Source of the DNA: Candidatus Poribacteria bacterium
GTDB lineage: Bacteria > Poribacteria > WGA-4E > WGA-3G
NCBI GenBank assembly: GCA_026706025.1
Contig: JAPOZO010000052.1
Span: 112,337 to 176,336 of the forward strand
Direction: 5' to 3'
Length of the DNA: 64,000 nt
Under the pieces are notes generated by a model. The model had not been told where the DNA came from. It saw only the letters and a list, made by a program, of their open reading frames with translations, and did no database searches. Within the stretch, counting starts at the first letter, position 1. Every line of letters starts with the position of its first letter. Shown in pieces: positions 1 to 64,000 of this stretch. Made by a program: the position numbers and the translations under genes.

Positions 1-821
1 GATTGTATCGGACTTGCATGTTCCACCAATAAAACTGTTAGATTCGGAACGATAAGTACGAAAAGTACCCAGACACACATTGAAAACATCAGAGTGATAG
101 AGGGTCGGTCCGTTCGAGTAGACAGAAAGAGTCCGATGAGAAAAAAGAGAGATACATAGAGCATCGATACAAGGAAGATTAGCAATATCCGTCCCCAATC
201 TGAACTGTTGAAAGAGACGTAAGGAGAGAATTGTATCACCAATAAGCCTGCAACAAAACTCGTAATAAGCGGAAGAGAAATAGACCCCATCCCGGCAATA
301 TATTTTCCCAAAAGCAGTGTCGGTCTCGAAACTACGCCTGAGAGTGCCAATCTCAAGGTTCCCGCTTCCTTCTCTCGCGATATTGCGTCGTAAGCGAAAA
401 GTAGTGCCAGCAGACTCATCACCACTTGACAGATAACCGTGAAGTCGATAGAGGAGAAGATGTTCAGATACGGGTTATCAGAACCGTGCTGTTCAGCAAC
501 GGCGGGAACATATCCGTGTGCCACCGTTACTGTATTTCCCTTTCTTTTATCCACGCCTTCGTTGAAAATGCTAAGTAGTTTCGGATTTCTATCACACTTC
601 AGCATGTGAGTGAGTCCGAATTCAGAGTATCTTGTTACCTGACTTATCTTATCTTCATTTTCTCGAATAGCAGTTCGGTAGCTTTGCAGTCTGTCCTCGT
701 AACCTCTGGTCAAAACGAAGAGATTTGTCACAATCAGGGAAAAATAGATGAGCAATCCCATGAGGAATCTGAAACTTAAGATATTTGCTGTGATTTCTCT
801 TCTAACAATTGTCCAAAGCAT
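1..821 (-). CDS. ABC-2 type transporter permease (3' end cut by window edge)
   Basis: The reading frame starts with ATG at 821, preceded by GGAGG with 7-nt spacing, and runs off the left edge without a stop, so about 273 codons are visible. The protein opens with a cytosolic segment and a first membrane helix (MGLLIYFSLIVTNLFVL), then a roughly 90-residue extracytoplasmic loop, then several hydrophobic helices. The segment AYDAISREKEAGTLRLALSG is the conserved cytoplasmic motif of ABC-2/NosY-type permeases, which move substrates with a separate ATPase. The gene sits 78 bases downstream of the sigma factor on the same strand and is probably co-transcribed with it. No partner ATPase lies inside the window. 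The family assignment is firm; the substrate is unknown. Confidence 0.8.
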   Translation of the reverse strand, partial: MLWTIVRREITANILSFRFLMGLLIYFSLIVTNLFVLTRGYEDRLQSYRTAIRENEDKISQVTRYSEFGLTHMLKCDRNPKLLSIFNEGVDKRKGNTVTVAHGYVPAVAEQHGSDNPYLNIFSSIDFTVICQVVMSLLALLFAYDAISREKEAGTLRLALSGVVSRPTLLLGKYIAGMGSISLPLITSFVAGLLVIQFSPYVSFNSSDWGRILLIFLVSMLYVSLFFLIGLFLSTRTDRPSITLMFSMCVWVLFVLIVPNLTVLLVEHASPIQ

Positions 822-899
822 CACATTGCCTCCAGTTACCGCCAGTGTCAAAAATTTTCGTTTCTACGTCTGTTCTCTCCAAATAGATACCACTCGGAT

Positions 900-2159
900 T
901 CAAGAGTTTTCAGTGACGCGCCATTTCTCAAAGACCGTTTCGTCGAGAAAAACACTGTGGTATCTGTATGTATACGTAGACCCAATCTGTAAAGGATGAT
1001 ATTCTCCTGTCTTGCCCGGGACACTGTATTCCATTAATTCTGCCTCCGTTGTGAACCCATTGGCGTGTTCATAGCGCGTTTTCACGAGTCCAATTCCTTT
1101 GGCAAACCACAAATAGCGTGTGCCGTTAACAAATGGACTCTCCTTTTTTGAACCTCGCTCGTAAGGTTTATCATTAGTAGCCGCAAGTAGATTATTCTGA
1201 AAGTGTGTTGGGGTGTCAATGAGTGCACTTTTGTGCTTGAGGCATGCCGAGAAAGTTCCAGCAGAAACTTTCACCCGTTCGTATCCGTCTAAGGTTGTCT
1301 TCACCAGTGAGTCCCAGAATCCTTCTTGGATCCAAGTATCACCTATAACCAAGGGAAACCTAAGAAGGGAAGGTGTAATAGCAGTTCCCAAAAAAGGCAT
1401 TGTGACGGGTTCTCCCTTATCACATTCTTGACAACCAAAACTGGAAAGTCTCAAAAATCCATCGGTTTTTATGAGAGAGGCACCCCCTTCTCTAAATTGC
1501 TTGCCATTCTCGGTGGTGGCGTTAATGCACACTCTAATTTTACGTTCCATTTTAGTCATCTCCTTAAACGTCGCGAAAAATTGGAAATCGTCGAGCGTTG
1601 ATTGAATCAGAGGTTCGTTCTTCTTCAGTCGATTCCGCGCACGATTGAGCCGACTTTTTATCGTATTTTTGGTTACATCCAAAAAAGCAGCGATCTCTTC
1701 ACAAGACATGCCATCGAAATAGTGGAGGGTAACAACAGTGCGTTCACTTTCTGGCAATTTCGCAAGCCACTTTTTAACGATTTCGCGCAGTTCTTGCCCC
1801 GCTTCTTTAGCTTGCTCTCCTGCCAGATACCCAGAATACGGATCGTTGTGTCTCATGGTGATGTTTATATTTTCGGAAAGTTGGGTGTTCAACCGTTTCT
1901 CACGAAACCACGCAAGGCAACGGCGTGTAGCAATGGCATTGAGCCACGCAGAAAATCGATGCGGATCATTCAGGGTACCAAGTTTTTGGTGGGCTTTCAG
2001 GAAGGTCTCTTGAACGATGTCTTCAGCAATGTGGAAATCTTTAATTGTTCGCCACACAGTCGCATGAACCTGTTTTTGGTACTTTTCCATTAATGTTGTG
2101 AAGGCTGTGTCGTCACCTGCGAGGACACGGTGAACCAAAGCGACATCATTGTTTTGCAT
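900..2159 (-). CDS. ECF-type RNA polymerase sigma factor with a long C-terminal extension
   Basis: Residues 1-180 are a sigma-70 family ECF factor: region 2 around residues 15-90 (AEDIVQETFLKAHQKL, then RFSAWLNAIATRRCLAWFR) and region 4 around 135-180 (ESERTVVTLHYFDGMSCEEI and the helix-turn-helix VTKNTIKSRLNRARNRLKK). Typical ECF factors are about 170-200 residues. This one has 419, so about 230 residues follow as a separate domain that I do not recognise. It contains a cysteine pair (FGCQECDKG) and two GxTW/GSTY-like beta segments (FPLVIGDTWIQEG, LQIGSTYTYRY). A ligand-sensing or autoregulatory domain is a guess. The start is supported by a GGAG site. It probably directs its own operon, including the downstream ABC permease. 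Confidence 0.88.
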   Translation of the reverse strand: MQNNDVALVHRVLAGDDTAFTTLMEKYQKQVHATVWRTIKDFHIAEDIVQETFLKAHQKLGTLNDPHRFSAWLNAIATRRCLAWFREKRLNTQLSENINITMRHNDPYSGYLAGEQAKEAGQELREIVKKWLAKLPESERTVVTLHYFDGMSCEEIAAFLDVTKNTIKSRLNRARNRLKKNEPLIQSTLDDFQFFATFKEMTKMERKIRVCINATTENGKQFREGGASLIKTDGFLRLSSFGCQECDKGEPVTMPFLGTAITPSLLRFPLVIGDTWIQEGFWDSLVKTTLDGYERVKVSAGTFSACLKHKSALIDTPTHFQNNLLAATNDKPYERGSKKESPFVNGTRYLWFAKGIGLVKTRYEHANGFTTEAELMEYSVPGKTGEYHPLQIGSTYTYRYHSVFLDETVFEKWRVTENS

Positions 2160-2422
2160 CAGGAACTCCTGCTATTACGGTTGCGATTGAATCTCAAATC
2201 TCGGCGTTCATCCGATTTTTAACCTACGTGACGCGAACTGAGCAGGAAAGGTTGCATAATTCTGCAAGTTGACGGATAGGCGTGTTTTACGGAGAGCAGC
2301 GTCAACTGCTTTAAAAAAACAAGGTGACATTGTGGATGGAAGACAGAGAAATCTACTACAACTATAGGTTAACCGAACAACCCCAAACACCGAAGACAAA
2401 GGAAAATTAGATCACTGTGAAT

Positions 2423-3217
2423 TTAAACTGTATCCAAGAATCCGAACTCACGCAACTGATTGATCCAACGTTGTCGTCTTTCACTGCCCGTTGGATTTTC
2501 GATCCAATGTGGATCGTAGAGTGAGGTGCCCGGTCGGTTAAAGTGTTCAGGGCTCTTCGCATTGCTTCGCGCACGATTACGTGTAGCGGCAACCTCTTCA
2601 GGGGTCTTAGGCTTGTTATAGTAAACTATTGTGCACATCCGACGGTCTTCACTACCGCCCCAACTGGCGTGCCAGCAGCGCATGTCAAAAGCAACCACAT
2701 CCCCCGGTTCCGATTTACAAACGTAACCCGGCACGTCACAAATCTCCAGCCCCAGTTCATTCAAATTCTCACGTAGATCATCGTGCAGCGACTTCTTATG
2801 AGAACCTGGGATCAACCGTAACGCCCCGCTTTCGGCATCAACGGGTTCAAGATAATATGCGAATTTCACGCCGTAGCAGTCTTGGGTTGGATCGGCATTA
2901 TGGTCGGGATGCCAACCTGTATTGCCGACGTAACGATTTGCGTCCGAAACGACGAAAAATACATCATCGCCGTAAAGTTGTTCTGCCACTTCGGAGAACC
3001 GTGGGTCTTCCGGCAAGTTCGCGAAAAATGGTGTTTCGGGACCCATCATTGGCAGCCAATGTCGGCGCGTGCCATCAAATGGTGCGTGATGATACGCCGC
3101 CGCCATCGCCGCTTCAAACTCCTTGTGTATCGTGTTCAGTTCGTCTGTGTCGAGTAATTGCCGAAAAATGAGGAATCCCAAGGTGTGAAAATGCTTGATT
3201 TGCTGTTCTGTGAGCAT
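2423..3217 (-). CDS. Phytanoyl-CoA dioxygenase family protein
   Basis: This is an Fe(II)/2-oxoglutarate-dependent oxygenase of the PhyH family, 264 residues, full length. The iron triad is visible: H103-x-D105 in GWHPDHNADP and the distal H183 in CWHASWGG. It is followed by an Arg in SEDRRMCTIVYY that would bind 2-oxoglutarate. The GSH-KKSLHDDL segment and KSEPGDVVAFD are also typical. The start has a good GGAGGA site 5 nt upstream. It lies 37 bases downstream of the hydroxyacid dehydrogenase gene on the same strand, so the two are probably co-transcribed and may act in the same catabolic route. The substrate cannot be read from sequence. Confidence 0.9.
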   Translation of the reverse strand: MLTEQQIKHFHTLGFLIFRQLLDTDELNTIHKEFEAAMAAAYHHAPFDGTRRHWLPMMGPETPFFANLPEDPRFSEVAEQLYGDDVFFVVSDANRYVGNTGWHPDHNADPTQDCYGVKFAYYLEPVDAESGALRLIPGSHKKSLHDDLRENLNELGLEICDVPGYVCKSEPGDVVAFDMRCWHASWGGSEDRRMCTIVYYNKPKTPEEVAATRNRARSNAKSPEHFNRPGTSLYDPHWIENPTGSERRQRWINQLREFGFLDTV

Positions 3218-3254
3218 AATGTTCCTCCGAACGCTACGGCGTTACAGGTCAAGA

Positions 3255-4292
3255 TTATTGTTTTTTCCGTTGTGCCAACTTCTGTTGCAGTTTTGGGCTA
3301 TCTACGACCTCCCGATTCACAATCCACGACGGAATTTGCCCAGAAGCCACGTTGATGATACTCCCGCAGGCACTCTTGGCGTTGCCGTCAAAACACTCAT
3401 CCGTCCAGCAAATGCTGTGTGGCGTGACGATGACGTTGTCCAGGCTTAAGAGTGGATCATCATCGCTGATCGGTTCCTGCTCAAAAACATCAAGTCCCGC
3501 CCCTTGAATCCGTCGATGCTGAAGGGCTTCTGTGAGTGCTTTTTGGTCGACGATTGGACCGCGAGCGGTGTTAATCAGATAAGCCGTCGGCTTCATCAGT
3601 CCGATACGTCTCTCATCGACAAGTCCATGTGTTTCTTCGTTCAGTGGGCAGCAGACACACACAAAATCAGCAGTTTGCATCAAGGTGTCCAAGTCAACGA
3701 GTTCTACGCCAACCTCCTCTGCCTCAGCAGGTGTGACGTACGGATCAGACGTGATATGGCGCATCCCGAAAGGTTTCGCCAGTTTGAACGCCTCTTTTCC
3801 AATGTTACCCATACCGACAAGTCCGAGTGTTCTGCCAACTAACCCCATCCCTCTATAGTTTTGGGTATTTCTCCATCCACCAGAACGGGTAAGATTATCT
3901 TTTATTAACAACTGATGACTCAACGATAAGACGAAAGTCAAGATGGAGGTGGCAACTGGGCGGCGAACACCATCGGGCGCGATCGTCAGCAGCACACCAT
4001 TTTCAGTACAGGCTTCCACGTCCACCTTATCATAGCCGACACCGAAACGAGCGATGACTGCCAATCTATCAGCCTCAGCGAACGTCTCTGCTGTGATGCC
4101 TGCGCCCAATACTAAAAGCGCATCATAATCCTGTACCTGTGTCGCTTGTAACACGGGTGTATTCTCTGCGATATATTCCCATTGTAGACCGGCTCCGTCA
4201 AAAAGTGGACCGGCGATGTCGTCTAAATCGCAGGTGCCATCGGGTCCCAAAAAGTCACGCGTAACACCTACGCGAAATACGGATTTGTTCAT
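3255..4292 (-). CDS. D-isomer-specific 2-hydroxyacid dehydrogenase (phosphoglycerate dehydrogenase-like)
   Basis: This is an NAD(P)-dependent oxidoreductase of 345 residues that interconverts 2-hydroxy acids and 2-keto acids. The Rossmann glycine motif is clear (GLVGMGNIGKEAFKLAKPFG). The family catalytic residues are all visible: Arg in INTARGPIVD, Glu in DVFEQEPISDDDPLL, and His in VTPHSICWTDE. There is no ACT/regulatory C-terminal domain, so it is not a classical long SerA. The start follows AGGAAT. It is in one minus-strand cluster with the solute-binding protein upstream and the PhyH gene downstream, which suggests uptake and oxidation of a small organic compound. That pathway link is inference. 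Confidence 0.88.
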   Translation of the reverse strand: MNKSVFRVGVTRDFLGPDGTCDLDDIAGPLFDGAGLQWEYIAENTPVLQATQVQDYDALLVLGAGITAETFAEADRLAVIARFGVGYDKVDVEACTENGVLLTIAPDGVRRPVATSILTFVLSLSHQLLIKDNLTRSGGWRNTQNYRGMGLVGRTLGLVGMGNIGKEAFKLAKPFGMRHITSDPYVTPAEAEEVGVELVDLDTLMQTADFVCVCCPLNEETHGLVDERRIGLMKPTAYLINTARGPIVDQKALTEALQHRRIQGAGLDVFEQEPISDDDPLLSLDNVIVTPHSICWTDECFDGNAKSACGSIINVASGQIPSWIVNREVVDSPKLQQKLAQRKKQ

Positions 4293-4321
4293 TTGCTATT
4301 CCTGTTCAATTTTATTGATGT

Positions 4322-4447
4322 TTACTCGGATTCAAGCGATGCGCTACGGATGTATTTCCACCCAATTGGTGGAAGTTTGAGATTTTTCACCCAATTGTTA
4401 ATAAATGGTAAACTGAGTATGATTGCTGAAAAAATTAGTTTTTTCAT
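4322..4447 (-). pseudogene. 41-codon relic of a second peptide-type solute-binding protein (signal peptide joined to C-terminus)
   Basis: A short open frame begins with ATG one base after the stop codon of the solute-binding protein gene and ends with TAA. It starts like a signal peptide (MKKLIFSAIILSLPF) and continues INNWVKNLKLPPIGWKYIRS. That matches the extreme C-terminus of the neighbouring full-length protein (VINKEVKNLKLHPLKWRYFR), with about half the residues identical. The simplest reading is an in-frame internal deletion of a tandem duplicate, leaving only the two ends. Whether the peptide is made is unknown. It is 29 bases upstream of the dehydrogenase start and so lies inside the operon. 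Confidence 0.6.
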
Positions 4448-4448
4448 G

Positions 4449-6041
4449 TTATTCTTCTAACCAGATGTGGCGGAAGTACCTCCATTTCAATGGATGGAGT
4501 TTGAGATTCTTGACTTCCTTGTTAATGACTAAAATCTGTTTTGCGTGCGCCAAGGGTACCCACGGTACATCTTTGTGGAAAATCTGCTGCGCTTCTTGAT
4601 AAAGAGAAATCCGTTTTTCTCGATCCGTAGTTGCCCTCGCCTGCTCTAAGACGTTTTGCATTGCGTCGCTTCGATAGAATGCGATGTTTCCGGCAGGTTT
4701 CTCCGCTGACGATTTACTTAAAAGAAAATAGAGGAAATTATCTGGATCGCCGAGATCGGCACTCCACCCTAACATCGCCATATCGTGCTCACCATTTTTT
4801 GTCTTCTCCAGATAGGTGCCCCAGTCAAAGGTCACGATTTTTGTCTCAACGCCGATGTTGCGGAGTTCGGACTGCAATACTTCAGCAAGGGCGCGTCCAT
4901 CAGGAATATAGGGACGTGGCACCGGTAATGCCCAAAGAGTTGTCTCGAACCCATTAGGATATCCAGCTTCAGTGAGAAGTTGCTTTGACAGTTCAGGATC
5001 GTAGGCATAGCCCTCAATTGTATCATCATAACTCCAGAGTGTCGGCGGAATTGGGTTCGTAGCTGGGATCCCTAAACCTTGATACAGATGTTCAATAATC
5101 ACGGGTTTGTTAATGGCGTGGTTGATAGCAAGCCGGACTTTGAGATTGTCAAATGGCGGTTTCTCCATGTTCATCGCCAAATAACCGATACTCATCCCAG
5201 GTTGCGATAGCAACTCAAGCGTCGCATCATCTCGAATCTGTTGCAAATCGTCTGGATTTGGGAATTCCATCGCGTGGAGGCTGCCTTGCTGGAGTTCAAT
5301 GAGTCGTACGGAGTTATCAGGGATAGAGCGGAAAATAACCCTATCTAACATGGGACGACCACCCCAATAAGTGTCGTTTGCAACAAGCACGATTTTATCC
5401 TGTCTGTCCCATTGCACAAACTTGAAAGGCCCCGTACCAACAGGATTATTTGAAAACTCGTCGCCCCATTTTTGAACGGCTGTTGGGCTGACAATGGAGA
5501 AAGGCGTGATTGCGATCGTATAGATAAACGGGGCATAAGCCGTTTTAAGGCGAATCTGGACAGTGAATTCATCTACGGCAGTAATTGTATCTACTATCTC
5601 TGCCAAACCAGTGGCTATCCAGTAAATGTAGCTGCCACCGACTTTATGAAACGGGTGCGTTTCATCGTGCTGTCGGTTAAGAGAAAAAAGAACGGCTTCT
5701 GCATTGAAAGGGGTGCCGTCATGGAAGGTTACACCTCTCCGAAGGTGAAAGGTCCATATCAAACCATCTTCTGAACTCTCCCAACTTGCAGCGAGTCCCG
5801 GTTCAATTTCAGCACTTCCATCTTTGTATTCAATGAGTGTATCGTAGATGTTATCGCAAACTTTGAAAGATTCTCCATCTTCTTCAAGTGCTGGATCAAG
5901 TCCGACAGAGTCACCACCACGCCCGAAAATTAAGGTGCCGCCCTGCTTCAGATGCGAATCGGCGAACGCAGACGAAAACATAGCAATCGGTAGGATCAGG
6001 ATAGTAAGTAAGCGTATCCGTGTGAAAAAGTTGTTTTGCAT
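4449..6041 (-). CDS. Peptide/nickel-type ABC transporter substrate-binding protein (SBP family 5)
   Basis: This secreted or periplasmic binding protein has 530 residues, the normal length for family 5. An N-terminal signal peptide is visible (RLLTILILPIAMFSSAFADS). Family hallmarks follow: GDSVGLDPALEEDGESFKV, GLAASWESSEDGLIWTFHLR, RRGVTFHDGTPFNAEAV and NNPVGTGPFKFVQWDR. It would capture oligopeptides or a similar compound for import. The permease and ATPase genes usually found beside it are absent from this window, so it either uses a transporter encoded elsewhere or is an orphan. Downstream come a relic of a second copy, a hydroxyacid dehydrogenase and a PhyH oxygenase, all on the same strand with short gaps. 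Confidence 0.92.
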   Translation of the reverse strand: MQNNFFTRIRLLTILILPIAMFSSAFADSHLKQGGTLIFGRGGDSVGLDPALEEDGESFKVCDNIYDTLIEYKDGSAEIEPGLAASWESSEDGLIWTFHLRRGVTFHDGTPFNAEAVLFSLNRQHDETHPFHKVGGSYIYWIATGLAEIVDTITAVDEFTVQIRLKTAYAPFIYTIAITPFSIVSPTAVQKWGDEFSNNPVGTGPFKFVQWDRQDKIVLVANDTYWGGRPMLDRVIFRSIPDNSVRLIELQQGSLHAMEFPNPDDLQQIRDDATLELLSQPGMSIGYLAMNMEKPPFDNLKVRLAINHAINKPVIIEHLYQGLGIPATNPIPPTLWSYDDTIEGYAYDPELSKQLLTEAGYPNGFETTLWALPVPRPYIPDGRALAEVLQSELRNIGVETKIVTFDWGTYLEKTKNGEHDMAMLGWSADLGDPDNFLYFLLSKSSAEKPAGNIAFYRSDAMQNVLEQARATTDREKRISLYQEAQQIFHKDVPWVPLAHAKQILVINKEVKNLKLHPLKWRYFRHIWLEE

Positions 6042-6126
6042 AAATTTCTCCGATGTGTATTAAAAAGATATATGTTCTATGATACAGGCTTTGTTCGGAA
6101 ATGTCAAGTGGTCTTTTTCTCGCAAT

Positions 6127-6227
6127 CAGAGCGATCCAATTGTCACATAACTCCGATTTTTCGGACACCTCTCTTCCCAGTAAGAGCGAGGAAAATGCCT
6201 GAAAAAACCGAAAACTGAATGGCTCTG
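6127..6227. mobile_element. MITE copy 1 (101 bp) with perfect 10-bp target duplication
   Basis: The ends are inverted: the left end CAGAGCGATCCAATT at 6127 matches the reverse complement of AAAACTGAATGGCTCTG at 6211-6227 in 12 of 15 positions. The element is flanked by the exact direct repeat TTCTCGCAAT at 6117-6126 and 6228-6237. The same terminal sequence occurs at several other places in the window. It lies in the 389-base gap between the divergent binding-protein and HEAT/TPR genes; nothing else is recognisable in that gap. Confidence 0.8.
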
Positions 6228-6430
6228 TTCTCGCAATTGACAGATCCACGTTATCTCTGCGATTTCTATGTTGCGGAGATTTGAAACCTCATTTCTATAA
6301 AAGTCGTTTTATTAAAGGGGATAATGTCTTAACTGATAATGACGAAGCTCCGAAGTACCTAATACAATCCGTACGGGTGTTCTATGACCTTGTTAATAAT
6401 ATATGGTGCAAACTGATCGTGTCGAAAAAT

Positions 6431-8530
6431 ATGCTATCTTTCGAGCAACTCATCCAGAATCTAAGGGATACAACGCAGCCGAGCATTGTGCGTAGCAGTG
6501 CTATCGCGGGCCTTGTCGCGCAGAGCAGCCCACAGAGTGTGAAACTCCTAACTGAAACACTTGCTGACTCAGACGCAATGATACGACGCGAAGCGGCAAA
6601 AGCACTTCAGGACTTGGATGCCACAAGCGCGACCGAGCCACTGCTCCGCGCGTTGCCAACAGAGTCAAATGATTTAACACTCTGGGCAATGCTTGAATCT
6701 ATCAGCGAATTGGGAACCCCCAGTGTACTCCCTACACTCGAAGCACTGCTCAATATTGACTCTATGCTCACGCGGTTGGAGGTTAAAAAAAGTATCTCTC
6801 GTATCGGGGAGCGCTATGCCGACACAGCTCCAGAAGTATCCAAACCTGAACCGCGTAATGAACGGATAGAAGTGGAAGAACCGCCACCGACAGTTCGTTT
6901 TGGAAACTCGGAGTCCCCGCCCACTCCTGCGGAAGATGAAAATATCCCTAATGAAGAAGAGAAAGAATCGAGTCAGGCATCGACACAAAGTTCGCCGCCT
7001 GATGTCAAACCGCCTACTGAAACCGAGGCATCCGACGATACATCTATAGAAAAACCGGAAGAAATGGTAACGGATGAGGCATCCGCTGACGAACAGTCAA
7101 GTATCTCCATAGAGTTGACCGCCACAAATCCGCCTGTTGATCCAACTGAACCGACTTTAACAGAACCTGATGAGAGAACTGACACGGTAGATGACGCACA
7201 ACCGGGCGGCGAATCTGCTGAAATTATAGATGAAACCGAACCGACAGAAGCAGCGGAAACGTCCGCACGCCTACCTAATGACCTTGATGAAGACACTGTA
7301 ACGGATTCGGGAGATGTAGATGAGACGACGGGCGATACGCAATTTGCTGATGGATCGGTCGAAACTACAGATGAATTGGAAGACCCGGAATCAGTTCCGC
7401 CTGATCTGGAGTCGCCACAACGAGAAGATGATACAGATATAAAGGATTTATCGGAGGCAATCGCGCAATCGCCCCGACTTGCGGGATCATCCGTTAACCT
7501 CCCCGTATTAGTACCGAATGCTGCCACTGTGCCGTACCATCCGCAAGAAACAGCACTTGAACCGATGCGTGCCAATTTTTTCCTCACGCTGTTGTACCCA
7601 AACCGGTATTTTTCTAAACAGTGGATGTCCAGGACGCGCGCCTATCTAATATTGTGGGCTGTTCTCATTGCCGGTGTAATCGGATTCACGCAACATCAGA
7701 AGCACTTCAGAGCAGAATTAGACGCACTACCGCGCATTGGACTCTCCACTGATGAACTGCCGGAATTGGTAAAACGTTCCTTAGCAGAAGGTGATTTCTA
7801 CATTCAAGAGGGGTATTATCGAAAAGCCATTAGTGCTTATGAACTGAGTCGAGGATTCGGTGCACTCCCTATTGACTTCTACAGAAAACTCGGGTTCGCA
7901 TACTTCAAGGAAGGCCAGTATGCCCTTGCTGTAGAAGCGTATGAACTGTTTTTAGAGGCACGAGATGACGAGACCCCTGATGTGTTTGCTGCTGAAGCGT
8001 CGCTTGTGGGGGTATACCCACTCACTTCGGTCCGGCAGGGAGCCGCGCGCGACTATGAAACCTACAATATCCTCGGCACGGCGTATGCGAAGCTTGGACG
8101 TGTGTTAGACGCACAACGCGCTTATGAGCAAGCGATCCGGCTCGCACCCAAGTATGGCGAAGCATATAACAACCTCGCACGCCTCTATGCAAACAACTAT
8201 CAGCAGCCATTAGCAGCAAGCCTCGGAAACCCAGAAATTTCCTCAAAACTAAGACTTGCCGAGGCGTTGGCGTATGCAGCTGTTACGCTGAATCCAGATG
8301 TAGCCGCTTATCACGATACCTTGGGTTGGATTTTGTCGAAGCGCGGACAGGTGAATAAGGCGATGAAAATTTTAGAACGTGCTATCAACCTCCAGAAAGA
8401 TGCCATTGAGCCGCACTACCATCTCGCACAAGTCGCACTGGCAGCCAATGAACGGGAAAAAGCAGTAAAGGCAATCCGTAACGTGTTCAAACTCAAGCCT
8501 TCCTTTGTCCCACTCAACACGGTGAAATAG
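6431..8530 (+). CDS. HEAT-repeat / acidic linker / membrane helix / TPR protein
   Basis: I chose ATG 6431 (MLSFEQLIQNLRD) because the HEAT repeats begin there; the frame stays open upstream to a TTG at 6281 that adds 50 unlike residues. The 699-residue product has four parts: about 130 residues of HEAT-type helices (SSPQSVKLLTETLADSDAMI, RREAAKALQDLD); a 220-residue Glu/Asp/Thr/Ser/Pro-rich, probably disordered linker; one membrane helix (AYLILWAVLIAGVIGF); and a C-terminal half of TPRs (AYAKLGRVLDAQRAYEQAIR, GEAYNNLARLYANN). The HEAT part is probably cytosolic and the TPR part periplasmic. It looks like a scaffold that joins complexes across the membrane; the partner is unknown. It converges with the subtilase gene, 15 bases between stops. 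Confidence 0.75.
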   Translation: MLSFEQLIQNLRDTTQPSIVRSSAIAGLVAQSSPQSVKLLTETLADSDAMIRREAAKALQDLDATSATEPLLRALPTESNDLTLWAMLESISELGTPSVLPTLEALLNIDSMLTRLEVKKSISRIGERYADTAPEVSKPEPRNERIEVEEPPPTVRFGNSESPPTPAEDENIPNEEEKESSQASTQSSPPDVKPPTETEASDDTSIEKPEEMVTDEASADEQSSISIELTATNPPVDPTEPTLTEPDERTDTVDDAQPGGESAEIIDETEPTEAAETSARLPNDLDEDTVTDSGDVDETTGDTQFADGSVETTDELEDPESVPPDLESPQREDDTDIKDLSEAIAQSPRLAGSSVNLPVLVPNAATVPYHPQETALEPMRANFFLTLLYPNRYFSKQWMSRTRAYLILWAVLIAGVIGFTQHQKHFRAELDALPRIGLSTDELPELVKRSLAEGDFYIQEGYYRKAISAYELSRGFGALPIDFYRKLGFAYFKEGQYALAVEAYELFLEARDDETPDVFAAEASLVGVYPLTSVRQGAARDYETYNILGTAYAKLGRVLDAQRAYEQAIRLAPKYGEAYNNLARLYANNYQQPLAASLGNPEISSKLRLAEALAYAAVTLNPDVAAYHDTLGWILSKRGQVNKAMKILERAINLQKDAIEPHYHLAQVALAANEREKAVKAIRNVFKLKPSFVPLNTVK

Positions 8531-8545
8531 AAACTATATCAGCAC

Positions 8546-11500
8546 TTAGCGGATGACAGAAAGTTTGCCAACGCGCCGATCCATTTCAGACGAAAGGACA
8601 TAAATATAAATGCCGCTGCTGATGCCAGAGAGATCCCAAACTTTTTTCTCGCGCTCGCGTTCCGTCTTAGCGAACGATGCAATACAGTTACCACTGACAT
8701 CATAGATATAGATGTGCGTCCCCGCTGGTAGATTATCAAACGTAACCTGATCATATACTGCTGGGTTCGGGTAAACGATTGTTTCTGCTAATTTCGGTGC
8801 TGGTAGTGTTATCGTCAGCGTTCTCGCGTCATCTGCGAGGTTAGCACCGTCCATATCCGAAAGTTGTAATGCCTCAATCTGATAGCGGTTGCCTGTCTGG
8901 AAGACTTCAGATGGAAATGTAAGGAGTACCCGCTGCTGCGTCTTATCAAGAATCGCTGAACGCGGTGTATGAATCTCTGGTTCTCTGTCCACACTTCCGT
9001 ACTTGTGCAAACGGTAGCGTCCAGCGTGTGTCGCGGAAACTCCCATCGGTTTGTCAAATACCAATGAAAGTTGGTTCGGCGGTGAATAGATCGCATCACG
9101 CAACCGGGGTTGTCGGGTCGCTGCAACGAATATTGGCGTGGATTGTTGCTTTTCCGATTGTAAATTCGGGGTTGTGGATGTCGCGAAGCCGGTTAAGACA
9201 TTGTCCGTATTAAACAGCAGTGCGTTCTCGCCATCTCCATTGAGATCCACCACAATCGGATTGAAAGTGTTAGTCGCCGGATGGTGCCAGATTGGCCGAT
9301 AATCTACACCATCATATTGCACAAGGTAGAAATTCGGCGCAACAGCGATACACAATTCATTGCGTCCATCGTTGTTCGCGTCAGCGATGGTCATTCCATT
9401 CCCGCCATCGCGTACATCACGAATGCGTTGCGTCCATGTGGGTCGATAGGTATCGTTTCCATCGGAGCTGAAAACAGTTAAAAGCCAGTGATGGTAGCGA
9501 ATGTCGAGTGCTATGGGACCGACTTTGGTACCTGCTTTCCCACAGACAGCAAATTCTGGTTTACCATCACCGTCTATGTCTCCAGCGGCAAAGAGCTCTG
9601 GACTGCCTTCCGGCAGCGTAGTTGTCCATGTATGTCTATACTGGTTGTTTCCAATTGCCTCGTATGTAAATATATCCCCATCGTTATCCCCAATTAAAAT
9701 ATCCATCTGTCCATCGCCATCAAAATCATCGATAGCGAAATTCGCGCTAATTCTGTTCTCGCCGAACGTCGGGTTTTCGAGTGTAGCGGTATCGTGATAG
9801 TTATTATCTCCATCTGCCTCGTATATTAAGATAGAATTGGTGGTGTCATCGCGGGTGAAAATTTCCGGTGTGCCATCTGTATCCGTATCCACAGTTGTTA
9901 TACCCCATTTCCCCGGTGCTTCCCAGATGCGTTCCGTTGGAAATTCGCCTTGTGCGGGTTGTTCGAGCAAGAACGTCACATCTGGTGCGCTGCACAATAT
10001 TTCTATGAGACCATCGGTATCCGTGTCCGCGATTGTCCTTGGTAAGAACCGTTCGGTAAATGAGAAAATTTGCCTAAAGCCGCCGTTGTCCGCAATCTCA
10101 AAAATTTGTGCCAAGTTTGTACCTATTTCCGCAGTGATAAGTTCTAATCTTCCGTTTTTGTTTATATCTACCGGTGTACCGACAGCGTGCAGTGCGAGTT
10201 CGGCTGATGTGCCTTGCGAGAGATGCAGTGGATAAATCGGCGCGTCCTGTGTCTCAATCTCATACAAGCTGCCGTTGTTGTCATCAATTCGCAGTCCCTC
10301 GGCGCGATTTTCCACTAACAAGCGATACATGTAAGCATCGGGGGATATACCTAAATCTGACAAGTTCACGATATGGAGACGATTCTCTGAATCTGATCGG
10401 ACAGATCTGACGATATTCCCGTTTGCCTGAAAAATCTCTATTTTGCTGACAGATACTTCGTCTGTCTCCCACAGAACTACTGACTCGACGCTATTCCCCG
10501 AAAACCATGCCTGCGATTCATGCTTGGAAATGAGCGGTGCCGTCCGGTCGACTTCAACTACAGTTCTGTCTCTTTTAATTTCACCGCTTTTCGATTTGAC
10601 ACTGAGCCGCACCGTATATCTGCCTTCCGCTAAGGCAGAAGTGTCCCACTTGTACAGGCAGACATTAAATTTCGGTTTCGTTTTCACAGCTGCTAAGGGA
10701 AGCCATAAATCCGGCACTTCGCCGATGCCATATTCTAACCAGTATTCAGTGAATCCGGCTCCTCCAGCACTCCCAAAAATCTCGATTTTTTCAATATTAC
10801 CGGATTCGGCATCTTGTGAGAACATTCGGGAGGTGTCAATCTGCACAATAAGTTCTGTTGGAGCGATGAGTGCAGTGTAGGCATCAAGCGAACCGGCACC
10901 AACAAGACCACTAATAAAAAGTGGGGCTGCTGTCCGAATCAAGGTTTCCTGAACTTCTGCGTTGGTATAATCTGGATTCACGGACACGACCAATGCCGCA
11001 ACACCAGAGACATGCGCAGCCGCGATGGATGTGCCAGATGAATTTTGATACCCACCGTTCAGATCTGTGCTGAGGATTTCCTCACCGGGCGCGGCAATAT
11101 CAATTGTCGCACCGAAGTTGGAATCGCTGTCTAACTGCCGCTCCTTGGTAAGCCAAGCAACCGAGATGACGGTTTTAAGTCCGGCAGGGTACCATGATCC
11201 GACGGCTCCAGCGTTTCCTGCCGCCGCAACCATCACACATCCACGAGCGTAAGCGTATGCTACAGCGTCTGCTACAATGAAAGCATTTACAGTATCTCCC
11301 CAGCTCATGTTAACCACCTGCGCACCGTTATCAGCAGCATAAACGATAGCCGCGGCGACATCGTCATTCTGGAGATACCCGCCGCCTCCATATTTGAAGT
11401 CCGCTCTCAACGGCATGAGACGACACCGCCAGGCAATGCCAGCAATGCCAATCCGGTTGTTCGCTTCCGCAGCGATAATGCCAGAAACACGTGTGCCGTG

Positions 11501-12175
11501 TCCTATTTCGTCTTCTGGTTCGTTATCTCGCACTCTCCAATCGCCGTTGCCCGGTAACGTCGGCGCATCGCTGAAATCCCAACCGTTAATGTCGTCAACA
11601 TAGCCGTTGCCATCATCATCAATGTCGTTCCCCGGAATTTCACCAACGTTTCGCCAAAGTTGCGAACGAAATTCTGGGTGTTGCATATCTACACCGCCAT
11701 CTACAACAGCCACCGTTACTTCTGGGTTTCCCTGTTCAATATGCCACGCCTGTGGCATATTCATTACAGCTAAATTCCACTGTTCACGATAGTTAGGATC
11801 GTTCGGTACGGTTTCAGCGCAGGGTCGATTGAGACGGTTCATTTCAACCGCTTCAATTGCTGGGTGTCTGGCATACCGTCGCTGCAACGGTTCCAATGCC
11901 CATGCTGCTGGAAACCGAATAAGATAACTGAGACGCAGGCGTGGATGTTGTCCGGCGGGTGTAGTTGGTGAGAAAATAGGCGAAACGGATATCGCACCGA
12001 GTTTTTTACTCAATGCGTCAAGTTGCTTACGAGAAGCGTCTGGATGTAAGCGTACAATTAGTTCACCCGGCGTGTGCGCGATTTGAGAAAAGTTGTCTGA
12101 GTTGCTCTGCGCAAAGACGAACTGGGCATTTATAAACAACACGAGAATGTAGATATAGATAGATTTTTCCGTCAT
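8546..12175 (-). CDS. Secreted subtilisin-like serine protease (S8) with FG-GAP/VCBS repeats and T9SS-like C-terminal tail
   Basis: I chose ATG 12175 because a signal peptide follows directly (YIYILVLFINAQFVFAQS); the frame stays open 25 codons further upstream. Product: 1209 residues. The S8 catalytic Asp, His and Ser lie in VAVVDGGVDMQHPEF, DEIGHGTRVSGIIAA and SSGTSIAAAHVSG, and the oxyanion Asn in AAAGNAG. A propeptide-like segment precedes the domain (GELIVRLHPDASRKQLDALS). After the protease come Ig-like segments, then repeated Ca-binding loops of FG-GAP/VCBS type (DIDGDGKPEF, DANNDGRNEL, DLNGDGENAL). The last 80 residues (VYPNPAVYDQVTFDNLPAGT ... SGISSGIYIYVL ... GKLSVIR) resemble type A sorting tails of the Bacteroidetes type IX secretion system. 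It is likely cell-surface or secreted. Confidence 0.87.
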   Translation of the reverse strand: MTEKSIYIYILVLFINAQFVFAQSNSDNFSQIAHTPGELIVRLHPDASRKQLDALSKKLGAISVSPIFSPTTPAGQHPRLRLSYLIRFPAAWALEPLQRRYARHPAIEAVEMNRLNRPCAETVPNDPNYREQWNLAVMNMPQAWHIEQGNPEVTVAVVDGGVDMQHPEFRSQLWRNVGEIPGNDIDDDGNGYVDDINGWDFSDAPTLPGNGDWRVRDNEPEDEIGHGTRVSGIIAAEANNRIGIAGIAWRCRLMPLRADFKYGGGGYLQNDDVAAAIVYAADNGAQVVNMSWGDTVNAFIVADAVAYAYARGCVMVAAAGNAGAVGSWYPAGLKTVISVAWLTKERQLDSDSNFGATIDIAAPGEEILSTDLNGGYQNSSGTSIAAAHVSGVAALVVSVNPDYTNAEVQETLIRTAAPLFISGLVGAGSLDAYTALIAPTELIVQIDTSRMFSQDAESGNIEKIEIFGSAGGAGFTEYWLEYGIGEVPDLWLPLAAVKTKPKFNVCLYKWDTSALAEGRYTVRLSVKSKSGEIKRDRTVVEVDRTAPLISKHESQAWFSGNSVESVVLWETDEVSVSKIEIFQANGNIVRSVRSDSENRLHIVNLSDLGISPDAYMYRLLVENRAEGLRIDDNNGSLYEIETQDAPIYPLHLSQGTSAELALHAVGTPVDINKNGRLELITAEIGTNLAQIFEIADNGGFRQIFSFTERFLPRTIADTDTDGLIEILCSAPDVTFLLEQPAQGEFPTERIWEAPGKWGITTVDTDTDGTPEIFTRDDTTNSILIYEADGDNNYHDTATLENPTFGENRISANFAIDDFDGDGQMDILIGDNDGDIFTYEAIGNNQYRHTWTTTLPEGSPELFAAGDIDGDGKPEFAVCGKAGTKVGPIALDIRYHHWLLTVFSSDGNDTYRPTWTQRIRDVRDGGNGMTIADANNDGRNELCIAVAPNFYLVQYDGVDYRPIWHHPATNTFNPIVVDLNGDGENALLFNTDNVLTGFATSTTPNLQSEKQQSTPIFVAATRQPRLRDAIYSPPNQLSLVFDKPMGVSATHAGRYRLHKYGSVDREPEIHTPRSAILDKTQQRVLLTFPSEVFQTGNRYQIEALQLSDMDGANLADDARTLTITLPAPKLAETIVYPNPAVYDQVTFDNLPAGTHIYIYDVSGNCIASFAKTEREREKKVWDLSGISSGIYIYVLSSEMDRRVGKLSVIR

Positions 12176-12357
12176 AATTTTTTGTTTGTTTACTAATTCG
12201 GAGACCTCCGTTTTGTCGCTACTACACTGTGTATGCCTACCACTTTGCATTTAAGATTGCAATTCTGCATCCAATCTGATATATTAATGGTATGGAATTC
12301 AGAGGGAAAAAACAATTTTTTTCTATGTTCTCATAAATAAAGATAAGGAATACACTC

Positions 12358-13995
12358 ATGAAAGCGTCAGAACTCACCGTAAAATGTTTGGAAAACGAAA
12401 ACGTTGATTATATGTTCGGGATACCGGGCGAAGAAAACCTGGATCTCATGGATGCCTTATTGGAATCCGATATTCAATTTATTCAGACGCGCGATGAACG
12501 GGGTGCCGCCTTCATGGCGGATGTCTACGGTCGCCTCACCGGACGCGCGGGGGTGTGTCTCGCGACCCTTGGTCCTGGTGCCATGAACCTTGTCACCGGA
12601 GTCGCTGATGCCAATATGGATAGGGCACCGCTCATCGCAATCACCGGGCAAGCCAGTTTAGACAGGATGCACAAAGAATCGCATCAATATATGGATGTTG
12701 TCTCTGTCTTCAAACCGATGACGAAATGGAATACGCTTGTCCATCTGCCGGAAATCATCCCGGAATCCATAAGCAAAGCCTTCAAAATAGCGACAGGCGA
12801 AAAACCCGGGGCGACCCACATCGATTTTCCAGAAGATGTTGCGAGTATGCAAATCGATGCCGAACCTATCTCACACGATTTCCAAAGCGAGGCGGAACCT
12901 GTCGTCTCCTGTTTGCAACGCGCCGCACAACTCATTAACGATGCGAAACAACCCATTATTCTTGCAGGCAACGGAGTCATCCGTCAAAACGCCTCTCGAA
13001 TGCTAACGCAATTCGCAGAGATGACGAATATCCCTGTCGCGCATACCTTTATGGGTAAAGGCAGCATCCCGTGGACCCATCGACTCTCGCTCCTAAGCGT
13101 TGGGTTACAAGCGAACGATTTCGTCTCCTGCGGGTTTGACCGATCAGACCTCGTTATCGCTGTTGGTTACGATATCGTTGAATACCATCCACGCCTCTGG
13201 AACCCGAACCGAGATAAAAAACTCATCCATATTGATACACAACCCAGCGAAACCGATGCCTCGTACATTACTGATGTTGAGATGGTCGGCAATATTCGAC
13301 AGAGCATCAGGCACCTCATGGCAGAAGAAATCTACCCAAAAGATGCAGAATATGCCTCAAACACGTTGCGGAAAATCATACTCGACCAACTTAGCGAACA
13401 TCGAGACGACGCGGAGTTTCCGATGAAACCCCAAAAAATTTTGAGCGATGTCCGTTCCGTACTCGCTGCGGATGACATCGTCATTTCTGATGTAGGCGCA
13501 CACAAAATGTGGATTGCGCGCATGTATCCGTGCTATCAACCCAATACATGCATCATCTCCAATGGGTTCGCTGCCATGGGCATCGCGCTCCCGGGGGCTT
13601 TCGTCGCTAAACTGATCTATCCAGAGCGTAAATGTTTAGCAATCTGTGGCGATGGCGGGTTCATGATGAACTCACAGGAACTCGAAACCGCTGTCCGAAC
13701 CGGTGTGCCTTTTGTGACCCTCATCTTCAATGATGAGGCTTACGGGCTTATTGAGTGGAAGCAGATGAACGGCTTTGGTAGACCCGCACATATCGATTTT
13801 ACGAACCCTGATTTCGTCAAATACGCTGAAGCCTTTGGTGCCAAAGGTTATAGAGTTGAAGCGAGTGACGAACTGGTCCCTATACTCAATGATGCGTTTA
13901 ACCAAAAAGTCCCCTCGGTCATTGATTGCCCTGTCAACTATGCAGAAAATCTACGCTTGACAAATGAACTTGGGCAGCTAACATGTCCCATCTAA
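12358..13995 (+). CDS. Acetolactate synthase large subunit-like thiamine-diphosphate enzyme
   Basis: Three-domain ThDP-dependent enzyme of 545 residues. The N-terminal domain has FGIPGEENLDLMDAL, the catalytic-Glu region TRDERGAAFMADVYGRLTGR and ATLGPGAMNLVTGVADANMD. The C-terminal ThDP motif is GDGGFMMNSQELET followed by IFNDEAYGLIEWKQ. The HKESHQYMDVVSVF segment is closer to the catabolic/AlsS-like acetolactate synthases than to biosynthetic IlvB, and no small regulatory subunit gene lies nearby. It would condense two pyruvates to 2-acetolactate, but other carboligase or decarboxylase activity in this superfamily cannot be excluded. AAGGAAT precedes the ATG. The mtnA gene follows on the same strand after 77 bases. 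Confidence 0.85.
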   Translation: MKASELTVKCLENENVDYMFGIPGEENLDLMDALLESDIQFIQTRDERGAAFMADVYGRLTGRAGVCLATLGPGAMNLVTGVADANMDRAPLIAITGQASLDRMHKESHQYMDVVSVFKPMTKWNTLVHLPEIIPESISKAFKIATGEKPGATHIDFPEDVASMQIDAEPISHDFQSEAEPVVSCLQRAAQLINDAKQPIILAGNGVIRQNASRMLTQFAEMTNIPVAHTFMGKGSIPWTHRLSLLSVGLQANDFVSCGFDRSDLVIAVGYDIVEYHPRLWNPNRDKKLIHIDTQPSETDASYITDVEMVGNIRQSIRHLMAEEIYPKDAEYASNTLRKIILDQLSEHRDDAEFPMKPQKILSDVRSVLAADDIVISDVGAHKMWIARMYPCYQPNTCIISNGFAAMGIALPGAFVAKLIYPERKCLAICGDGGFMMNSQELETAVRTGVPFVTLIFNDEAYGLIEWKQMNGFGRPAHIDFTNPDFVKYAEAFGAKGYRVEASDELVPILNDAFNQKVPSVIDCPVNYAENLRLTNELGQLTCPI

Positions 13996-14072
13996 TAGAT
14001 GCATCATGGTCTTAAGTCTATTTGATTTCGGATATACTTCGTTTTTTCTAAAGGAGGATCCCGTACCCCAAA

Positions 14073-15113
14073 ATGGCAGTTTCAACAATTGAGTGGGCAG
14101 ACGGCAGAATTCGGATGATCGACCAGACGCTGTTGCCCAACGAATTTAAGCAAATTTATTGCGACGACCTCCCCTCAACTTGGGAGGCAATTAAATCCCT
14201 GCGTGTCCGAGGCGCGCCTGCTATCGGCATCGCTGGTGCCTTGGGTGCTGTACTCGGCATTTGGAATTCCACTGCGGAAACCTACGACACATTCGCTGCT
14301 GAACTCAAGTCCGCTACCGATTATCTCGCGACATCTCGACCGACAGCCGTTAATCTCTTTTGGGCACTTGATCGGATCTCCTGCACTGCGGAAGAGAATA
14401 GCCATCTTCCAATTCCTGAACTCAAAGAAGTGCTGCTCGCTGAGGCTTTGGAGATTATCGATGAGGATAAAGCGATGTGTCGGGCTATTGGTCAACACGG
14501 TATGGCATTGCTGAACGAAAAAGATACCATTCTGACGCATTGCAACGCTGGCGGATTAGCCACATCCGACTACGGCACGGCGTTGGCTGTCATGTTTAGC
14601 GCACACGAAGCCGGTAAGCAGATCCAAGTTTACGCCGATGAGACGCGCCCGTTATTACAAGGCGCACGCCTCACGACTTGGGAACTCATGCAGGCAGGCA
14701 TTGATGTAACCCTTATCTGTGACAACATGGCAGCACAAGTCATGAAAGAGGGTAAAATCCAATGCGTTATTGTCGGAGCCGACCGAATTGCAGCAAACGG
14801 TGACACCGCTAACAAGATCGGCACTTATAATGTTGCTATCCTCGCAGAGGCACACGGCATCCCTTTTTATGTCGCCGCCCCGACTTCAACATTAGACTTC
14901 GCTCTTGAAACAGGCGCAGAGATTCCGATTGAGCAGCGGGCAGCAGCGGAAGTAACAGAAGGCTTCGGCAAACTGACTGCGCCTGAAGGTGTGAAGGTTT
15001 ATAGTCCCGCATTTGACGTTACGCCCGCGGCGTTAGTCACAGCGATTATCACGGAAAAAGGGGTCGCACGCGCCCCTTATACAGAAAATCTGAAGGCTTT
15101 ACGGGACTCGTAA
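14073..15113 (+). CDS. mtnA: S-methyl-5-thioribose-1-phosphate isomerase
   Basis: Methionine salvage enzyme that converts methylthioribose-1-phosphate to methylthioribulose-1-phosphate, 346 residues, full length. Signatures: RVRGAPAIGIAGALG near residue 45, catalytic Cys157 in THCNAGGLATSDYGTAL, catalytic Asp237 in VGADRIAANGDTANKIGTY, and the ADETRPLLQGARLTTWEL segment. The related eIF2B-alpha-like proteins lack this combination. An AAAGGAGG sequence at about 14050 is 15 bases from the ATG, longer spacing than usual. The stop codon is one base from the stop of the convergent amidohydrolase gene. No other methionine-salvage gene is in the window. Confidence 0.93.
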   Translation: MAVSTIEWADGRIRMIDQTLLPNEFKQIYCDDLPSTWEAIKSLRVRGAPAIGIAGALGAVLGIWNSTAETYDTFAAELKSATDYLATSRPTAVNLFWALDRISCTAEENSHLPIPELKEVLLAEALEIIDEDKAMCRAIGQHGMALLNEKDTILTHCNAGGLATSDYGTALAVMFSAHEAGKQIQVYADETRPLLQGARLTTWELMQAGIDVTLICDNMAAQVMKEGKIQCVIVGADRIAANGDTANKIGTYNVAILAEAHGIPFYVAAPTSTLDFALETGAEIPIEQRAAAEVTEGFGKLTAPEGVKVYSPAFDVTPAALVTAIITEKGVARAPYTENLKALRDS

Positions 15114-15114
15114 C

Positions 15115-16404
15115 CTACGCAGCTTTGGCAATATTCGAGCGGGTGCCGCTTATGTCAAAGCAGTCGTACTGGTTCGTATTCATAATCCGTGTCGCGAACG
15201 CCATCGCCTGTTTTTCCGTGAGGTACCCGTCTGCAATTTCGGATTCAAGGGCGCGTCGGATTTCGTTTCTTGCTTGAATCGCATAAGCCATCGCGCTCGT
15301 TGGCCACCCCGTATCGCCGCCGAAAGCGAACAATTTATTTGACGGGACGGCGTGGATGCACCGACGGAGAAAATCACGGGAACTGTACGGATCAATGCTC
15401 CACGCCCAACAGAAGTCTACCCAAATATTGCGGTAATGCTTGGCGAGTGCAACCAGTTCATCGTTATAAGGGTAGGCGATGTGCATCAGGACAAACTTCG
15501 CATCAAGATAGCGAGCGAAGAGCGCGCACATATTACCGGCAGGGATGCGACGCACCGGCATCCGATCGTTCCCTGCATAATAGCCGGTGTGAATTTTGAA
15601 AGGGAGGTTGTGTTCAATCGTGAGTTCAACGCCACGTGCCCAGCACCAATCACCGAGACAGAGGCGCGTTGCCTCATCAATGTCTCCGGCGGGTTTTGTG
15701 AGAACGGCATTCAGCGCAGCAGAAGCCTCTGCCTCGCTTCTTTCGATCCAGTCGAGTGTACGGTTATAGGCGTGTTGCGATTTTACGGCGATCGCACACG
15801 GGGCATGTTTCGCGAAAAGTGCATCCATGCTGTGTTTAAGAGAAGCGAGGTCCTTGACTTCAACACCCGTTTCGGCGTGGATCGCACTCGGATCCACTTG
15901 TCCGCCACAGAACGTTGCCCACGAGAGATCGTAGAGAAAAAAATCGGGACCAGAAGTGTCTGGCGTGCACTGCCAACTAAAATCGTCTGTTTGAATGTGG
16001 TCAAGATTCGCGAGATCGTGTAAAATGTGATAACGTTTGCCTGGCGTGCGAAGCGTCTTTAGGTTATCGGCACTCGCGAGACCATCACCTGTGAGTTCGT
16101 CGAGTCCATAGATATGTTTCGCAATGAGGCTAACCGCCTCGCCATACCCAGTAAATTGTGTCGCTTCCCATGCGTCCCGGATACCTTCAAATCGAGATGC
16201 GATGTCTTGAGAAGCGTCCATCAGGTTACCCATCGCTTTTGAAGAGGCACCGGCGGTTACCAAATCGGCAGGCACATAGTTCCCGAACAGGTCTTGGAGG
16301 ATATCGGGACCATTTTCAACCCATTCAGTTTCGCGCTTCATGTGTTCGTGTGTATCCACAAGACGGATAGATTGGATGTGATGTGTTAAATCGGTGGTTG
16401 TCAT
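15115..16404 (-). CDS. Amidohydrolase family protein
   Basis: TIM-barrel metal-dependent hydrolase of 429 residues. The N-terminal metal motif is VDTHEHMKRETEW; later barrel-strand residues appear as FKIHTGYYAGNDRMP, FVLMHIAYPYNDELVAL and FAFGGDTGWPTSAMAYA (Asp of the last strand). This pattern fits the amidohydrolase-2/uronate-isomerase-like group, which acts on carboxylic or sugar-acid substrates; the substrate is not evident. The gene stands alone on the minus strand, tail-to-tail with mtnA and head-to-head with the cold-shock gene. Confidence 0.85.
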   Translation of the reverse strand: MTTTDLTHHIQSIRLVDTHEHMKRETEWVENGPDILQDLFGNYVPADLVTAGASSKAMGNLMDASQDIASRFEGIRDAWEATQFTGYGEAVSLIAKHIYGLDELTGDGLASADNLKTLRTPGKRYHILHDLANLDHIQTDDFSWQCTPDTSGPDFFLYDLSWATFCGGQVDPSAIHAETGVEVKDLASLKHSMDALFAKHAPCAIAVKSQHAYNRTLDWIERSEAEASAALNAVLTKPAGDIDEATRLCLGDWCWARGVELTIEHNLPFKIHTGYYAGNDRMPVRRIPAGNMCALFARYLDAKFVLMHIAYPYNDELVALAKHYRNIWVDFCWAWSIDPYSSRDFLRRCIHAVPSNKLFAFGGDTGWPTSAMAYAIQARNEIRRALESEIADGYLTEKQAMAFATRIMNTNQYDCFDISGTRSNIAKAA

Positions 16405-16451
16405 ACATAGTCTCCTATAAAAGTTGAAACTAAGTCTTTAGCGTCTCGTAC

Positions 16452-16480
16452 TTGACAAATGTGTTAAGTTATGATTTAAT
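16452..16480 (+). promoter_or_regulatory. Sigma-70-type promoter, 356 bases upstream of the cold-shock/Sm gene
   Basis: TTGACA (perfect -35) at 16452-16457, 17-bp spacer, TTTAAT (5/6 of -10) at 16475-16480. It reads toward the cold-shock gene and would give a leader of about 350 bases containing a MITE copy and a hairpin. The 431-base gap between the divergent genes holds no reading frame I would call. Confidence 0.5.
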
Positions 16481-16609
16481 AAATATGTAATGTCTTGGCA
16501 ATTTGCCTCTTTTAGCAGTGTTGTTGGGCGGAACCTTGAACAAGGAAGACAAAATTCGCTCTATTATAAGAGAGTCAGAGGTTTGTGTCAAGGAAAACCG
16601 TACATTCGA

Positions 16610-16717
16610 CAGAGTCATTTAGTTTTCAATTTTACGCCGCTTTTAAAATGGAAGGTTGCGATCTAACGATTGCTCGTATACCACTCGGCGTGCTTATAGT
16701 AAAGTCGAATGGCTCTG
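16610..16717. mobile_element. MITE copy 2 (108 bp, degenerate)
   Basis: The left end CAGAGTCATTTAGTTTT at 16610 and the reverse complement of the right end (AAAGTCGAATGGCTCTG ending 16717) match at 12 of 17 positions. The flanking 10 bases (GTACATTCGA / ACAAATTCGG) agree at only 6 positions, so this is an old copy. It sits in the putative leader of the cold-shock/Sm gene. Confidence 0.5.
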
Positions 16718-16769
16718 ACAAATTCGGGGAGGCTTAGATGTAGACTCCCTATAAAATAAATGAGAAATG

Positions 16770-16787
16770 CTCGCGCAGGCACGCGAG
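16770..16787 (+). promoter_or_regulatory. Leader hairpin upstream of the cold-shock/Sm gene
   Basis: CTCGCG at 16770-16775 and CGCGAG at 16782-16787 form a perfect 6-bp GC-rich stem with a 6-base loop, about 50 bases before the start codon. It has no U-tract and so is more likely an RNA structure in the leader than a terminator. Confidence 0.35.
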
Positions 16788-16835
16788 TGGTTATTGTTGC
16801 CTTCTTGATGAGGGACCAGACCACAGGAGCATACA

Positions 16836-17792
16836 ATGCCTACAGGACGGATAAAGTACTATAATTTCGATAAAGGCTTCGGATTTATTGCGCAAGATAG
16901 CAGTGACGCGGATGTTTTCTTGCACAGTTCTGCCATTAAGCAGCCCGAATATGAAGAACTCCGCGTCGGGCAGCGCGTAAAATATAGTGTCGTTGAAGGT
17001 GAGAAGGGACTCGTTGCCCAAAACGTTGAAGTCTTATTGACCCCGACAGAACGCCGCTGGCTGCGGCAAGGAAAAGCAATTATCCCGCGTGGTTACGCCG
17101 GATTTCCGGGGCAAAACCAGGGACAATTTATCACTGATGAGGCGGCCCCTGCCTCTAATCACGACATAGGCAAATCAGAACCGGTTCGAGACCGCCGAAA
17201 CCGTGATACCGCCGTGGCACCCTCAAAACCCACATCGAAACCACGCCATCAATCCGCCGCAACAAAAGATTTTAAGGATGCTGATGAACCCGCACAAGAC
17301 GGGCAAGAACAATCTTCAAAACAACTCAGCTTCGGTGACCTCTATATCCTCAAGCAGATTAACTTTGAAACGTCAATGTTTTTCGCGTTGTATAACGCTA
17401 TACAACTTCCAGCGACTGTCCTTGAGATGACCCTTTCGAGTTTGACACTCAATAGTAATGGCAAGGAACAGCAGATCGCTAAAACAGATGTTAAATATTG
17501 CTACAAAGACTTTGACGCAGAGAAAGTTCAAGCAGCTGTTCAGATTGCGGAAGATGTCAAAGCACAACAGTTGACGCAATTACCACCCGAGGCGCAGCTC
17601 TGTGAGGTCGATACGGAAGCCGTCCGACATTCCCGAAAAAATGGATCCCCAATTGCGATTACGCTTCGAGAAGGCGAGATCTTTCGTGGTACTGTAGACT
17701 GGGTGAGCCCTTATGAAATTAAACTCATTTTGGAGAATGGCGCGAAGGTCGTCATCTTCCGGCATGCGGTCTACAATCTTTCCGTAGATTAA
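16836..17792 (+). CDS. Cold-shock domain protein fused to Hfq/Sm-like domain(s)
   Basis: Probable RNA-binding protein, 318 residues. Residues 1-67 are a cold-shock domain with both RNP motifs (KGFGFI at 13-18, VFLHSS at 27-32). Residues 70-160 are a Pro/charged, probably disordered linker. Residues 270-316 look like the Sm fold of Hfq: SPIAITLREGEIFRGTVDW, YEIKLILENGAKVV, then FRHAVYNL in the place of Hfq's YKHAIST. Residues 167-222 may be a second, more diverged Sm fold (FFALYNAIQLPATVLEM, LTLNSNGKEQQI, TDVKYCYK). Free Hfq is only about 70-100 residues and free Csp about 70. The start follows AGGAG. The YkgJ-type gene follows 8 bases later. The cold-shock call is firm; the Sm call is by pattern only. 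Confidence 0.8.
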   Translation: MPTGRIKYYNFDKGFGFIAQDSSDADVFLHSSAIKQPEYEELRVGQRVKYSVVEGEKGLVAQNVEVLLTPTERRWLRQGKAIIPRGYAGFPGQNQGQFITDEAAPASNHDIGKSEPVRDRRNRDTAVAPSKPTSKPRHQSAATKDFKDADEPAQDGQEQSSKQLSFGDLYILKQINFETSMFFALYNAIQLPATVLEMTLSSLTLNSNGKEQQIAKTDVKYCYKDFDAEKVQAAVQIAEDVKAQQLTQLPPEAQLCEVDTEAVRHSRKNGSPIAITLREGEIFRGTVDWVSPYEIKLILENGAKVVIFRHAVYNLSVD

Positions 17793-17800
17793 GGGTTACT

Positions 17801-18379
17801 ATGAAGGCGTATTATGAACTGCTCGGTGAGATTGAGCGTGATGTGAAACGCTTACGCGAAGCATCGGGAGGTGTGCCGTGTCCATCTACCTGTTTCGCCT
17901 GCTGCCATAACACGGCGACAATGGCGATCAGTGAGGTTGAAGCGCGAGATTTAAAGTTAGGATTGGATGCGCTTCCAGAGCAACTCCGTGCGCATATCCG
18001 CGCAAAAGCAGAACGCAGCATCAAAAAATTGGAGGCACACGGCTACAACGTTGAAACCATCATGCCCGATACCGGTATGGAAGCTGTTAGCGTGGTACGC
18101 GGTAAGCCCGAAGGTGAGTGTCCTATGCTCATCGGTGGCGTCTGTTCTGTTTACGAACATCGTCCCGTCATCTGCCGCGTCTGGGGATACCCAATTCATA
18201 ACGGCAATGATTTAGCCTGCTGCCACAAAACTTTTCTCGGCAAGCGCGATCGCTACCGTCCCCTCAATTATAACCACTATTGGAAGACCTGTCAAACCCT
18301 TAGTACCGAATTGGGTGCCACGCAAAAAACGCCGAACTGTTATCTTGTTTCTCAACTACTATCGGAGTCAAAAGCCTGA
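17801..18379 (+). CDS. YkgJ family cysteine-cluster protein
   Basis: 192 residues with the spaced cysteines of the YkgJ/CxxCxxCC family: CPSTCFACCHNTATMAISE near residue 26, then GECPMLIGGVCSVYEHRP and VICRVWGYP near residue 110. These proteins are thought to bind zinc or an iron-sulfur cluster; the biochemical role is not established. The start is 8 bases after the stop of the cold-shock/Sm gene, so the two are surely co-transcribed. More cysteines follow (DLACCHKTFLG, HYWKTCQTL), consistent with the family. Confidence 0.85.
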   Translation: MKAYYELLGEIERDVKRLREASGGVPCPSTCFACCHNTATMAISEVEARDLKLGLDALPEQLRAHIRAKAERSIKKLEAHGYNVETIMPDTGMEAVSVVRGKPEGECPMLIGGVCSVYEHRPVICRVWGYPIHNGNDLACCHKTFLGKRDRYRPLNYNHYWKTCQTLSTELGATQKTPNCYLVSQLLSESKA

Positions 18380-18408
18380 CACACCATTTTTGGACCCGTG
18401 GAAGCACC

Positions 18409-19401
18409 ATGAAAAAGAGATTGATCCTTTCCCATTTTTTTTATTTTTCATCTATCCTAAGTCTCCTGCTCTGCTTCGGTTGTGGAGACACCGAGGACGA
18501 CCAAGAGGCACCGCCCCCTACCAACAATACGCTCCTTGACGAACCTAATGAACAATCGCTACAACTCGCTGAACAACAACGATGGTTGACAGACGCAGAC
18601 TGGAAAAAATTGAAAGACGCTGAACAATGGCTACGCCTGACAGTCGAAGACTGGATAAATTTAAAAGAGAGAGATTGGGAAAAGTTGAAAGGCAAAGATT
18701 GGATTAGGTTAACGAACAGGGAAATTAGAGAATTCATGAACCTTGAGATTCCGAAACGCTGGGTCGTTGAGACGAAAGACGAGGCGTTACGCGAAAAATT
18801 TGGCATCGCAGCTTTCTTTCAAAAATTTGGAGACATCCCACAGGTTCGCTATGATGTAGAGTTTAGGCGAAAACGGAAACGGGAGGCGAAAGGTGGGTTT
18901 ATAACTGTAACACCTGAGTTTGCTAAACACCTCGTTGGGGATGCCGCGGCAACCTATTTTCTTGTTCCAACTGAAGCCCATAGGCGTCTGCTTGAAGATC
19001 AAATAGAGCAGTTAAAATCTATAGTAGCACAAGAAAAATGCCGTCTTTTGGATCATCTCAGAATAGAAGATCCCGAGGCTTGGATAACAGGTATGCGTGC
19101 TTTCCTCATTGACAAACATGGCGACATTCCCGAAGTTAACATTATTGTTAACTTTTTACAGAAATTGGAACTAAATTTACCAAGAACAGACGCGGAATGC
19201 CGCACCTATTATTTTGAGGCATACGATGTTCTCTATGATGATTCTAATACCGCTTCAACTTATGAATTCTATGCTATGCTTGAAGCATCACATCAGATTA
19301 GAGCTTTTGTTGAGGATCCTCCATCACGTAGACTCGAGAAATATCGAGAGGCAAGAGCAAAAGGGATCTCATTCTATGATATAGATTGGAACAATGAGTA
19401 A
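18409..19401 (+). CDS. Lipoprotein of unknown function with DW-x-x-L repeats
   Basis: 330 residues. The N-terminus is a lipoprotein signal peptide (FYFSSILSLLLCFGCGDTED) with the lipobox Cys in LCFGC. Residues 50-105 hold short repeats built on W-x-x-L: WLTDADWKKLKDA, WLRLTVEDWINLK, DWEKLKGKDWIRL. The rest is charged and helical, with no family I recognise. It would be anchored in a membrane facing the periplasm. The next gene starts at the base after its stop, so translation is probably coupled. Confidence 0.7.
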   Translation: MKKRLILSHFFYFSSILSLLLCFGCGDTEDDQEAPPPTNNTLLDEPNEQSLQLAEQQRWLTDADWKKLKDAEQWLRLTVEDWINLKERDWEKLKGKDWIRLTNREIREFMNLEIPKRWVVETKDEALREKFGIAAFFQKFGDIPQVRYDVEFRRKRKREAKGGFITVTPEFAKHLVGDAAATYFLVPTEAHRRLLEDQIEQLKSIVAQEKCRLLDHLRIEDPEAWITGMRAFLIDKHGDIPEVNIIVNFLQKLELNLPRTDAECRTYYFEAYDVLYDDSNTASTYEFYAMLEASHQIRAFVEDPPSRRLEKYREARAKGISFYDIDWNNE

Positions 19402-20997
19402 ATGCGAAGTTTTGAGACCCGCGGTCCTGTTTATCCTGAAGATAACTACGTCGTTGCCCGGACAGATGAACTTTCGGATTTCATCAATCGACTCGAAAAG
19501 GGCAGGTACGTCGCCCTATTCGCACCGCGACAGACCGGCAAAACCACGTTCTTCCATCGCGCTTTAGAGACACTCGCCACCGACGTATATTTCCCAATCC
19601 GGATCGATTTCCAAGCATCCAACAACCTTGAACCCGCCGTATTTTACCAAGGTCTCTACGAAGATATTTGTGAGGAAATAGAGACAGTATTCCAAAAACG
19701 TGGCAGCGCATCCTCTCCGGCTCTCACAGAATTTCTGGATAACACCCAAATTACGAATCATCTCTCCATGAGAAGATTCTTTCGACGGTTCTCAAATTTT
19801 CTTGAACACCATCATAATAGACAAAAAGTTGTGCTTATCATTGACGAATTTGACGGTATCCCACGAGCCGTTCTCAGCGATTTTCTGTATTCACTCCGTC
19901 ACATCTACCTCTCGGGTCGAGATCGCTGTCCGCACAGCGTGGGTATCGTTGGGGTGAAGAGCATTACGCAACTCAATTACGACCGCTCTATTTCGCCTTT
20001 TAATATCCAAGACGAGTTCAAATTACCGAATTTCGCGCTTGAACAGGTACGTGAACTGCTTTCACAGTACACCGACGAAGTTGGGCAGCCTTTTGATCCG
20101 GCGGTCATTGAATCTATCCACAAACAGACGGCCGGGCAGCCTGTGCTTGTCAACCGGTTCGCCCAGATTCTTACGGAGGAGATGGACATCCCGAAAACTG
20201 AGCGGATCACAATGGAACACTTTTCAAAAGCACACGTGCAGCTCCTTCGCGAACGGAACACACATACTGAGCATTTGGTAACCAATATCCGCCGGGATCG
20301 GCGATTTGAGGCACTCCTGATGAAAATCGCTTCTTATGATGATGGTGTAGAATTCAACCTGGACAATGAAATCATTAATGAACTCGCGACTTACGGCGTT
20401 ATCGGTGAAGGTGCTGATGGACTGTGTGAAATCGTCAATCCGATTTATCAGTACCGTGTCATGCAGACATTTAAACCTGTTGTCAATGGTTTAGAGCAAG
20501 ACTATTTACCTGAAGACACCCGTGCCGGGTTTAAGGATTATCTCACACCCGATGGAGAGATTCAGATGGAAGCACTCCTTGATAACTTCCGGGATTTTAT
20601 CGCACGCGCAGGTTTCAGGATACTACAAGTGCCAGAAACACCGCAAGAATACGTCGGTCAACATCTCCTTTTTGCCTATCTTCAGCAGTTTGTCCAGATC
20701 GTGGGTGGGATGATGTATCTGGAAGTACAAACCGGACGCGGCAGGATGGACATCCTCATTCTCCATAATCAGAGAAAATATATCGTAGAAACCAAGATAT
20801 GGGGCGGGGCTATGCGCTATGCGGCAGGCAAGGCGCAACTCGCAACGTATGTTAAACTCGAAGCAGCTGCGGCAGGTTACTACGTCGTGTTTGATCACCG
20901 TAAAGATTCAGAACCTCGCGTAGAGACAGAGACATTAGACGGCTTTACGATTCGGAGTTACGTGATTCCCGTGATACAAGAACGCCCTTCAGATTAA
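19402..20997 (+). CDS. AAA-like ATPase with C-terminal PD-(D/E)XK nuclease-like domain
   Basis: 531 residues. The N-terminus (TRGPVYPEDNYVVARTDEL, then LFAPRQTGKTTFF) is the Walker A region of the AAA-like family that pairs an STAND-type ATPase with a nuclease-like domain. VVLIIDEFDGIP is the Walker B. GQPVLVNRFAQIL marks the helical lid. The C-terminal 130 residues carry the nuclease pattern GRGRMDILILHNQRKYIVE, then TKIWGG, with the acidic residue and E-x-K spaced as in PD-(D/E)XK_9. Function is unknown; this family is often linked with mobile or defence regions. It directly abuts the lipoprotein gene (TAA then ATG). Confidence 0.8.
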   Translation: MRSFETRGPVYPEDNYVVARTDELSDFINRLEKGRYVALFAPRQTGKTTFFHRALETLATDVYFPIRIDFQASNNLEPAVFYQGLYEDICEEIETVFQKRGSASSPALTEFLDNTQITNHLSMRRFFRRFSNFLEHHHNRQKVVLIIDEFDGIPRAVLSDFLYSLRHIYLSGRDRCPHSVGIVGVKSITQLNYDRSISPFNIQDEFKLPNFALEQVRELLSQYTDEVGQPFDPAVIESIHKQTAGQPVLVNRFAQILTEEMDIPKTERITMEHFSKAHVQLLRERNTHTEHLVTNIRRDRRFEALLMKIASYDDGVEFNLDNEIINELATYGVIGEGADGLCEIVNPIYQYRVMQTFKPVVNGLEQDYLPEDTRAGFKDYLTPDGEIQMEALLDNFRDFIARAGFRILQVPETPQEYVGQHLLFAYLQQFVQIVGGMMYLEVQTGRGRMDILILHNQRKYIVETKIWGGAMRYAAGKAQLATYVKLEAAAAGYYVVFDHRKDSEPRVETETLDGFTIRSYVIPVIQERPSD

Positions 20998-21072
20998 CGA
21001 ACCACCACTATAGCGCGAGAATAATCTTAGGAATATTTTTTTGCAGGTAGGGGCAAGGAAGCGTTTTGGGTC

Positions 21073-21384
21073 TTATGAAACACCCTCACTTAATTCGCGT
21101 AAGAATTGGAAGGTATAAATCCCAGTACGGTGTCCATCGCTCCACACCAAACGCACCGCATAGCGTCCGACTCGCTGAATATCCACAAGCCGTAAGTTTT
21201 CAAAAAAATCATCGGAAGGTAAAATATGGAAGGGGTCTTTTCCCAAACGTACCGCATCACAATGGGCACATGGACATTTTTCGCGCAGGAGGCGGTAGGA
21301 GAGTTCGCCACTGTACGCATCTTTCCATTGAACTGCCAAACTTGTGTTGCCTCTTTCAATGCGCGTCGGTTGAAATTTTTCCAT
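21073..21384 (-). CDS. DUF971 (gamma-butyrobetaine hydroxylase-like N-terminal) domain protein
   Basis: 103 residues covering exactly one DUF971 domain. Signatures: LLREKCPCAHCDAVRLG (the CPCA-x-C metal-binding segment), VGRYAVRLVWSDGHRTGIY and FQFLREL. In other proteins this domain precedes gamma-butyrobetaine hydroxylase; alone it is linked to iron-sulfur protein assembly and metal transfer. It is followed upstream on the same strand by a ferredoxin gene 107 bases away, which fits an iron-sulfur theme. Confidence 0.87.
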   Translation of the reverse strand: MEKFQPTRIERGNTSLAVQWKDAYSGELSYRLLREKCPCAHCDAVRLGKDPFHILPSDDFFENLRLVDIQRVGRYAVRLVWSDGHRTGIYTFQFLRELSEGVS

Positions 21385-21491
21385 GATAACTCTTGAAAAA
21401 AAACGGTTGCCAATTTGTCTGACCGCAAGCAGTCTCGCAAATCAACAACCGTTCAGGGAGTTGCGGATCTAAGGATTACCTCTGCTATCTG

Positions 21492-21749
21492 TTATTCGAA
21501 GTACTCCGCGTTGATATCAATGAACTCTTCCCATTCTTCAGGAACGTCTTCTTCCATGAAGATAGCTTCAACAGGACATTCGGGTTCGCATACACCACAG
21601 TCTATACACTCTTCTGGATCGATATAGAGCTGATTGAATTCCTCGAACTCCTCAGCATCCGGTAGGGGGTGAATGCAGTCCACTGGACACACATCAACGC
21701 ACGAACTATCCTTAACGTCAACGCACGGTTCGCAAATCACATACGTCAT
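21492..21749 (-). CDS. 7Fe-type ferredoxin
   Basis: I chose ATG 21749 (MTYVICEPCVDVKDSSC) because AAAGGAG precedes it and the frame upstream has no homology. The 85-residue product has the first cluster motif C9-x7-C17-x3-C21-P and the second EECIDCGVCEPECPVEAI (CxxCxxCxxxCP). That is the arrangement of [3Fe-4S]/[4Fe-4S] ferredoxins. It would carry electrons in the cytosol. The tail is acidic. Divergent from recJ across a 440-base gap. Confidence 0.92.
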   Translation of the reverse strand: MTYVICEPCVDVKDSSCVDVCPVDCIHPLPDAEEFEEFNQLYIDPEECIDCGVCEPECPVEAIFMEEDVPEEWEEFIDINAEYFE

Positions 21750-22078
21750 GTTGGAAAACTCCTTTCCGCTTGATTTATAGTAAAAACCTCCATACAACCA
21801 TAAGGGCAACCCACTCAATACGTGAAGTTAACCATTCTGATGAAGAAGGGATAAAAACATCGTCATATATGGCGGATTTTTTTGCTGTGTCTGCTGAGTT
21901 GCGATCAGGACACTATAAATAATATCACATGCAGTCTATTTTGTCAAATTATATTTCTAACGAAACATGGATATTCTTTCCCTCATACGGTTTTTGGCAC
22001 CCCGACATCTGCTTTCTTAACACCGTTCAACCCAACCTACAAGACTATAAACGAAAATTGGACGACATCGCAAAATAT

Positions 22079-22107
22079 TTGACAAACCCAAATTTTTGTG
22101 GTAATAT
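22079..22107 (+). promoter_or_regulatory. recJ: Sigma-70-type promoter upstream of recJ
   Basis: TTGACA (perfect) at 22079-22084, 17-bp spacer, TAATAT at 22102-22107, about 80 bases before the recJ start. The remaining 440-base gap (21750-22189) is AT-rich and shows no other feature I can support. Confidence 0.55.
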
Positions 22108-22189
22108 GTCAATAGTCGTTAATTGTCGCTTGCAAATCCCGCTATATTGCAAGATGTAGGCTCCCCGTCTCAACAACTGTAGGAATATC

Positions 22190-24769
22190 ATGAAAAAGCC
22201 CACCCGCAAAAAGTGGCGGTTTAGCAATTCAGATCTTGACAGCAGTTTGGCGTTGGCATCCGAAGCGGGTGTCTCGCCGTTCGCTGCACAGCTGCTGATC
22301 AATCGAGGGATAAAAACCGCTGCCGAAGCGCGAGCCTATCTCTATCCGACTTTTGATGAACTCCACTCTCCTTTTCAATTAGCCGATATGGACAAAGCCG
22401 TGGAACGGATACACACGGCGATCTCACGCGGTGAGAAAATCTGTGTCTATGGCGATTATGATACCGACGGCACCACCGCTACTGCGCTATTGCTTAATAC
22501 GTTCCGTCAGATGGATGTTCCCGCCAACTACTATATCCCGAGCCGGTTTGATGAAGGCTACGGTCTCAGCGAAGACGCGATAAAAAAAATTCACGAGAAA
22601 AACGATGCAAAGTTGATAATCACTGTAGACTGTGGTATCACGTCGGTTAAGGAGGTCGCGTTAGCCAATCAACTCGGTATGGATGTTATTGTCACCGACC
22701 ACCACCAACCAGAGCAGGAACAACCACCAGCACACGCGCTCATTTCACCTAAGATTCCGGGCAATGAATACCCCTACAAAGAACTCGCGGGTGTCGGTTT
22801 AGCCTTCAAATTGGCGCAGGGGTTGATAGACGATAGAAGGTTTCTTGAATCACTCTTGGATCTGGTCGCATTGGGCACTGTCGTAGACATGGCATCGCTC
22901 ACTGGAGAGAATCGCATTTTGAGTCGTTTAGGATTGGCGGAACTTGATAAACGGGAACGTCCTGGCATTCATGCTTTATGCGAAGCAGCGGGTCATAAAA
23001 TTGATACGCCACTTGATGGATACGCACTCTCTTTTAAATTGGGGCCCCGTATCAACGCAGCGGGAAGAATGGATACCGCCCACAAAGTGGTTGAACTACT
23101 TACGACCGACGCTGAGGATGTTGCAACCCGGATCGCTTCTGAACTCAATCAGGCAAATCAGAAGCGACAAGATTTGGAAAAACACATCCAAGATCAAGCA
23201 GCGGCGCTAATTGAAAAAGAGGTTGATGATGACACCGTAGGCATTGTTGTTGCCAGTGATAAGTGGGACGAAAAGGCACAAGGTGTCGTCGGCATCGTCG
23301 CCGCACGTTTGATGCAAACTTACTATAAGCCTGCCATTGTCCTTGCAATTAACGGTGATGAAGCGACTGGATCGGGACGCTGTATTGCAGGCATGAACCT
23401 CGCTGATAGCCTTGTCGCCTGCACAGCGTTACTCGTGAAACACGGCGGACACGCAGCCGCCGCTGGGTTAACGATCAAAACCAGAAATATCCCCAAATTC
23501 AAGGATGCTTTCAACGAATTCGCTTCTAAACATCTGACAGCGGAGGCACTCCAACCGAAGCTGGACCTCGAATTTGAAACGCACCTCTCACTCCTAACGT
23601 TAGACACCCTAAAGGAACTTGAGCAGTTTGAACCCTTCGGGCAGGAGAATCCAACGCCGCTTTTTGGCAAACGGGGCGTCAAAGTTGCTGATGGCACCCC
23701 CAGAACAATGGGACAGGATGGCAGCCACCTGAAAATGTTTGTCAACGACGGCGGTGTCAGACATTGTGCGATCGCTTGGGGGGCTGGCGATCAGATCGTC
23801 ACTTTCAATCGTCCCAATGTCTCACTTGATGTCGCTTTTTCGCCTCAGATCAATGAGTGGCAGGGCACCCGATCCGTACAACTTATCCTTAAAGATTGGG
23901 AGGTACACGCCGAAGGCAGGGACATGAACTGGGACGTTTTTCCCAGACTTAACGACGCATCTTCCTTAAAACTTGTTGATCGGCGCAACACGAAGAAAAA
24001 GGACTATCTTTTAAAGTTGCTTGAAAGAGAAGAATCTTGTATAATTTATGTACAAGATGAAGAAATGCTGGACGCGCTGCTCACAAGGCTCTTACCAGAA
24101 AGCATTGAGGGCATCGCGAGGCACGATAAGGCAACATCCCGTGAAGAGGAAGCAGCCTTATTGAAGCAATTGGAGGTTGGCGAACTCCGAACTATCGCCT
24201 CAAGTAGTCGTTTATTAAGTCGCGAAGCATACCCTTTCGTGAAGCACATTGTCTTTTGCCATCTCACACCGAGTCCAGATCTCTTTTTCATGCGATGCGC
24301 GCCCATCTTTGCAACGGAAGAGACCTCCTACCTGCATCTTATCTACGGCGATGCAGATGGAGCAGAGATGCAGAATTGGATCGCTAAACAGTATCCCGAA
24401 AAAGCCGAATTACAGCAATTGTACGGCGGAATACGTAAAGTCATACAGTCCAACGGAGCGGAGGGATACGCTGAGGCAGCAATGCTAAATGGCACGTTCG
24501 GAGCACCCGCGACAGTTGAAACCGGACTGACGATCTTTGAAGAATTGGAGTTTATTGAGCGGTATGCGGAATCAGGACACAGACTTGTGAAACTCCGCCC
24601 TGCTCAGAAAAGTGATTTATCTCGTTCGCCAACTTACTTGAGAGGGCAATGGATTAAGCAGACGAGTCCCTCTTTCGTTGAGTTTCAGTTGAAAGAGAAC
24701 ATCGAATCTATGTGGGAGCGCATAGAACATGAGTATCAAATCGCTAATAAGCCAGATTCAGGCATATAA
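22190..24769 (+). CDS. recJ: Single-stranded-DNA-specific 5'-3' exonuclease RecJ
   Basis: DNA repair and recombination nuclease. DHH phosphoesterase motifs are clear: VYGDYDTDGTTATALLL, IITVDCGITS and VIVTDHHQPEQ. The DHHA1 nucleic-acid part follows (GSGRCIAGMNLADSLVAC, LVKHGGHAAAAGLTI), then the OB-like region (FEPFGQENPTPLFG). At 859 residues it is longer than E. coli RecJ (577); the extra roughly 270 residues at the C-terminus resemble the extended RecJ type seen in Firmicutes and others. It overlaps the relA/spoT start by 41 bases, so the two are co-transcribed and likely translationally coupled. Confidence 0.95.
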   Translation: MKKPTRKKWRFSNSDLDSSLALASEAGVSPFAAQLLINRGIKTAAEARAYLYPTFDELHSPFQLADMDKAVERIHTAISRGEKICVYGDYDTDGTTATALLLNTFRQMDVPANYYIPSRFDEGYGLSEDAIKKIHEKNDAKLIITVDCGITSVKEVALANQLGMDVIVTDHHQPEQEQPPAHALISPKIPGNEYPYKELAGVGLAFKLAQGLIDDRRFLESLLDLVALGTVVDMASLTGENRILSRLGLAELDKRERPGIHALCEAAGHKIDTPLDGYALSFKLGPRINAAGRMDTAHKVVELLTTDAEDVATRIASELNQANQKRQDLEKHIQDQAAALIEKEVDDDTVGIVVASDKWDEKAQGVVGIVAARLMQTYYKPAIVLAINGDEATGSGRCIAGMNLADSLVACTALLVKHGGHAAAAGLTIKTRNIPKFKDAFNEFASKHLTAEALQPKLDLEFETHLSLLTLDTLKELEQFEPFGQENPTPLFGKRGVKVADGTPRTMGQDGSHLKMFVNDGGVRHCAIAWGAGDQIVTFNRPNVSLDVAFSPQINEWQGTRSVQLILKDWEVHAEGRDMNWDVFPRLNDASSLKLVDRRNTKKKDYLLKLLEREESCIIYVQDEEMLDALLTRLLPESIEGIARHDKATSREEEAALLKQLEVGELRTIASSSRLLSREAYPFVKHIVFCHLTPSPDLFFMRCAPIFATEETSYLHLIYGDADGAEMQNWIAKQYPEKAELQQLYGGIRKVIQSNGAEGYAEAAMLNGTFGAPATVETGLTIFEELEFIERYAESGHRLVKLRPAQKSDLSRSPTYLRGQWIKQTSPSFVEFQLKENIESMWERIEHEYQIANKPDSGI

Positions 24770-26936
24770 TCCGGACACAGAAGTTGAACTTCTTGAGCGT
24801 TGCTACCGCTTCGCGCAAGAAGCACATGACGGACAACAGCGAAAGTCTGGCGAACCTTATTTTACGCATTGCTTTAAAACCGCTGAGATCCTCGCAGAAC
24901 TCCACCTTGATACCCACACGATCTGTGCCGGACTCATGCACGATGTCCTCGAAGATACAGGCATCACGCGCCAGGAACTGCAGGTCCGCTTCGGGGCGAA
25001 CATTGCGAATCTGGTTGAAGGTGTCACGAAAATTGGGAAATATAGACCGAGCGTCAGTGCCCCGAATGCCAATACACCGATCACCGTTGAAGATCGCGTC
25101 CACCGCAAACGCCAAGCAGAAACCTACCGGAAACTCCTCTTAGCAACAGCAGAAGATATGCGGGTCATCCTTATTAAACTCGCTGACCGACTTCATAACA
25201 TGGAGACGTTGAAGTTCCTGACCAGCGAGAAATGTCAACGCATTGCAAAAGAGACATTGGAGATTTACGCACCGATCGCCCACCGACTGGGCATATGGCG
25301 TATCATGAGCCGTCTTGAGGACTTGGCATTCAAACACCTCTACCCCAGCGAATATCGCAAAATTGCCGATCTCCTGAACCAGAAACTCACCGAGCGCGAG
25401 GCGTACTGTGATACAATGGTGAAACAGATTTGCCAAGTCCTTGAAAAACGCGGGGTCTATGCCGATGTCCACGGCAGGACAAAGCATATCTATAGTATCT
25501 ACCAGAAGATGCAACAGAAAGGGACTCCTTTCAGCGAGATCCGAGATCTCGTTGGGCTCCGCGTCCTTGTTAAGACTGAACCTGACTGCTACATGGCACT
25601 CGGGGCACTCCACCACAAATGGAATTACCATCCCGACCGACTTCGAGACTGGATCGGACAACCTAAGAAAAACGGGTATCAGTCACTCCATACCACGATT
25701 TTAGATGACGGTAAACCCGTTGAGATACAGATCCGGAGTTATCAGATGCATAAAGTGGCTGAGGATGGCATTGCTGCGCATTGGAGCTATAAGGAGGGCG
25801 TACCGACAAGTAAACAGGGACGCTCCATCCTCGCGAGTTATAAGCAGATACTTGAAGAGATACAAGAGACACAGGATAGTCCGCATCAGTTCGTGGAATC
25901 GATGAAGTTGGAACTCTTCCAAGATGAAGTGTACATTTTTTCACCGAAAGGCGACCTTTTTAAACTACCGGCGGGCGCGACGGTTATCGATTTCGCCTAT
26001 AAAATCCATACGGATATCGGACATACATGTGTCGGGGCGGAAGTGAATGGATCTGTTGCCCCAATCCGACGGGTACTTGAGAATGGAGACCAAGTCAATA
26101 TTCGGACACAATCCAATGGAAAACCGAGTCGAAGTTGGTTGCCGCATGTGAAAACGGCTACGGCACGCGGTAAAATAAGGCATTGGTTCCGCGAAAAGGA
26201 TAGGGCGGACGCTCTGGAATTAGGTAAGAAATTTCTCGCGGCGGAATTACGTACCTTCTATCTTAACGCACGCGAGTATCTCAACTCCCCGGAACTCCTC
26301 AATATTGCCAAACAACTCAAACTCAAAAATCTTGAAGAACTCTTCGTACGCATTGGCAACGGGGATGAGTCGGCTATCCAGGTCGTCAATCTCTTGAAAC
26401 CTGAGGTGCCGAAACCTGAAACCGAAACGGCAGAAGCGGTTAAACCGAAACGGAAACCAGAATCATCACCGGCTATCCAACTCGAAAATGATATTGACTT
26501 AGGGATGATGCGGATCATGAAATGTTGTAACCCGATCCCTGGTGATGAAGTCGTCGGCTACCTGACTCGCGGACGCGGCGTTTCTGTACATAGAGCCGGA
26601 TGCATCCGCATCCTTGAAGAACCGGAACGACTCTTGGTAGTCAAGTGGTTTGAAAAGTCGATGTCCGAAAACGGAGACCACCCGCCTGATGTCTATCCTG
26701 TCAAAATCCTCGTCGAATGCAGCGATCGTCCCGGAATGCTCGGTGCAATCACAACTGCTATCGCACAATACAAAGTGAACATCCGCTGTGGCACCTTCCA
26801 ACCCTCGACTGTCCATCTTGACGCTACGGCTGCTGACAACCTCACAATAGATGTAACAGGTGCTGAGCAGCTGGATAAAGTCATGGAAGCGATTCGCCAA
26901 CTAAAAGGCGTACAACGCGTCACCCGTATGTCCTAA
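24729..26936 (+). CDS. relA: RelA/SpoT-type bifunctional (p)ppGpp synthetase/hydrolase
   Basis: Stringent-response enzyme, 735 residues, full length. The HD hydrolase domain is intact (YFTHCFKTAEILAEL, AGLMHDVLEDTGITR), the synthetase domain has RDLVGLRVLVKTEPDCY and NGYQSLHTTI, and a TGS domain follows (DEVYIFSPKGDLFKLPAGAT, VNGSVAPIRRVLENGDQV). A C-terminal conserved-Cys region (RIMKCCNPIPGDEVVGYLTR) and an ACT domain close it. Because both HD and synthetase motifs are preserved, it is probably bifunctional (Rsh/SpoT type). The start lies within the end of recJ. Confidence 0.95.
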   Translation: MSIKSLISQIQAYNPDTEVELLERCYRFAQEAHDGQQRKSGEPYFTHCFKTAEILAELHLDTHTICAGLMHDVLEDTGITRQELQVRFGANIANLVEGVTKIGKYRPSVSAPNANTPITVEDRVHRKRQAETYRKLLLATAEDMRVILIKLADRLHNMETLKFLTSEKCQRIAKETLEIYAPIAHRLGIWRIMSRLEDLAFKHLYPSEYRKIADLLNQKLTEREAYCDTMVKQICQVLEKRGVYADVHGRTKHIYSIYQKMQQKGTPFSEIRDLVGLRVLVKTEPDCYMALGALHHKWNYHPDRLRDWIGQPKKNGYQSLHTTILDDGKPVEIQIRSYQMHKVAEDGIAAHWSYKEGVPTSKQGRSILASYKQILEEIQETQDSPHQFVESMKLELFQDEVYIFSPKGDLFKLPAGATVIDFAYKIHTDIGHTCVGAEVNGSVAPIRRVLENGDQVNIRTQSNGKPSRSWLPHVKTATARGKIRHWFREKDRADALELGKKFLAAELRTFYLNAREYLNSPELLNIAKQLKLKNLEELFVRIGNGDESAIQVVNLLKPEVPKPETETAEAVKPKRKPESSPAIQLENDIDLGMMRIMKCCNPIPGDEVVGYLTRGRGVSVHRAGCIRILEEPERLLVVKWFEKSMSENGDHPPDVYPVKILVECSDRPGMLGAITTAIAQYKVNIRCGTFQPSTVHLDATAADNLTIDVTGAEQLDKVMEAIRQLKGVQRVTRMS

Positions 26937-26997
26937 ATCCAATCTACGGCAGTCTTAATCGCCTGATAGTGTGGGAATACGCTCCGGATGGAATATG

Positions 26998-27210
26998 CTA
27001 TACAGCGGCAGGCATTCTCGATATAACTTTGCTCACTTTTCCACTCTTCAGACATTTCGTACATACACGGATCCGCCTCGGACCTGACTCCGTTTGAACC
27101 CGAACCCGTTGAAGATTTGGAAGCCAACGCCGCTTTGTGTGTTTAAATGATTTACTAATCTGGTTACCCGTCATCGGGCGTTTACTACAAATACTACAGA
27201 CGCGTGACAT
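26998..27210 (-). CDS. rpmB: 50S ribosomal protein L28
   Basis: 70 residues with the L28 signature: SRVCSICSKRPMTGNQISKS, FKHTKRRWLPNLQRVRV and IRVCTKCLKSGKVSKV. Both cysteine pairs (C-x2-C at the N-terminus and CTKC later) are present, so this is the zinc-binding form. AGGAGAG lies upstream of the start codon (the plus strand reads CATCTTGATCTCTCC). It is convergent with relA/spoT, 61 bases apart. A useful marker for phylogenetic placement. Confidence 0.95.
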   Translation of the reverse strand: MSRVCSICSKRPMTGNQISKSFKHTKRRWLPNLQRVRVQTESGPRRIRVCTKCLKSGKVSKVISRMPAAV

Positions 27211-27319
27211 CTTGATCTCTCCTTTTTCTTTCCTCTAAAATGTCGGTTAAACCTAATCATTAATGATACCACAATTAGGGCAGAAAAGCAAATTTTCTTT
27301 TCACTGCAGATCGCTAATA

Positions 27320-27398
27320 TACTGATAACTGACAACGAGAAACTGACAGCCGATAGTTTCCAACAGCCGACGGCTATCTTTCTGACAACTGATAACCG
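27320..27398. repeat. Degenerate ACTGACAACTGATAAC repeats
   Basis: The stretch is built from variants of CTGATAACTGACAAC and CTGACAGC. The same words fill 29178-29399. The MITE at 27399 inserted at its right edge and duplicated CTGATAACCG. The whole 27211-27778 gap (568 bases) holds this repeat, the MITE and the transposon relic, with no other gene. Confidence 0.55.
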
Positions 27399-27530
27399 CA
27401 GAACCATTCAGTTTTCGGTTTTTTCGTTTAATTTCAGACCCTCCAGGCCCGGTAGGTGCGGTTTGGAACCGCACCGGATCCTGAAAAAAGTACGAGAAAC
27501 TCTATAATTTCTTAAAACTGAATGGCTCTG
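27399..27530. mobile_element. MITE copy 3 (132 bp) with perfect 10-bp target duplication
   Basis: The left end CAGAACCATTCAGTTTT and the reverse complement of the right end AAAACTGAATGGCTCTG agree at 16 of 17 positions. The flanks are exact direct repeats CTGATAACCG at 27389-27398 and 27531-27540. In the middle is a palindrome, GGTGCGGTT at 27455-27463 and AACCGCACC at 27467-27475. This is the best-preserved copy in the window. Confidence 0.88.
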
Positions 27531-27710
27531 CTGATAACCGAAAATAGACATGACTTTTTTTTCAGCATCTGATATACTATCTCACTGAGACTTACATGCT
27601 TCATGGTCCTGCTAATGTGCTCTCAAACACAGACAGCACTATTACAACCGCACCCCAAAATAGGGAGAACGATTTTATCCTTAAATTTCTATCACGTAAA
27701 AAATGAAGGG

Positions 27711-27822
27711 ATTTTAAGACCTCGCTCGGAGGCTGTGGGCGTTGAAGCAAAAACACCACAACTAAAAGGGATTTCTAAATGCCTAATAAAGAATCCCACG
27801 ACTTTAGACGTGGGAGTGTCAA
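27711..27822 (+). mobile_element. Probable IS200/IS605 right-end relic (tnpB 3' end plus terminal hairpin)
   Basis: The hairpin TCCCACG (27794-27800) / CGTGGGA (27809-27815), followed by GTGTCAA, closely resembles the right-end structure of IS200/IS605 elements as I remember them. The frame just upstream reads ILRPRSEAVGVEAKTPQLKG then ISKCLIKNPTTLDVG, which looks like the C-terminal tail of a TnpB protein running into the right end. The rest of the element is gone. The start codon of the glycosyltransferase lies inside the relic. Confidence 0.5.
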
Positions 27823-29107
27823 AGTTGCTTATATTACCGCAGGTGCTGCTGGCATGTACTGCGGCACTTGTATCCACGACAATATGGTTGCTACTGTCTT
27901 GAAGAAGCAGGGGCATAACGTTTCACTAATTCCTACCTATACGCCTACCCGAACGGATGAAGCAAACGTCAGCATGAATCGCGTCTTTTTTGGCGGCGTT
28001 AACGTCTATCTTCAGCAGAAACTCTCTATTTTTAGGCACACCCCGTGGACATTCGACAAACTACTCGACAGCCCGACACTGCTAAACGGATTGGCACGAT
28101 TCAGCAATTCAACGGACGCTCGCGATCTTGGGCAACTCACTGTGTCTATGCTCCGTGCCGAGCAAGGGTATCAAAAGAAGGAATTAGCGAAGTTAGTCAA
28201 ATGGCTCGCTGAGGAGAATAAACCCGATATCGTCTATCTCACCAATTCCATGCTCGTAGGTTTCACAAGAGAAATAAAGAAGGCGTTGGATGTGCCAGTT
28301 ATCTGTGCCCTTCAAGGTGAGGACATCTTTCTCCAAGATATAATTGAACCTTACAAGACAGAAGCGTTAGCACTCCTCCAAGAACGGGCAGCGGATGCTG
28401 ACGGCTTCGTCGCACCCTGTGACTACTATGCACAATTTATGGCAGACGCATATCTTGACGTACCTGTTAATAAAATTGATATAGTGCCGCTTGGGTTAAA
28501 TATGGAAGGACACGGCTTGCTTGTCGAAAAACCCGACCCGCCCCCCTTCATTATCGGTTACTTAGCGCGGATCTGTCCAGAGAAAGGACTACATATCTTA
28601 GTAGATGCTTTCCATTTAGTAGCCGAAACATTCGGTGTTAATAACGTTCAACTGCATGTCGCTGGCTACCTCGGGAAGAAAGATGAACCGTATCTTGAGG
28701 AACTCGTAAACCAGATTCAGGCAGCTGGTTTAGCAGGCAGCTTTGTACATCACGGCGAGGTAACGCGTACGCAGAAAATTGATTTTCTCAACCGTCTACA
28801 TGTCTTCTCCGTTCCCACTGTTTACCGTGAATCCAAAGGGTTATCGATTATAGAGTCGCTCGCCAACGGTGTACCGGTCGTCCAACCTCAGCACGGTACA
28901 TTTCCTGAGATGATTCGTGCAACTGAAGGCGGAATTCTCGTGGAACCCGAATCTGCTGAGGCAGTCGCGGCGGGTATCATAGAACTCCTTAACGATACTG
29001 AACAGCGGGAACGTCTCGCGGAAACGGGAAAAATGAATGTCCACCAAAAGTTTAACGATGCGACAGTAGCAGAGCAACTCTTGAAAGTGTTTGAAAAGTA
29101 TATCTAA
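27779..29107 (+). CDS. Glycosyltransferase, GT4-like family
   Basis: 442 residues, GT-B fold. The N-terminus VKVAYITAGAAGMYCGTCIH is the donor-side first Rossmann strand; IGYLARICPEKGLHILVDAF starts the C-terminal domain; and the nucleotide-sugar E-x7-E motif is in VYRESKGLSIIESLANGVP. It would transfer a sugar in the cytosol to a glycan or lipid; acceptor and donor are unknown. The ATG at 27779 and the first 13 codons (MPNKESHDFRRGS) come from a transposon right-end hairpin; the homologous part begins only at VKVAYIT, where no start codon exists (GTC AAA). So the native start was probably lost and replaced. Confidence 0.85.
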   Translation: MPNKESHDFRRGSVKVAYITAGAAGMYCGTCIHDNMVATVLKKQGHNVSLIPTYTPTRTDEANVSMNRVFFGGVNVYLQQKLSIFRHTPWTFDKLLDSPTLLNGLARFSNSTDARDLGQLTVSMLRAEQGYQKKELAKLVKWLAEENKPDIVYLTNSMLVGFTREIKKALDVPVICALQGEDIFLQDIIEPYKTEALALLQERAADADGFVAPCDYYAQFMADAYLDVPVNKIDIVPLGLNMEGHGLLVEKPDPPPFIIGYLARICPEKGLHILVDAFHLVAETFGVNNVQLHVAGYLGKKDEPYLEELVNQIQAAGLAGSFVHHGEVTRTQKIDFLNRLHVFSVPTVYRESKGLSIIESLANGVPVVQPQHGTFPEMIRATEGGILVEPESAEAVAAGIIELLNDTEQRERLAETGKMNVHQKFNDATVAEQLLKVFEKYI

Positions 29108-29177
29108 CGTAGTTATCGGTTATCAGAGGAATAGTTTTCAGTTCGGCTTTCTCTCACTGCAAGGCATGAAAAACCTT

Positions 29178-29399
29178 TCAGTTTTAACAGTTGTCAGTGG
29201 TCAGTACGATTTTTCTGCGAAAAATCTGTCAGTTGTCAGAAAGAATAGCCGTCAGCAATCAGCAATAGGCAGTCAGTTTTAAGAGTTATCAGTCTGACTC
29301 ACAGGGAGAAAAAGAGGCTTTCGGATCATCAAAAACCTCTTATAACTGACAACTGACAACTGATAACTGATAACTATTTCCTCTGACAACTGACAACCA
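29178..29399. repeat. Degenerate TGACAACTGATAAC repeats
   Basis: The 310-base gap between the glycosyltransferase and the next gene is mostly variants of ACTGACAACTGACAACTGA and the reverse word CAGTTGTCAG. The same words occur at 27320-27398, on the other side of the glycosyltransferase. Inverted copies could pair in RNA. Some word pairs (AGAGGCTTTCGG) recur near 46480. Confidence 0.5.
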
Positions 29400-29417
29400 A
29401 TTCCAAGGAAATGAATT

Positions 29418-29894
29418 ATGTCTAAAACATGGCTGATTTTTGTTTTCATGACCGTTTCATCATGGGGGCTTTATGGGGTATTTCTACATCAAGGGCAGGT
29501 CGCGATGGCGGATCCCGTGCATGGACGCTATAAAGCATTTCTCTTTGTCGGACTTGCCTATCTTCTCGCAGCAGTCATCGGTTCCGCGCTGATGCTCGTC
29601 ATTAATGGCTCCAACTGGCAATTTACAGGAAGCGGCGTCTCTTGGTCGTTTGTTGCTGGACTTGTCGGCGCGATTGGCGCGTTTGGCGTTCTACTCGCCT
29701 TTGGCGCAGGCGGTAGACCCGCTGTTGTGATGTCCATTGTTTTTGCAGGCGCGCCAATTGTGAACGCTATTGTTGCGACACTCTCCCACCCACCTGCTGG
29801 CGGTTGGGGCGCAGTCCGATGGCAGTTCGTTGCCGGTATCCTGCTCGCTGCATTGGGTGGCTGTTTAGTAATGCTGTATAGACCGACTTCGTAG
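29418..29894 (+). CDS. Small DMT/EamA-like membrane protein
   Basis: 158 residues with four to five hydrophobic helices: WLIFVFMTVSSWGLYGVF, FLFVGLAYLLAAVIGSAL, FVAGLVGAIGAFGVLLAF, VVMSIVFAGAPIVNAIVA and FVAGILLAALGGCLVMLY. The SSWGLYGVFLHQG start and the APIVNA segment resemble one half of a drug/metabolite transporter (EamA) protein, which normally has ten helices. It may be a half-size transporter or a distinct membrane family. AAGGAAATGAATT precedes the start. It stands alone on the plus strand. Confidence 0.65.
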   Translation: MSKTWLIFVFMTVSSWGLYGVFLHQGQVAMADPVHGRYKAFLFVGLAYLLAAVIGSALMLVINGSNWQFTGSGVSWSFVAGLVGAIGAFGVLLAFGAGGRPAVVMSIVFAGAPIVNAIVATLSHPPAGGWGAVRWQFVAGILLAALGGCLVMLYRPTS

Positions 29895-30088
29895 CCCTCG
29901 AAAAAATCATCGTAAATCCGCTTCTTCGCAATAATTGTAGATTTTCCCAGCATTTATCGCGAGGAGGCGGCTAAATACACTATACCCTTTCCTGACTCCA
30001 CTCGCTCAATTATTTTGCCACAAAACGCATTTTCCACTATCCTTTTTACGTGACACGTCTCTAATAAACAAGAAGAGGGAGAGTTGTC

Positions 30089-30673
30089 ATGCATTCCGAA
30101 GAATTGATTGACGCGAGTGATGCCGAGTTGGTTGTTGTCGCACTTGCGGGTAATACACAAGCATTTGATGTGTTAGTAAATCGCTACCGACGCGCAATGT
30201 TGGCAGTTGCACAACAAATTGTCCGAAACGCCGCGGATGCAGAAGATGTCGTGCAGGACGCGTTTTTACGGGCTTTTGAATCACTGCCACAACTTACTGA
30301 TTTGAATCGGTTTGGGGCGTGGCTGCATTCAATTACGCGGAACCGTGCCTTGCGTTACTACAGAAATAGCAGTCGCTATCAACCGCAGGAGGATATGGAA
30401 CCACACTTAAATAGGGTATCTGATACATCGGCGGCGGATCCGGCGCATATTGTAGAAAACGAATTGACGCAGCAGGCAGTTCGAGACGCTATTCAGAACC
30501 TACCAGCCGACTATCAGTCGGTAATTGAACTCTATTATTGGGCAGAGATGCCTCAGCAACGGATGGCTGAGTTTCTATCGCTACCACTGACAACTGTGAA
30601 GTGGCGGCTCCGTAAGGCGAAAGAGATGCTAAAAGAAAATTTAGAAAAATACGGTTACGGCGAGGATATGTGA
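30089..30673 (+). CDS. ECF-type RNA polymerase sigma factor
   Basis: 194 residues, the usual ECF length. Region 2: VNRYRRAMLAVAQQIVRNAA, DAEDVVQDAFLRAFESL and FGAWLHSITRNRALRYYR. Region 4: LPADYQSVIELYYWAEMPQQ and the helix-turn-helix MAEFLSLPLTTVKWRLRKAK. AAGAGGGAGAG precedes the start. The next gene begins 44 bases after its stop and encodes a DUF4097-like protein. In this position one would expect an anti-sigma factor, so the neighbour's N-terminus may do that job (inference). Confidence 0.92.
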   Translation: MHSEELIDASDAELVVVALAGNTQAFDVLVNRYRRAMLAVAQQIVRNAADAEDVVQDAFLRAFESLPQLTDLNRFGAWLHSITRNRALRYYRNSSRYQPQEDMEPHLNRVSDTSAADPAHIVENELTQQAVRDAIQNLPADYQSVIELYYWAEMPQQRMAEFLSLPLTTVKWRLRKAKEMLKENLEKYGYGEDM

Positions 30674-30717
30674 CAATCTTTAGGAAACTTTTGTATTTAT
30701 CATAGGAGGTGGATGCC

Positions 30718-32136
30718 ATGGAAGAACAGAGACAGGAGCAACAACAGGAGCTCAGAGGTCTTTTCCAGATGTTGGATCACACCGCAAAGATCGCAGAGGA
30801 TGCAGCGTTAACAGGTGCCTTTAGTGGTGGCGAAACACGATGCATTACCCAATTCAATAATGTTCTTGCCCGCTTGAAAGAACTCAACGCTGTACCTGAC
30901 GGACTTTTCGACGAACTTGACGCTGAAGCGTCTTTTGGTCAAATCGGGATTGCCTGCCATCAACTCGCAGCTTACCTTAATGACGGGTTAGATACAACCA
31001 CGGATGCTAAGGGATGGTTCGCCAGCGTTTTCGGAGAACGATTCATGGAAAATCTGGCGGAAGAAGCCATAGATAAACCGCTTGGAGATATGATCCGAAA
31101 GGCGGTTCCAGATTTTTTGACCGAGACAACATTGGAGGACATCGTCGAAACTTTCCCCGTTGCAGCGGGTGGAAAACTAACGATTGATGCCGACTGCGGT
31201 GGGATTGACGTACAAAGCACAGCGGATGATACCGTCTCGGTCCGCATTCAACGCGCCGCGCAGATAAAAACGAATCGGCGGGCGGCGGAAATCCTCAAGA
31301 ATCTTGATGTTCAGATAACACACGAGGGCTCCGATGTTAAAATTGAGGCGAAGTTCACAGGGAACGCAAAACGCTGGCAGAAGCGGAAAAACGATCTTGA
31401 TGTTCAGTTTGATATCCTCGTGCCACAGCACTATAACCTCGATTTGCAAACCGCATGTGACGACATTTCTGCCGTGAATGTTACAGGCGACGTGAACGTA
31501 GAGACATTCCGCGCAGGGCTCCGTTTGCAAGATATTACGGGGCGTATTGATGCGGTCACATCCATCGGGAACATTGATCTTAAGGCATTTAATGGAGATG
31601 TGGTGCTTCAAACGACGGGCGGGAATATTGCGATTGCAGCTGGGAGCGGTGATGTTAAAGCCGAAACTTCAGGCGGAAACGTACAAGCTGTTCAGGTCAT
31701 AGGTGCGGTTAATGGGCAAACCTCCGGCGGCAATGTTATCCTACGCGGCTGCCAAGGTGGTGCAGAACTCAAAACGGCTGGTGGAAGTATAGAGGTCGAA
31801 AACGACGGACCTGTCCTTGCGAAAGCGAGTGGTGGTTCCATCCGTTGCCAACTTCAAAAGGTAGCCACCAATCAGAACTTACTGTTAGATTTGGAGACAA
31901 CGGGTGGCAGTATTAATGTCTCACTCGTTCCAGATATCGCTGCGACTGTCGAGGCTAAAGTACTTAGTGGCTCAGTAACGACAGAATTCCCGGTAACCGT
32001 AGAAGCATCAGGGACTGTAAAACCTGATCAGTTGCGGGGAGTTATTAATGGCGGCGGCCCACTGCTAAAACTCCGTTCCGTTGGTGGAAATATCGTCCTA
32101 AGGAAAACAGAAGAAGAAAATTCGACAGAGGTGTAA
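30718..32136 (+). CDS. DUF4097-like beta-helix/adhesin-type protein with helical N-terminus
   Basis: I chose ATG 30718 (MEEQRQEQQQELRG) because AGGAGG sits 8 bases upstream; an in-frame GTG at 30709 overlaps that site. 472 residues. Residues 1-140 are charged and helical with no membrane segment. The rest is repeated GG-N/S-I/V turns typical of DUF4097 'putative adhesin' folds: ISAVNVTGDVNVETF, LQTTGGNIAIAAGSGDVKAE, TSGGNVQAVQVIGAVNGQTS, KTAGGSIEVENDG, ASGGSIRCQLQ. No signal peptide is evident. It follows the sigma factor directly, so it is probably controlled by or controls it; the role is unknown. Confidence 0.75.
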   Translation: MEEQRQEQQQELRGLFQMLDHTAKIAEDAALTGAFSGGETRCITQFNNVLARLKELNAVPDGLFDELDAEASFGQIGIACHQLAAYLNDGLDTTTDAKGWFASVFGERFMENLAEEAIDKPLGDMIRKAVPDFLTETTLEDIVETFPVAAGGKLTIDADCGGIDVQSTADDTVSVRIQRAAQIKTNRRAAEILKNLDVQITHEGSDVKIEAKFTGNAKRWQKRKNDLDVQFDILVPQHYNLDLQTACDDISAVNVTGDVNVETFRAGLRLQDITGRIDAVTSIGNIDLKAFNGDVVLQTTGGNIAIAAGSGDVKAETSGGNVQAVQVIGAVNGQTSGGNVILRGCQGGAELKTAGGSIEVENDGPVLAKASGGSIRCQLQKVATNQNLLLDLETTGGSINVSLVPDIAATVEAKVLSGSVTTEFPVTVEASGTVKPDQLRGVINGGGPLLKLRSVGGNIVLRKTEEENSTEV

Positions 32137-32138
32137 AG

Positions 32139-32507
32139 GTGTTACAGAGCAGACGAAGGGAATTGACGTTAGTTGGGTTGTTTGTGTGGTACATCTTGAG
32201 CGTAGGTGTTTTTATAATACTTCTGCTGCCGTTTGTTGTGCCACAACACCAGTTAGCGCAATTTATCCCCGAATGCACTTGGCAATCACAATTTCAGAAA
32301 CCGTGTGCTTTTTGTGGGATGAGTACCGCATTCTACGCGATCTCGCGCGGCGATTTCGCTCAGGCACATCACTTGAATCCACTAAGCCTTTATATCTACT
32401 TCACCTTTCTGCTAAACACACTCTGCGCAGTGATCACTTTAAAGCGAAACACACGTTTTCTAAAAAATATAGGGGCAATGCCGCATAACGATAATGTATT
32501 GTCATAA
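32139..32507 (+). CDS. DUF2752 domain membrane protein
   Basis: 122 residues beginning with GTG two bases after the previous stop. The DUF2752 motif is clear: KPCAFCGMSTAFYAISRGD, then HHLNPLSLYIYF, with two flanking membrane helices (FVWYILSVGVFIILLLPF and FTFLLNTLCAVITL). Function of the family is unknown. It is the third gene of the sigma-factor operon and is followed 14 bases later by another small membrane protein. Confidence 0.8.
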   Translation: MLQSRRRELTLVGLFVWYILSVGVFIILLLPFVVPQHQLAQFIPECTWQSQFQKPCAFCGMSTAFYAISRGDFAQAHHLNPLSLYIYFTFLLNTLCAVITLKRNTRFLKNIGAMPHNDNVLS

Positions 32508-32521
32508 TTTGGAGAATAATC

Positions 32522-32773
32522 ATGGGTCTACTATCAATCTTGAGTTTGGTTTGGGGCATATTGGCTGTTATTGGCATGGCAGTTGGTATCATTCCATGCT
32601 TTGGCTCCCTTAATTACCTTAACATTCCATTCGCAGTACTCGGCTTGCTTTTCAGCATCTTAGCTATCGTCTTATCATCAAAAAAAGAACTCGCTTTTGC
32701 TGGATGTACCCTTTGTGCCGTAGCTATTCTCATAGGTGCCATCCGACTCGTTTTAGGTTTCGGTATTTTCTAA
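32522..32773 (+). CDS. Small integral membrane protein (DUF4190-like)
   Basis: 83 residues, almost wholly hydrophobic, with two to three helices: LSLVWGILAVIGMAVGIIP, IPFAVLGLLFSILAIVL and CTLCAVAILIGAIRLVLGF. The pattern of a short loop, SSKKELAFAG, then the last helix is like the DUF4190 family of small membrane proteins. TTGGAGAATAATC precedes the ATG. It ends the sigma-factor operon. Confidence 0.6.
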   Translation: MGLLSILSLVWGILAVIGMAVGIIPCFGSLNYLNIPFAVLGLLFSILAIVLSSKKELAFAGCTLCAVAILIGAIRLVLGFGIF

Positions 32774-32831
32774 TTGCCGATTGGCTTCAGATAAAGTTTC
32801 CCGACCGTATCAGGTTATCTTGAATAGGGCA

Positions 32832-32852
32832 GGCGCGGTTTTCAACCGCGCC
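32832..32852. terminator. Palindrome between convergent genes (possible bidirectional terminator)
   Basis: GGCGCGGTT (32832-32840), TTC, AACCGCGCC (32844-32852): a 9-bp perfect stem between the ends of the membrane-protein gene and the LamG gene. No U-tract follows. The same palindrome type forms the core of the MITE family. Confidence 0.4.
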
Positions 32853-32862
32853 GAATCTTACA

Positions 32863-33642
32863 TTACTCTAAAAAGTCAGTTTTGAGTTTTCCCCACGTCA
32901 CCGCAAGCTTACCAACGGCTTCAACAGCCAATGAATCACTTTCCATTACGGCTGCAATTTCGTCTTCGTCCAGCACACGATCATAAAGGCGTACTTCATC
33001 AATCATACCTTTGAAAAGGTAGGTATGCGTAGGACGTTCATTCCCGCCTGCCCCTATGAGGAATTCCTCGCTCGGATTAACATCAATATCAAAGTTCTCT
33101 TCTCCTATAAATTCACCATTTACGTAGAATTTATGGTTACCATCGGCATAAGTGCCAGCGAGGTGATCCCATTCACCGAGATTCACATCTGGTCCCCGAA
33201 CGGGTTTCCAATGATTCGCTCCGGCACCAATCCAAAATTCCCACGTATTGCCGGGCTCAGCATAGAAGATAAACCCGCGTTGCGGAAAGTCCGCACGAGA
33301 AGAGACAACAGCCCGATGGTTTGCGCTCCCCGGTTCCACGTTTGCCCACGCACATATCGTAAAGACTTCTTGATTAAGATCCTCATGATAAGGAACGTTC
33401 ACCTCATCGGCATCTTGATCAAATTCAAGCGCGCCGCCGAAGTAGCCATCATCAGTCCATTGTGGGTCTCCCATCAGTTTGCCATCATGTCCGTTGCCAC
33501 TTGAGTCGGTTGCAGTATCGCCATCTTTTTCATTGAATGCCCAATACGCGACGATCCCATCACTAACATTTTGGGATAGCACAGGTTGCGCGGTGAGTCC
33601 AATGAGTAATAGTAAAGCAGATGTAACAGTTACAACTTTCAT
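32863..33642 (-). CDS. Secreted LamG (concanavalin-like) domain protein
   Basis: 259 residues. Signal peptide at the N-terminus (VTSALLLLIGLTAQPVLSQ). LamG jelly-roll signatures: AYWAFNEKDGDTATDSSGNG, GALEFDQDADEVNVPYHED, FTICAWANVEPG and MIDEVRLYDRVLDEDEIAAV. It likely binds glycans outside the cell. The C-terminus has VGKLAVTWGKLK, related to the GKLTTTW tails of three other LamG proteins in this window. Confidence 0.85.
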   Translation of the reverse strand: MKVVTVTSALLLLIGLTAQPVLSQNVSDGIVAYWAFNEKDGDTATDSSGNGHDGKLMGDPQWTDDGYFGGALEFDQDADEVNVPYHEDLNQEVFTICAWANVEPGSANHRAVVSSRADFPQRGFIFYAEPGNTWEFWIGAGANHWKPVRGPDVNLGEWDHLAGTYADGNHKFYVNGEFIGEENFDIDVNPSEEFLIGAGGNERPTHTYLFKGMIDEVRLYDRVLDEDEIAAVMESDSLAVEAVGKLAVTWGKLKTDFLE

Positions 33643-33799
33643 TTTTCGGCTCCTATTAAAATACTTAACCCGTTAAGAGCGGGCAGGCAGACACGTAGTA
33701 GAGAGACTACGTTTGACATATCTGCCAACCGGTATGCAAAAAGTATAACACCTTTGACATGAGATGTCAAAAAAAGCTAAAGGATGGGGTGGATGACGC

Positions 33800-33816
33800 A
33801 AAACTGAATGGCTCTG
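33800..33816 (+). repeat. Solo MITE end
   Basis: AAAACTGAATGGCTCTG, identical to the right end of the MITE family, with no matching left end in the preceding 160 bases. It ends 18 bases before the -35 box of the hsdM promoter. Confidence 0.6.
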
Positions 33817-33834
33817 GTGAGAGCCTTAAATCTA

Positions 33835-33863
33835 TTGACTTGTCCCCCGGTTGATGATATAAT
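33835..33863 (+). promoter_or_regulatory. hsdM: Promoter of the type I restriction-modification operon
   Basis: TTGACT (5/6) at 33835-33840, 17-bp spacer, perfect TATAAT at 33858-33863, 30 bases before the hsdM start. This is the strongest sigma-70-type promoter I see in the window, and it lies just downstream of a solo MITE end. Confidence 0.7.
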
Positions 33864-33893
33864 TCTCCCAACATCACAAGAAAGGATTCAGGT

Positions 33894-34679
33894 ATGGCAA
33901 TCAAAAAATCCCAACTCTACGCTTCCCTCTGGCAAAGCTGCAACAAACTGCGAGGCGGTATGGATGCCTCCCAATACAAAGACTATATTCTGACGCTGCT
34001 GTTCATGAAATATGTCTCCGATAAGGCAGAAAGAAATCCCCGCGAGGTAGTAAAAGTACCAGAAGGTGGAAGTTTCGCCGATATGGTGGAATTGAAGGGC
34101 GACAAGGAGATCGGTGATAAGATCAACAAGATTATCGCTAAATTCGCTGAGGCAAACAAACGGATAAGCGACTTTAATCAAGCTGATTTCAATGACGACA
34201 CTAAACTCGGCAAAGGCAAAGAGATGGTGGATCGCCTTACCGGACTGGTGGAAATCTTCAACGACCTCGATCTCAGTTCCAACCGCGCTGAAGGTGATGA
34301 CCTGTTAGGCGACGCTTATGAATATCTGATGCGGCATTTCGCTACAGAGTCTGGCAAAAGCAAAGGGCAGTTCTATACGCCTGCCGAAGTTTCGCGCATT
34401 ATGGCGAAGGTTATCGGCATTGGTCCTGATACCCAAAGGATAAATACGATATACGACCCGACTTGCGGTTCCGGTTCGCTACTGCTGAAGGCAGCCGACG
34501 AAGCACCGCGCGGACTTAGTATCTATGGACAGGAGAAGGACAATGCAACCTACGGACTCGCGCGGATGAATATGATACTTCACGGTTATGCAGGCGCAGA
34601 GATAAGTCCCGGTAACACACTTTCTGCACCTGATTGTAAGATTCAGCCACGAGTCTCAAACTTTTTGACTTTGCTGTAG
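33894..34679 (+). CDS. hsdM: Type I DNA methyltransferase HsdM, N-terminal fragment (frameshifted)
   Basis: 261 residues: the helical N-terminal domain (SQLYASLWQSCNKLRGGMDA, KYVSDKAE) and the first part of the N6-adenine methyltransferase fold, with the AdoMet motif YDPTCGSGSLLLKA. The frame then hits a stop at 34677. The catalytic NPPF motif is present 3 codons further but in the next frame (FAVANPPFSDKEW). Adding one T to the T5 run at 34662-34666 would restore reading straight through as NFFDFAVANPPF. So the genomic sequence lacks one base relative to an intact gene; a sequencing error, a true mutation or programmed slippage are all possible. Confidence 0.88.
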   Translation: MAIKKSQLYASLWQSCNKLRGGMDASQYKDYILTLLFMKYVSDKAERNPREVVKVPEGGSFADMVELKGDKEIGDKINKIIAKFAEANKRISDFNQADFNDDTKLGKGKEMVDRLTGLVEIFNDLDLSSNRAEGDDLLGDAYEYLMRHFATESGKSKGQFYTPAEVSRIMAKVIGIGPDTQRINTIYDPTCGSGSLLLKAADEAPRGLSIYGQEKDNATYGLARMNMILHGYAGAEISPGNTLSAPDCKIQPRVSNFLTLL

Positions 34680-34708
34680 CAAATCCACCTTTTTCTGACA
34701 AAGAGTGG

Positions 34709-36346
34709 ATGACCGGGTTCAATCCTGCTAAAGACGAATATGCACGTTTTGAATACGGCATCCCGCCCGCCAAAAATGGCGATTATGCGTTCCTACTACA
34801 CTTCATCGCATCCCTCAAAAGCACAGGTAAAGGTGCAATCATCCTACCACACGGCGTGCTATTTCGCGGCAACAAAGAGGCAGATATACGCAGAAACCTC
34901 ATCGAACGTGGATACATCAAAGGCATTATTGGTTTACCCGCCAATCTGTTTTACGGTACGGGCATCCCCGCTTGTATCATCGTGATAGACAAGGAAAGTG
35001 CTGCACATCGTACTGGCATCTTTATGATAGACGCAAGCAAAGGTTACCTCAAAGATGGCAACAAAAACCGACTCCGCGCACAGGACATCCATAAAATCGT
35101 GTCCGTATTTAATAAACAGACCGAAATAGACGGATATTCCCGAATAGTGCCGACATCTGAAATTGTTAACCCTGCCAACGACTATAACCTCAATATCCCG
35201 CGCTATATTGACAACAGCGAACCCGAAGACCTACACGACCTTGACGCGCACCTCAACGGTGGTATCCCAAACACCGATATTGACGCACTTGACGACTATT
35301 GGGAAGTGTTTCCTACATTACGCCAAGAGTTGTTCAAAGCAAACGGCAGACCCAGTTATAGCGACCCACAAGTGGAAACACAACAGGTAAAAACGACCAT
35401 CCTCTCACATAACGAGTTCACTGACTACCAGCAGCAGGTAATCGCTGTCTTTGAGAGGTGGCGTAACACACACGAACCGCTGTTGGGGGGTATTGATGCG
35501 AATACCAAGCCAAGAGATGTTATTGATGCACTCTCGGAAGACCTGCTGATGCAATTCGACAATTTACCACTCCTTGACCCTTACGATGTTTACCAGAAAT
35601 TGATGGACTATTGGGATGAAGTGATGCAGGACGATGTGTATCTCATCACCACAGATGGATGGGTGAAGGCATCACAACCGCGCGACCTTATCCAAGACAA
35701 AGACCTCAAGGAAACCCCCGACCTTACTCTTAAGAAAAAGAAATATAAGACGGATCTGATTCCACCGGCACTGATTGTCGCACGCTATTTTACCGACAAA
35801 CAAGCAGAAATTGACAGACACCAAAGCGCGCTGGAGACTGCTGAGCAAAAACTTGAGGCATACATTGAAGAACATACCGGCGACGAGGGGTTGCTCACGG
35901 ATGCAGTCAACGACAGTGGCAACGTTACAAAGACCACTGTAAACGCAAGACGCAAAGCACTCACACCCAATCTGATGACGCACAACGATGCACAGGACGA
36001 CGAAAGCGAAGCACTTGAACACTGTCTATCGCTCATTAATGCGAAGGCAAAAGCGGACAAAAAGGTGAAAGACGCACAACTCGCATTGGATGAACAGGTG
36101 TTAGCACGCTACAAAACGCTCACCGAAACGGAAATTAAGCAGCTCGTGATTGACGATAAATGGTTCACCACAATCCAAGCCGAAATTACAAGTGAAGTAC
36201 AGCGGTTGACACAGAATCTCACAGAACGCGTGAAGGAATTAGAGGAACGCTACGCACAACCGTTGCCCGCCCTGTCGCAGGAAGTGGAAACATTTAGCGC
36301 GAAGGTAGCAGCACATTTGCAGAAGATGGGGGCGGATTGGGAATGA
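34709..36346 (+). CDS. hsdM: Type I DNA methyltransferase HsdM, C-terminal fragment (frameshifted)
   Basis: 545 residues in the frame that continues HsdM after the broken T run; the frame is actually open from about 34650, so the NPPF motif belongs to this part. It holds the rest of the methyltransferase fold (KGAIILPHGVLFRGNKEADI, GLPANLFYGTGIPACIIVID) and a long C-terminal region with coiled-coil-like helices (RHQSALETAEQKLEAYIEE), as in long HsdM proteins. The first usable ATG (34709) leaves out NPPF, so a separate product would be inactive as a methylase. It overlaps the hsdS start by four bases (ATGA). Confidence 0.85.
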   Translation: MTGFNPAKDEYARFEYGIPPAKNGDYAFLLHFIASLKSTGKGAIILPHGVLFRGNKEADIRRNLIERGYIKGIIGLPANLFYGTGIPACIIVIDKESAAHRTGIFMIDASKGYLKDGNKNRLRAQDIHKIVSVFNKQTEIDGYSRIVPTSEIVNPANDYNLNIPRYIDNSEPEDLHDLDAHLNGGIPNTDIDALDDYWEVFPTLRQELFKANGRPSYSDPQVETQQVKTTILSHNEFTDYQQQVIAVFERWRNTHEPLLGGIDANTKPRDVIDALSEDLLMQFDNLPLLDPYDVYQKLMDYWDEVMQDDVYLITTDGWVKASQPRDLIQDKDLKETPDLTLKKKKYKTDLIPPALIVARYFTDKQAEIDRHQSALETAEQKLEAYIEEHTGDEGLLTDAVNDSGNVTKTTVNARRKALTPNLMTHNDAQDDESEALEHCLSLINAKAKADKKVKDAQLALDEQVLARYKTLTETEIKQLVIDDKWFTTIQAEITSEVQRLTQNLTERVKELEERYAQPLPALSQEVETFSAKVAAHLQKMGADWE

Positions 36347-37611
36347 GTAAAACCACTATTCACCATAGGTTTTCAACAGGCTACAAACAGACAAATCTCG
36401 GACCTCTTCCTAATACTTGGAAAGCAGTACTTCTTGGAGATCTCTTTGTATTCAAAAACGGTCTAAATAAGGCCAAGGGATTTTTCGGTAGTGGAACACC
36501 TATCGTCAACTATATGGATGTTTTTGAACACCCAGGCCTTAGACCAGGTGATCTGTTGGGACGGGTAAACTTAACACCGGAGGAAATCAGGAATTTCAAA
36601 GTCCAAAAGGGCGACGTGTTCTTTACCCGCACATCGGAAACGGTTGAAGATATTGGGGTGGCATCCGTTATGCTCTATGAACCTCACGATACCGTATTTA
36701 GTGGCTTTGTTCTTCGTGCTAGGTCCCGTGATGGGCGACTCGACGATCACTACAAGCAGTACTGTTTTGCAAATAGAGTTGTCAGATCCCAAATCATATC
36801 AAATGCAACATACACAACGCGTGCCCTGACCAACGGTCGCACACTGTCTACTGTATGGATTGCCGTCCCACCAACTCCAGAACAACGCGCCATCGCCGAG
36901 GCGTTGTCAGATGTGGACGGGTTAATCAACGCATTGGACGCACTCATCGCCAAAAAGCGTGCAATCAAACAAGCCACCATGCAGCAACTGCTCACCGGTA
37001 GGACACGCCTGCCCGGCTTCAGCGGTGCATGGGAAACAAAGCAAATCGGCGATGTGGCAAGTCTATGTAGCGAGAAGAATAATTTAGGCGCGGATATCCC
37101 GGTTTTGACCTGTTCTAAGCACCTGGGATTCGTTGATTCGCTTAGTTACTTCAAGAACCAAGTCTTTAGCAAAGACCTGAGTAGCTACAAAATCATCAGA
37201 CGCGGCCAGATAGGTTATCCAATAAATCATGTTGAAGAAGGATCAATCGGACTTCAGGACCTCTATGATGTAGCTCTTGTTAGTCCAATTTATGTCGTGT
37301 GCTCACCGAAGAAGGACATCAATAGTTTCTTCCTCCACAGATTACTGAAGCTTGAATCCTACCGCCAAGAGTTTGCCAATGCTACTACGTCTTCCATTAA
37401 TCGCCGGGGAAGTTTAAGATGGCCTGTATTCTCAAAAATTCATGTTACTCTCCCACCCATCGACGAGCAAGTTGCTATCGCTGCAGTCCTCAATGATGTG
37501 GAGATTGAGATTGCAGCTCTTGAGAAACGCCGAGACAAAACTCACGCTATCAAACAAAGCATGATGCAGCAGCTTCTCACGGGGCGCGTGCGGTTGTTGA
37601 AATCGGAATAA
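36343..37611 (+). CDS. hsdS: Type I restriction-modification specificity subunit HsdS
   Basis: 422 residues from ATG 36343, which overlaps the hsdM stop (ATGA). The two target-recognition domains lie at about residues 15-180 and 230-370, separated by the conserved spacer PPTPEQRAIAEALSDVDGLI, ALIAKKRAIKQATMQQLLTG and closed by the related repeat DEQVAIAAVLNDVEIEIAAL, THAIKQSMMQQLLTG. These spacers are the coiled coils that set the gap in the split recognition site. The subunit directs HsdM and HsdR to DNA. The two domains are not alike, so a non-palindromic split site is expected. Confidence 0.93.
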   Translation: MSKTTIHHRFSTGYKQTNLGPLPNTWKAVLLGDLFVFKNGLNKAKGFFGSGTPIVNYMDVFEHPGLRPGDLLGRVNLTPEEIRNFKVQKGDVFFTRTSETVEDIGVASVMLYEPHDTVFSGFVLRARSRDGRLDDHYKQYCFANRVVRSQIISNATYTTRALTNGRTLSTVWIAVPPTPEQRAIAEALSDVDGLINALDALIAKKRAIKQATMQQLLTGRTRLPGFSGAWETKQIGDVASLCSEKNNLGADIPVLTCSKHLGFVDSLSYFKNQVFSKDLSSYKIIRRGQIGYPINHVEEGSIGLQDLYDVALVSPIYVVCSPKKDINSFFLHRLLKLESYRQEFANATTSSINRRGSLRWPVFSKIHVTLPPIDEQVAIAAVLNDVEIEIAALEKRRDKTHAIKQSMMQQLLTGRVRLLKSE

Positions 37612-37761
37612 GGTAGAAAACAAACACATGTCAGGACGAAATAGCGTTATTTAAATTTGACTTTTTCGTTGATTTTCTTTGGAAAATAGGGTAAATTCCG
37701 TACCAGCGTTTAGACAATTTTTATAGAGCCCACTCTGAATAATAGTAGCGTGCCAGTTTAT

Positions 37762-38409
37762 ATGAAATTAAACCACTATACCGATAACGTTTTTATCAAT
37801 TGCCCATTTGATTCGGCTTACAAGCCCTTGTTTGATGCGATAGTGTTTGCAGTACATGATTGCGGTTTTATGGCACGTTGTGCGCTTGAAGAAGAAGACA
37901 CAAGCCAAGTGCGTATTGATAAGATTTATACCATTATCGCGGACTGCCGTTATGGAATTCATGATATATCGCGAACAGAATTAGACGAGATTTCAGGTTT
38001 ACCTCGATTTAATATGCCTCTGGAATTGGGAATTTTCCTCGGCGCAAAGAGATTTGGTGTAAAAGAGCAAAAAAGAAAAAACTGCCTCGTACTGGATAGC
38101 GAACCGTATCGGTACCAACAATTTATCTCGGATATTGCTGGCCAAGACATTCAGTTTCATAACAACAGTCCTGAAGCAGTTATAAAAGCCGTCCGGAACT
38201 GGCTCCGCACTACCTCAAGGCGTCAAACACTTCCAAGTGGAAATGTTATCTGGGAACGTTACCAAAATTTTGTGAAAGATTTGCCGCAAATGGCGCAAGA
38301 TTTTCAGTTGGAAGTAAATGACCTGATTTTTAATGATTATGTTTGGGTACTCGGGAAATGGCTGGTCGCAGAGACAAGTTCTTTGTCCGATCAGCATTCA
38401 AGGAGATAA
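37762..38409 (+). CDS. Nucleoside deoxyribosyltransferase/TIR-like protein of unknown function
   Basis: 215 residues from ATG 37762; a GTG at 37750 would add four. It opens with a Rossmann-type strand (TDNVFINCPFDSAYKPLFDA) and has CRYGIHDISRTELDEI and FNMPLELGIFLGAKRFG. The Glu88 in PLELG sits where nucleoside 2-deoxyribosyltransferases and TIR-type proteins have their catalytic Glu. I recognise the conserved pattern but not a named function; a nucleotide- or NAD-processing role is inference. It lies 150 bases after hsdS and 65 before the TIR gene, inside the restriction-modification operon and on the same strand. Confidence 0.7.
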   Translation: MKLNHYTDNVFINCPFDSAYKPLFDAIVFAVHDCGFMARCALEEEDTSQVRIDKIYTIIADCRYGIHDISRTELDEISGLPRFNMPLELGIFLGAKRFGVKEQKRKNCLVLDSEPYRYQQFISDIAGQDIQFHNNSPEAVIKAVRNWLRTTSRRQTLPSGNVIWERYQNFVKDLPQMAQDFQLEVNDLIFNDYVWVLGKWLVAETSSLSDQHSRR

Positions 38410-38474
38410 TCAGCAGTACAAGATAAAAAATTTTATAGGTGTCGCGAGCCATTTAAAATCGCGGGAGAATACCC

Positions 38475-39284
38475 ATGGCAAGACAAAGAACTATCAAATT
38501 CCCACCCAAACGTGGGAAACTCACAATCTGCCAAATTGAACAGGCAGTAGATAAGGTCATTCAAAAGAGGCGCGCGCAAGAGACAATAACTTCAACACCG
38601 AAAGAGGATAGAAGTGAAAAATACGACGTGTTTATTAGTTTTTGCGCGGATGATTCCGATGCCATCAACCTCCTCAGTACGCTGCTCAAAAATGAAAATA
38701 GCAATATTGTGTTTAGCGATCTCTCTCCGAGAGCACCGTTCAATAGCGAAAAATCGGATCACATCAAACCTGACATCCGAGAACGTATTCGCCAAAGTTC
38801 GGTTACTGTCGTGTATGTATCGGATAAAACTGCAAATAGCGAATGGGTAGACTGGGAAATACGAGAAAGCCTCGCACAGGGAAAAGGTGTTCTTGCCATG
38901 CACAAAGGTGACACTCGACCTAAACACCTCCCGAAGGCAATCGTTGAGAACAATATTAAGGTGTTACCTTGGAAGCAGCAGCTTATAAATGATACTATAC
39001 AGGGACAAGCAGAGACAGGACTGCCAGAGTCCCTCCCTTCAGATATCAAATCGAAAGTCATAAACTTACTCACCGCTGGTGCGATGTCAAGATCCGAATT
39101 GTCCAAGAAATTAGGACAGAAGAAGCCTACCGGTCATCTCCACAACGTTATTCGAGGCCTTCTGGATGATCAGATGATTGAATACACACTACCAGATAAA
39201 CCCAGAAGTCGAAGGCAGCAGTACCAATTGACTGACAAAGGAAGGACCGAACTCTCAAAGTTGAAATCAAGAGATGCAGTATAA
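38475..39284 (+). CDS. ThsB-like TIR domain protein with C-terminal winged helix
   Basis: 269 residues. Residues 48-165 are a TIR-like (MTH538/ThsB type) domain: KYDVFISFCADDSDAINLL, VTVVYVSDKTANSEWVDWEI with the catalytic-type Glu128, and GKGVLAMHKGD. Residues 192-265 are a winged helix: LLTAGAMSRSELSKKLGQ, HLHNVIRGLLDDQMIEY and RRQQYQLTDKGRTEL, as in MarR/ArsR-type or RecG-like DNA-binding parts. TIR enzymes of phage defence make or break NAD-derived signals; a DNA-binding winged helix on the same chain is unusual. GGGAG precedes the start. The stop codon lies in the first unit of a 12-bp tandem repeat. Confidence 0.82.
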   Translation: MARQRTIKFPPKRGKLTICQIEQAVDKVIQKRRAQETITSTPKEDRSEKYDVFISFCADDSDAINLLSTLLKNENSNIVFSDLSPRAPFNSEKSDHIKPDIRERIRQSSVTVVYVSDKTANSEWVDWEIRESLAQGKGVLAMHKGDTRPKHLPKAIVENNIKVLPWKQQLINDTIQGQAETGLPESLPSDIKSKVINLLTAGAMSRSELSKKLGQKKPTGHLHNVIRGLLDDQMIEYTLPDKPRSRRQQYQLTDKGRTELSKLKSRDAV

Positions 39285-39326
39285 GATGCAGTATAAGATG
39301 CAGTATAAGATGCAGTATAAGATGCA
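39273..39326 (+). repeat. 12-bp tandem repeat, 4.5 copies
   Basis: GATGCAGTATAA is repeated four times without a mismatch (39273-39320) and then GATGCA. The first copy carries the stop codon of the TIR gene. Because 12 is a multiple of three, every unit ends with an in-frame TAA, giving four stops in a row. It lies in the 133-base gap before hsdR. Copy number may vary between strains. Confidence 0.9.
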
Positions 39327-39417
39327 ACCCGAATCGCGACTATTACATTTATAATCGGGAATCGGAGTGTTTTGCTTGGGAGTTTCTTCCCTTCTATAGA
39401 GAATAGGATACACCAAC

Positions 39418-42400
39418 ATGCACATAATTCGTGAAACAGAAAAAGACACACAAAAACGCGTCATAGAATTCTTCCAAGATGCCTTGAACTATACCTACCT
39501 CGGTAGCTGGGCAGATAGCGTTGACGAAAACAGCAATATCATCCCTGAAGACCTTGCTGACTGGCTGCGGAAACAGAACCACGCCCCCAATATTATCACC
39601 AAAGCAGTGTATCAACTACAACAAGCAGCGAAAATTGGTGGAAGTAGAACGCTTTATGACGCGAACTTTGAAGTCTATGAACTCTTACGCTACGGCGTGA
39701 AGGTGCAACCAGATGTCAGTGAACAACATAAAACAGTCTGGCTAATAGATTGGAAAAATCCAGAAAACAACGATTTCGGTATCGCAGAGGAGGTCGCGCT
39801 CAGAGGAAAACACAACAAACGTCCCGATCTCGTGCTATATATCAACGGTATCGCTATCGGTGTGTTAGAGTTGAAAAGTGCCATAACCTCTGTCTCTGAA
39901 GGTATCCGTCAAAACCTTGTCAATCAAACAGAGACGTTCATCGAGTGGTTTTTTAGCACAGTGCAGCTGGTGATGGCGGGGAATGAAACTGAAGGATTAC
40001 GTTACGGCGTTATTAAGACCCCTGAAAAATACTGGTTACGATGGAAAGTAAAGCCTGCACAGCCAGAGACTGCGACCAATCCGTTACTTAGAGAACTCGG
40101 GCAATTTTGCAACAAAGAACGGATGCTTGAAATCTTACACGACTTCATCGTATTTGATGCTGGAAGAAAGAAAATCTGCCGTCATAATCAATACTTCGGT
40201 GTGAAGGCAGCCCAGGAACGCGTCAAGAGTAGAGAGGGCGGGATTATCTGGCACACACAAGGCAGCGGGAAAAGTTTGGTGATGGTCTGGTTAGCAAAAT
40301 GGATTCTGGCAAATAATCCTAACGCACGGGTACTCATCATCACTGACCGCATAGAATTGGATGAACAAATCGAAGGTGTTTTTCAGGGTGTCAAAGAGAA
40401 TATTAAGCGAACAAAGAACGGTGAGGATCTGAAGCAAGTACTTAGCGATGCCACAAACCGGTTAGCCTGTTCTCTCATTCACAAGTTTGGCAAGTCGGGA
40501 GAGATAGAAGATACAGATGTTGACCTCTATGTAATTGATCTAAAGCAGAATCTCGCTGATGGTTTACGTGTAAAGGACGAATTTTTTGTATTTGTAGACG
40601 AATGCCACCGCACACAGTCGGGCATACTCCACAAGGCAATGAAGGAACTTCTTCCCAACGCCATGCTCATTGGCTTCACAGGCACACCGCTGCTAAAGAG
40701 CGACAAACAACGGAGCATTGAGATATTCGGTAAATTTATTGACACCTATAAATATGATGAGGCAGTCCATGATGAAGTCGTGCTTGACCTGCAGTATGAG
40801 GCACGCGATATTGACCAGAATCTCACTTCACAAGACCGTATAGACCAATTTTTTGATAGCAAAACCCGCGGGTTAAACGATGTGGCGAAAGCACAGCTCA
40901 AGGAACGTTGGGGAACGATGCTAAATGTCGAAAGTTCAATGAATCGCTTACGGAAAATCGTCGCAGACATTGTTTTGGATATGGGCACGCGCGATCGGTT
41001 GAAAAGTGGGAAAGGGAACGCAATGCTTGTGGCGAACAGTATCCTCTCTGCTTGTAGGCTCTACAATCTATTTCAAGATACACCTTTGAGAGGGAAATGT
41101 GCCGTGGTGACATCCTATAGACCCAATATAGAATCCATCAAACTCGAAGAAACAGGCGAAGGACTTACCGATAAGCAGCTGGAATACAATACATATAGAG
41201 ATATGCTTTCAGCATATTTTGGAAAGCCTTTTAAGTTGACGAACGCCAAGGTTGATCAGTTTGAACAAGAGGTAAAGAAACGTTTCATTGAAGAACCTGC
41301 ACAGATGAAACTCCTCATCGTCGTGGACAAACTACTCACAGGTTTTGATGCACCACCTGCCACCTATCTTTACATAGACAAAAGTATGCAGGATCATGGG
41401 TTGTTTCAAGCAATCTGTCGCGTCAATCGCATTCATACTGATGACAAGGAATTCGGCTACATCGTGGATTATAAAGACCTATTTGGATCCCTGAGGCAGG
41501 CAATGACAGACTATACGGGTGAGGCGTTTGAAAACTACGATACCGAAGATGTGGAAGGATTATTGAAGGATAGGCTTGAAAAAGGCAGAGAACGATTAGA
41601 AGACGCACGCGAAGCGATTAAAGCGTTATGCGAACCGGTTGATCCGCCGAAACAGATTGCGGATTATATCCGTTATTTCTGTAGTGCGGAAAGTGGAAAC
41701 AACGAACAGATAAAAGCCAATGAGCAGAAACGCATAAAACTCTATAAGTTGACTGCAGCCTTAGTCCGTGCATACGCTAACCTTGCAAATGAGATGGAGG
41801 CGGCAGGATATAGTGACGCGGAAGCAGAGAAAATCAAAAAAGAAGTGGGCGATTACGAATATGTACGTCAACAAGTAAAACTAACAAGTGGCGACTACAT
41901 TGACCTGAAGATGTTCGAGCCTGATATGCGCCATCTGTTGGATACTTATATCCAAGCCGAGGAGAGTGAGACGCTCTCAACATTTGACAATATGCCACTT
42001 GTCCAACTGATCGTGAATAAGGGTGCCGATGCGGCGATTGAGAAATTGCCTGAAGGCATCCGCACAAGTGAAGAGGCGATCGCGGCAACAATAGAAAACA
42101 ACATTCGGCGTGTCATTGTTGACAAATCAGAGATCAATCCCAAATATTATGAAGAGATGTCACGACTGCTTGATGAACTCATTCGTCAGCGGAGACAGGA
42201 TAAAATTAATTATCGGCAATACCTATCAGAGGCTACGAGGTTGAGCAAGCAGATTACCGATCCTACTGCAAACTCGGACTATCCACAGGGCATTGATACA
42301 AAACCACGGCAGGCTTTTTTTGATAACTTACCAGACGATATGCCGGTTGATCATAAAACCGAAATGGCGAAAGCAATAGATGAGGCTATTATTGATGAAA

Positions 42401-42543
42401 GAAGTGATGAATGGAGAGGAAATAGATTCAAAGAACTTGAAATACGTAACGCCATTGAAATAGTTATCTTGGATGATTTTGATGACGATACTATTGACAT
42501 TGACAAAATTTTCAATATCGCAAAAAATCAAGATGAATACTAA
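39418..42543 (+). CDS. hsdR: Type I restriction endonuclease subunit HsdR
   Basis: 1041 residues, full length. Nuclease motif near the N-terminus: RPDLVLYINGIAIGVLELK (PD...ExK). ATPase/translocase motifs: IWHTQGSGKSLVMVWLAK (Walker A), FVFVDECHRTQSG (DEAD-like box), MLIGFTGTPLL (motif III) and QAICRVNRIH (motif VI). It pumps DNA and cuts it at a distance from the recognition site once assembled with HsdM and HsdS. It is separated from hsdS by the two TIR/deoxyribosyltransferase-like genes and a tandem repeat. It overlaps the next gene by 11 bases. Confidence 0.95.
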   Translation: MHIIRETEKDTQKRVIEFFQDALNYTYLGSWADSVDENSNIIPEDLADWLRKQNHAPNIITKAVYQLQQAAKIGGSRTLYDANFEVYELLRYGVKVQPDVSEQHKTVWLIDWKNPENNDFGIAEEVALRGKHNKRPDLVLYINGIAIGVLELKSAITSVSEGIRQNLVNQTETFIEWFFSTVQLVMAGNETEGLRYGVIKTPEKYWLRWKVKPAQPETATNPLLRELGQFCNKERMLEILHDFIVFDAGRKKICRHNQYFGVKAAQERVKSREGGIIWHTQGSGKSLVMVWLAKWILANNPNARVLIITDRIELDEQIEGVFQGVKENIKRTKNGEDLKQVLSDATNRLACSLIHKFGKSGEIEDTDVDLYVIDLKQNLADGLRVKDEFFVFVDECHRTQSGILHKAMKELLPNAMLIGFTGTPLLKSDKQRSIEIFGKFIDTYKYDEAVHDEVVLDLQYEARDIDQNLTSQDRIDQFFDSKTRGLNDVAKAQLKERWGTMLNVESSMNRLRKIVADIVLDMGTRDRLKSGKGNAMLVANSILSACRLYNLFQDTPLRGKCAVVTSYRPNIESIKLEETGEGLTDKQLEYNTYRDMLSAYFGKPFKLTNAKVDQFEQEVKKRFIEEPAQMKLLIVVDKLLTGFDAPPATYLYIDKSMQDHGLFQAICRVNRIHTDDKEFGYIVDYKDLFGSLRQAMTDYTGEAFENYDTEDVEGLLKDRLEKGRERLEDAREAIKALCEPVDPPKQIADYIRYFCSAESGNNEQIKANEQKRIKLYKLTAALVRAYANLANEMEAAGYSDAEAEKIKKEVGDYEYVRQQVKLTSGDYIDLKMFEPDMRHLLDTYIQAEESETLSTFDNMPLVQLIVNKGADAAIEKLPEGIRTSEEAIAATIENNIRRVIVDKSEINPKYYEEMSRLLDELIRQRRQDKINYRQYLSEATRLSKQITDPTANSDYPQGIDTKPRQAFFDNLPDDMPVDHKTEMAKAIDEAIIDERSDEWRGNRFKELEIRNAIEIVILDDFDDDTIDIDKIFNIAKNQDEY

Positions 42544-43267
42544 AACCGAAGATTATCATATTGAAGTCCGTGGTCTCTCCATAGAGGTTGTCCGTAAAGA
42601 CATTAAGCATTTTTATATTGGTGTTCATCCACCCCATGGACAGGTGCGTGTGTCTGCACCATTGCGACTTGACGATGATGCCGTGCGGATGGCTATTATT
42701 TCACGTCTGGGATGGATTAGACGGAAACAAGCATCGTTTGCAAAGCAGGAACGTCAATCACAACGGGAGTATGTGTCCGGTGAAAGCCATTATTTTGCGG
42801 GGAAACGTTACAGACTGAAAGTAACAGAGCAGGACAGTCCACCAATGGTTCGCCTGCTTAACAATACGAGGATCGGATTAGTCGTACGTCCAGGGACAGA
42901 CCGGGACAAACGCGAGTCAGTACTTTATGAATGGTATCGTGAACATCTTCGCGCACAATTACCACTACTCATTGCCAAATGGGAACAGAAGATGGGTTTG
43001 TCTGTTAACGAGGTGCGCATTAAGAAAATGAAAACACTCTGGGGGTCTTGCAACATCGGAGCCAAACGTATATGGCTTAATCTGGAACTGGCGAAGAAAC
43101 CGAAATCGTGTCTGGTGTATGTATTGGTGCATGAGATGGTGCATTTACTGGAACGTCATCATAACGATCGGTTCCGTGAGTTGATGGACAAGTTCCTACC
43201 GCAATGGCGAACATATAGAGACATCCTCAACCAAGCCCCCTTGGCACACGAAGATTGGCGGTACTGA
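42533..43267 (+). CDS. YgjP/SprT-like zinc metallopeptidase (DUF45)
   Basis: 244 residues from ATG 42533, which overlaps the hsdR end; an earlier in-frame start at 42473 would extend into hsdR and is less likely. The zinc motif is VLVHEMVHLLERHHNDRF (HExxH with a downstream His), preceded by KMKTLWGSCNIGAKRIWLN, the W-G-S-C signature of the YgjP family. Genes of this family often follow hsdR in type I systems. A role in processing or trimming of the restriction complex is only a suggestion. It closes the restriction-modification operon. Confidence 0.87.
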   Translation: MNTKTEDYHIEVRGLSIEVVRKDIKHFYIGVHPPHGQVRVSAPLRLDDDAVRMAIISRLGWIRRKQASFAKQERQSQREYVSGESHYFAGKRYRLKVTEQDSPPMVRLLNNTRIGLVVRPGTDRDKRESVLYEWYREHLRAQLPLLIAKWEQKMGLSVNEVRIKKMKTLWGSCNIGAKRIWLNLELAKKPKSCLVYVLVHEMVHLLERHHNDRFRELMDKFLPQWRTYRDILNQAPLAHEDWRY

Positions 43268-43315
43268 TTTATAGCAAAGCGCGAAAATATATGAACATTA
43301 CTGAAAGGAAAATCG

Positions 43316-44038
43316 ATGAATTGCCTTGATTATGGACTCTCTTTTATTAACACTGTTGGCAACGGGAATGCTCCGCGCTTTTGGGTCGAATCGCGATGCC
43401 GCATCATAGATAACACAGATGGAAGTTTCAGCGATTATTACCAATGCGGTTCGTGTAAGAGTGAACACACCTTTGCGGAGAAAAATCTCTTCATAAATCC
43501 AAACTATGACTTCCTCCCTGTTTTTGGCAAAGAACACATAGCCGTATTCAGAAGGCATGCTTACTGCAACGATAACTACGCCGAATATAGACCGGCGCGG
43601 GACTATTGGGGAGGTCCCTTGTTTGATGTTCAAGAGGCATCGCCGGTCCGGGTCCTTGATAGCAACGCAGCCATTCTTGAGGCGACACAAAAATGTCTAC
43701 CCATCGTAACGCAGACAGAAATATGGGATACCCATACACAGCAGCGGGCAATTATTGAGTGTCCGGTTAAAACGATGAACATAGATGAAAACGCTGGCAT
43801 CTACCAAGTTGATACTGGAATTGTGCTATTTCCAGATCTGTCAAAGCGATATGATCGGCAGATTGAGGCGTTCAGCCTCGCTTACGTTGCTTTCAACGCA
43901 CCGCACTTCGCTGACTTCGTTATCGAACGCCCCACTGCCATCGTTGAAAATGGCGTAGAAGTCACCCAAGTTTACCACTATTCCGAAATTCGGAGTTTAG
44001 AAGCAAAAAATACCGTGTTCTGCATCGGTGAACTTTAA
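43316..44038 (+). CDS. Hypothetical protein
   Basis: 240 residues, no signal peptide or membrane helix. It has several aromatic and charged stretches (DYYQCGSCKSEHTFAEK with a C-x2-C pair, HAYCNDNYAEYRPARDYWGG, VYHYSEIRSLEAKN). I recognise no family. AAAGGA precedes the ATG. It lies between the restriction-modification island and the sugar transporter and could belong to either. Confidence 0.5.
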   Translation: MNCLDYGLSFINTVGNGNAPRFWVESRCRIIDNTDGSFSDYYQCGSCKSEHTFAEKNLFINPNYDFLPVFGKEHIAVFRRHAYCNDNYAEYRPARDYWGGPLFDVQEASPVRVLDSNAAILEATQKCLPIVTQTEIWDTHTQQRAIIECPVKTMNIDENAGIYQVDTGIVLFPDLSKRYDRQIEAFSLAYVAFNAPHFADFVIERPTAIVENGVEVTQVYHYSEIRSLEAKNTVFCIGEL

Positions 44039-44109
44039 CAGACATTCCCATTCAGATAAATGTAGTTAGGTCGGTTCGATGCCTGCACCTGCACTGTAAA
44101 CAAATTTCC

Positions 44110-44138
44110 TTGCAAAAATTTTTCTGTTTCCTTATAAT
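44110..44138 (+). promoter_or_regulatory. Promoter of the sugar ABC transporter operon
   Basis: TTGCAA (4/6) at 44110-44115, 17-bp spacer, perfect TATAAT at 44133-44138, about 85 bases before the binding-protein start. A weak inverted repeat (GGTCGGTTCGAT upstream, GCACCGAACCG downstream) straddles the promoter and could be an operator. Confidence 0.55.
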
Positions 44139-44222
44139 GCTTGGTAAAGCACCGAACCGTATGTCAGATTTTAATAGGTGCTAATAACAACTCGCATGAT
44201 ACTTTATACGGAGGACAGAAGT

Positions 44223-45548
44223 ATGAAAAGTGTTCACATAAGTCTTGTTTTAGCACTAATACTTGCACTTGCATTTGTTAGTGCGCCGAAAGCTGATAAC
44301 CACCAATCCCAATCGCTAACCATTGTCTGGGCAGAATGGGATCCCGCTAATTACTTGCAGGAACTCTCAAAAGACTTTACCGCTGAAACCGGAATAACCG
44401 TTGATGTCATCCAGATTCCGTGGCCCAATTTCCAAGATAAAGTCTTTACAGCGTTTGTCGGGAAAAGCGACCTTTACGACATCGTCATTGGCGATAGTCA
44501 GTGGCTCGGCAGGAACTCTCAAGGCAAAAACTACATCAATCTAACCGATTGGATCAATGAAAATATCGATGTAGATGCTATCTACGGCCCCGCGATGACT
44601 GCGTTTGCTGAATACCCGAAAGGCAGTGGAACATATTGGGCATTGCCCGCAGAGGTAGATGCCGCTGGATACGTCTACCGGAAAGACCTTTTTGAAGCCC
44701 CGAAGGAAATGGCGGCGTTTGAAAAGAAATATGGCTACGCACTCGCACCCCCGAAAACTTACGATCAACTCCGGGATATTGCCGAATTTTTTACGCGCCC
44801 AGATGATGACCTCTACGGTATCGCAACGTGGTATAGCAAAGAATATGACGGTATTACGATGGGATTTCAACAGGTGATGTGGAGTTTCGGTGGTTCCTAT
44901 GGCGACGCAGAGACCTATAAAGTCGCTGGACTCCTTAACTCTGAAGACGCTGCCAAAGCACTCGAATTCTACACCGACCTGCTCCAATTTTCACCCCCGG
45001 ATGCCCCAAACTATTATTGGGCGGAAACGCTGAACGCTTACAATTCTGGTAAGGTCGCGATGGCAATGAATTATTTCGCCTTTTTCCCTGGGGTGATTAA
45101 CCCAGAGGTGAATAAGATCTCGCACGATAAGAGCGGTTTCTTTATCGCACCCGCCGGCCCGAAAGGACACTATATCAGCATCGGTGGACAAGGCATGTCG
45201 ATTTCTTCCTATTCTAAGAACAAAGATATTGCCAAGCAATACATGAAATGGTTTATGCAGAAACCTGTGCAGGAGAAATGGGCCGCACTCGGTGGCTTCA
45301 CACCGCACAAAGAGGTGTTGCAGTCGGATACCTTTAAGATGGCAACGCCCTTTAACGAAGCCTTCGCTGCGAGTTTCCCATACCTTCGCGATTTCTGGGC
45401 AGTGCCGGAATACGCAGAACTCTTAGCGGCTTGCCAGACGCATTGGAACGCAGCCATCTCCAAAATCAAGTCCCCTAAAGAGGCACTCGACGCTATCGCA
45501 CGAGAGCATGAGGAAATCTTTGAGGACGCAGGCTACTACGACGAGTAA
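44223..45548 (+). CDS. Sugar ABC transporter substrate-binding protein (SBP family 1)
   Basis: 441 residues from ATG 44223, preceded by GGAGG. The signal peptide is LVLALILALAFVSAPKADN. Family 1 signatures: LTIVWAEWDPANYLQELSKD, FTAETGITVDVIQIPWPNFQ, YDIVIGDSQWLGR, AMNYFAFFPGVI and GGQGMSISSYSKNKDIAKQY. It captures a sugar or oligosaccharide in the periplasm for the two permeases that follow after an unrelated gene. Confidence 0.9.
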   Translation: MKSVHISLVLALILALAFVSAPKADNHQSQSLTIVWAEWDPANYLQELSKDFTAETGITVDVIQIPWPNFQDKVFTAFVGKSDLYDIVIGDSQWLGRNSQGKNYINLTDWINENIDVDAIYGPAMTAFAEYPKGSGTYWALPAEVDAAGYVYRKDLFEAPKEMAAFEKKYGYALAPPKTYDQLRDIAEFFTRPDDDLYGIATWYSKEYDGITMGFQQVMWSFGGSYGDAETYKVAGLLNSEDAAKALEFYTDLLQFSPPDAPNYYWAETLNAYNSGKVAMAMNYFAFFPGVINPEVNKISHDKSGFFIAPAGPKGHYISIGGQGMSISSYSKNKDIAKQYMKWFMQKPVQEKWAALGGFTPHKEVLQSDTFKMATPFNEAFAASFPYLRDFWAVPEYAELLAACQTHWNAAISKIKSPKEALDAIAREHEEIFEDAGYYDE

Positions 45549-45699
45549 GGATTGAAAGGGTGAAAGATTGCAAATGCAGTCCTTCACCCGCCATCCGCCA
45601 TTACAGTTGCCATTTTTTGATTCATCTTAAATCCTGCCGACAAGTATCGTTGCGCGTGATAGCAAGAGGACATTCCCCTATAACACACGAGGTGGCACA

Positions 45700-46434
45700 A
45701 TGCAGAAGCAGATTCAGGCAGCACCGACAATCATTTATCCCGAATCAGATGGGGAACCTATGGCTGAAACCGATCGACATCGAAATCTCATGATGGATTT
45801 TATTTTTATGCTTAAGGAACATTTTGAGGATGTCAACGATGTATACGTCTCAGGAAACCTACTGATGTATTATGAGGAAGGCAACATTTACAAATCTGTA
45901 GCTCCCGATGTGTTCGTTGTTTTCGGTGTCAGTAAGAAAGAGCGGCGGACGTATCGGACGTGGGAAGAGGCGCGCACTCCTGATTTTGTGTTGGAGGTCG
46001 AGAGTCCAAGCACATACACCAACGATATAACAGATAAGAAATCGCTCTATGCGTCTGTGTTAAGTGTTCAAGAGTATTACATTTACGACCCCTATGGAGA
46101 AGTACATCCACATTTTCAAGGGTATCGACTGGTAGACGGGGTATATCAAGAGATCGCGTTTGTGGATGAACGTTTACCGTCAGTCGTACTCGGTTTGGAG
46201 TTAGGGGAGCGAGACGGTATTCTGAGTTTGTACGATGCGAATCATTCTGCGTGGGTTCCACCGCCGAAGGCACGGGTTTTAGAGGCGGAAGCACGTGTTG
46301 AAAATGCGGAGGCGCGCGTTGCACAAGAGGCAGAAGCACGGCAAAGAGAGGCAGAAGCACGGGAACACGCCGAAACAGAACTTGCTAAGGCTTTAGTGGT
46401 TATTGAACAGCTTAAAGAAAAAACACAGGACTGA
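45700..46434 (+). CDS. Uma2 family endonuclease-like protein (DUF820) with coiled-coil tail
   Basis: 244 residues. PD-(D/E)XK-like pattern: SVAPDVFVVFGVSKKERRTY, PDFVLEVESPSTYTNDITDK and SLYASVLSVQEYYIYDP. That is the DUF820/Uma2 family, which is expanded in cyanobacteria and Poribacteria. The C-terminal 50 residues are an Ala/Glu/Arg heptad stretch (ARVENAEARVAQEAEARQRE), probably a coiled coil. It is inserted between the binding-protein gene and the permease genes of a sugar transporter. No role in transport is known, so it may be a passenger gene. Confidence 0.88.
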   Translation: MQKQIQAAPTIIYPESDGEPMAETDRHRNLMMDFIFMLKEHFEDVNDVYVSGNLLMYYEEGNIYKSVAPDVFVVFGVSKKERRTYRTWEEARTPDFVLEVESPSTYTNDITDKKSLYASVLSVQEYYIYDPYGEVHPHFQGYRLVDGVYQEIAFVDERLPSVVLGLELGERDGILSLYDANHSAWVPPPKARVLEAEARVENAEARVAQEAEARQREAEAREHAETELAKALVVIEQLKEKTQD

Positions 46435-46525
46435 CAAATCGGCTGTCGGTGTATCTGCTAACAGCAAGAGGTGCCTGGTTTCCCGAAAGCCTCTTTTCTG
46501 ATGGCTGACGGCTTTCGTAAATAAT

Positions 46526-47437
46526 ATGCAAACCAACCACCCGTACAAGACATCGCGCGGGATGAGCGACTACCAAATAAAGATGGCATTCATCATGCCC
46601 ACCATGGTTTTGCTCATCTTGATGAACATCTTTCCGCTCCTCTGGTCGTTGTACCTAAGTTTCCATCGCTACAAGGCCTCAATGCCCGCAGCTCCAAGGT
46701 TTATTGGTGTTCGTAATTATGCACGCCTCCTTCAAGACCCAGAGATATGGGGTTACTTTCAAACCACTGCATATTTCGTCCTGTTAGCAGTCGCGGCACA
46801 ATTCTTGATCGGGTTCGGGTTAGCACTGCTCCTGAATCGTGAATTCCGATATAAAGGCTTCATTACAACACTTCTCCTGCTCCCGATGATGCTATCCCCC
46901 GTAGTTGTCGGACTCTTTTGGCGTTTTATTCTTTACTCAGATAATTCCGGATTGCTGAATTTTTTCCTGAGCCCTATTCTGAAATCTCCGATCGGCTGGA
47001 CGACCCATCCGAAAGTGGCAATGTTATCTGTTGTTATTGTCGATACATGGATGTGGTCACCCTTCATGATGTTGATCGCTTTAGCCGGATTAAGCGCTGT
47101 TCCGAAATATCTCTATGAAGCCGCTGATGTCGATAGAGCCTCCGCTTGGTTCAAGTTCCGATGGATTACGCTGCCATTGGTATCACCCCTTCTACTCATT
47201 GCACTCCTGTTCCGAACAATGGATGCCTTCAAAATGTTCGACATCGTCTATGTCCTAACCCGTGAGGGGGGCCCCGGCACCGCTACAGAAACTGTATCAA
47301 TGAACCTCTATAAACTCGCTTTTCGGAACTATAACACCGGCAAGGCGTGTGCAATGGCATACATTCTGCTCATCATTATCGTTGCACTGAGCAATATCTA
47401 CGTGAAATACCTCAACCGCGTTAAAGGGGAAACATAA
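46526..47437 (+). CDS. Sugar ABC transporter permease (MalF/UgpA type)
   Basis: 303 residues with six hydrophobic helices, normal family length. Helix 1: IMPTMVLLILMNIFPLLWSL. The cytoplasmic EAA loop is YEAADVDRASAWFKFRWITL followed by PLVSPLLLIALLF. It forms half of the inner-membrane channel with the next gene, five bases downstream. The stretch FDIVYVLTREGGPGTATETV is typical of this subfamily. Confidence 0.93.
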   Translation: MQTNHPYKTSRGMSDYQIKMAFIMPTMVLLILMNIFPLLWSLYLSFHRYKASMPAAPRFIGVRNYARLLQDPEIWGYFQTTAYFVLLAVAAQFLIGFGLALLLNREFRYKGFITTLLLLPMMLSPVVVGLFWRFILYSDNSGLLNFFLSPILKSPIGWTTHPKVAMLSVVIVDTWMWSPFMMLIALAGLSAVPKYLYEAADVDRASAWFKFRWITLPLVSPLLLIALLFRTMDAFKMFDIVYVLTREGGPGTATETVSMNLYKLAFRNYNTGKACAMAYILLIIIVALSNIYVKYLNRVKGET

Positions 47438-47442
47438 GGAAA

Positions 47443-48645
47443 ATGCGGAATCGGAAAAATTTTTGGCACTACCTCATAATTGCATTCATTGCCGTGGCTG
47501 TGATTATCTATATCACGCCGATTTATTGGATTTTGGCAACGTCTCTGAAAGGTTTCGCAGATATTACCACGAAACTTCCCAAGTTCGTCTTTAAAATATC
47601 GCTGGAAAACTATCAGAAATTAATGCCTTCAGAAGGGGTCCCGGGCGTAACATACATTTTTCTCGCAGAGGTGTTCATAGGACTACTCCTGTTCGGCGTT
47701 TTTTCTCTGTTTAAGGCGAAGTTACCCCGCTATCTCGGTTTGGTCTGGAATATTATTTTCGTTTTAACCTGTCTCTATAGTTTTCTGAGTCTGCCGCCGA
47801 TGCAGAGTCGTCTTCAAACGGATGCCCGATTCAATTTCCTGCTACTGATCGTCTGCACAATTATCGCCTATCTGTTGATTGACCCATTAAGGAAAACAGG
47901 CAGCATAGCCTCACAAACTGAGAAGAAACTGCGACTGACGGTCGTCTTACCGAGCGTCTTTGGAACAATCGCTGTTTGTGTCGCATTGGCGAACGGTGGG
48001 TCCAAGTATTTCTATCAATTGCTCAATAGTATTATCATTGGTGGTGGTAGCACAATTCTCGCAGTCGGACTCGGAACGCTTGCAGCTTACGCCTTTTCCC
48101 GATTCGACGTAGCCGGTAAAGACGACCTACTCTTCTTCATCCTCAGCACACGGATGTTACCCCCTGTCGTTGTCGTCATTCCGATCTATCTGATGTATAG
48201 TGAACTCGGTTTGCGAGACACACACTTTGGGTTGATCCTGCTCTATACCACCTTTAATGTCTCGTTTGCGGTGTGGCTCATGAAAGGATTCATTGATGAA
48301 ATTCCGAAGGAGTATGAAGATGCTGCACTCGTTGATGGTTACTCTCGATTTCAAACCTTTGTGAAGGTGATTTTACCACAATCCGTTACGGGTATCGCCG
48401 CAACTGCAGTGTTTTGTCTCATTACAGCATGGAACGAATTCGCCTTCGCCTTGGTGCTCACAGAAGTCGGTGGCAAAGCCGTAACCGCGCCGCCCTCAAT
48501 TACCAGTGCGACCGGTTCTGCAGGCATGGATTGGGGAAAAATCGCTGCAGCGACGTTTGTTTTCCTGCTCCCCGTCGCTGTTTTTACTTTCCTAATGCGG
48601 GGACACTTACTCAGAGGCGTTACTTTTGGCGCAGTGAAAAAGTGA
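47443..48645 (+). CDS. Sugar ABC transporter permease (MalG/UgpE type) with enlarged N-terminal region
   Basis: 400 residues, about 120 more than usual. After helix 1 (YLIIAFIAVAVIIYITPIYW) and the FADITTKLPKFVFK segment come about three additional hydrophobic helices (IFLAEVFIGLLLFGVFSLFK, YLGLVWNIIFVLTCLYSFLS, FNFLLLIVCTIIAYLLIDPL) before the conserved core (NSIIIGGGSTILAVGLGTLA). The EAA loop is YEDAALVDGYSRFQTFVKVI. The enlarged part is unusual for the family. No ATPase gene follows, so a shared MsmX/UgpC-type ATPase from elsewhere is expected. Confidence 0.9.
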   Translation: MRNRKNFWHYLIIAFIAVAVIIYITPIYWILATSLKGFADITTKLPKFVFKISLENYQKLMPSEGVPGVTYIFLAEVFIGLLLFGVFSLFKAKLPRYLGLVWNIIFVLTCLYSFLSLPPMQSRLQTDARFNFLLLIVCTIIAYLLIDPLRKTGSIASQTEKKLRLTVVLPSVFGTIAVCVALANGGSKYFYQLLNSIIIGGGSTILAVGLGTLAAYAFSRFDVAGKDDLLFFILSTRMLPPVVVVIPIYLMYSELGLRDTHFGLILLYTTFNVSFAVWLMKGFIDEIPKEYEDAALVDGYSRFQTFVKVILPQSVTGIAATAVFCLITAWNEFAFALVLTEVGGKAVTAPPSITSATGSAGMDWGKIAAATFVFLLPVAVFTFLMRGHLLRGVTFGAVKK

Positions 48646-48819
48646 GAATACATCCTTAAAAGTAGTAGGCACGCGCCGCGTGCCGTAGACGTGTTTATAG
48701 AAACTGAAAACTTCTGTGGATTTCCAAATAGAAATAGTGCTAAAATACGTGTAACCTTTAGATGACAGTTTGGGGTAATACCGGCAAGTCCGAAAAAACG
48801 ATGAACGGAGGTTCCTAAG

Positions 48820-50217
48820 ATGAACAGACCAGCACTGCCACTCACCGATCAAGAGATGCGGGATTTCATCATCAACGGGTACGTCAAGGTAAAGACCGAC
48901 TTCCCGCCGAGTTTTCATGAAAATGTTTACGAACAACTGGAAACAATGTTTGAAACGGGCAATCTGGGGAACAACGTCCTGCCGCTCATCCCTGAGATGC
49001 AGGAGGTTTTTGACCATCCCGTTGTCCACGGCGCAATGCAAGGCGTACTCGGCGCGGACTACGTTATGCATCCACACCGATACTGCCACTACAACCCTGA
49101 AGGGAGTGACGGGCAAGGTTTCCATAAGGATACTTATGAAGGCGATGAACAGATTCGTCGGCACCGATGCCGTTGGACGATGGCGTTCTATTATCCGCAG
49201 GATGTCACGGAAGATATGGGGGCTACCGCCGTTTTACCCGGTTCGCAGTATTATGAGACTGGTGAAAGCGCACACGAGCAGCCGGACCTCTCGCTCTGTG
49301 GTGAAGCCGGAACTGTGACAATCGTCCATTACGATTTATGGCACCGCGCAACTCCGAATCGGAGCGATAAGAAACGGTACATGGTGAAATTCCTCTTTTC
49401 CCGATTGGGCGAGCCGCAAACACCGGCGTGGAACAGCGATACGGCTAACTGGTACAACGGCGAAGAACCTGAACATCCGGAAATGTGGGAATCTTTATGG
49501 GACTGGTATTATGGGAAGCAGAACGGAAACCCTGCCAATGGTGTTTCGCGTGCTGAGGTAGACGCTCTTATCGGAACTTTGGATAACGATAACGAGAGAG
49601 AAAGGCTAAATGCCGCGTATCGTTTAGGACGCGTTGGTGCTGCTGCTGTGCCTTCCTTGAAGCAGGCGTTGCACGGTAAATCTGATGCTATCCGCAACTA
49701 CGCCGGGTATGCCCTGAGTCTCACTGGTGCACCCGCTGTTCTGACACTCATTGACGCACTGCAAGCGGCAAATGATTCCGTCCGTGGCACCGCGGCGTAT
49801 GCCTTAGCGGATATGGGCAAAACCGCACAAGAGGCGATGCCTGCGTTAACTCGCGCTGCACAAGATTCCTCCGAATGGGTACGACGACACGCCACAGAGG
49901 CATTGGGACTCATCGGACAACAGGTTTCTGAAGAGATGGACCTGTCCGAGACTGTACAGGTCTTAACAAACGGATTGCATGATGACTATTACTGGATTCG
50001 CGATAACGCTGCCCGTTCCTTAGCAAAATTAGGCACACTCGCTGAACCGGCAATCCCTACCCTTATTGAGCAGCTCGAAGATGAGAATCGATATGTCCGC
50101 TTCCATGCCGCATTGGCCTTAAAGCAAATTAAGACACCAGAGGCGCAGGACGCGCTTTTCAATCACCTATTTGCTTCGCGTTGGTGTACGCTAACGACAC
50201 GCGGAACACCATATTAG
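48820..50217 (+). CDS. Phytanoyl-CoA dioxygenase-HEAT repeat fusion, copy 1
   Basis: 465 residues. Residues 1-200 are a PhyH-type Fe(II)/2-oxoglutarate oxygenase: HKD motif in DGQGFHKDTYEGDEQI, distal His in IVHYDLWHRATPNRSDKKRY with the co-substrate Arg. Residues 235-450 are HEAT-like repeats (LNAAYRLGRVGAAAVPSLKQ, SDAIRNYAGYALSLTGAPAV, DSVRGTAAYALADMGKTAQE, RYVRFHAALALKQIKTPEAQ). The join is an acidic stretch ending in WDWYYGKQNGN. HEAT repeats would bind a protein or peptide partner. The next gene is a close paralogue 68 bases downstream. Confidence 0.88.
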   Translation: MNRPALPLTDQEMRDFIINGYVKVKTDFPPSFHENVYEQLETMFETGNLGNNVLPLIPEMQEVFDHPVVHGAMQGVLGADYVMHPHRYCHYNPEGSDGQGFHKDTYEGDEQIRRHRCRWTMAFYYPQDVTEDMGATAVLPGSQYYETGESAHEQPDLSLCGEAGTVTIVHYDLWHRATPNRSDKKRYMVKFLFSRLGEPQTPAWNSDTANWYNGEEPEHPEMWESLWDWYYGKQNGNPANGVSRAEVDALIGTLDNDNERERLNAAYRLGRVGAAAVPSLKQALHGKSDAIRNYAGYALSLTGAPAVLTLIDALQAANDSVRGTAAYALADMGKTAQEAMPALTRAAQDSSEWVRRHATEALGLIGQQVSEEMDLSETVQVLTNGLHDDYYWIRDNAARSLAKLGTLAEPAIPTLIEQLEDENRYVRFHAALALKQIKTPEAQDALFNHLFASRWCTLTTRGTPY

Positions 50218-50285
50218 AGAACATCTCTTAAATGCCCTAATAGAATTTGACTCCCTGTCAGAAAAAATAGAGGAGGGCGCGCAAG

Positions 50286-51692
50286 ATGAATAGACCGACA
50301 CTGCCACTCACCGATGAACAGATGCGGGATTTCATCATCAACGGGTACGTCAAGGTGAAAACCGATTTCCCGTCGAGTTTTCATGAGAATATTCGTCAGC
50401 AATTGGACACAATGTTTGAGGAAACCGGGAATTTGGGGAACAATCTCCTGCCAGCTATCCCTGAAATTCAAGAAGTTTTTGACCATCCTGTGGTTCATGG
50501 CGCGATGCAAGGTGTGCTCGGTTCGGACTACGTCATGCATCCACACCGATACTGCCATTTCAATCAACAGGGCAGCGAGGGTCAGAATTTTCATAAAGAC
50601 AGTTATGCAGGAGACGAACAGATTCGTCGGCACCGGTGTCGTTGGACGATGGCGTTCTACTACCCGCAGGATGTCACAGAAGATATGGGACCAACGGCTG
50701 TGCTGCCGGGTTCTCAGTATTACGAGACGGGTGAAAGTGCGCATGAACAGCCAGAAGTTGCACTCTGTGGCGAAGCAGGGACTGTGACGATTGTCCACTA
50801 CGATTTATGGCACCGCGCAATGCCAAATCGGAGCGACAAAAAGCGATATATGTTAAAGTTTCTCTTTATCCGACTTGATGAACCACAAGCACCTTTGTGG
50901 CAGAGTCATACTGCCGACTGGCACACATTCAGCAACGGAGAAGAATCCGAGCATCCGGAATTATGGGAGTCGGTATGGGACTGGTATTACGGGAAACAGA
51001 ACGGTGCTGTCAACGGTGTTCCCGAAAATGAAGTGGATACCCTCGTTGAAACCTTGAATAGTAAGAATGAAAAAGACAGGTTAAATGCCGCTTATCGGTT
51101 GGGGCGGGTCGGTGCAGCTGCCGTGCCTGCCTTGAAGCAAATGTTACACAGCGAATCTAATGCTATCCGCGAGTATGCAGGATACGCTTTGAGTCTCACC
51201 GGTGCATCCGCTGTTCCGACGCTTATTGATGCCTTGCAAGCAACAGACGATTCCGTTCGGGCAAGCGCAGCATTCGCCTTGGCAGATATGGGAAAAACCG
51301 CGCAAGAGGCACTACCTGCGTTGGTCCGCGCTGCACAAGACCCCTCCGAATCGGTCCGACGACACGCAACAGAGGGGTTGGGACTCATCGGACAACTGGT
51401 GTCTGACGAAATAGATGTGTCCGAGACTGTGCAGGTCTTGGCAACTCAGTTGAGCGATGCCTATTTTCCTGTTCGCGATAACGCTGCCCGTGCCTTAGCG
51501 AAATTCGGAACGCTTGCTGAACCGGCGATGCCTGCGCTTGTCGCGCAACTTGAGGATGAGGACCGATATGTCCGTTTCCATGCCGCGTTAGCGTTAAAGC
51601 AGGTTCAAACGCCAGAGGCGCAGGACGTGCTTTTCAATCATCTATTTACTTCGCGCTGGTGTGCCCTAACAACGCGCGGAACACCGTTTTAG
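50286..51692 (+). CDS. Phytanoyl-CoA dioxygenase-HEAT repeat fusion, copy 2
   Basis: 468 residues with the same architecture as the gene before it and, by eye, roughly 80% identical: HKD in EGQNFHKDSYAGDEQI, WHRAMPNRSDKKRY, then HEAT-like repeats to FHAALALKQVQTPEAQ and the shared end LTTRGTPF. It is a recent tandem duplicate. Differences cluster in the linker (HTFSNGEESEHPELWESVWD) and some HEAT helices, so the partners may differ. GGAGG precedes both starts. Confidence 0.88.
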   Translation: MNRPTLPLTDEQMRDFIINGYVKVKTDFPSSFHENIRQQLDTMFEETGNLGNNLLPAIPEIQEVFDHPVVHGAMQGVLGSDYVMHPHRYCHFNQQGSEGQNFHKDSYAGDEQIRRHRCRWTMAFYYPQDVTEDMGPTAVLPGSQYYETGESAHEQPEVALCGEAGTVTIVHYDLWHRAMPNRSDKKRYMLKFLFIRLDEPQAPLWQSHTADWHTFSNGEESEHPELWESVWDWYYGKQNGAVNGVPENEVDTLVETLNSKNEKDRLNAAYRLGRVGAAAVPALKQMLHSESNAIREYAGYALSLTGASAVPTLIDALQATDDSVRASAAFALADMGKTAQEALPALVRAAQDPSESVRRHATEGLGLIGQLVSDEIDVSETVQVLATQLSDAYFPVRDNAARALAKFGTLAEPAMPALVAQLEDEDRYVRFHAALALKQVQTPEAQDVLFNHLFTSRWCALTTRGTPF

Positions 51693-51711
51693 GAAATATC
51701 GTTATGCCAAG

Positions 51712-51748
51712 CGCGCTCGTTGCCAAGCTTCAAAACGTAACGAGCGCG
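51712..51748. terminator. Hairpin between convergent genes
   Basis: CGCGCTCGTT at 51712-51721 and AACGAGCGCG at 51739-51748 form a perfect 10-bp stem with a 17-base loop. It lies 20 bases after the stop of the second PhyH-HEAT gene and 86 before the end of the convergent AAA gene. There is no clear U-tract, so termination is plausible but not certain. Confidence 0.45.
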
Positions 51749-51834
51749 TTTCAGAAAGTCCATTTGTTATCGAGGATTTTTTACCCGGTACGTTCCACAG
51801 AATAACCGTGCAATCATCGCTTCCACTCGCAACT

Positions 51835-53745
51835 TCAATTGCGCAAACCGAGTTGATGACTTAACTCCATTAGACGTTTATTTATGCCTGTTTTATCAAT
51901 CCGGTTGCCATCCACAAATTCTTGATATTCTGGCAACAACCCATCTGGGACCATCAGGCGTGAATTCGCTTCACGCAATGCTAACAACCCCATAAAGATT
52001 TGCATCTCCCGTGAATAGTCGGGTATGAAGTCGTTGAATGCTTGACGGAGCTCACCTTCCGTGAAGGTATCACGACCATTGCGTCTGGCGATGTTATTTG
52101 CACGTTGAACAATCAAGAGCAGATCTCGCCAAGTCAATCCGTCTGTTTCTGCGCCTCCGACGAGTGCCTGGAAATTAATGTTACCGGAGGTCTGTCCTTG
52201 ACAGCAAATTTTTAAAACTTCTACTCTACCACCACCTGTAGGCGGTAGCATGATCAATTTGGTGTCAAAAATACCGTACCGTCGAAAGATGGATGGCATT
52301 AAATCCGGGCGTTGTGATCCCGCCACCCATATCACTCTACCGTGCAACGATACATCGTTCATGGCATTCACGAGGGCTTGCGGAAATGTTTGCGCGTGTT
52401 CTTCTGGATTCATTGTCGTATACGGGGATGCCTGCTCAATTTCATCGATAAAAACAACCGTCGGGGCAATGCCGCGGATAAAATTGAGTCCCGCATTCAG
52501 GTTCCGTTCATAAGTGTTTCCGTTTTCATTGATGTTTATTGTTACTTCACTGACCTGATTGGCGTAGCGGAGTCGGACAAAAGCCATGTTCGCCTCACCC
52601 GCGAGTACCCTTGCGGCATACACCTTGCTGGTTCCATGTGGGCCGAGGAAGAGCATGCCTCGCGGCACACGTCTCAGATCTCGATTTTTCATACCCGCTG
52701 CAATATCCCGGATGATTCGCATGACATACCAACCGTCGTCAGAAGGGCCTTTGCGAGTTTCACCGAGTTCAAGAACGCCGTGGCTGAAGGTCTTGAGACT
52801 CTCACGCCGATGTCTGAACAACGCTTCACCGTCTATTTTCCGTTGTGCAGATTCTGCCTGTTGCACAACATCGTGAACACCGAGGAGGTTTAGCCCTATT
52901 GTTTCCCGTGCCAAGGTTGCTTTCTCGCGATTATTCCCCAAGGTTTTACGCATCTGTGACGAACCATCCGAGATGTCATATAGATGTTCAATAAACCTTA
53001 GGCGTTCATTATAGTTCGGAAACGGAATTTCTATCATAGGAATCTCAGGATTCACGGTGAAATTCGGGTGTACGTCGGATATATTGTGCGTAACGAGCAG
53101 GACGACGTGCTTATGCCTTCGGATGTCAAGGTCAGATGCCCAATAGAGGATTTGGTTAAACAAGAGTTGTGCTTCATCTCCACCAACTTCATTCAGCGAC
53201 GGATCGTTCGGCGTGAGCAGCTCGAGAAAATTGATTACCAACCCAATGCTTGTTCTGCCTTGCCGCAAGAGACGGTTTAATTTGCTCCGCAACTCTCCAG
53301 AAGGCGAAGGATCCAAGGTCACTAATGGATCTTCATGTTCTTTATTAAACGCTAAATCGGCATTAATTCTTCGGCGTACAAGCTGCGGATCTACTTCCTG
53401 TTCGGCGAGATTAACGTCTTCAACTTCTCTAAAGCGACCCAAAGTCTGAAGCCATGTCGCGACACTCTGAAAATGGAAAGTCCCTATTTTGTTGTACTGT
53501 GGGAAGATCTCAAGTGTTCTCTGCATATTTCGCCACTGACCAACTTTAGGGAAATGAATCCCTTCTGATGTATTATATCCGAGAACGAGTTGGCAGCCTA
53601 ATAAATTGAGCTGCGCCATGAGATAGTCCGTAGTACGCAAGTAGCCGTAAACATCATCGTATAGCAGATCATTTATATTAAAATGGAGCAGAAATTGGTG
53701 AGCAGAACCCGCATCATAGTGTTTTTTAATTTCATCCCAGAACAT
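51835..53745 (-). CDS. AAA family ATPase with altered Walker A
   Basis: I chose ATG 53745 (MFWDEIKKHYDAGSAHQF) because CGGAGG lies just upstream; the frame extends 27 codons further without support. 636 residues. An N-terminal half has AAA-like segments (VVLLVTHNISDVHPNF). The C-terminal AAA domain has GMLFLGPHGTSKVYAARVLA in the Walker A position: the usual GxGKT is TSKV, so Lys is kept but Gly and Thr are replaced. Walker B is intact (PTVVFIDEIEQASPY), as is a sensor-1-like VIWVAGSQRPDLMPSIFRR. A protein remodelling role is likely; substrate unknown. The gene is alone on the minus strand. Confidence 0.78.
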   Translation of the reverse strand: MFWDEIKKHYDAGSAHQFLLHFNINDLLYDDVYGYLRTTDYLMAQLNLLGCQLVLGYNTSEGIHFPKVGQWRNMQRTLEIFPQYNKIGTFHFQSVATWLQTLGRFREVEDVNLAEQEVDPQLVRRRINADLAFNKEHEDPLVTLDPSPSGELRSKLNRLLRQGRTSIGLVINFLELLTPNDPSLNEVGGDEAQLLFNQILYWASDLDIRRHKHVVLLVTHNISDVHPNFTVNPEIPMIEIPFPNYNERLRFIEHLYDISDGSSQMRKTLGNNREKATLARETIGLNLLGVHDVVQQAESAQRKIDGEALFRHRRESLKTFSHGVLELGETRKGPSDDGWYVMRIIRDIAAGMKNRDLRRVPRGMLFLGPHGTSKVYAARVLAGEANMAFVRLRYANQVSEVTININENGNTYERNLNAGLNFIRGIAPTVVFIDEIEQASPYTTMNPEEHAQTFPQALVNAMNDVSLHGRVIWVAGSQRPDLMPSIFRRYGIFDTKLIMLPPTGGGRVEVLKICCQGQTSGNINFQALVGGAETDGLTWRDLLLIVQRANNIARRNGRDTFTEGELRQAFNDFIPDYSREMQIFMGLLALREANSRLMVPDGLLPEYQEFVDGNRIDKTGINKRLMELSHQLGLRN

Positions 53746-53799
53746 TTTGCCTCCGCAATTTATAGTAAATTCCAAAAATAAATACACACTTTCAGTTTT

Positions 53800-54420
53800 C
53801 CCTGGTAGGTGCGGTTTCCTAATCACACCATAGGTGTCAATTTAAGAAAAAATAACTGTTGTGGTTCCCAGGCCCGGTAGGTTCGGAATGTAATACAAGG
53901 AATGGATTTAGTCTATTCCCAGACTAAATCCCCCAACCGAACCGGGTTTTACACAGAAACCTTGAAAACTTCAAAAACCTCTTGAATCCCGTAGGGTTTA
54001 TTTCCTTGGGTGTTTCTTTAAGTATCTGTGTAGAAAAACGTGACCTCACAGAACTAAGCCCGTAGGGGCGGCATTCTCGGCATAGTAAGTCTGAACTGTG
54101 ATTTCTGCGATTTCTGTGATTTTTGTGATAAGATTTCTGATGGCAAATCAGGTTCTGATTGTGGCGTTGAAGTTTCTACAGAGGTGGCGTTCCCGTGGAA
54201 CTGCTGAGTCGTCAGGGCTGGGTTTTCAGTATTCAGTTGCTTGTGATAGGTGCTCTTATCATGGAAATCATAGCCATCAGAAAAATCACAGTTCAGAACG
54301 CAAAATTGGAAAGCGTGAGGAAACCACCCGTCCCGGTCTGGGTGCCGAGGTTGTTTTTGGGTGCCGAGATGGCTATTTTTCTAAAATTGACACCTATGGT
54401 GCGGTTTCCTAATCACACCG
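53800..54420. repeat. Repeat-rich intergenic segment with MITE-core fragments and nested palindromes
   Basis: GGTGCGGTTTCCTAATCACA occurs twice, at about 53807 and 54398; the first is followed by ATAGGTGTCAATTT and the second is preceded by its inverse, AAATTGACACCTAT. Inside is a nested hairpin: GGATTTAGTCT (53904-53914) pairs with AGACTAAATCC (53921-53931), and outside it GGTTCGG (53880) pairs with CCGAACC (53943). A 39-base inverted pair lies at 54093-54131 and 54256-54294 (30 of 39 matched). Two short plus-strand frames cross these repeats, but I do not consider them genes. This covers the 775-base gap 53746-54520. Confidence 0.5.
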
Positions 54421-54520
54421 ATGTTGAGTGTATAAATAATTACAGAAGCTACTATAAACAATCAATGGCGAGACGACTTGTGATGCTACGCTAAATGATT
54501 ATGCGCGACCGGTATTTTAA

Positions 54521-55057
54521 TTACATGATGAACCATATACCGATCCGCGCTGTGACAATGCCAAGAATTGCACCTGCAAGCACATCTGTCGGATAGTGGA
54601 CACCAAGATAGACACGTGCGATACCAACTGTGGTTGCCCAGAAAAATATTGGGATGCGTAAAACTGGAAAGAAACTTGCCAAGAGTGTCATCATCAGAAA
54701 AGCGGAGGCGGTGTGCCCTGATGGAAAACTGAATTGATCCGGTGGACGGACTCGAAACTCGACATCCACAATGTGTTTACAAGGGCGATCTCGTTTCATT
54801 GACTGTTTAATGAGATGATAGAGGAGTCTCTCAAGCGGGAAGGCAATTGCCGCTGACAAAAGAAAGGGTTTGCTAATCGTGGAATTATATGTTAGATATA
54901 CATAGAGTCCTAAAAATGGGTAAATCCATCCGTTAGCACTCCATGAGATCAAACGAAATGAACGATTGAGGATAACGCGTTCGTCGCCCCAACTAAAAAT
55001 GTGCTCGAACAGCAACCTATCCCATCGCGTCAGACTGTTTGTAAATTCTCTTAGCAT
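54521..55057 (-). CDS. PAP2 family phosphatase, membrane-bound
   Basis: 178 residues with about five membrane helices. All three catalytic blocks are present: KQSMKRDRPCKHI (K-x6-RP), FSFPSGHTASAFLMMTL (PSGH), and IARVYLGVHYPTDVLAGA (R-x5-H-x3-D). It would dephosphorylate a lipid phosphate such as phosphatidate or undecaprenyl diphosphate at the membrane. It is on the minus strand, 261 bases downstream of the end of the polysaccharide deacetylase gene. No other function is suggested by context. Confidence 0.88.
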   Translation of the reverse strand: MLREFTNSLTRWDRLLFEHIFSWGDERVILNRSFRLISWSANGWIYPFLGLYVYLTYNSTISKPFLLSAAIAFPLERLLYHLIKQSMKRDRPCKHIVDVEFRVRPPDQFSFPSGHTASAFLMMTLLASFFPVLRIPIFFWATTVGIARVYLGVHYPTDVLAGAILGIVTARIGIWFIM

Positions 55058-55318
55058 AGTTTGTAAGGTAAGCAGGCAGAGGTATGAAACCGACCCACTC
55101 TATTTCCTTTTGTTCTCTTTGACCGACTCCGCCCACTGAAAAGCAGGGAGCAGCGAGGGGTTTCCTCTACCAGCAATACAGTAGATATTATACCACACAT
55201 ACAAACAAAGGTCAAATCTTTTTTCTTTTTATTACGCCTCAGCCTTATATATGATAGCAGCGTTTCACCTAACATCTAAAGAAGTGGGAAACCTTCACGC
55301 CGCGGACATCATAACTTC

Positions 55319-56056
55319 TCACGAAGCCTTTGGATCCACATAATCAGCGAGATCTCTGAGCGCGATGACGCTGTAATCGTTTTCAGCAAGGTACGCCATA
55401 TACGCCTCAAATTGTTCCGGTTCTATGTGAACCCATGGATGCTCAAGGTCTGGCACCCCGTGGAACGTAAGAATCGCAATATTCCCATCTGTTGCTTGGG
55501 CAAGTGCCCATGTGAAATCATCAAAGTTCCAATGGGGGCCCGCGGCTCCGGTTGTCGGGATTAGGAGCGGATGGTGTTGTGTGGGGTTATAAGCCGGGCC
55601 GCGCCCGCCTTCGTTGTCGTAAGGAAATTCAGGCGCGACACCACGCCTCGCAAAATCAAAACCGTGTGACGCAAGCACCTCAACAGCTGCTTCACCGTGG
55701 CTATAACCGGGGTAACAGAACGTTGTGGGTTGCGGAATGCCGTAAGCCTCACATCGCGCATCAATATGTTCAAGATCCGCGCGCAGCTCCGCCGCGGACT
55801 GCTGCGTGACGTTTCGATGGTACTGGGTATGATTGCCGATCTCGAAACCCGCATCGTGTAACCCACGTACCTCCTCCCACGTCATGTAGGCATCTTTATT
55901 CGTCAGGAAGTTCAGCCCTTCGGTAATGTAGAAGGTCGCTCCAAAGCCATAAGATTTCAGGAGCGGACCGACAAAAGTCGCCTGCGATTTACAGCCGTCA
56001 TCAAAGGTCAACACGACGAGTTTATCAGGGATTGTTTTGCGTGAATTGTTTTTCAT
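55319..56056 (-). CDS. Polysaccharide deacetylase (NodB-like, CE4)
   Basis: 245 residues from ATG 56056; an earlier in-frame start at 56116 adds 20 residues without homology. CE4 motifs in order: LVVLTFDDGCKSQATF (catalytic Asp pair), GFEIGNHTQYHRNV (metal His-x3-His), TFCYPGYSHGEAAVE, and IAILTFHGVPDLEHPWVHI (catalytic His). It removes acetyl groups from an N-acetylated glycan. No clear signal peptide is seen, so its location is uncertain. A weak site precedes the start. Confidence 0.87.
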   Translation of the reverse strand: MKNNSRKTIPDKLVVLTFDDGCKSQATFVGPLLKSYGFGATFYITEGLNFLTNKDAYMTWEEVRGLHDAGFEIGNHTQYHRNVTQQSAAELRADLEHIDARCEAYGIPQPTTFCYPGYSHGEAAVEVLASHGFDFARRGVAPEFPYDNEGGRGPAYNPTQHHPLLIPTTGAAGPHWNFDDFTWALAQATDGNIAILTFHGVPDLEHPWVHIEPEQFEAYMAYLAENDYSVIALRDLADYVDPKAS

Positions 56057-56203
56057 ACTGTTGGAGTTGTGTCCAAAAAATAATGCTACATTGCATTGCC
56101 AGATAATTATAACCACAAACCGCTGTTTAAATCAAGTGAAAATTACATCAACAACCTTTTTCTGTAGAAGCACTCTCCGAATCGCGACCTCTTCGATTGC
56201 CAT

Positions 56204-56369
56204 CAGGGTCATTCAATTCTCCGTTTTTGGTGTTGTATTTTGCACAGGTGTTAATACTTTATATATGTTATGTTTTTTGAAAAACCGCAGAAATTTTCGC
56301 AGCATTTCGCACCGGATCCTGGAAAAAAAGACATCCAATCCAATAATTTCTTAAAATTGAATAACCCTG
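56204..56369. mobile_element. MITE copy 4 (166 bp)
   Basis: The ends CAGGGTCATTCAATTCT at 56204 and the reverse complement of AAAATTGAATAACCCTG (ending 56369) match at about 14 of 17 positions. Flanks CGATTGCCAT (56194-56203) and CGACTGCCAG (56370-56379) match at 8 of 10, as expected for an older target duplication. Near the right end the sequence GCACCGGATCCTG is shared with copies 3 and 5. This copy is longer by about 34 bases in its middle. It fills the gap before the aldo/keto reductase. Confidence 0.75.
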
Positions 56370-56455
56370 CGACTGCCAGAGAAAATGCTTGAAATGCTTG
56401 ACAAAAATTCCAAAATACTTTAAAATGTTCAAAGGAAAATAATGGAGGTGTAATT

Positions 56456-57448
56456 ATGATTGATCGACGCGCATTTCTAAAATCGCTGGCCGGTTTGACA
56501 ACGGGTATTCTTTTGTCATCAGCTTGTGCCGAAGGTGATGAAGAAAATAGTCCCAGTGACCGCCTTGGTGCGCTCTTGCCGACACGACGATTCGGTCGCA
56601 CAGGCGAGGCTGTGACAATGCTCGGCGTTGGTGGATGGCATATCGGCGATATGACGGAAGCTGAGGCTCAGAAAACAATCGAAACCGCGCTTGAAGGCGG
56701 TGTACGCTTCTTTGATACCGCAGAAGGTTATCAGACAGGCGGCAGCGAGAGTCGCTTAGGAAAACTCCTTGTTCCAAAATATCGAGATGATGTCTTCCTT
56801 ATGACAAAGACAAGAGCACGGGACGCCAATGAAGCATGGGAACACCTTGAAGGGTCGCTCTCACGCCTCAATACAGACAGACTTGACCTCTGGCAGGTAC
56901 ATGCTGTACGAAACCCGGCAGACGTGGATGAGAGAATTGAAAACGGTGTTTTGGATGTTATGCTTGAGGCTAAGGAGACTGGAAAAACACGTTATATCGG
57001 GTTCACAGGGCATTCAAGTCCCGCTGCCCATCAACGCGTCCTTGAAAAGACGGATATTTTTGACGCTTGTCAATTATCAATGAACCTTGCTGACGTTAGT
57101 TACGAAAGTTTCATTGAAAAAGTCGTACCAACCCTCGTGGAGCGAAACATCGGTGTGATTGGCATGAAAGCCTTGGCAAACGGCGGGTTCTTCGGCGGTT
57201 CGCAGCACGGGCGGCACGGTACGAATCCGAAAGTCGTCCCGGATCGCGTCAGCGTCTCCGAAGCGGTTCGGTTCGTCTGGGCACTGCCCGTCAGCACGCT
57301 CGTTACCGGTCCCGACAACGCCAAGCAGATGCAAGAGAAAATTGATATCGCCCGTGAATTCACGGGTATGGAAGACGACGAACGCCAGAAATTGATAGAA
57401 AAGGTTGAGGATATGGCTGGAACAACAGTTGAGTTCTACAAAGCCTAA
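56456..57448 (+). CDS. Aldo/keto reductase family protein with Tat-type lipoprotein signal
   Basis: 330 residues. The N-terminus DRRAFLKSLAGLTTGILLSS has a twin-Arg (RRAFLK) motif, and SSACAEG follows as a lipobox, so the enzyme is likely exported folded and lipid-anchored. The TIM-barrel domain (from about residue 45) has the catalytic tetrad region: Asp and Tyr in FFDTAEGYQTGGSESRLG, Lys in LMTKTRAR, His in LWQVHAVRN. It would reduce a carbonyl with NAD(P)H, or act in reverse. GGAGGTG precedes the start. Convergent with a LamG gene across a terminator. Confidence 0.88.
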   Translation: MIDRRAFLKSLAGLTTGILLSSACAEGDEENSPSDRLGALLPTRRFGRTGEAVTMLGVGGWHIGDMTEAEAQKTIETALEGGVRFFDTAEGYQTGGSESRLGKLLVPKYRDDVFLMTKTRARDANEAWEHLEGSLSRLNTDRLDLWQVHAVRNPADVDERIENGVLDVMLEAKETGKTRYIGFTGHSSPAAHQRVLEKTDIFDACQLSMNLADVSYESFIEKVVPTLVERNIGVIGMKALANGGFFGGSQHGRHGTNPKVVPDRVSVSEAVRFVWALPVSTLVTGPDNAKQMQEKIDIAREFTGMEDDERQKLIEKVEDMAGTTVEFYKA

Positions 57449-57456
57449 ACTCTTTA

Positions 57457-57586
57457 GGATTTACGCATTTCCTTTTAAAGTACCCCTGATAAGCGGGATT
57501 TAGGGGTTAAACACAATCCAATACGCTCACTGCAAGGTATTTTCAGCAAATAGGTTTCCGATTTTCTGTTCAATTTGCGTAAGTCC
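57457..57586. mobile_element. Second MITE type with TA target duplication
   Basis: GGATTTACGCA at 57457-57467 and TGCGTAAGTCC at 57576-57586 are inverted copies (10 of 11 match), each flanked outside by TA. About 130 bp with no reading frame. TA duplication suggests an IS630/Tc1-like transposase. The ends do not resemble those of the other MITE family. Confidence 0.55.
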
Positions 57587-57600
57587 TACTGTTAAATAAA

Positions 57601-57632
57601 AAAGGCAAGAACGATGTGTTCTTGCCTTTTTG
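57601..57632. terminator. Bidirectional Rho-independent terminator
   Basis: AAAGGCAAGAAC (57601-57612), loop GATGT, GTTCTTGCCTTT (57618-57629): perfect 12-bp stem, preceded by AAATAAA and followed by TTG, so both strands end in T-rich tracts. It lies between the convergent aldo/keto reductase and LamG genes. The best terminator in the window. Confidence 0.8.
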
Positions 57633-57648
57633 TGTTGGTGTTGGTCCC

Positions 57649-58449
57649 TTATTTCTTTAGGGTTGCCCATGTGGTGGTGAGTTTGCCGCTGGGCGAAACG
57701 TCGAAAGCCGCGTCCAACCCATCATCCATGATACTCTGAATCTCATCCTCACTCAGAACCACATTAAAGATAGCCACATCGTCAATGATGCCTCTGTATT
57801 TACCAGCATAACCAGAACCAATGAGCAAATTGAGATTGCTGGGGCTGGAGTCTCCACACGGGTGAGCACCACATTTCAGCCATTTATCTTGGCCCGTAAC
57901 CTCACCGTTTTTGTACATCTTATACTCGCGTTTTTTGACATTACGCGTCTCAGCGACGTGAATCCATTCGTCATCTACGAAAGTACCAGGGGCTGGTCTT
58001 GCGACCTCCACATACGGCTGACAATTTCCGCCACAATCGCCCCAATAAAAACTCAACCGACCATCTGGCTCCTGTGTCAAGCAGCCTTCACCACCATAAG
58101 ATTTGCAAACTATGTTTTGGCGACCACCCGCTACGCTTTCAGGTCTCACCCAAACAACAATTGTCACATCTCCGTGGAACTGCAGTGATTCATCATTTCC
58201 CATATCCACAAAGTTTGTACCATCAAACTCAAGAGCCTTGCCAAATTTGCCATCCACCCACTTCGGTTTACTCATGAGTGTCCCGTCGTTCCCATTTTCA
58301 GAAGCGTCTTTTGCAGTATCCCCTTTACCTTCATCAAATTTCCATATACCTACGATAGTATCAGGGTCTAACACGGCATAACTTGAAGCGGTGAACATAC
58401 CCGCAATAAATAGAACGACTATCCCAGTCCATACCCATCTGGCTTTCAT
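57649..58449 (-). CDS. Secreted LamG (concanavalin-like) domain protein
   Basis: 266 residues. The signal peptide is VWTGIVVLFIAGMFTASSYA. LamG pattern: VGIWKFDEGKGDTAKDASEN, FGKALEFDGTNFVDMGNDES, VTIVVWVRPESVAG and IDDVAIFNVVLSEDEIQSIM. Four cysteines lie in the middle (GDCGGNCQPY, KCGAHPCGD). The C-terminus is SGKLTTTWATLKK, the same tail as in the other LamG proteins. It likely sits on the cell surface. Confidence 0.87.
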   Translation of the reverse strand: MKARWVWTGIVVLFIAGMFTASSYAVLDPDTIVGIWKFDEGKGDTAKDASENGNDGTLMSKPKWVDGKFGKALEFDGTNFVDMGNDESLQFHGDVTIVVWVRPESVAGGRQNIVCKSYGGEGCLTQEPDGRLSFYWGDCGGNCQPYVEVARPAPGTFVDDEWIHVAETRNVKKREYKMYKNGEVTGQDKWLKCGAHPCGDSSPSNLNLLIGSGYAGKYRGIIDDVAIFNVVLSEDEIQSIMDDGLDAAFDVSPSGKLTTTWATLKK

Positions 58450-58782
58450 TGTTTACTCCTCCTTATGTTGACATACTTCATAACACTAAAATTCAAAAGT
58501 TATGCGCTCTTATAGATAGGGTTTCTGCTCAGGCAAAGTCCATAGTTTAGGTTGAGCCTGAGTGAACTTCAGCATTTTAATTATCTCGTATCTCGGAAGA
58601 GGGTTTTGTCTAAATAATAGTGCTGGAACTGGCGGAAATCCTCTCTTAACCGCGTTACAGCATATTAATTGGAAATGATAACAGAATCATAACAGGTTTA
58701 TCAAAAATAGTCAAGAAAAGATTTCTACATTTTAGTCCCGTAGGTATAAAACACCTAAAACTAAATATCCCTAATTTTGATA

Positions 58783-58914
58783 CAGGGCTATTCAGTTTTC
58801 CTTTTTTTATTCTGATTTTGGACCTCCAGGCCCGGTAGGTGCGTGTTTCTAACCGCACCGGATCTTTAAAAGAAAATACGAAATCGGATAATTTCTTAAA
58901 ACTAAATGATCCTG
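58783..58914. mobile_element. MITE copy 5 (132 bp) with perfect 10-bp target duplication
   Basis: The left end CAGGGCTATTCAGTTTT and right end AAAACTAAATGATCCTG are inverted copies. The direct repeats AATTTTGATA at 58773-58782 and 58915-58924 are identical. The length equals copy 3 exactly, and the core has GGTAGGTGCG and AACCGCACCGGATC. Together with the promoter, it accounts for part of the 609-base gap 58450-59058; the rest is AT-rich and shows nothing else. Confidence 0.85.
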
Positions 58915-58933
58915 AATTTTGATAATAATTTAC

Positions 58934-58962
58934 TTGTAATTTTTTCTCGTCTATGATAAAAT
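58934..58962 (+). promoter_or_regulatory. Possible promoter of the CRTAC1/TPR operon
   Basis: TTGTAA (4/6) at 58934-58939, 17-bp spacer, TAAAAT at 58957-58962, about 97 bases before the start. It lies just after the MITE target duplication, so the insertion is immediately upstream of the promoter. Confidence 0.4.
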
Positions 58963-59058
58963 CGGAATCAATAGTAAAAGCGTTGCGCAGCTTCAAAAAA
59001 GGTTCGTTGATTTAATCATGGAAACTTGTTTCCGTAAGTCGTATTCATAAAACACAAT

Positions 59059-60723
59059 ATGCGGACTTTTGTTTTCGCGTTTGTTCTTATCTGGCTATGC
59101 ATTCCTACGAAAGCAGACGTAAGATTTACGGATGTCACTGACGCAGCGGGTATCGAATTTCAGCACTTCACCGGGGCAACCGGCAAACGTTATATGCCGG
59201 AAACAATGGGAGCTGGCTGCGCCTTTTTGGATTACGATGCCGACGGGAACTTGGACATTCTACTCGCGAACGGCACAAATTTGACGCTCGTAGACCCGAC
59301 CCATACCCCTCGGCTCTACCGAAACATCGGAAACGGAAAGTTTATTGATGTTACCAAAGCAGCAGCACTGGATGTCCCCATGTACGGCATGGGTATAACC
59401 GTTGCCGATTACGATAATGATACTGACCCCGACATCTACTTTACCAATGTAGGTGAAAACCGACTCTTCCGAAACAACGGCGACCAGACTTTCACGGATG
59501 TTACCGAATTTACAAATGTGGGCGATACAAGTTGGTCGACAAGTGCTGCCTTCTTCGATGCCGACAACGATGGTTGGTTAGATCTCTTTGTTTGCAACTA
59601 CGTTGATTGGACACCTGAAACTGATATTCCGTGTGTCGTGAATATCGCAGGTGAGATGCCGCCACCGCGCACCTATTGCACGCCGAATGTTTATACCGGG
59701 CAATCCTGTCGATTCTATCGTAACCGAGGGGACGGCACGTTTACCGACAGGACATCAGAAGCCGGACTTTCCAACCCGATAGGTAAATCGCTCGGTGTTA
59801 CGCTTCTGGATTTCAATCGCGATGGTTGGATTGATCTCGCTGTCGCCAACGATACCGAACCTAATCTTCTATACCGGAATAACGGGGACGGCACATTTAC
59901 CGATGAAGCCCTTGTCATGGGAATCGCCTTCAGCGAGACAGGGAAGGCGCGCGGCAGTATGGGGATTGATGCCGCGGATATTTATAATAGTGGTGGTCTC
60001 GCAATCACTATTGGCAATTTTAGCAATGAGAAGACCGCATTCTTTTATGCTGAACCCAATGATTCCTATTTTACGGATAGAGCAGATAACGTAAAAATTG
60101 GTGCTGCAAGCCACCGTCTACTAACGTTTGGACTGCTGTTTTTCGATTGTGATTTAGACGGCGCACTTGACCTGTTTTGCGTTAATGGACATATTGAACC
60201 AGAGGTGTCGCGCTATCAGCAGCATACCCCGTATGCGCAGATGCCCTCGCTGTTCCGAAATCGTGGTGATGGAACATTTCAAGATATCGCTAAACATGCT
60301 GGACTTACACGCGCAAGTGTTGGACGCGGATGCGCTTATGGCGATTACGATAATGACGGTGATCTTGACCTGCTTGTAAGCAACAACGGCGCGACGCAAA
60401 CGCATGGCAAAGTGTGGCTCCTCCGTAACGACAGTACGCCATCGTATAATTACCTCCGCGTCAGAACAATAGGTACCCGTAGCAACCGTGATGGAATCGG
60501 GGCTAAAATCCGATTGACATCAGGCAACACTGTCCAGCAGCAGATGATCCGTACAGGCAGCAGTTACTGTTCTCAAAGTGAAGTGGTATTGACTTTCGGG
60601 TTGGGGAACAGTGATATAGTTGCAAACCTTGAAATCCTATGGCCCTCCGGCGAGATAGACCGGTATGTAGAACTCAAAGCGAACCAACTTATAGAGGCAA
60701 CCGAAGGAGCATCCGAAAAATGA
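59059..60723 (+). CDS. CRTAC1 family secreted protein (FG-GAP/VCBS repeats, UnbV/ASPIC end)
   Basis: 554 residues with a signal peptide (FVFAFVLIWLCIPTKADV). It opens FTDVTDAAGIEFQHFTG and carries repeated Ca-binding loops of a beta propeller: DYDADGNLDILLANG, DYDNDTDPDIYFTNV, DADNDGWLDLFVCN, DFNRDGWIDLAVAND and DYDNDGDLDLLVSN. The C-terminus is the UnbV/ASPIC domain (VRTIGTRSNRDGIGAKIRL, RTGSSYCSQSEVVLTFGLG). These proteins are outside the cell; function unknown. The stop overlaps the next start (ATGA). Confidence 0.9.
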   Translation: MRTFVFAFVLIWLCIPTKADVRFTDVTDAAGIEFQHFTGATGKRYMPETMGAGCAFLDYDADGNLDILLANGTNLTLVDPTHTPRLYRNIGNGKFIDVTKAAALDVPMYGMGITVADYDNDTDPDIYFTNVGENRLFRNNGDQTFTDVTEFTNVGDTSWSTSAAFFDADNDGWLDLFVCNYVDWTPETDIPCVVNIAGEMPPPRTYCTPNVYTGQSCRFYRNRGDGTFTDRTSEAGLSNPIGKSLGVTLLDFNRDGWIDLAVANDTEPNLLYRNNGDGTFTDEALVMGIAFSETGKARGSMGIDAADIYNSGGLAITIGNFSNEKTAFFYAEPNDSYFTDRADNVKIGAASHRLLTFGLLFFDCDLDGALDLFCVNGHIEPEVSRYQQHTPYAQMPSLFRNRGDGTFQDIAKHAGLTRASVGRGCAYGDYDNDGDLDLLVSNNGATQTHGKVWLLRNDSTPSYNYLRVRTIGTRSNRDGIGAKIRLTSGNTVQQQMIRTGSSYCSQSEVVLTFGLGNSDIVANLEILWPSGEIDRYVELKANQLIEATEGASEK

Positions 60724-61523
60724 AACTGCGAGTATATGGATGTCTCTTTCTGACAATTTTAGGGCTAATTAGCGGATGCCAAAGTAACGAAAAAACGCCA
60801 GCAAAAGAACAGTCTACGTCCGCAACACCGACGAAATCAGCGGTTTCACCCTCTGCACAGGACTACAATAACCGAGGAACCGCTTACCAACGTGCCGGTA
60901 GACTCCAAGACGCGGCATCGGCTTACCAGCAAGCTATTAAGATAAAGCCGACGTTGATTGAGGCACATCATAATTTAGGCACAGTGTATGTCATGCAGGG
61001 GAAGCTTACCGAAGCGACTGTTGCGTATAAGCGTGTTATCCAATTACGCCCTGACATGGCGGAGGCTTATGTGGACTTAGGCAGAGTCTATGGATTAGCG
61101 GGACGGCTTGATGAGGCTATCGCCGAATACCAGAAGGCACTCACGCGTGATCCAACGCTCGTCTACGCGCATTATGGGATTGGTCTCGCTTACAGGCATA
61201 AAGGCATGTTACCAGCAGCCACAGTCGCACTCAAGCAGGCGATGGTCCTGCAACCAAACTTCACCGATGCGTTGATGCAGCTTGGCTACATCTACCGAGA
61301 CACAGAACAGTTCGCCGAAGCAATAGAAGCCTTCACGACAATAACGCAAATCTATCCGAAAAACGCGAAAGCGTATCACGAACTCGGTGTATGCCATACA
61401 AAACAGGACGCATACCCCGAAGCCGTCAAGGCTTTTGAAAGAGCTTTACAACTAAATCCCGAAGCAGTTGAGACGCAGAACTTACTGCGGGTAGCTCAGG
61501 CACGCGCCGCGCGTCAAAATTAA
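60720..61523 (+). CDS. TPR-repeat lipoprotein
   Basis: 267 residues from ATG 60720, overlapping the previous stop. The signal peptide ends in LTILGLISGCQSNEK, with the lipobox Cys. A short Pro/Thr linker follows. Then come about six TPR units: YNNRGTAYQRAGRLQDAASA, HHNLGTVYVMQGKLTEATV, YVDLGRVYGLAGRLDEAIA, HYGIGLAYRHKGMLPAATVA, LMQLGYIYRDTEQFAEAIEA, YHELGVCHTKQDAYPEAVKA. It is anchored outside the cytoplasm and probably works with the CRTAC1 protein translated just before it. Confidence 0.87.
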   Translation: MKLRVYGCLFLTILGLISGCQSNEKTPAKEQSTSATPTKSAVSPSAQDYNNRGTAYQRAGRLQDAASAYQQAIKIKPTLIEAHHNLGTVYVMQGKLTEATVAYKRVIQLRPDMAEAYVDLGRVYGLAGRLDEAIAEYQKALTRDPTLVYAHYGIGLAYRHKGMLPAATVALKQAMVLQPNFTDALMQLGYIYRDTEQFAEAIEAFTTITQIYPKNAKAYHELGVCHTKQDAYPEAVKAFERALQLNPEAVETQNLLRVAQARAARQN

Positions 61524-61527
61524 TCGT

Positions 61528-61650
61528 ATCTGTATTTGTAGGAGTGAGCTGCCCCTGCAACCTCTGTTTCACTTTTCAAATCTGTATTTGTAGGCGCGAG
61601 TGTTTTTGATTGGGTGTTTTTCTCGCTCGCGACTTCCATTTCACTTTTCA
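61528..61650. repeat. Imperfect direct repeat in the gap before the tandem LamG genes
   Basis: TCTGTATTTGTAGG occurs near 61530 and again near 61583, and the following TTTCACTTTTCAAA occurs at about 61567 and 61640, so a unit of 50-60 bases is duplicated with extra sequence. CGCGAG near 61600 and CTCGCG near 61626 could pair. The rest of the 362-base gap shows nothing. Confidence 0.45.
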
Positions 61651-61885
61651 AACGTCGTTCAGAAACCAGATCAACATGCTATATTTTGACGTTGTAGCAT
61701 GCAAATTGTAGGTTTCCAAAACTTCCAACAGAAAATCCGAACCTGTTTATTAACAAACTGTTTAATTTAATCCAGGACTCACGGGCACAATTTTCAGCAT
61801 CCACCTTTGAAAAGAGTGGCTTTTCAATAGAATTGGGCGTAAAGCGGTTTGTGGAAGTCCATAATTAACGCCAAAGGAGAAAAAA

Positions 61886-62716
61886 ATGCGTCAGGTTGTG
61901 TTTTGTATTTTATGGATAGCAGTGTTCTCTGTACCAACCGTTCTCGTGAACGCTGCGGATATTGAAGATGGACTTTGGATGTATTTACCACTCAACGAAG
62001 GGGCAGGCGAACAGGTCATCGACCACGGTCCCAACAATTTTGATACCGAACTCAGTGAAGTTCCTCCGAAATCGGTGGCTGCCGAACATAACGACATCGC
62101 AACAGCGATGGAATTTGATGGTAAGTCAAACTATGTCATGATTGACATGGCGGGGCAGGGGAAGGACATCGATTCGCATTTCGACGAGGGAAAGGGGATG
62201 ACTATTTGCGCCTGGGTGAAAGTGTTAGACGTTGCAACCGATACGCATGGACAGACCCGTCAGCCCGTTGTCATGAAAGGTGGCGCCAATCAGTGGGAGT
62301 TCGCGCTCTATGTCTACGACAACTTCGGAGCAGGGATGTCGGTTTGGACGTGTCCGGGTTCAGGGGTCTCGGAGCCGAGCACCGCTGACGCTGCGCCGCA
62401 AGACAAATGGATTCACCAATGCGGCACGTTTAAGTTAAAAGAGGGCGTACGGGTCTACGTGGATGGGAACGAAGATCCCGTCGCACAGGCAGATGATAAC
62501 GGCAACGGCCCCTGCGAAGAAGGCGATCGTCCTGTATTCATCGCACACCGTGAGGATGGGCAGTTTCTAAATGCCGTCATCGCTGAAGTTTATATCTGGG
62601 AACGCGTCATTGATATTGATGAAATGAATCTTGCCATGAACACAATTGGCGGATTAACACCGGTTCAACCAGGCGGTAAACTCACAACCACCTGGGGCAA
62701 CATCAAACGCCGCTAA
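61886..62716 (+). CDS. Secreted LamG domain protein, tandem copy 1
   Basis: 276 residues; AAAGGAG precedes the ATG. The signal peptide is VFCILWIAVFSVPTVLVNAA. LamG pattern: GLWMYLPLNEGAGEQVIDHG, MEFDGKSNYVMIDMAG, MTICAWVKVLDVATDTHGQT and VIAEVYIWERVIDIDEMNLA. The end is GGKLTTTWGNIKRR. Its paralogue starts 26 bases after the stop, with an almost identical leader. Confidence 0.88.
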   Translation: MRQVVFCILWIAVFSVPTVLVNAADIEDGLWMYLPLNEGAGEQVIDHGPNNFDTELSEVPPKSVAAEHNDIATAMEFDGKSNYVMIDMAGQGKDIDSHFDEGKGMTICAWVKVLDVATDTHGQTRQPVVMKGGANQWEFALYVYDNFGAGMSVWTCPGSGVSEPSTADAAPQDKWIHQCGTFKLKEGVRVYVDGNEDPVAQADDNGNGPCEEGDRPVFIAHREDGQFLNAVIAEVYIWERVIDIDEMNLAMNTIGGLTPVQPGGKLTTTWGNIKRR

Positions 62717-62742
62717 CCCAATTAACGTCAAAGGAGGAAAAA

Positions 62743-63570
62743 ATGCGTCAGATTATGTTTTGTATCGGGTTAATAACAGTGTTCTCCGTATCAACATTGC
62801 TCGTGAATGCTGCGGATATTGAGGATGGGCTTTGGATGTATCTGCCTCTGAATGAGGGAGCAGGGAATAAGGTTAGTGATCATGGACCCCACAGTTTTGA
62901 CACAGAACTCAGTAAAACTGCCCCGAAATGGGTCGATGCCAAACACGATGACATCCGAAAAGCGATGCAATTTGATGGTAAGTCAAACTATGTCATGATT
63001 GATATGGCGGGTCAGAAGAAAGACATCGATTCGCATTTCAACGAGAAGCAGGGAATGACTATTTGCGCGTGGGTAAAACCGCTAAAGGTTGGCACCGATG
63101 CCCACGGACAAACCCGTCAGCCCATCGTCATGAAAGGTGCCGCTAATCAGTGGGAGTTCGCGCTCTATATTTACGACAATTTCGGTGCAGGGATGTCGGT
63201 TTGGACGTGTCCCGGTTCCGGGGTCTCAGAACCAAGCACTGCTGGCACCGCCCCACAAGGCAAATGGATCCACCAATGCGGCACGTTTAAGTTGAAGGAA
63301 GGTGTGAAAGTTTACGTGGATGGGGACAAAGCTCCTGTGGCGGAAGCCGCTGATGGCGGTAATGGGCCTTGCGAAGAGGGTAATCGTCCTGTGTTCATCG
63401 CACACCGTGAAGATGGACAGTGGCTAAATGCCATCATCGCTGAGGTCTATATGTGGGACCGCGTGATTGATATTGATGAGATGAATCTTGCCATGAAAAC
63501 AATTGGTGGGTTGGCGGTGCAGCCGGGAGGTAAACTCACAACCACTTGGGGCAATGTGAAACGTCGCTGA
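62743..63570 (+). CDS. Secreted LamG domain protein, tandem copy 2
   Basis: 275 residues, by eye more than 75% identical to the gene before it, including the signal peptide region (VFSVSTLLVNAADIEDGLWM), MQFDGKSNYVMIDMAG and the end GGKLTTTWGNVKRR. The leader AAAGGAGGAAAAA is also shared, so the duplication included the ribosome site. A cell-surface carbohydrate-binding role is inferred from the fold only. Confidence 0.88.
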   Translation: MRQIMFCIGLITVFSVSTLLVNAADIEDGLWMYLPLNEGAGNKVSDHGPHSFDTELSKTAPKWVDAKHDDIRKAMQFDGKSNYVMIDMAGQKKDIDSHFNEKQGMTICAWVKPLKVGTDAHGQTRQPIVMKGAANQWEFALYIYDNFGAGMSVWTCPGSGVSEPSTAGTAPQGKWIHQCGTFKLKEGVKVYVDGDKAPVAEAADGGNGPCEEGNRPVFIAHREDGQWLNAIIAEVYMWDRVIDIDEMNLAMKTIGGLAVQPGGKLTTTWGNVKRR

Positions 63571-63590
63571 CCGTAGTCTTAATCAAGATA

Positions 63591-63628
63591 GGTGCGGTTC
63601 ACATGCAATCTGCATTCCTAACCGCACC
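63591..63628. repeat. MITE-core-like palindrome after the LamG genes
   Basis: GGTGCGGTT (63591-63599) and AACCGCACC (63620-63628) flank ACATGCAATCTGCAT. The same arms are in the core of MITE copy 3. It may be a remnant or an RNA hairpin at the transcript end. Confidence 0.45.
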
Positions 63629-63666
63629 GGACCTCAAAGTAAGGCTAAAAGTTTCCCTATTATGTT

Positions 63667-63690
63667 GGGCGAGGCCTCTCTGCCTCGCCC
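63667..63690. terminator. Strong hairpin between convergent genes
   Basis: GGGCGAGGC (63667-63675) and GCCTCGCCC (63682-63690) form a 9-bp GC stem with a 6-base loop, followed by TAATTTGTTC. It lies between the second LamG gene and the convergent dockerin gene. Confidence 0.55.
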
Positions 63691-63712
63691 TAATTTGTTC
63701 ATGAGATGACTT

Positions 63713-64000
63713 CTATTCACCAAAATGGCTCGCAACCAGTGTTAAATCTAAGATATTCACAACGTTATCTCCATTGACATCAGCGGGTGTAGGTCCCGTC
63801 TGCCCAAAATTCGCTGCTACCAAAGTCAAATCCAGAATATTGATTACACCATCTTTGTTAACATCCCACGGCAGTGTTGGTGGCTCAACGATTTCACCAT
63901 CTTCGGTCGTTACAAGAAGCTCTGTTCCGATACGACTCGAAAGGATGGCCTCGCTTAATGAAAGCGTCGAGGCTTTTACAGCGACTACTTCAAACGTTAT
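63713..64000 (-). CDS. Dockerin type I repeat protein, C-terminal end (cut by window edge)
   Basis: The minus-strand frame is open from the right edge of the window to a TAG at 63713-63715, giving 95 residues. Two dockerin-type Ca-binding repeats close the protein: WDVNKDGVINILDLTLVAAN and ADVNGDNVVNILDLTLVASH, each with an F-G after it. Upstream is a stretch like the end of an extracellular domain (ITFEVVAVKASTLSLSEAIL). Dockerins dock enzymes onto cohesin scaffolds; in this phylum they are also common tails of surface proteins. Confidence 0.82.
   Translation of the reverse strand: MTFEVVAVKASTLSLSEAILSSRIGTELLVTTEDGEIVEPPTLPWDVNKDGVINILDLTLVAANFGQTGPTPADVNGDNVVNILDLTLVASHFGE

Follow-up and report, generated by a model that had tools for sequence, protein, structure and literature searches.

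A CAP12-like TIR protein and its tag-bearing partner with exchangeable C-terminal parts, found between hsdS and hsdR in a Poribacteria genome

Poribacteria are sponge symbionts, and most of what is known about the phylum comes from metagenomes. The window analyzed here is a stretch of 64,000 nucleotides (G000:C52:112337-176336) from a 6.27-Mb Poribacteria genome, and it carries a type I restriction operon in which two additional genes, G1 and a partner gene (gene 2), lie between hsdS and hsdR. All of the genes are on the forward strand, in the order hsdM (split), hsdS, G1, partner, hsdR, and YgjP metallopeptidase. The features are as follows, in window coordinates.

33894-36346, forward strand: hsdM, split by a frameshift into ORFs 33894-34679 and 34709-36346
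36337-37611, forward strand: hsdS (PF01420)
37669-37697, forward strand: putative cassette promoter TTGATT-N17-TAAATT, weak
37762-38409, forward strand: G1, 215 aa from the ATG common to homologues, predicted CAP12/Pycsar-type TIR-like protein
38475-39284, forward strand: partner gene, 269 aa, tag followed by a ThsB-type TIR and a winged helix
38475-38594, forward strand: N-terminal tag of the partner (residues 1-40), MARxRTxKxPPKRGKxTxxQIxxAVxKV, which recurs in partner proteins with other C-terminal domains
38631-38906, forward strand: ThsB-type TIR of the partner (residues 53-144; PF08937, E 1.1e-22), with putative catalytic Glu128 in WVDWEI
39014-39022, forward strand: recombination joint where tag-TIR DNA meets the 3' part of a DUF4062-HATPase-winged-helix gene, located by DNA comparison
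39054-39233, forward strand: winged helix of the partner (Fic-like_C, residues 194-253; PF21247, E 2.3e-11)
39269-39326, forward strand: tandem repeat ATGCAGTATAAG after the winged helix, also present in the hsdS-hsdR slots of G055 and G060
39418-42543, forward strand: hsdR (TIGR00348)
42473-43267, forward strand: YgjP-like metallopeptidase gene, last of the operon (PF01863, E 5e-63)

An earlier note on this DNA had described two genes on one strand between hsdS and hsdR, with Glu88 of G1 in PLELG and Glu128 of the partner in WVDWEI; both ORFs and both residue numbers are confirmed, and its description of the partner as a TIR-winged-helix fusion is borne out by the two Pfam matches. The N-terminal tag and the hsdM frameshift were absent from it. 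Of the short gaps and single strand that it had reported, the strand is correct, and the gaps are 150 bp (hsdS-G1), 65 bp (G1-partner), and 133 bp (partner-hsdR), with no overlaps; an alternative GTG start for G1 is present at 37750. The one strong promoter that it had proposed is not supported, as a promoter scan of the locus shows no enrichment (4 sites vs 4.5 in shuffles) and the TTGATT-N17-TAAATT site agrees with the consensus at 8/12 positions and falls below the scan threshold. The site does lie where other G1 cassettes have a conserved TTGA...TATGGYATAMTT element, and alignment of upstream regions reveals that the cassettes have a common promoter-like element. The hsdM frameshift falls just upstream of the NPPF catalytic motif when compared with the intact 817-aa hsdM of locus L049 (genome G082), and a single hsdM ORF, mostly of about 830 aa, is kept in nearly all relatives. 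Either the mutation is genuine, and the type I system in the window may then be inactive, or the assembly contains an error.

G1 has no match in Pfam, reaching the cutoff of neither PF10137 (CAP12/Pycsar TIR) nor PF05014 (nucleoside deoxyribosyltransferase, NDT), nothing meaningful in NCBIfam, and no informative match in PHROGs; PADLOC returns a weak CBASS TIR effector match. It is not a chance ORF, because it has 47 relatives in genome contigs and dN/dS values of 0.08 to 0.21, reflecting purifying selection. Four motifs are strongly conserved (VFINCPFD, DCRYGIHDIS, RFNMPLELG, and SDIAGQDI), the putative catalytic residue Glu88 within RFNMPLELG is invariant across 39 sequences, and residues 137-213 constitute a C-terminal three-helix region. 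The similarity to known proteins is remote: a G1 profile finds CD-NTase-associated protein 12 at the top of the PDB sequences, although weakly (E 0.45), and single-template hhalign alignment to CAP12 gives a probability of 15%. Comparison by hhalign with 24 CAP12/Pycsar TIRs (PF10137 relatives) of Poribacteria gives P 0.0018 over 91 columns, in a register that places Glu88 on the Glu of the family and SDIAGQDI on PSDIxGV, whereas the comparison with TIR_2 fails (P 0.24). An earlier AlphaFold model of G1 from 25 sequences had a pLDDT of 68 and no significant PDB matches; with viral relatives added, the AF2 model from 39 sequences has a pLDDT of 85 and a pTM of 0.85. Its first PDB match is SfSTING (Cap12 TIR-STING, 7un8; E 3.6e-4, probability 1.00), with SPARTA TIR-APAZ next and NDT folds behind (E about 5e-3), and its first viral match in BFVD is annotated as a CAP12/Pycsar TIR. 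Fold prediction had been suggested as a check on the earlier note's deoxyribosyltransferase/TIR-like description of G1, and the TIR half of that description stands. As judged by profile comparison and predicted structure, G1 is a CAP12-like TIR protein with an added helical C terminus.

G1 is like the CAP12/Pycsar TIRs (PF10137; TIR-STING) in its predicted fold, in its RxNxxxExGxF motif with the catalytic Glu, in its SDIxGxxI motif, and in the pairing of some copies with a CD-NTase; it is unlike them in having no STING or other ligand-binding domain, in its extra C-terminal helical region, in lying below Pfam detection, and in its regular tag partner. TIR-STING members of the CAP12 family are NADases activated by oligomerization (PMC9402430, PMC13142454), and by analogy with that family G1 is probably an NADase also, making the NAD chemistry proposed earlier likely.

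The TIR of the partner matches the 8fz9 TIR in the PDB (E 1.8e-9) and is also matched as ThsB_TIR in PADLOC. DNA comparisons show that the partner gene has two sources. Positions 38475-39013 are 92% identical to the tag-TIR DNA of L049, and positions 39023-39332 are 91% identical to the slot DNA of G055 and 88% identical to that of G060, corresponding to the 3' end of a DUF4062 gene and the repeats that follow it. This DUF4062-HATPase-winged-helix gene is one of the most frequent occupants of the hsdS-hsdR interval in Poribacteria, and the winged helix in the window has 79% amino acid and 91% nucleotide identity to the C termini of the DUF4062 proteins of about 498 aa that are encoded just upstream of hsdR. 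Because the joint is clean and the DNA on either side of it is so closely matched, the TIR-winged-helix protein is an in-frame chimera. The winged helix is thus a recombined leftover of another slot gene, and the role of DNA sensor that the earlier note had assigned to it is not a conserved design; since the fusion, too few substitutions have accumulated in the winged helix for selection on it to be judged.

The chimera raises the question as to whether the window locus is mostly a relic, with a tag-TIR joined by chance to a leftover winged helix beside a dead hsdM. We consider this possible but doubtful. The clean joint and the hsdM frameshift are consistent with it, as are leftover winged helices of the DUF4062 gene in four other hsdS-hsdR slots and the deletion within G1 in the sister copy of G082. 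However, G1 and the 269-aa fusion are both intact ORFs, the reading frame has been kept through the fusion, the tag-TIR segment has a dN/dS of 0.28 between the window and L049, and the interruption of hsdM could be an artifact of assembly.

To describe the pairing more broadly, profiles of G1 and of the tag were run over 85 Poribacteria genomes and their coordinates were joined. The tag yields 82 matches, in 47/85 genomes, and 44 of the 45 full-length G1 genes have a same-strand tag protein downstream, at a distance (in profile coordinates) that is mostly 29-54 bp; the window pair is 93 bp apart, and one other pair 200 bp. The first sign of the tag was that most G1 loci match the window right after G1 in the tag, and not in the TIR. 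The ORFs following G1 have the same tag and then at least six different C-terminal parts, and the tag proteins take these forms.

Tag alone with no extension, about 60 aa, beside an intact G1
Tag followed by DUF2188 (Pfam E 7.5e-14), matching PADLOC candidate PDC-S16
Tag followed by a GRDAxTGRF tail
Tag followed by a GIY-YIG/URI-like part (weak match)
Tag followed by an apparently intact CD-NTase (PF21654, E 6.6e-10; PADLOC Cyclase, E 3.6e-130), for example in L046, G079, G053, and G063
Tag followed by a part with no significant Pfam match, in proteins of about 420-610 aa with the motif RLRLGIPGxELQNPDxLQAFVEAGLLPPD (L012:10653-12434, L005:10656-11885, L253-L255)
Tag followed by a TIR, or by a TIR and a winged helix (window)

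About 20 of the G1 matches are fragments, and 22/82 tags have no G1 within 2 kb. The G1/tag module is thus often lost, and the abundance of G1 fragments across the phylum suggests that loss is frequent. The genome that contains the window also has, on other contigs, a fragment of G1 and, separately, a match to the tag (G000:C9:19891-20154 and G000:C64:18968-19054). Separately, several CAP12/Pycsar TIR genes form tandem clusters in other Poribacteria (L144, L148, and L159, in G057, G070, and G063).

CD-NTases are a hallmark of phage-defense signaling. None is present in the window copy, and in other G1 copies a tag-CD-NTase gene directly follows G1 (L046:8385-9638, L249, L250, L251, L252, and L256, with G1 reduced to a remnant in L252 and L256). 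These copies lie among ordinary genes, away from any hsd operon, so G1 and its partner seem to be enough as a unit. From sequence, G1 with a tag-CD-NTase is a candidate minimal cyclase and TIR pair. The likeness to CBASS lies in this combination of a cyclase with a candidate TIR effector; the differences are that the cyclase carries the tag, that the effector has no known sensor, and that no other Cap (CBASS) gene was recognized in the neighborhoods read. Because they comprise just two genes among ordinary neighbors, a cyclase and a TIR enzyme, these copies provide the best hint of a defense role. Most of the G1 cassettes looked at are outside obvious defense islands, which we count against that reading, and the tags without G1 nearby together with the many degraded copies also fit a selfish or decaying element. 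We nonetheless regard the module as probably defensive, and we propose with moderate confidence that the pair is an autonomous two-gene TIR effector/partner module, in which the exchangeable part of the partner would set when G1 fires.

Relatives of G1 are also found in Alphaproteobacteria (including on plasmids), Bacteroidota, a cyanobacterium, and Verrucomicrobia, and on nine IMG/VR viral contigs (L180-L188), where they are probably prophage or phage cargo; three further viral scans added almost nothing. Outside Poribacteria the gene order is reversed, with a small basic, Lys-rich protein encoded before G1. At 16/17 loci this protein has a net charge of +6 to +30 and its gene ends -1 to +45 bp from the G1 start, and at the 17th (L037) a small ORF overlaps the G1 start by 14 bp. 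These small partners belong to several sequence families, of which the L029 partner is closest to the tag; at E 0.011 the similarity is suggestive, and we do not claim them as tag homologues. What can safely be said is that, in several phyla, G1 is accompanied by a small basic partner.

The main rival to an effector module with exchangeable triggers is a plain toxin-antitoxin system, in which the TIR protein G1 would act as toxin and its small basic tag-bearing partner as antitoxin, maintained through selfish stability and with C-terminal domains that are mostly decoration. G1 pairs do have the corresponding layout of two adjacent genes, one of them encoding a small partner, and the tight linkage in several phyla (with start and stop codons overlapping in some), the stand-alone 60-aa tags beside intact G1 genes, and the presence of G1 on plasmids and viral contigs are all as expected of such a system. 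We consider it unlikely, however, since an antitoxin would not require the tag to be fused again and again to a CD-NTase, a TIR, or another domain, 22 tags stand without a nearby G1, and the order of the two genes differs between Poribacteria and other phyla.

ThsA is absent from the locus, as the earlier note had stated, and SIR2_2 is not matched in the whole genome, in searches whose positive controls worked; a STALD search for ThsA, which was run without a positive control, also returned none. It is improbable that the pair is a variant of Thoeris, with cyclic ADP-ribose signaling by the ThsB-type TIR and G1 as the effector in place of ThsA. Such a variant would accommodate the ThsB_TIR matches in both Pfam and PADLOC, the lack of a ThsA-type SIR2_2 protein, and the likely NADase activity of G1, but G1 lacks SLOG and any other known ligand-binding domain, and nearly all other G1 copies pair with tag proteins that lack a TIR. 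The window partner resembles Thoeris in its ThsB-type TIR and departs from it in having no ThsA and in that several other parts can take the place of this TIR after the tag. We do not claim Thoeris membership, as ThsA was not found, although a Thoeris-like division of labor is possible.

In Poribacteria, the hsdS-hsdR interval serves as a general cargo slot, in which G1 is a rare guest. Searches with hsdR and hsdM gave 20 such intervals in relatives (L115-L134): three are empty, and the remainder hold mixtures of DUF4062-HATPase-winged-helix, DUF1828, AAA ATPase (AAA_15/21), AbiU2-type HEPN, ThsB_TIR with a putative membrane protein, DUF4238, and other genes. One of the intervals, in G082, has G1. 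Several of the slot genes recur among related Poribacteria, and in two of them a ThsB_TIR gene is paired with an adjoining putative membrane-protein gene (L123:1353-2272 and L131:4781-5709). The same interval has been proposed as a cargo slot in other bacteria (PMC12255303), and DUF4062 is itself a TIR-like NADase (Swarozyc, PMC13174449), which brings to three the families of TIR-type enzymes that visit the slot. G1 and the DUF4062 genes are alike in encoding known or probable TIR-like NADases, and a DUF4062 gene donated the winged helix, but they belong to different TIR families, and Swarozyc is a single-gene system.

The location in this slot had prompted the suggestion that the pair is a back-up system that senses failure of the restriction complex or its DNA products, in the manner of a PrrC-like guardian that would fire on restriction inhibition or DNA ends. 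The position between hsdS and hsdR and the winged helix are in keeping with this, and there are precedents in PrrC (PMC12707154) and in DarTG2 embedded at the same site (PMC12255303). With the embedded PrrC and DarTG2 with RptR (PMC12255303) the window shares both the insertion site and an operon ending in a metallopeptidase gene. Unlike those systems, the G1 pair has no sign of functional coupling to restriction and the module is mostly found elsewhere. With flanks of up to 10 kb, the only G1 loci that match these hsd genes are the window and L049, whose G1 is internally deleted (decayed); these are two copies among >60 relatives, and the other G1 genes are beside ordinary genes where looked at. 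The neighborhood check that the earlier note had recommended, covering the 45 full-length Poribacteria G1 genes and homologues elsewhere, thus goes largely against its model, since a link to restriction-modification genes is rare. As the slot also holds unrelated cargo, the winged helix was gained by recombination, hsdM is broken, and the CD-NTase copies are away from any hsd operon, a guardian role is very improbable and we rejected it as the main model; the restriction linkage of the G1 pair is incidental. A nucleoside deoxyribosyltransferase acting on nucleotide pools, the other half of the original description of G1, is scarcely credible, since NDT folds are structural neighbors but rank behind the CAP12 TIR in both PDB and BFVD, and the G1 profile fits PF10137 and not the true NDTs of PF05014 (P 0.37, 9 columns).

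Returning to the two-gene effector/partner module, the likeliest mechanism is that the short basic tag docks the partner onto G1, and that the exchangeable C-terminal part (CD-NTase, DUF2188, GIY-YIG-like, or others, and the ThsB-type TIR in the window) decides the timing of G1. Upon infection or another insult, the exchangeable part would release or nucleate G1, which would then oligomerize and cleave NAD+, with the fall in NAD+ leading to growth arrest or death. For the ThsB-type TIR of the window partner, either production of a signal or co-assembly with G1 is conceivable. This copy has landed in the hsdS-hsdR slot, where recombination joined its TIR to the winged helix of a resident DUF4062 gene. 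More tentatively, these pairs may form a family of two-gene immune modules not described before, where a 40-residue tag connects a CAP12-type TIR with no sensor of its own to sensors or signal makers that can be exchanged for one another, with the window as a new combination forming by recombination inside a restriction operon. Neither the tag nor G1 was found described in a literature search that was incomplete, with subscription journals and bioRxiv mostly outside its scope. The parts are known, and the combination of one sensor-less TIR executioner, one short tag, and many exchangeable partners appears to be new.

For Poribacteria, the hsdS-hsdR interval emerges as a slot where new fusions form, which is a caution against inferring function from embedding alone. 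If the tag docks G1, the module would be a natural plug and socket connecting one NAD-destroying enzyme to many triggers; it would link CBASS cyclases, Thoeris-type TIRs, and CAP12-type TIRs via one short domain, and would offer a simple setting in which to study the assembly of new immune systems by bacteria. If the family reading is true, new immune systems would arise by exchanging what comes after the tag, and the G1/tag module points to an unrecognized modular form of bacterial self-defense.
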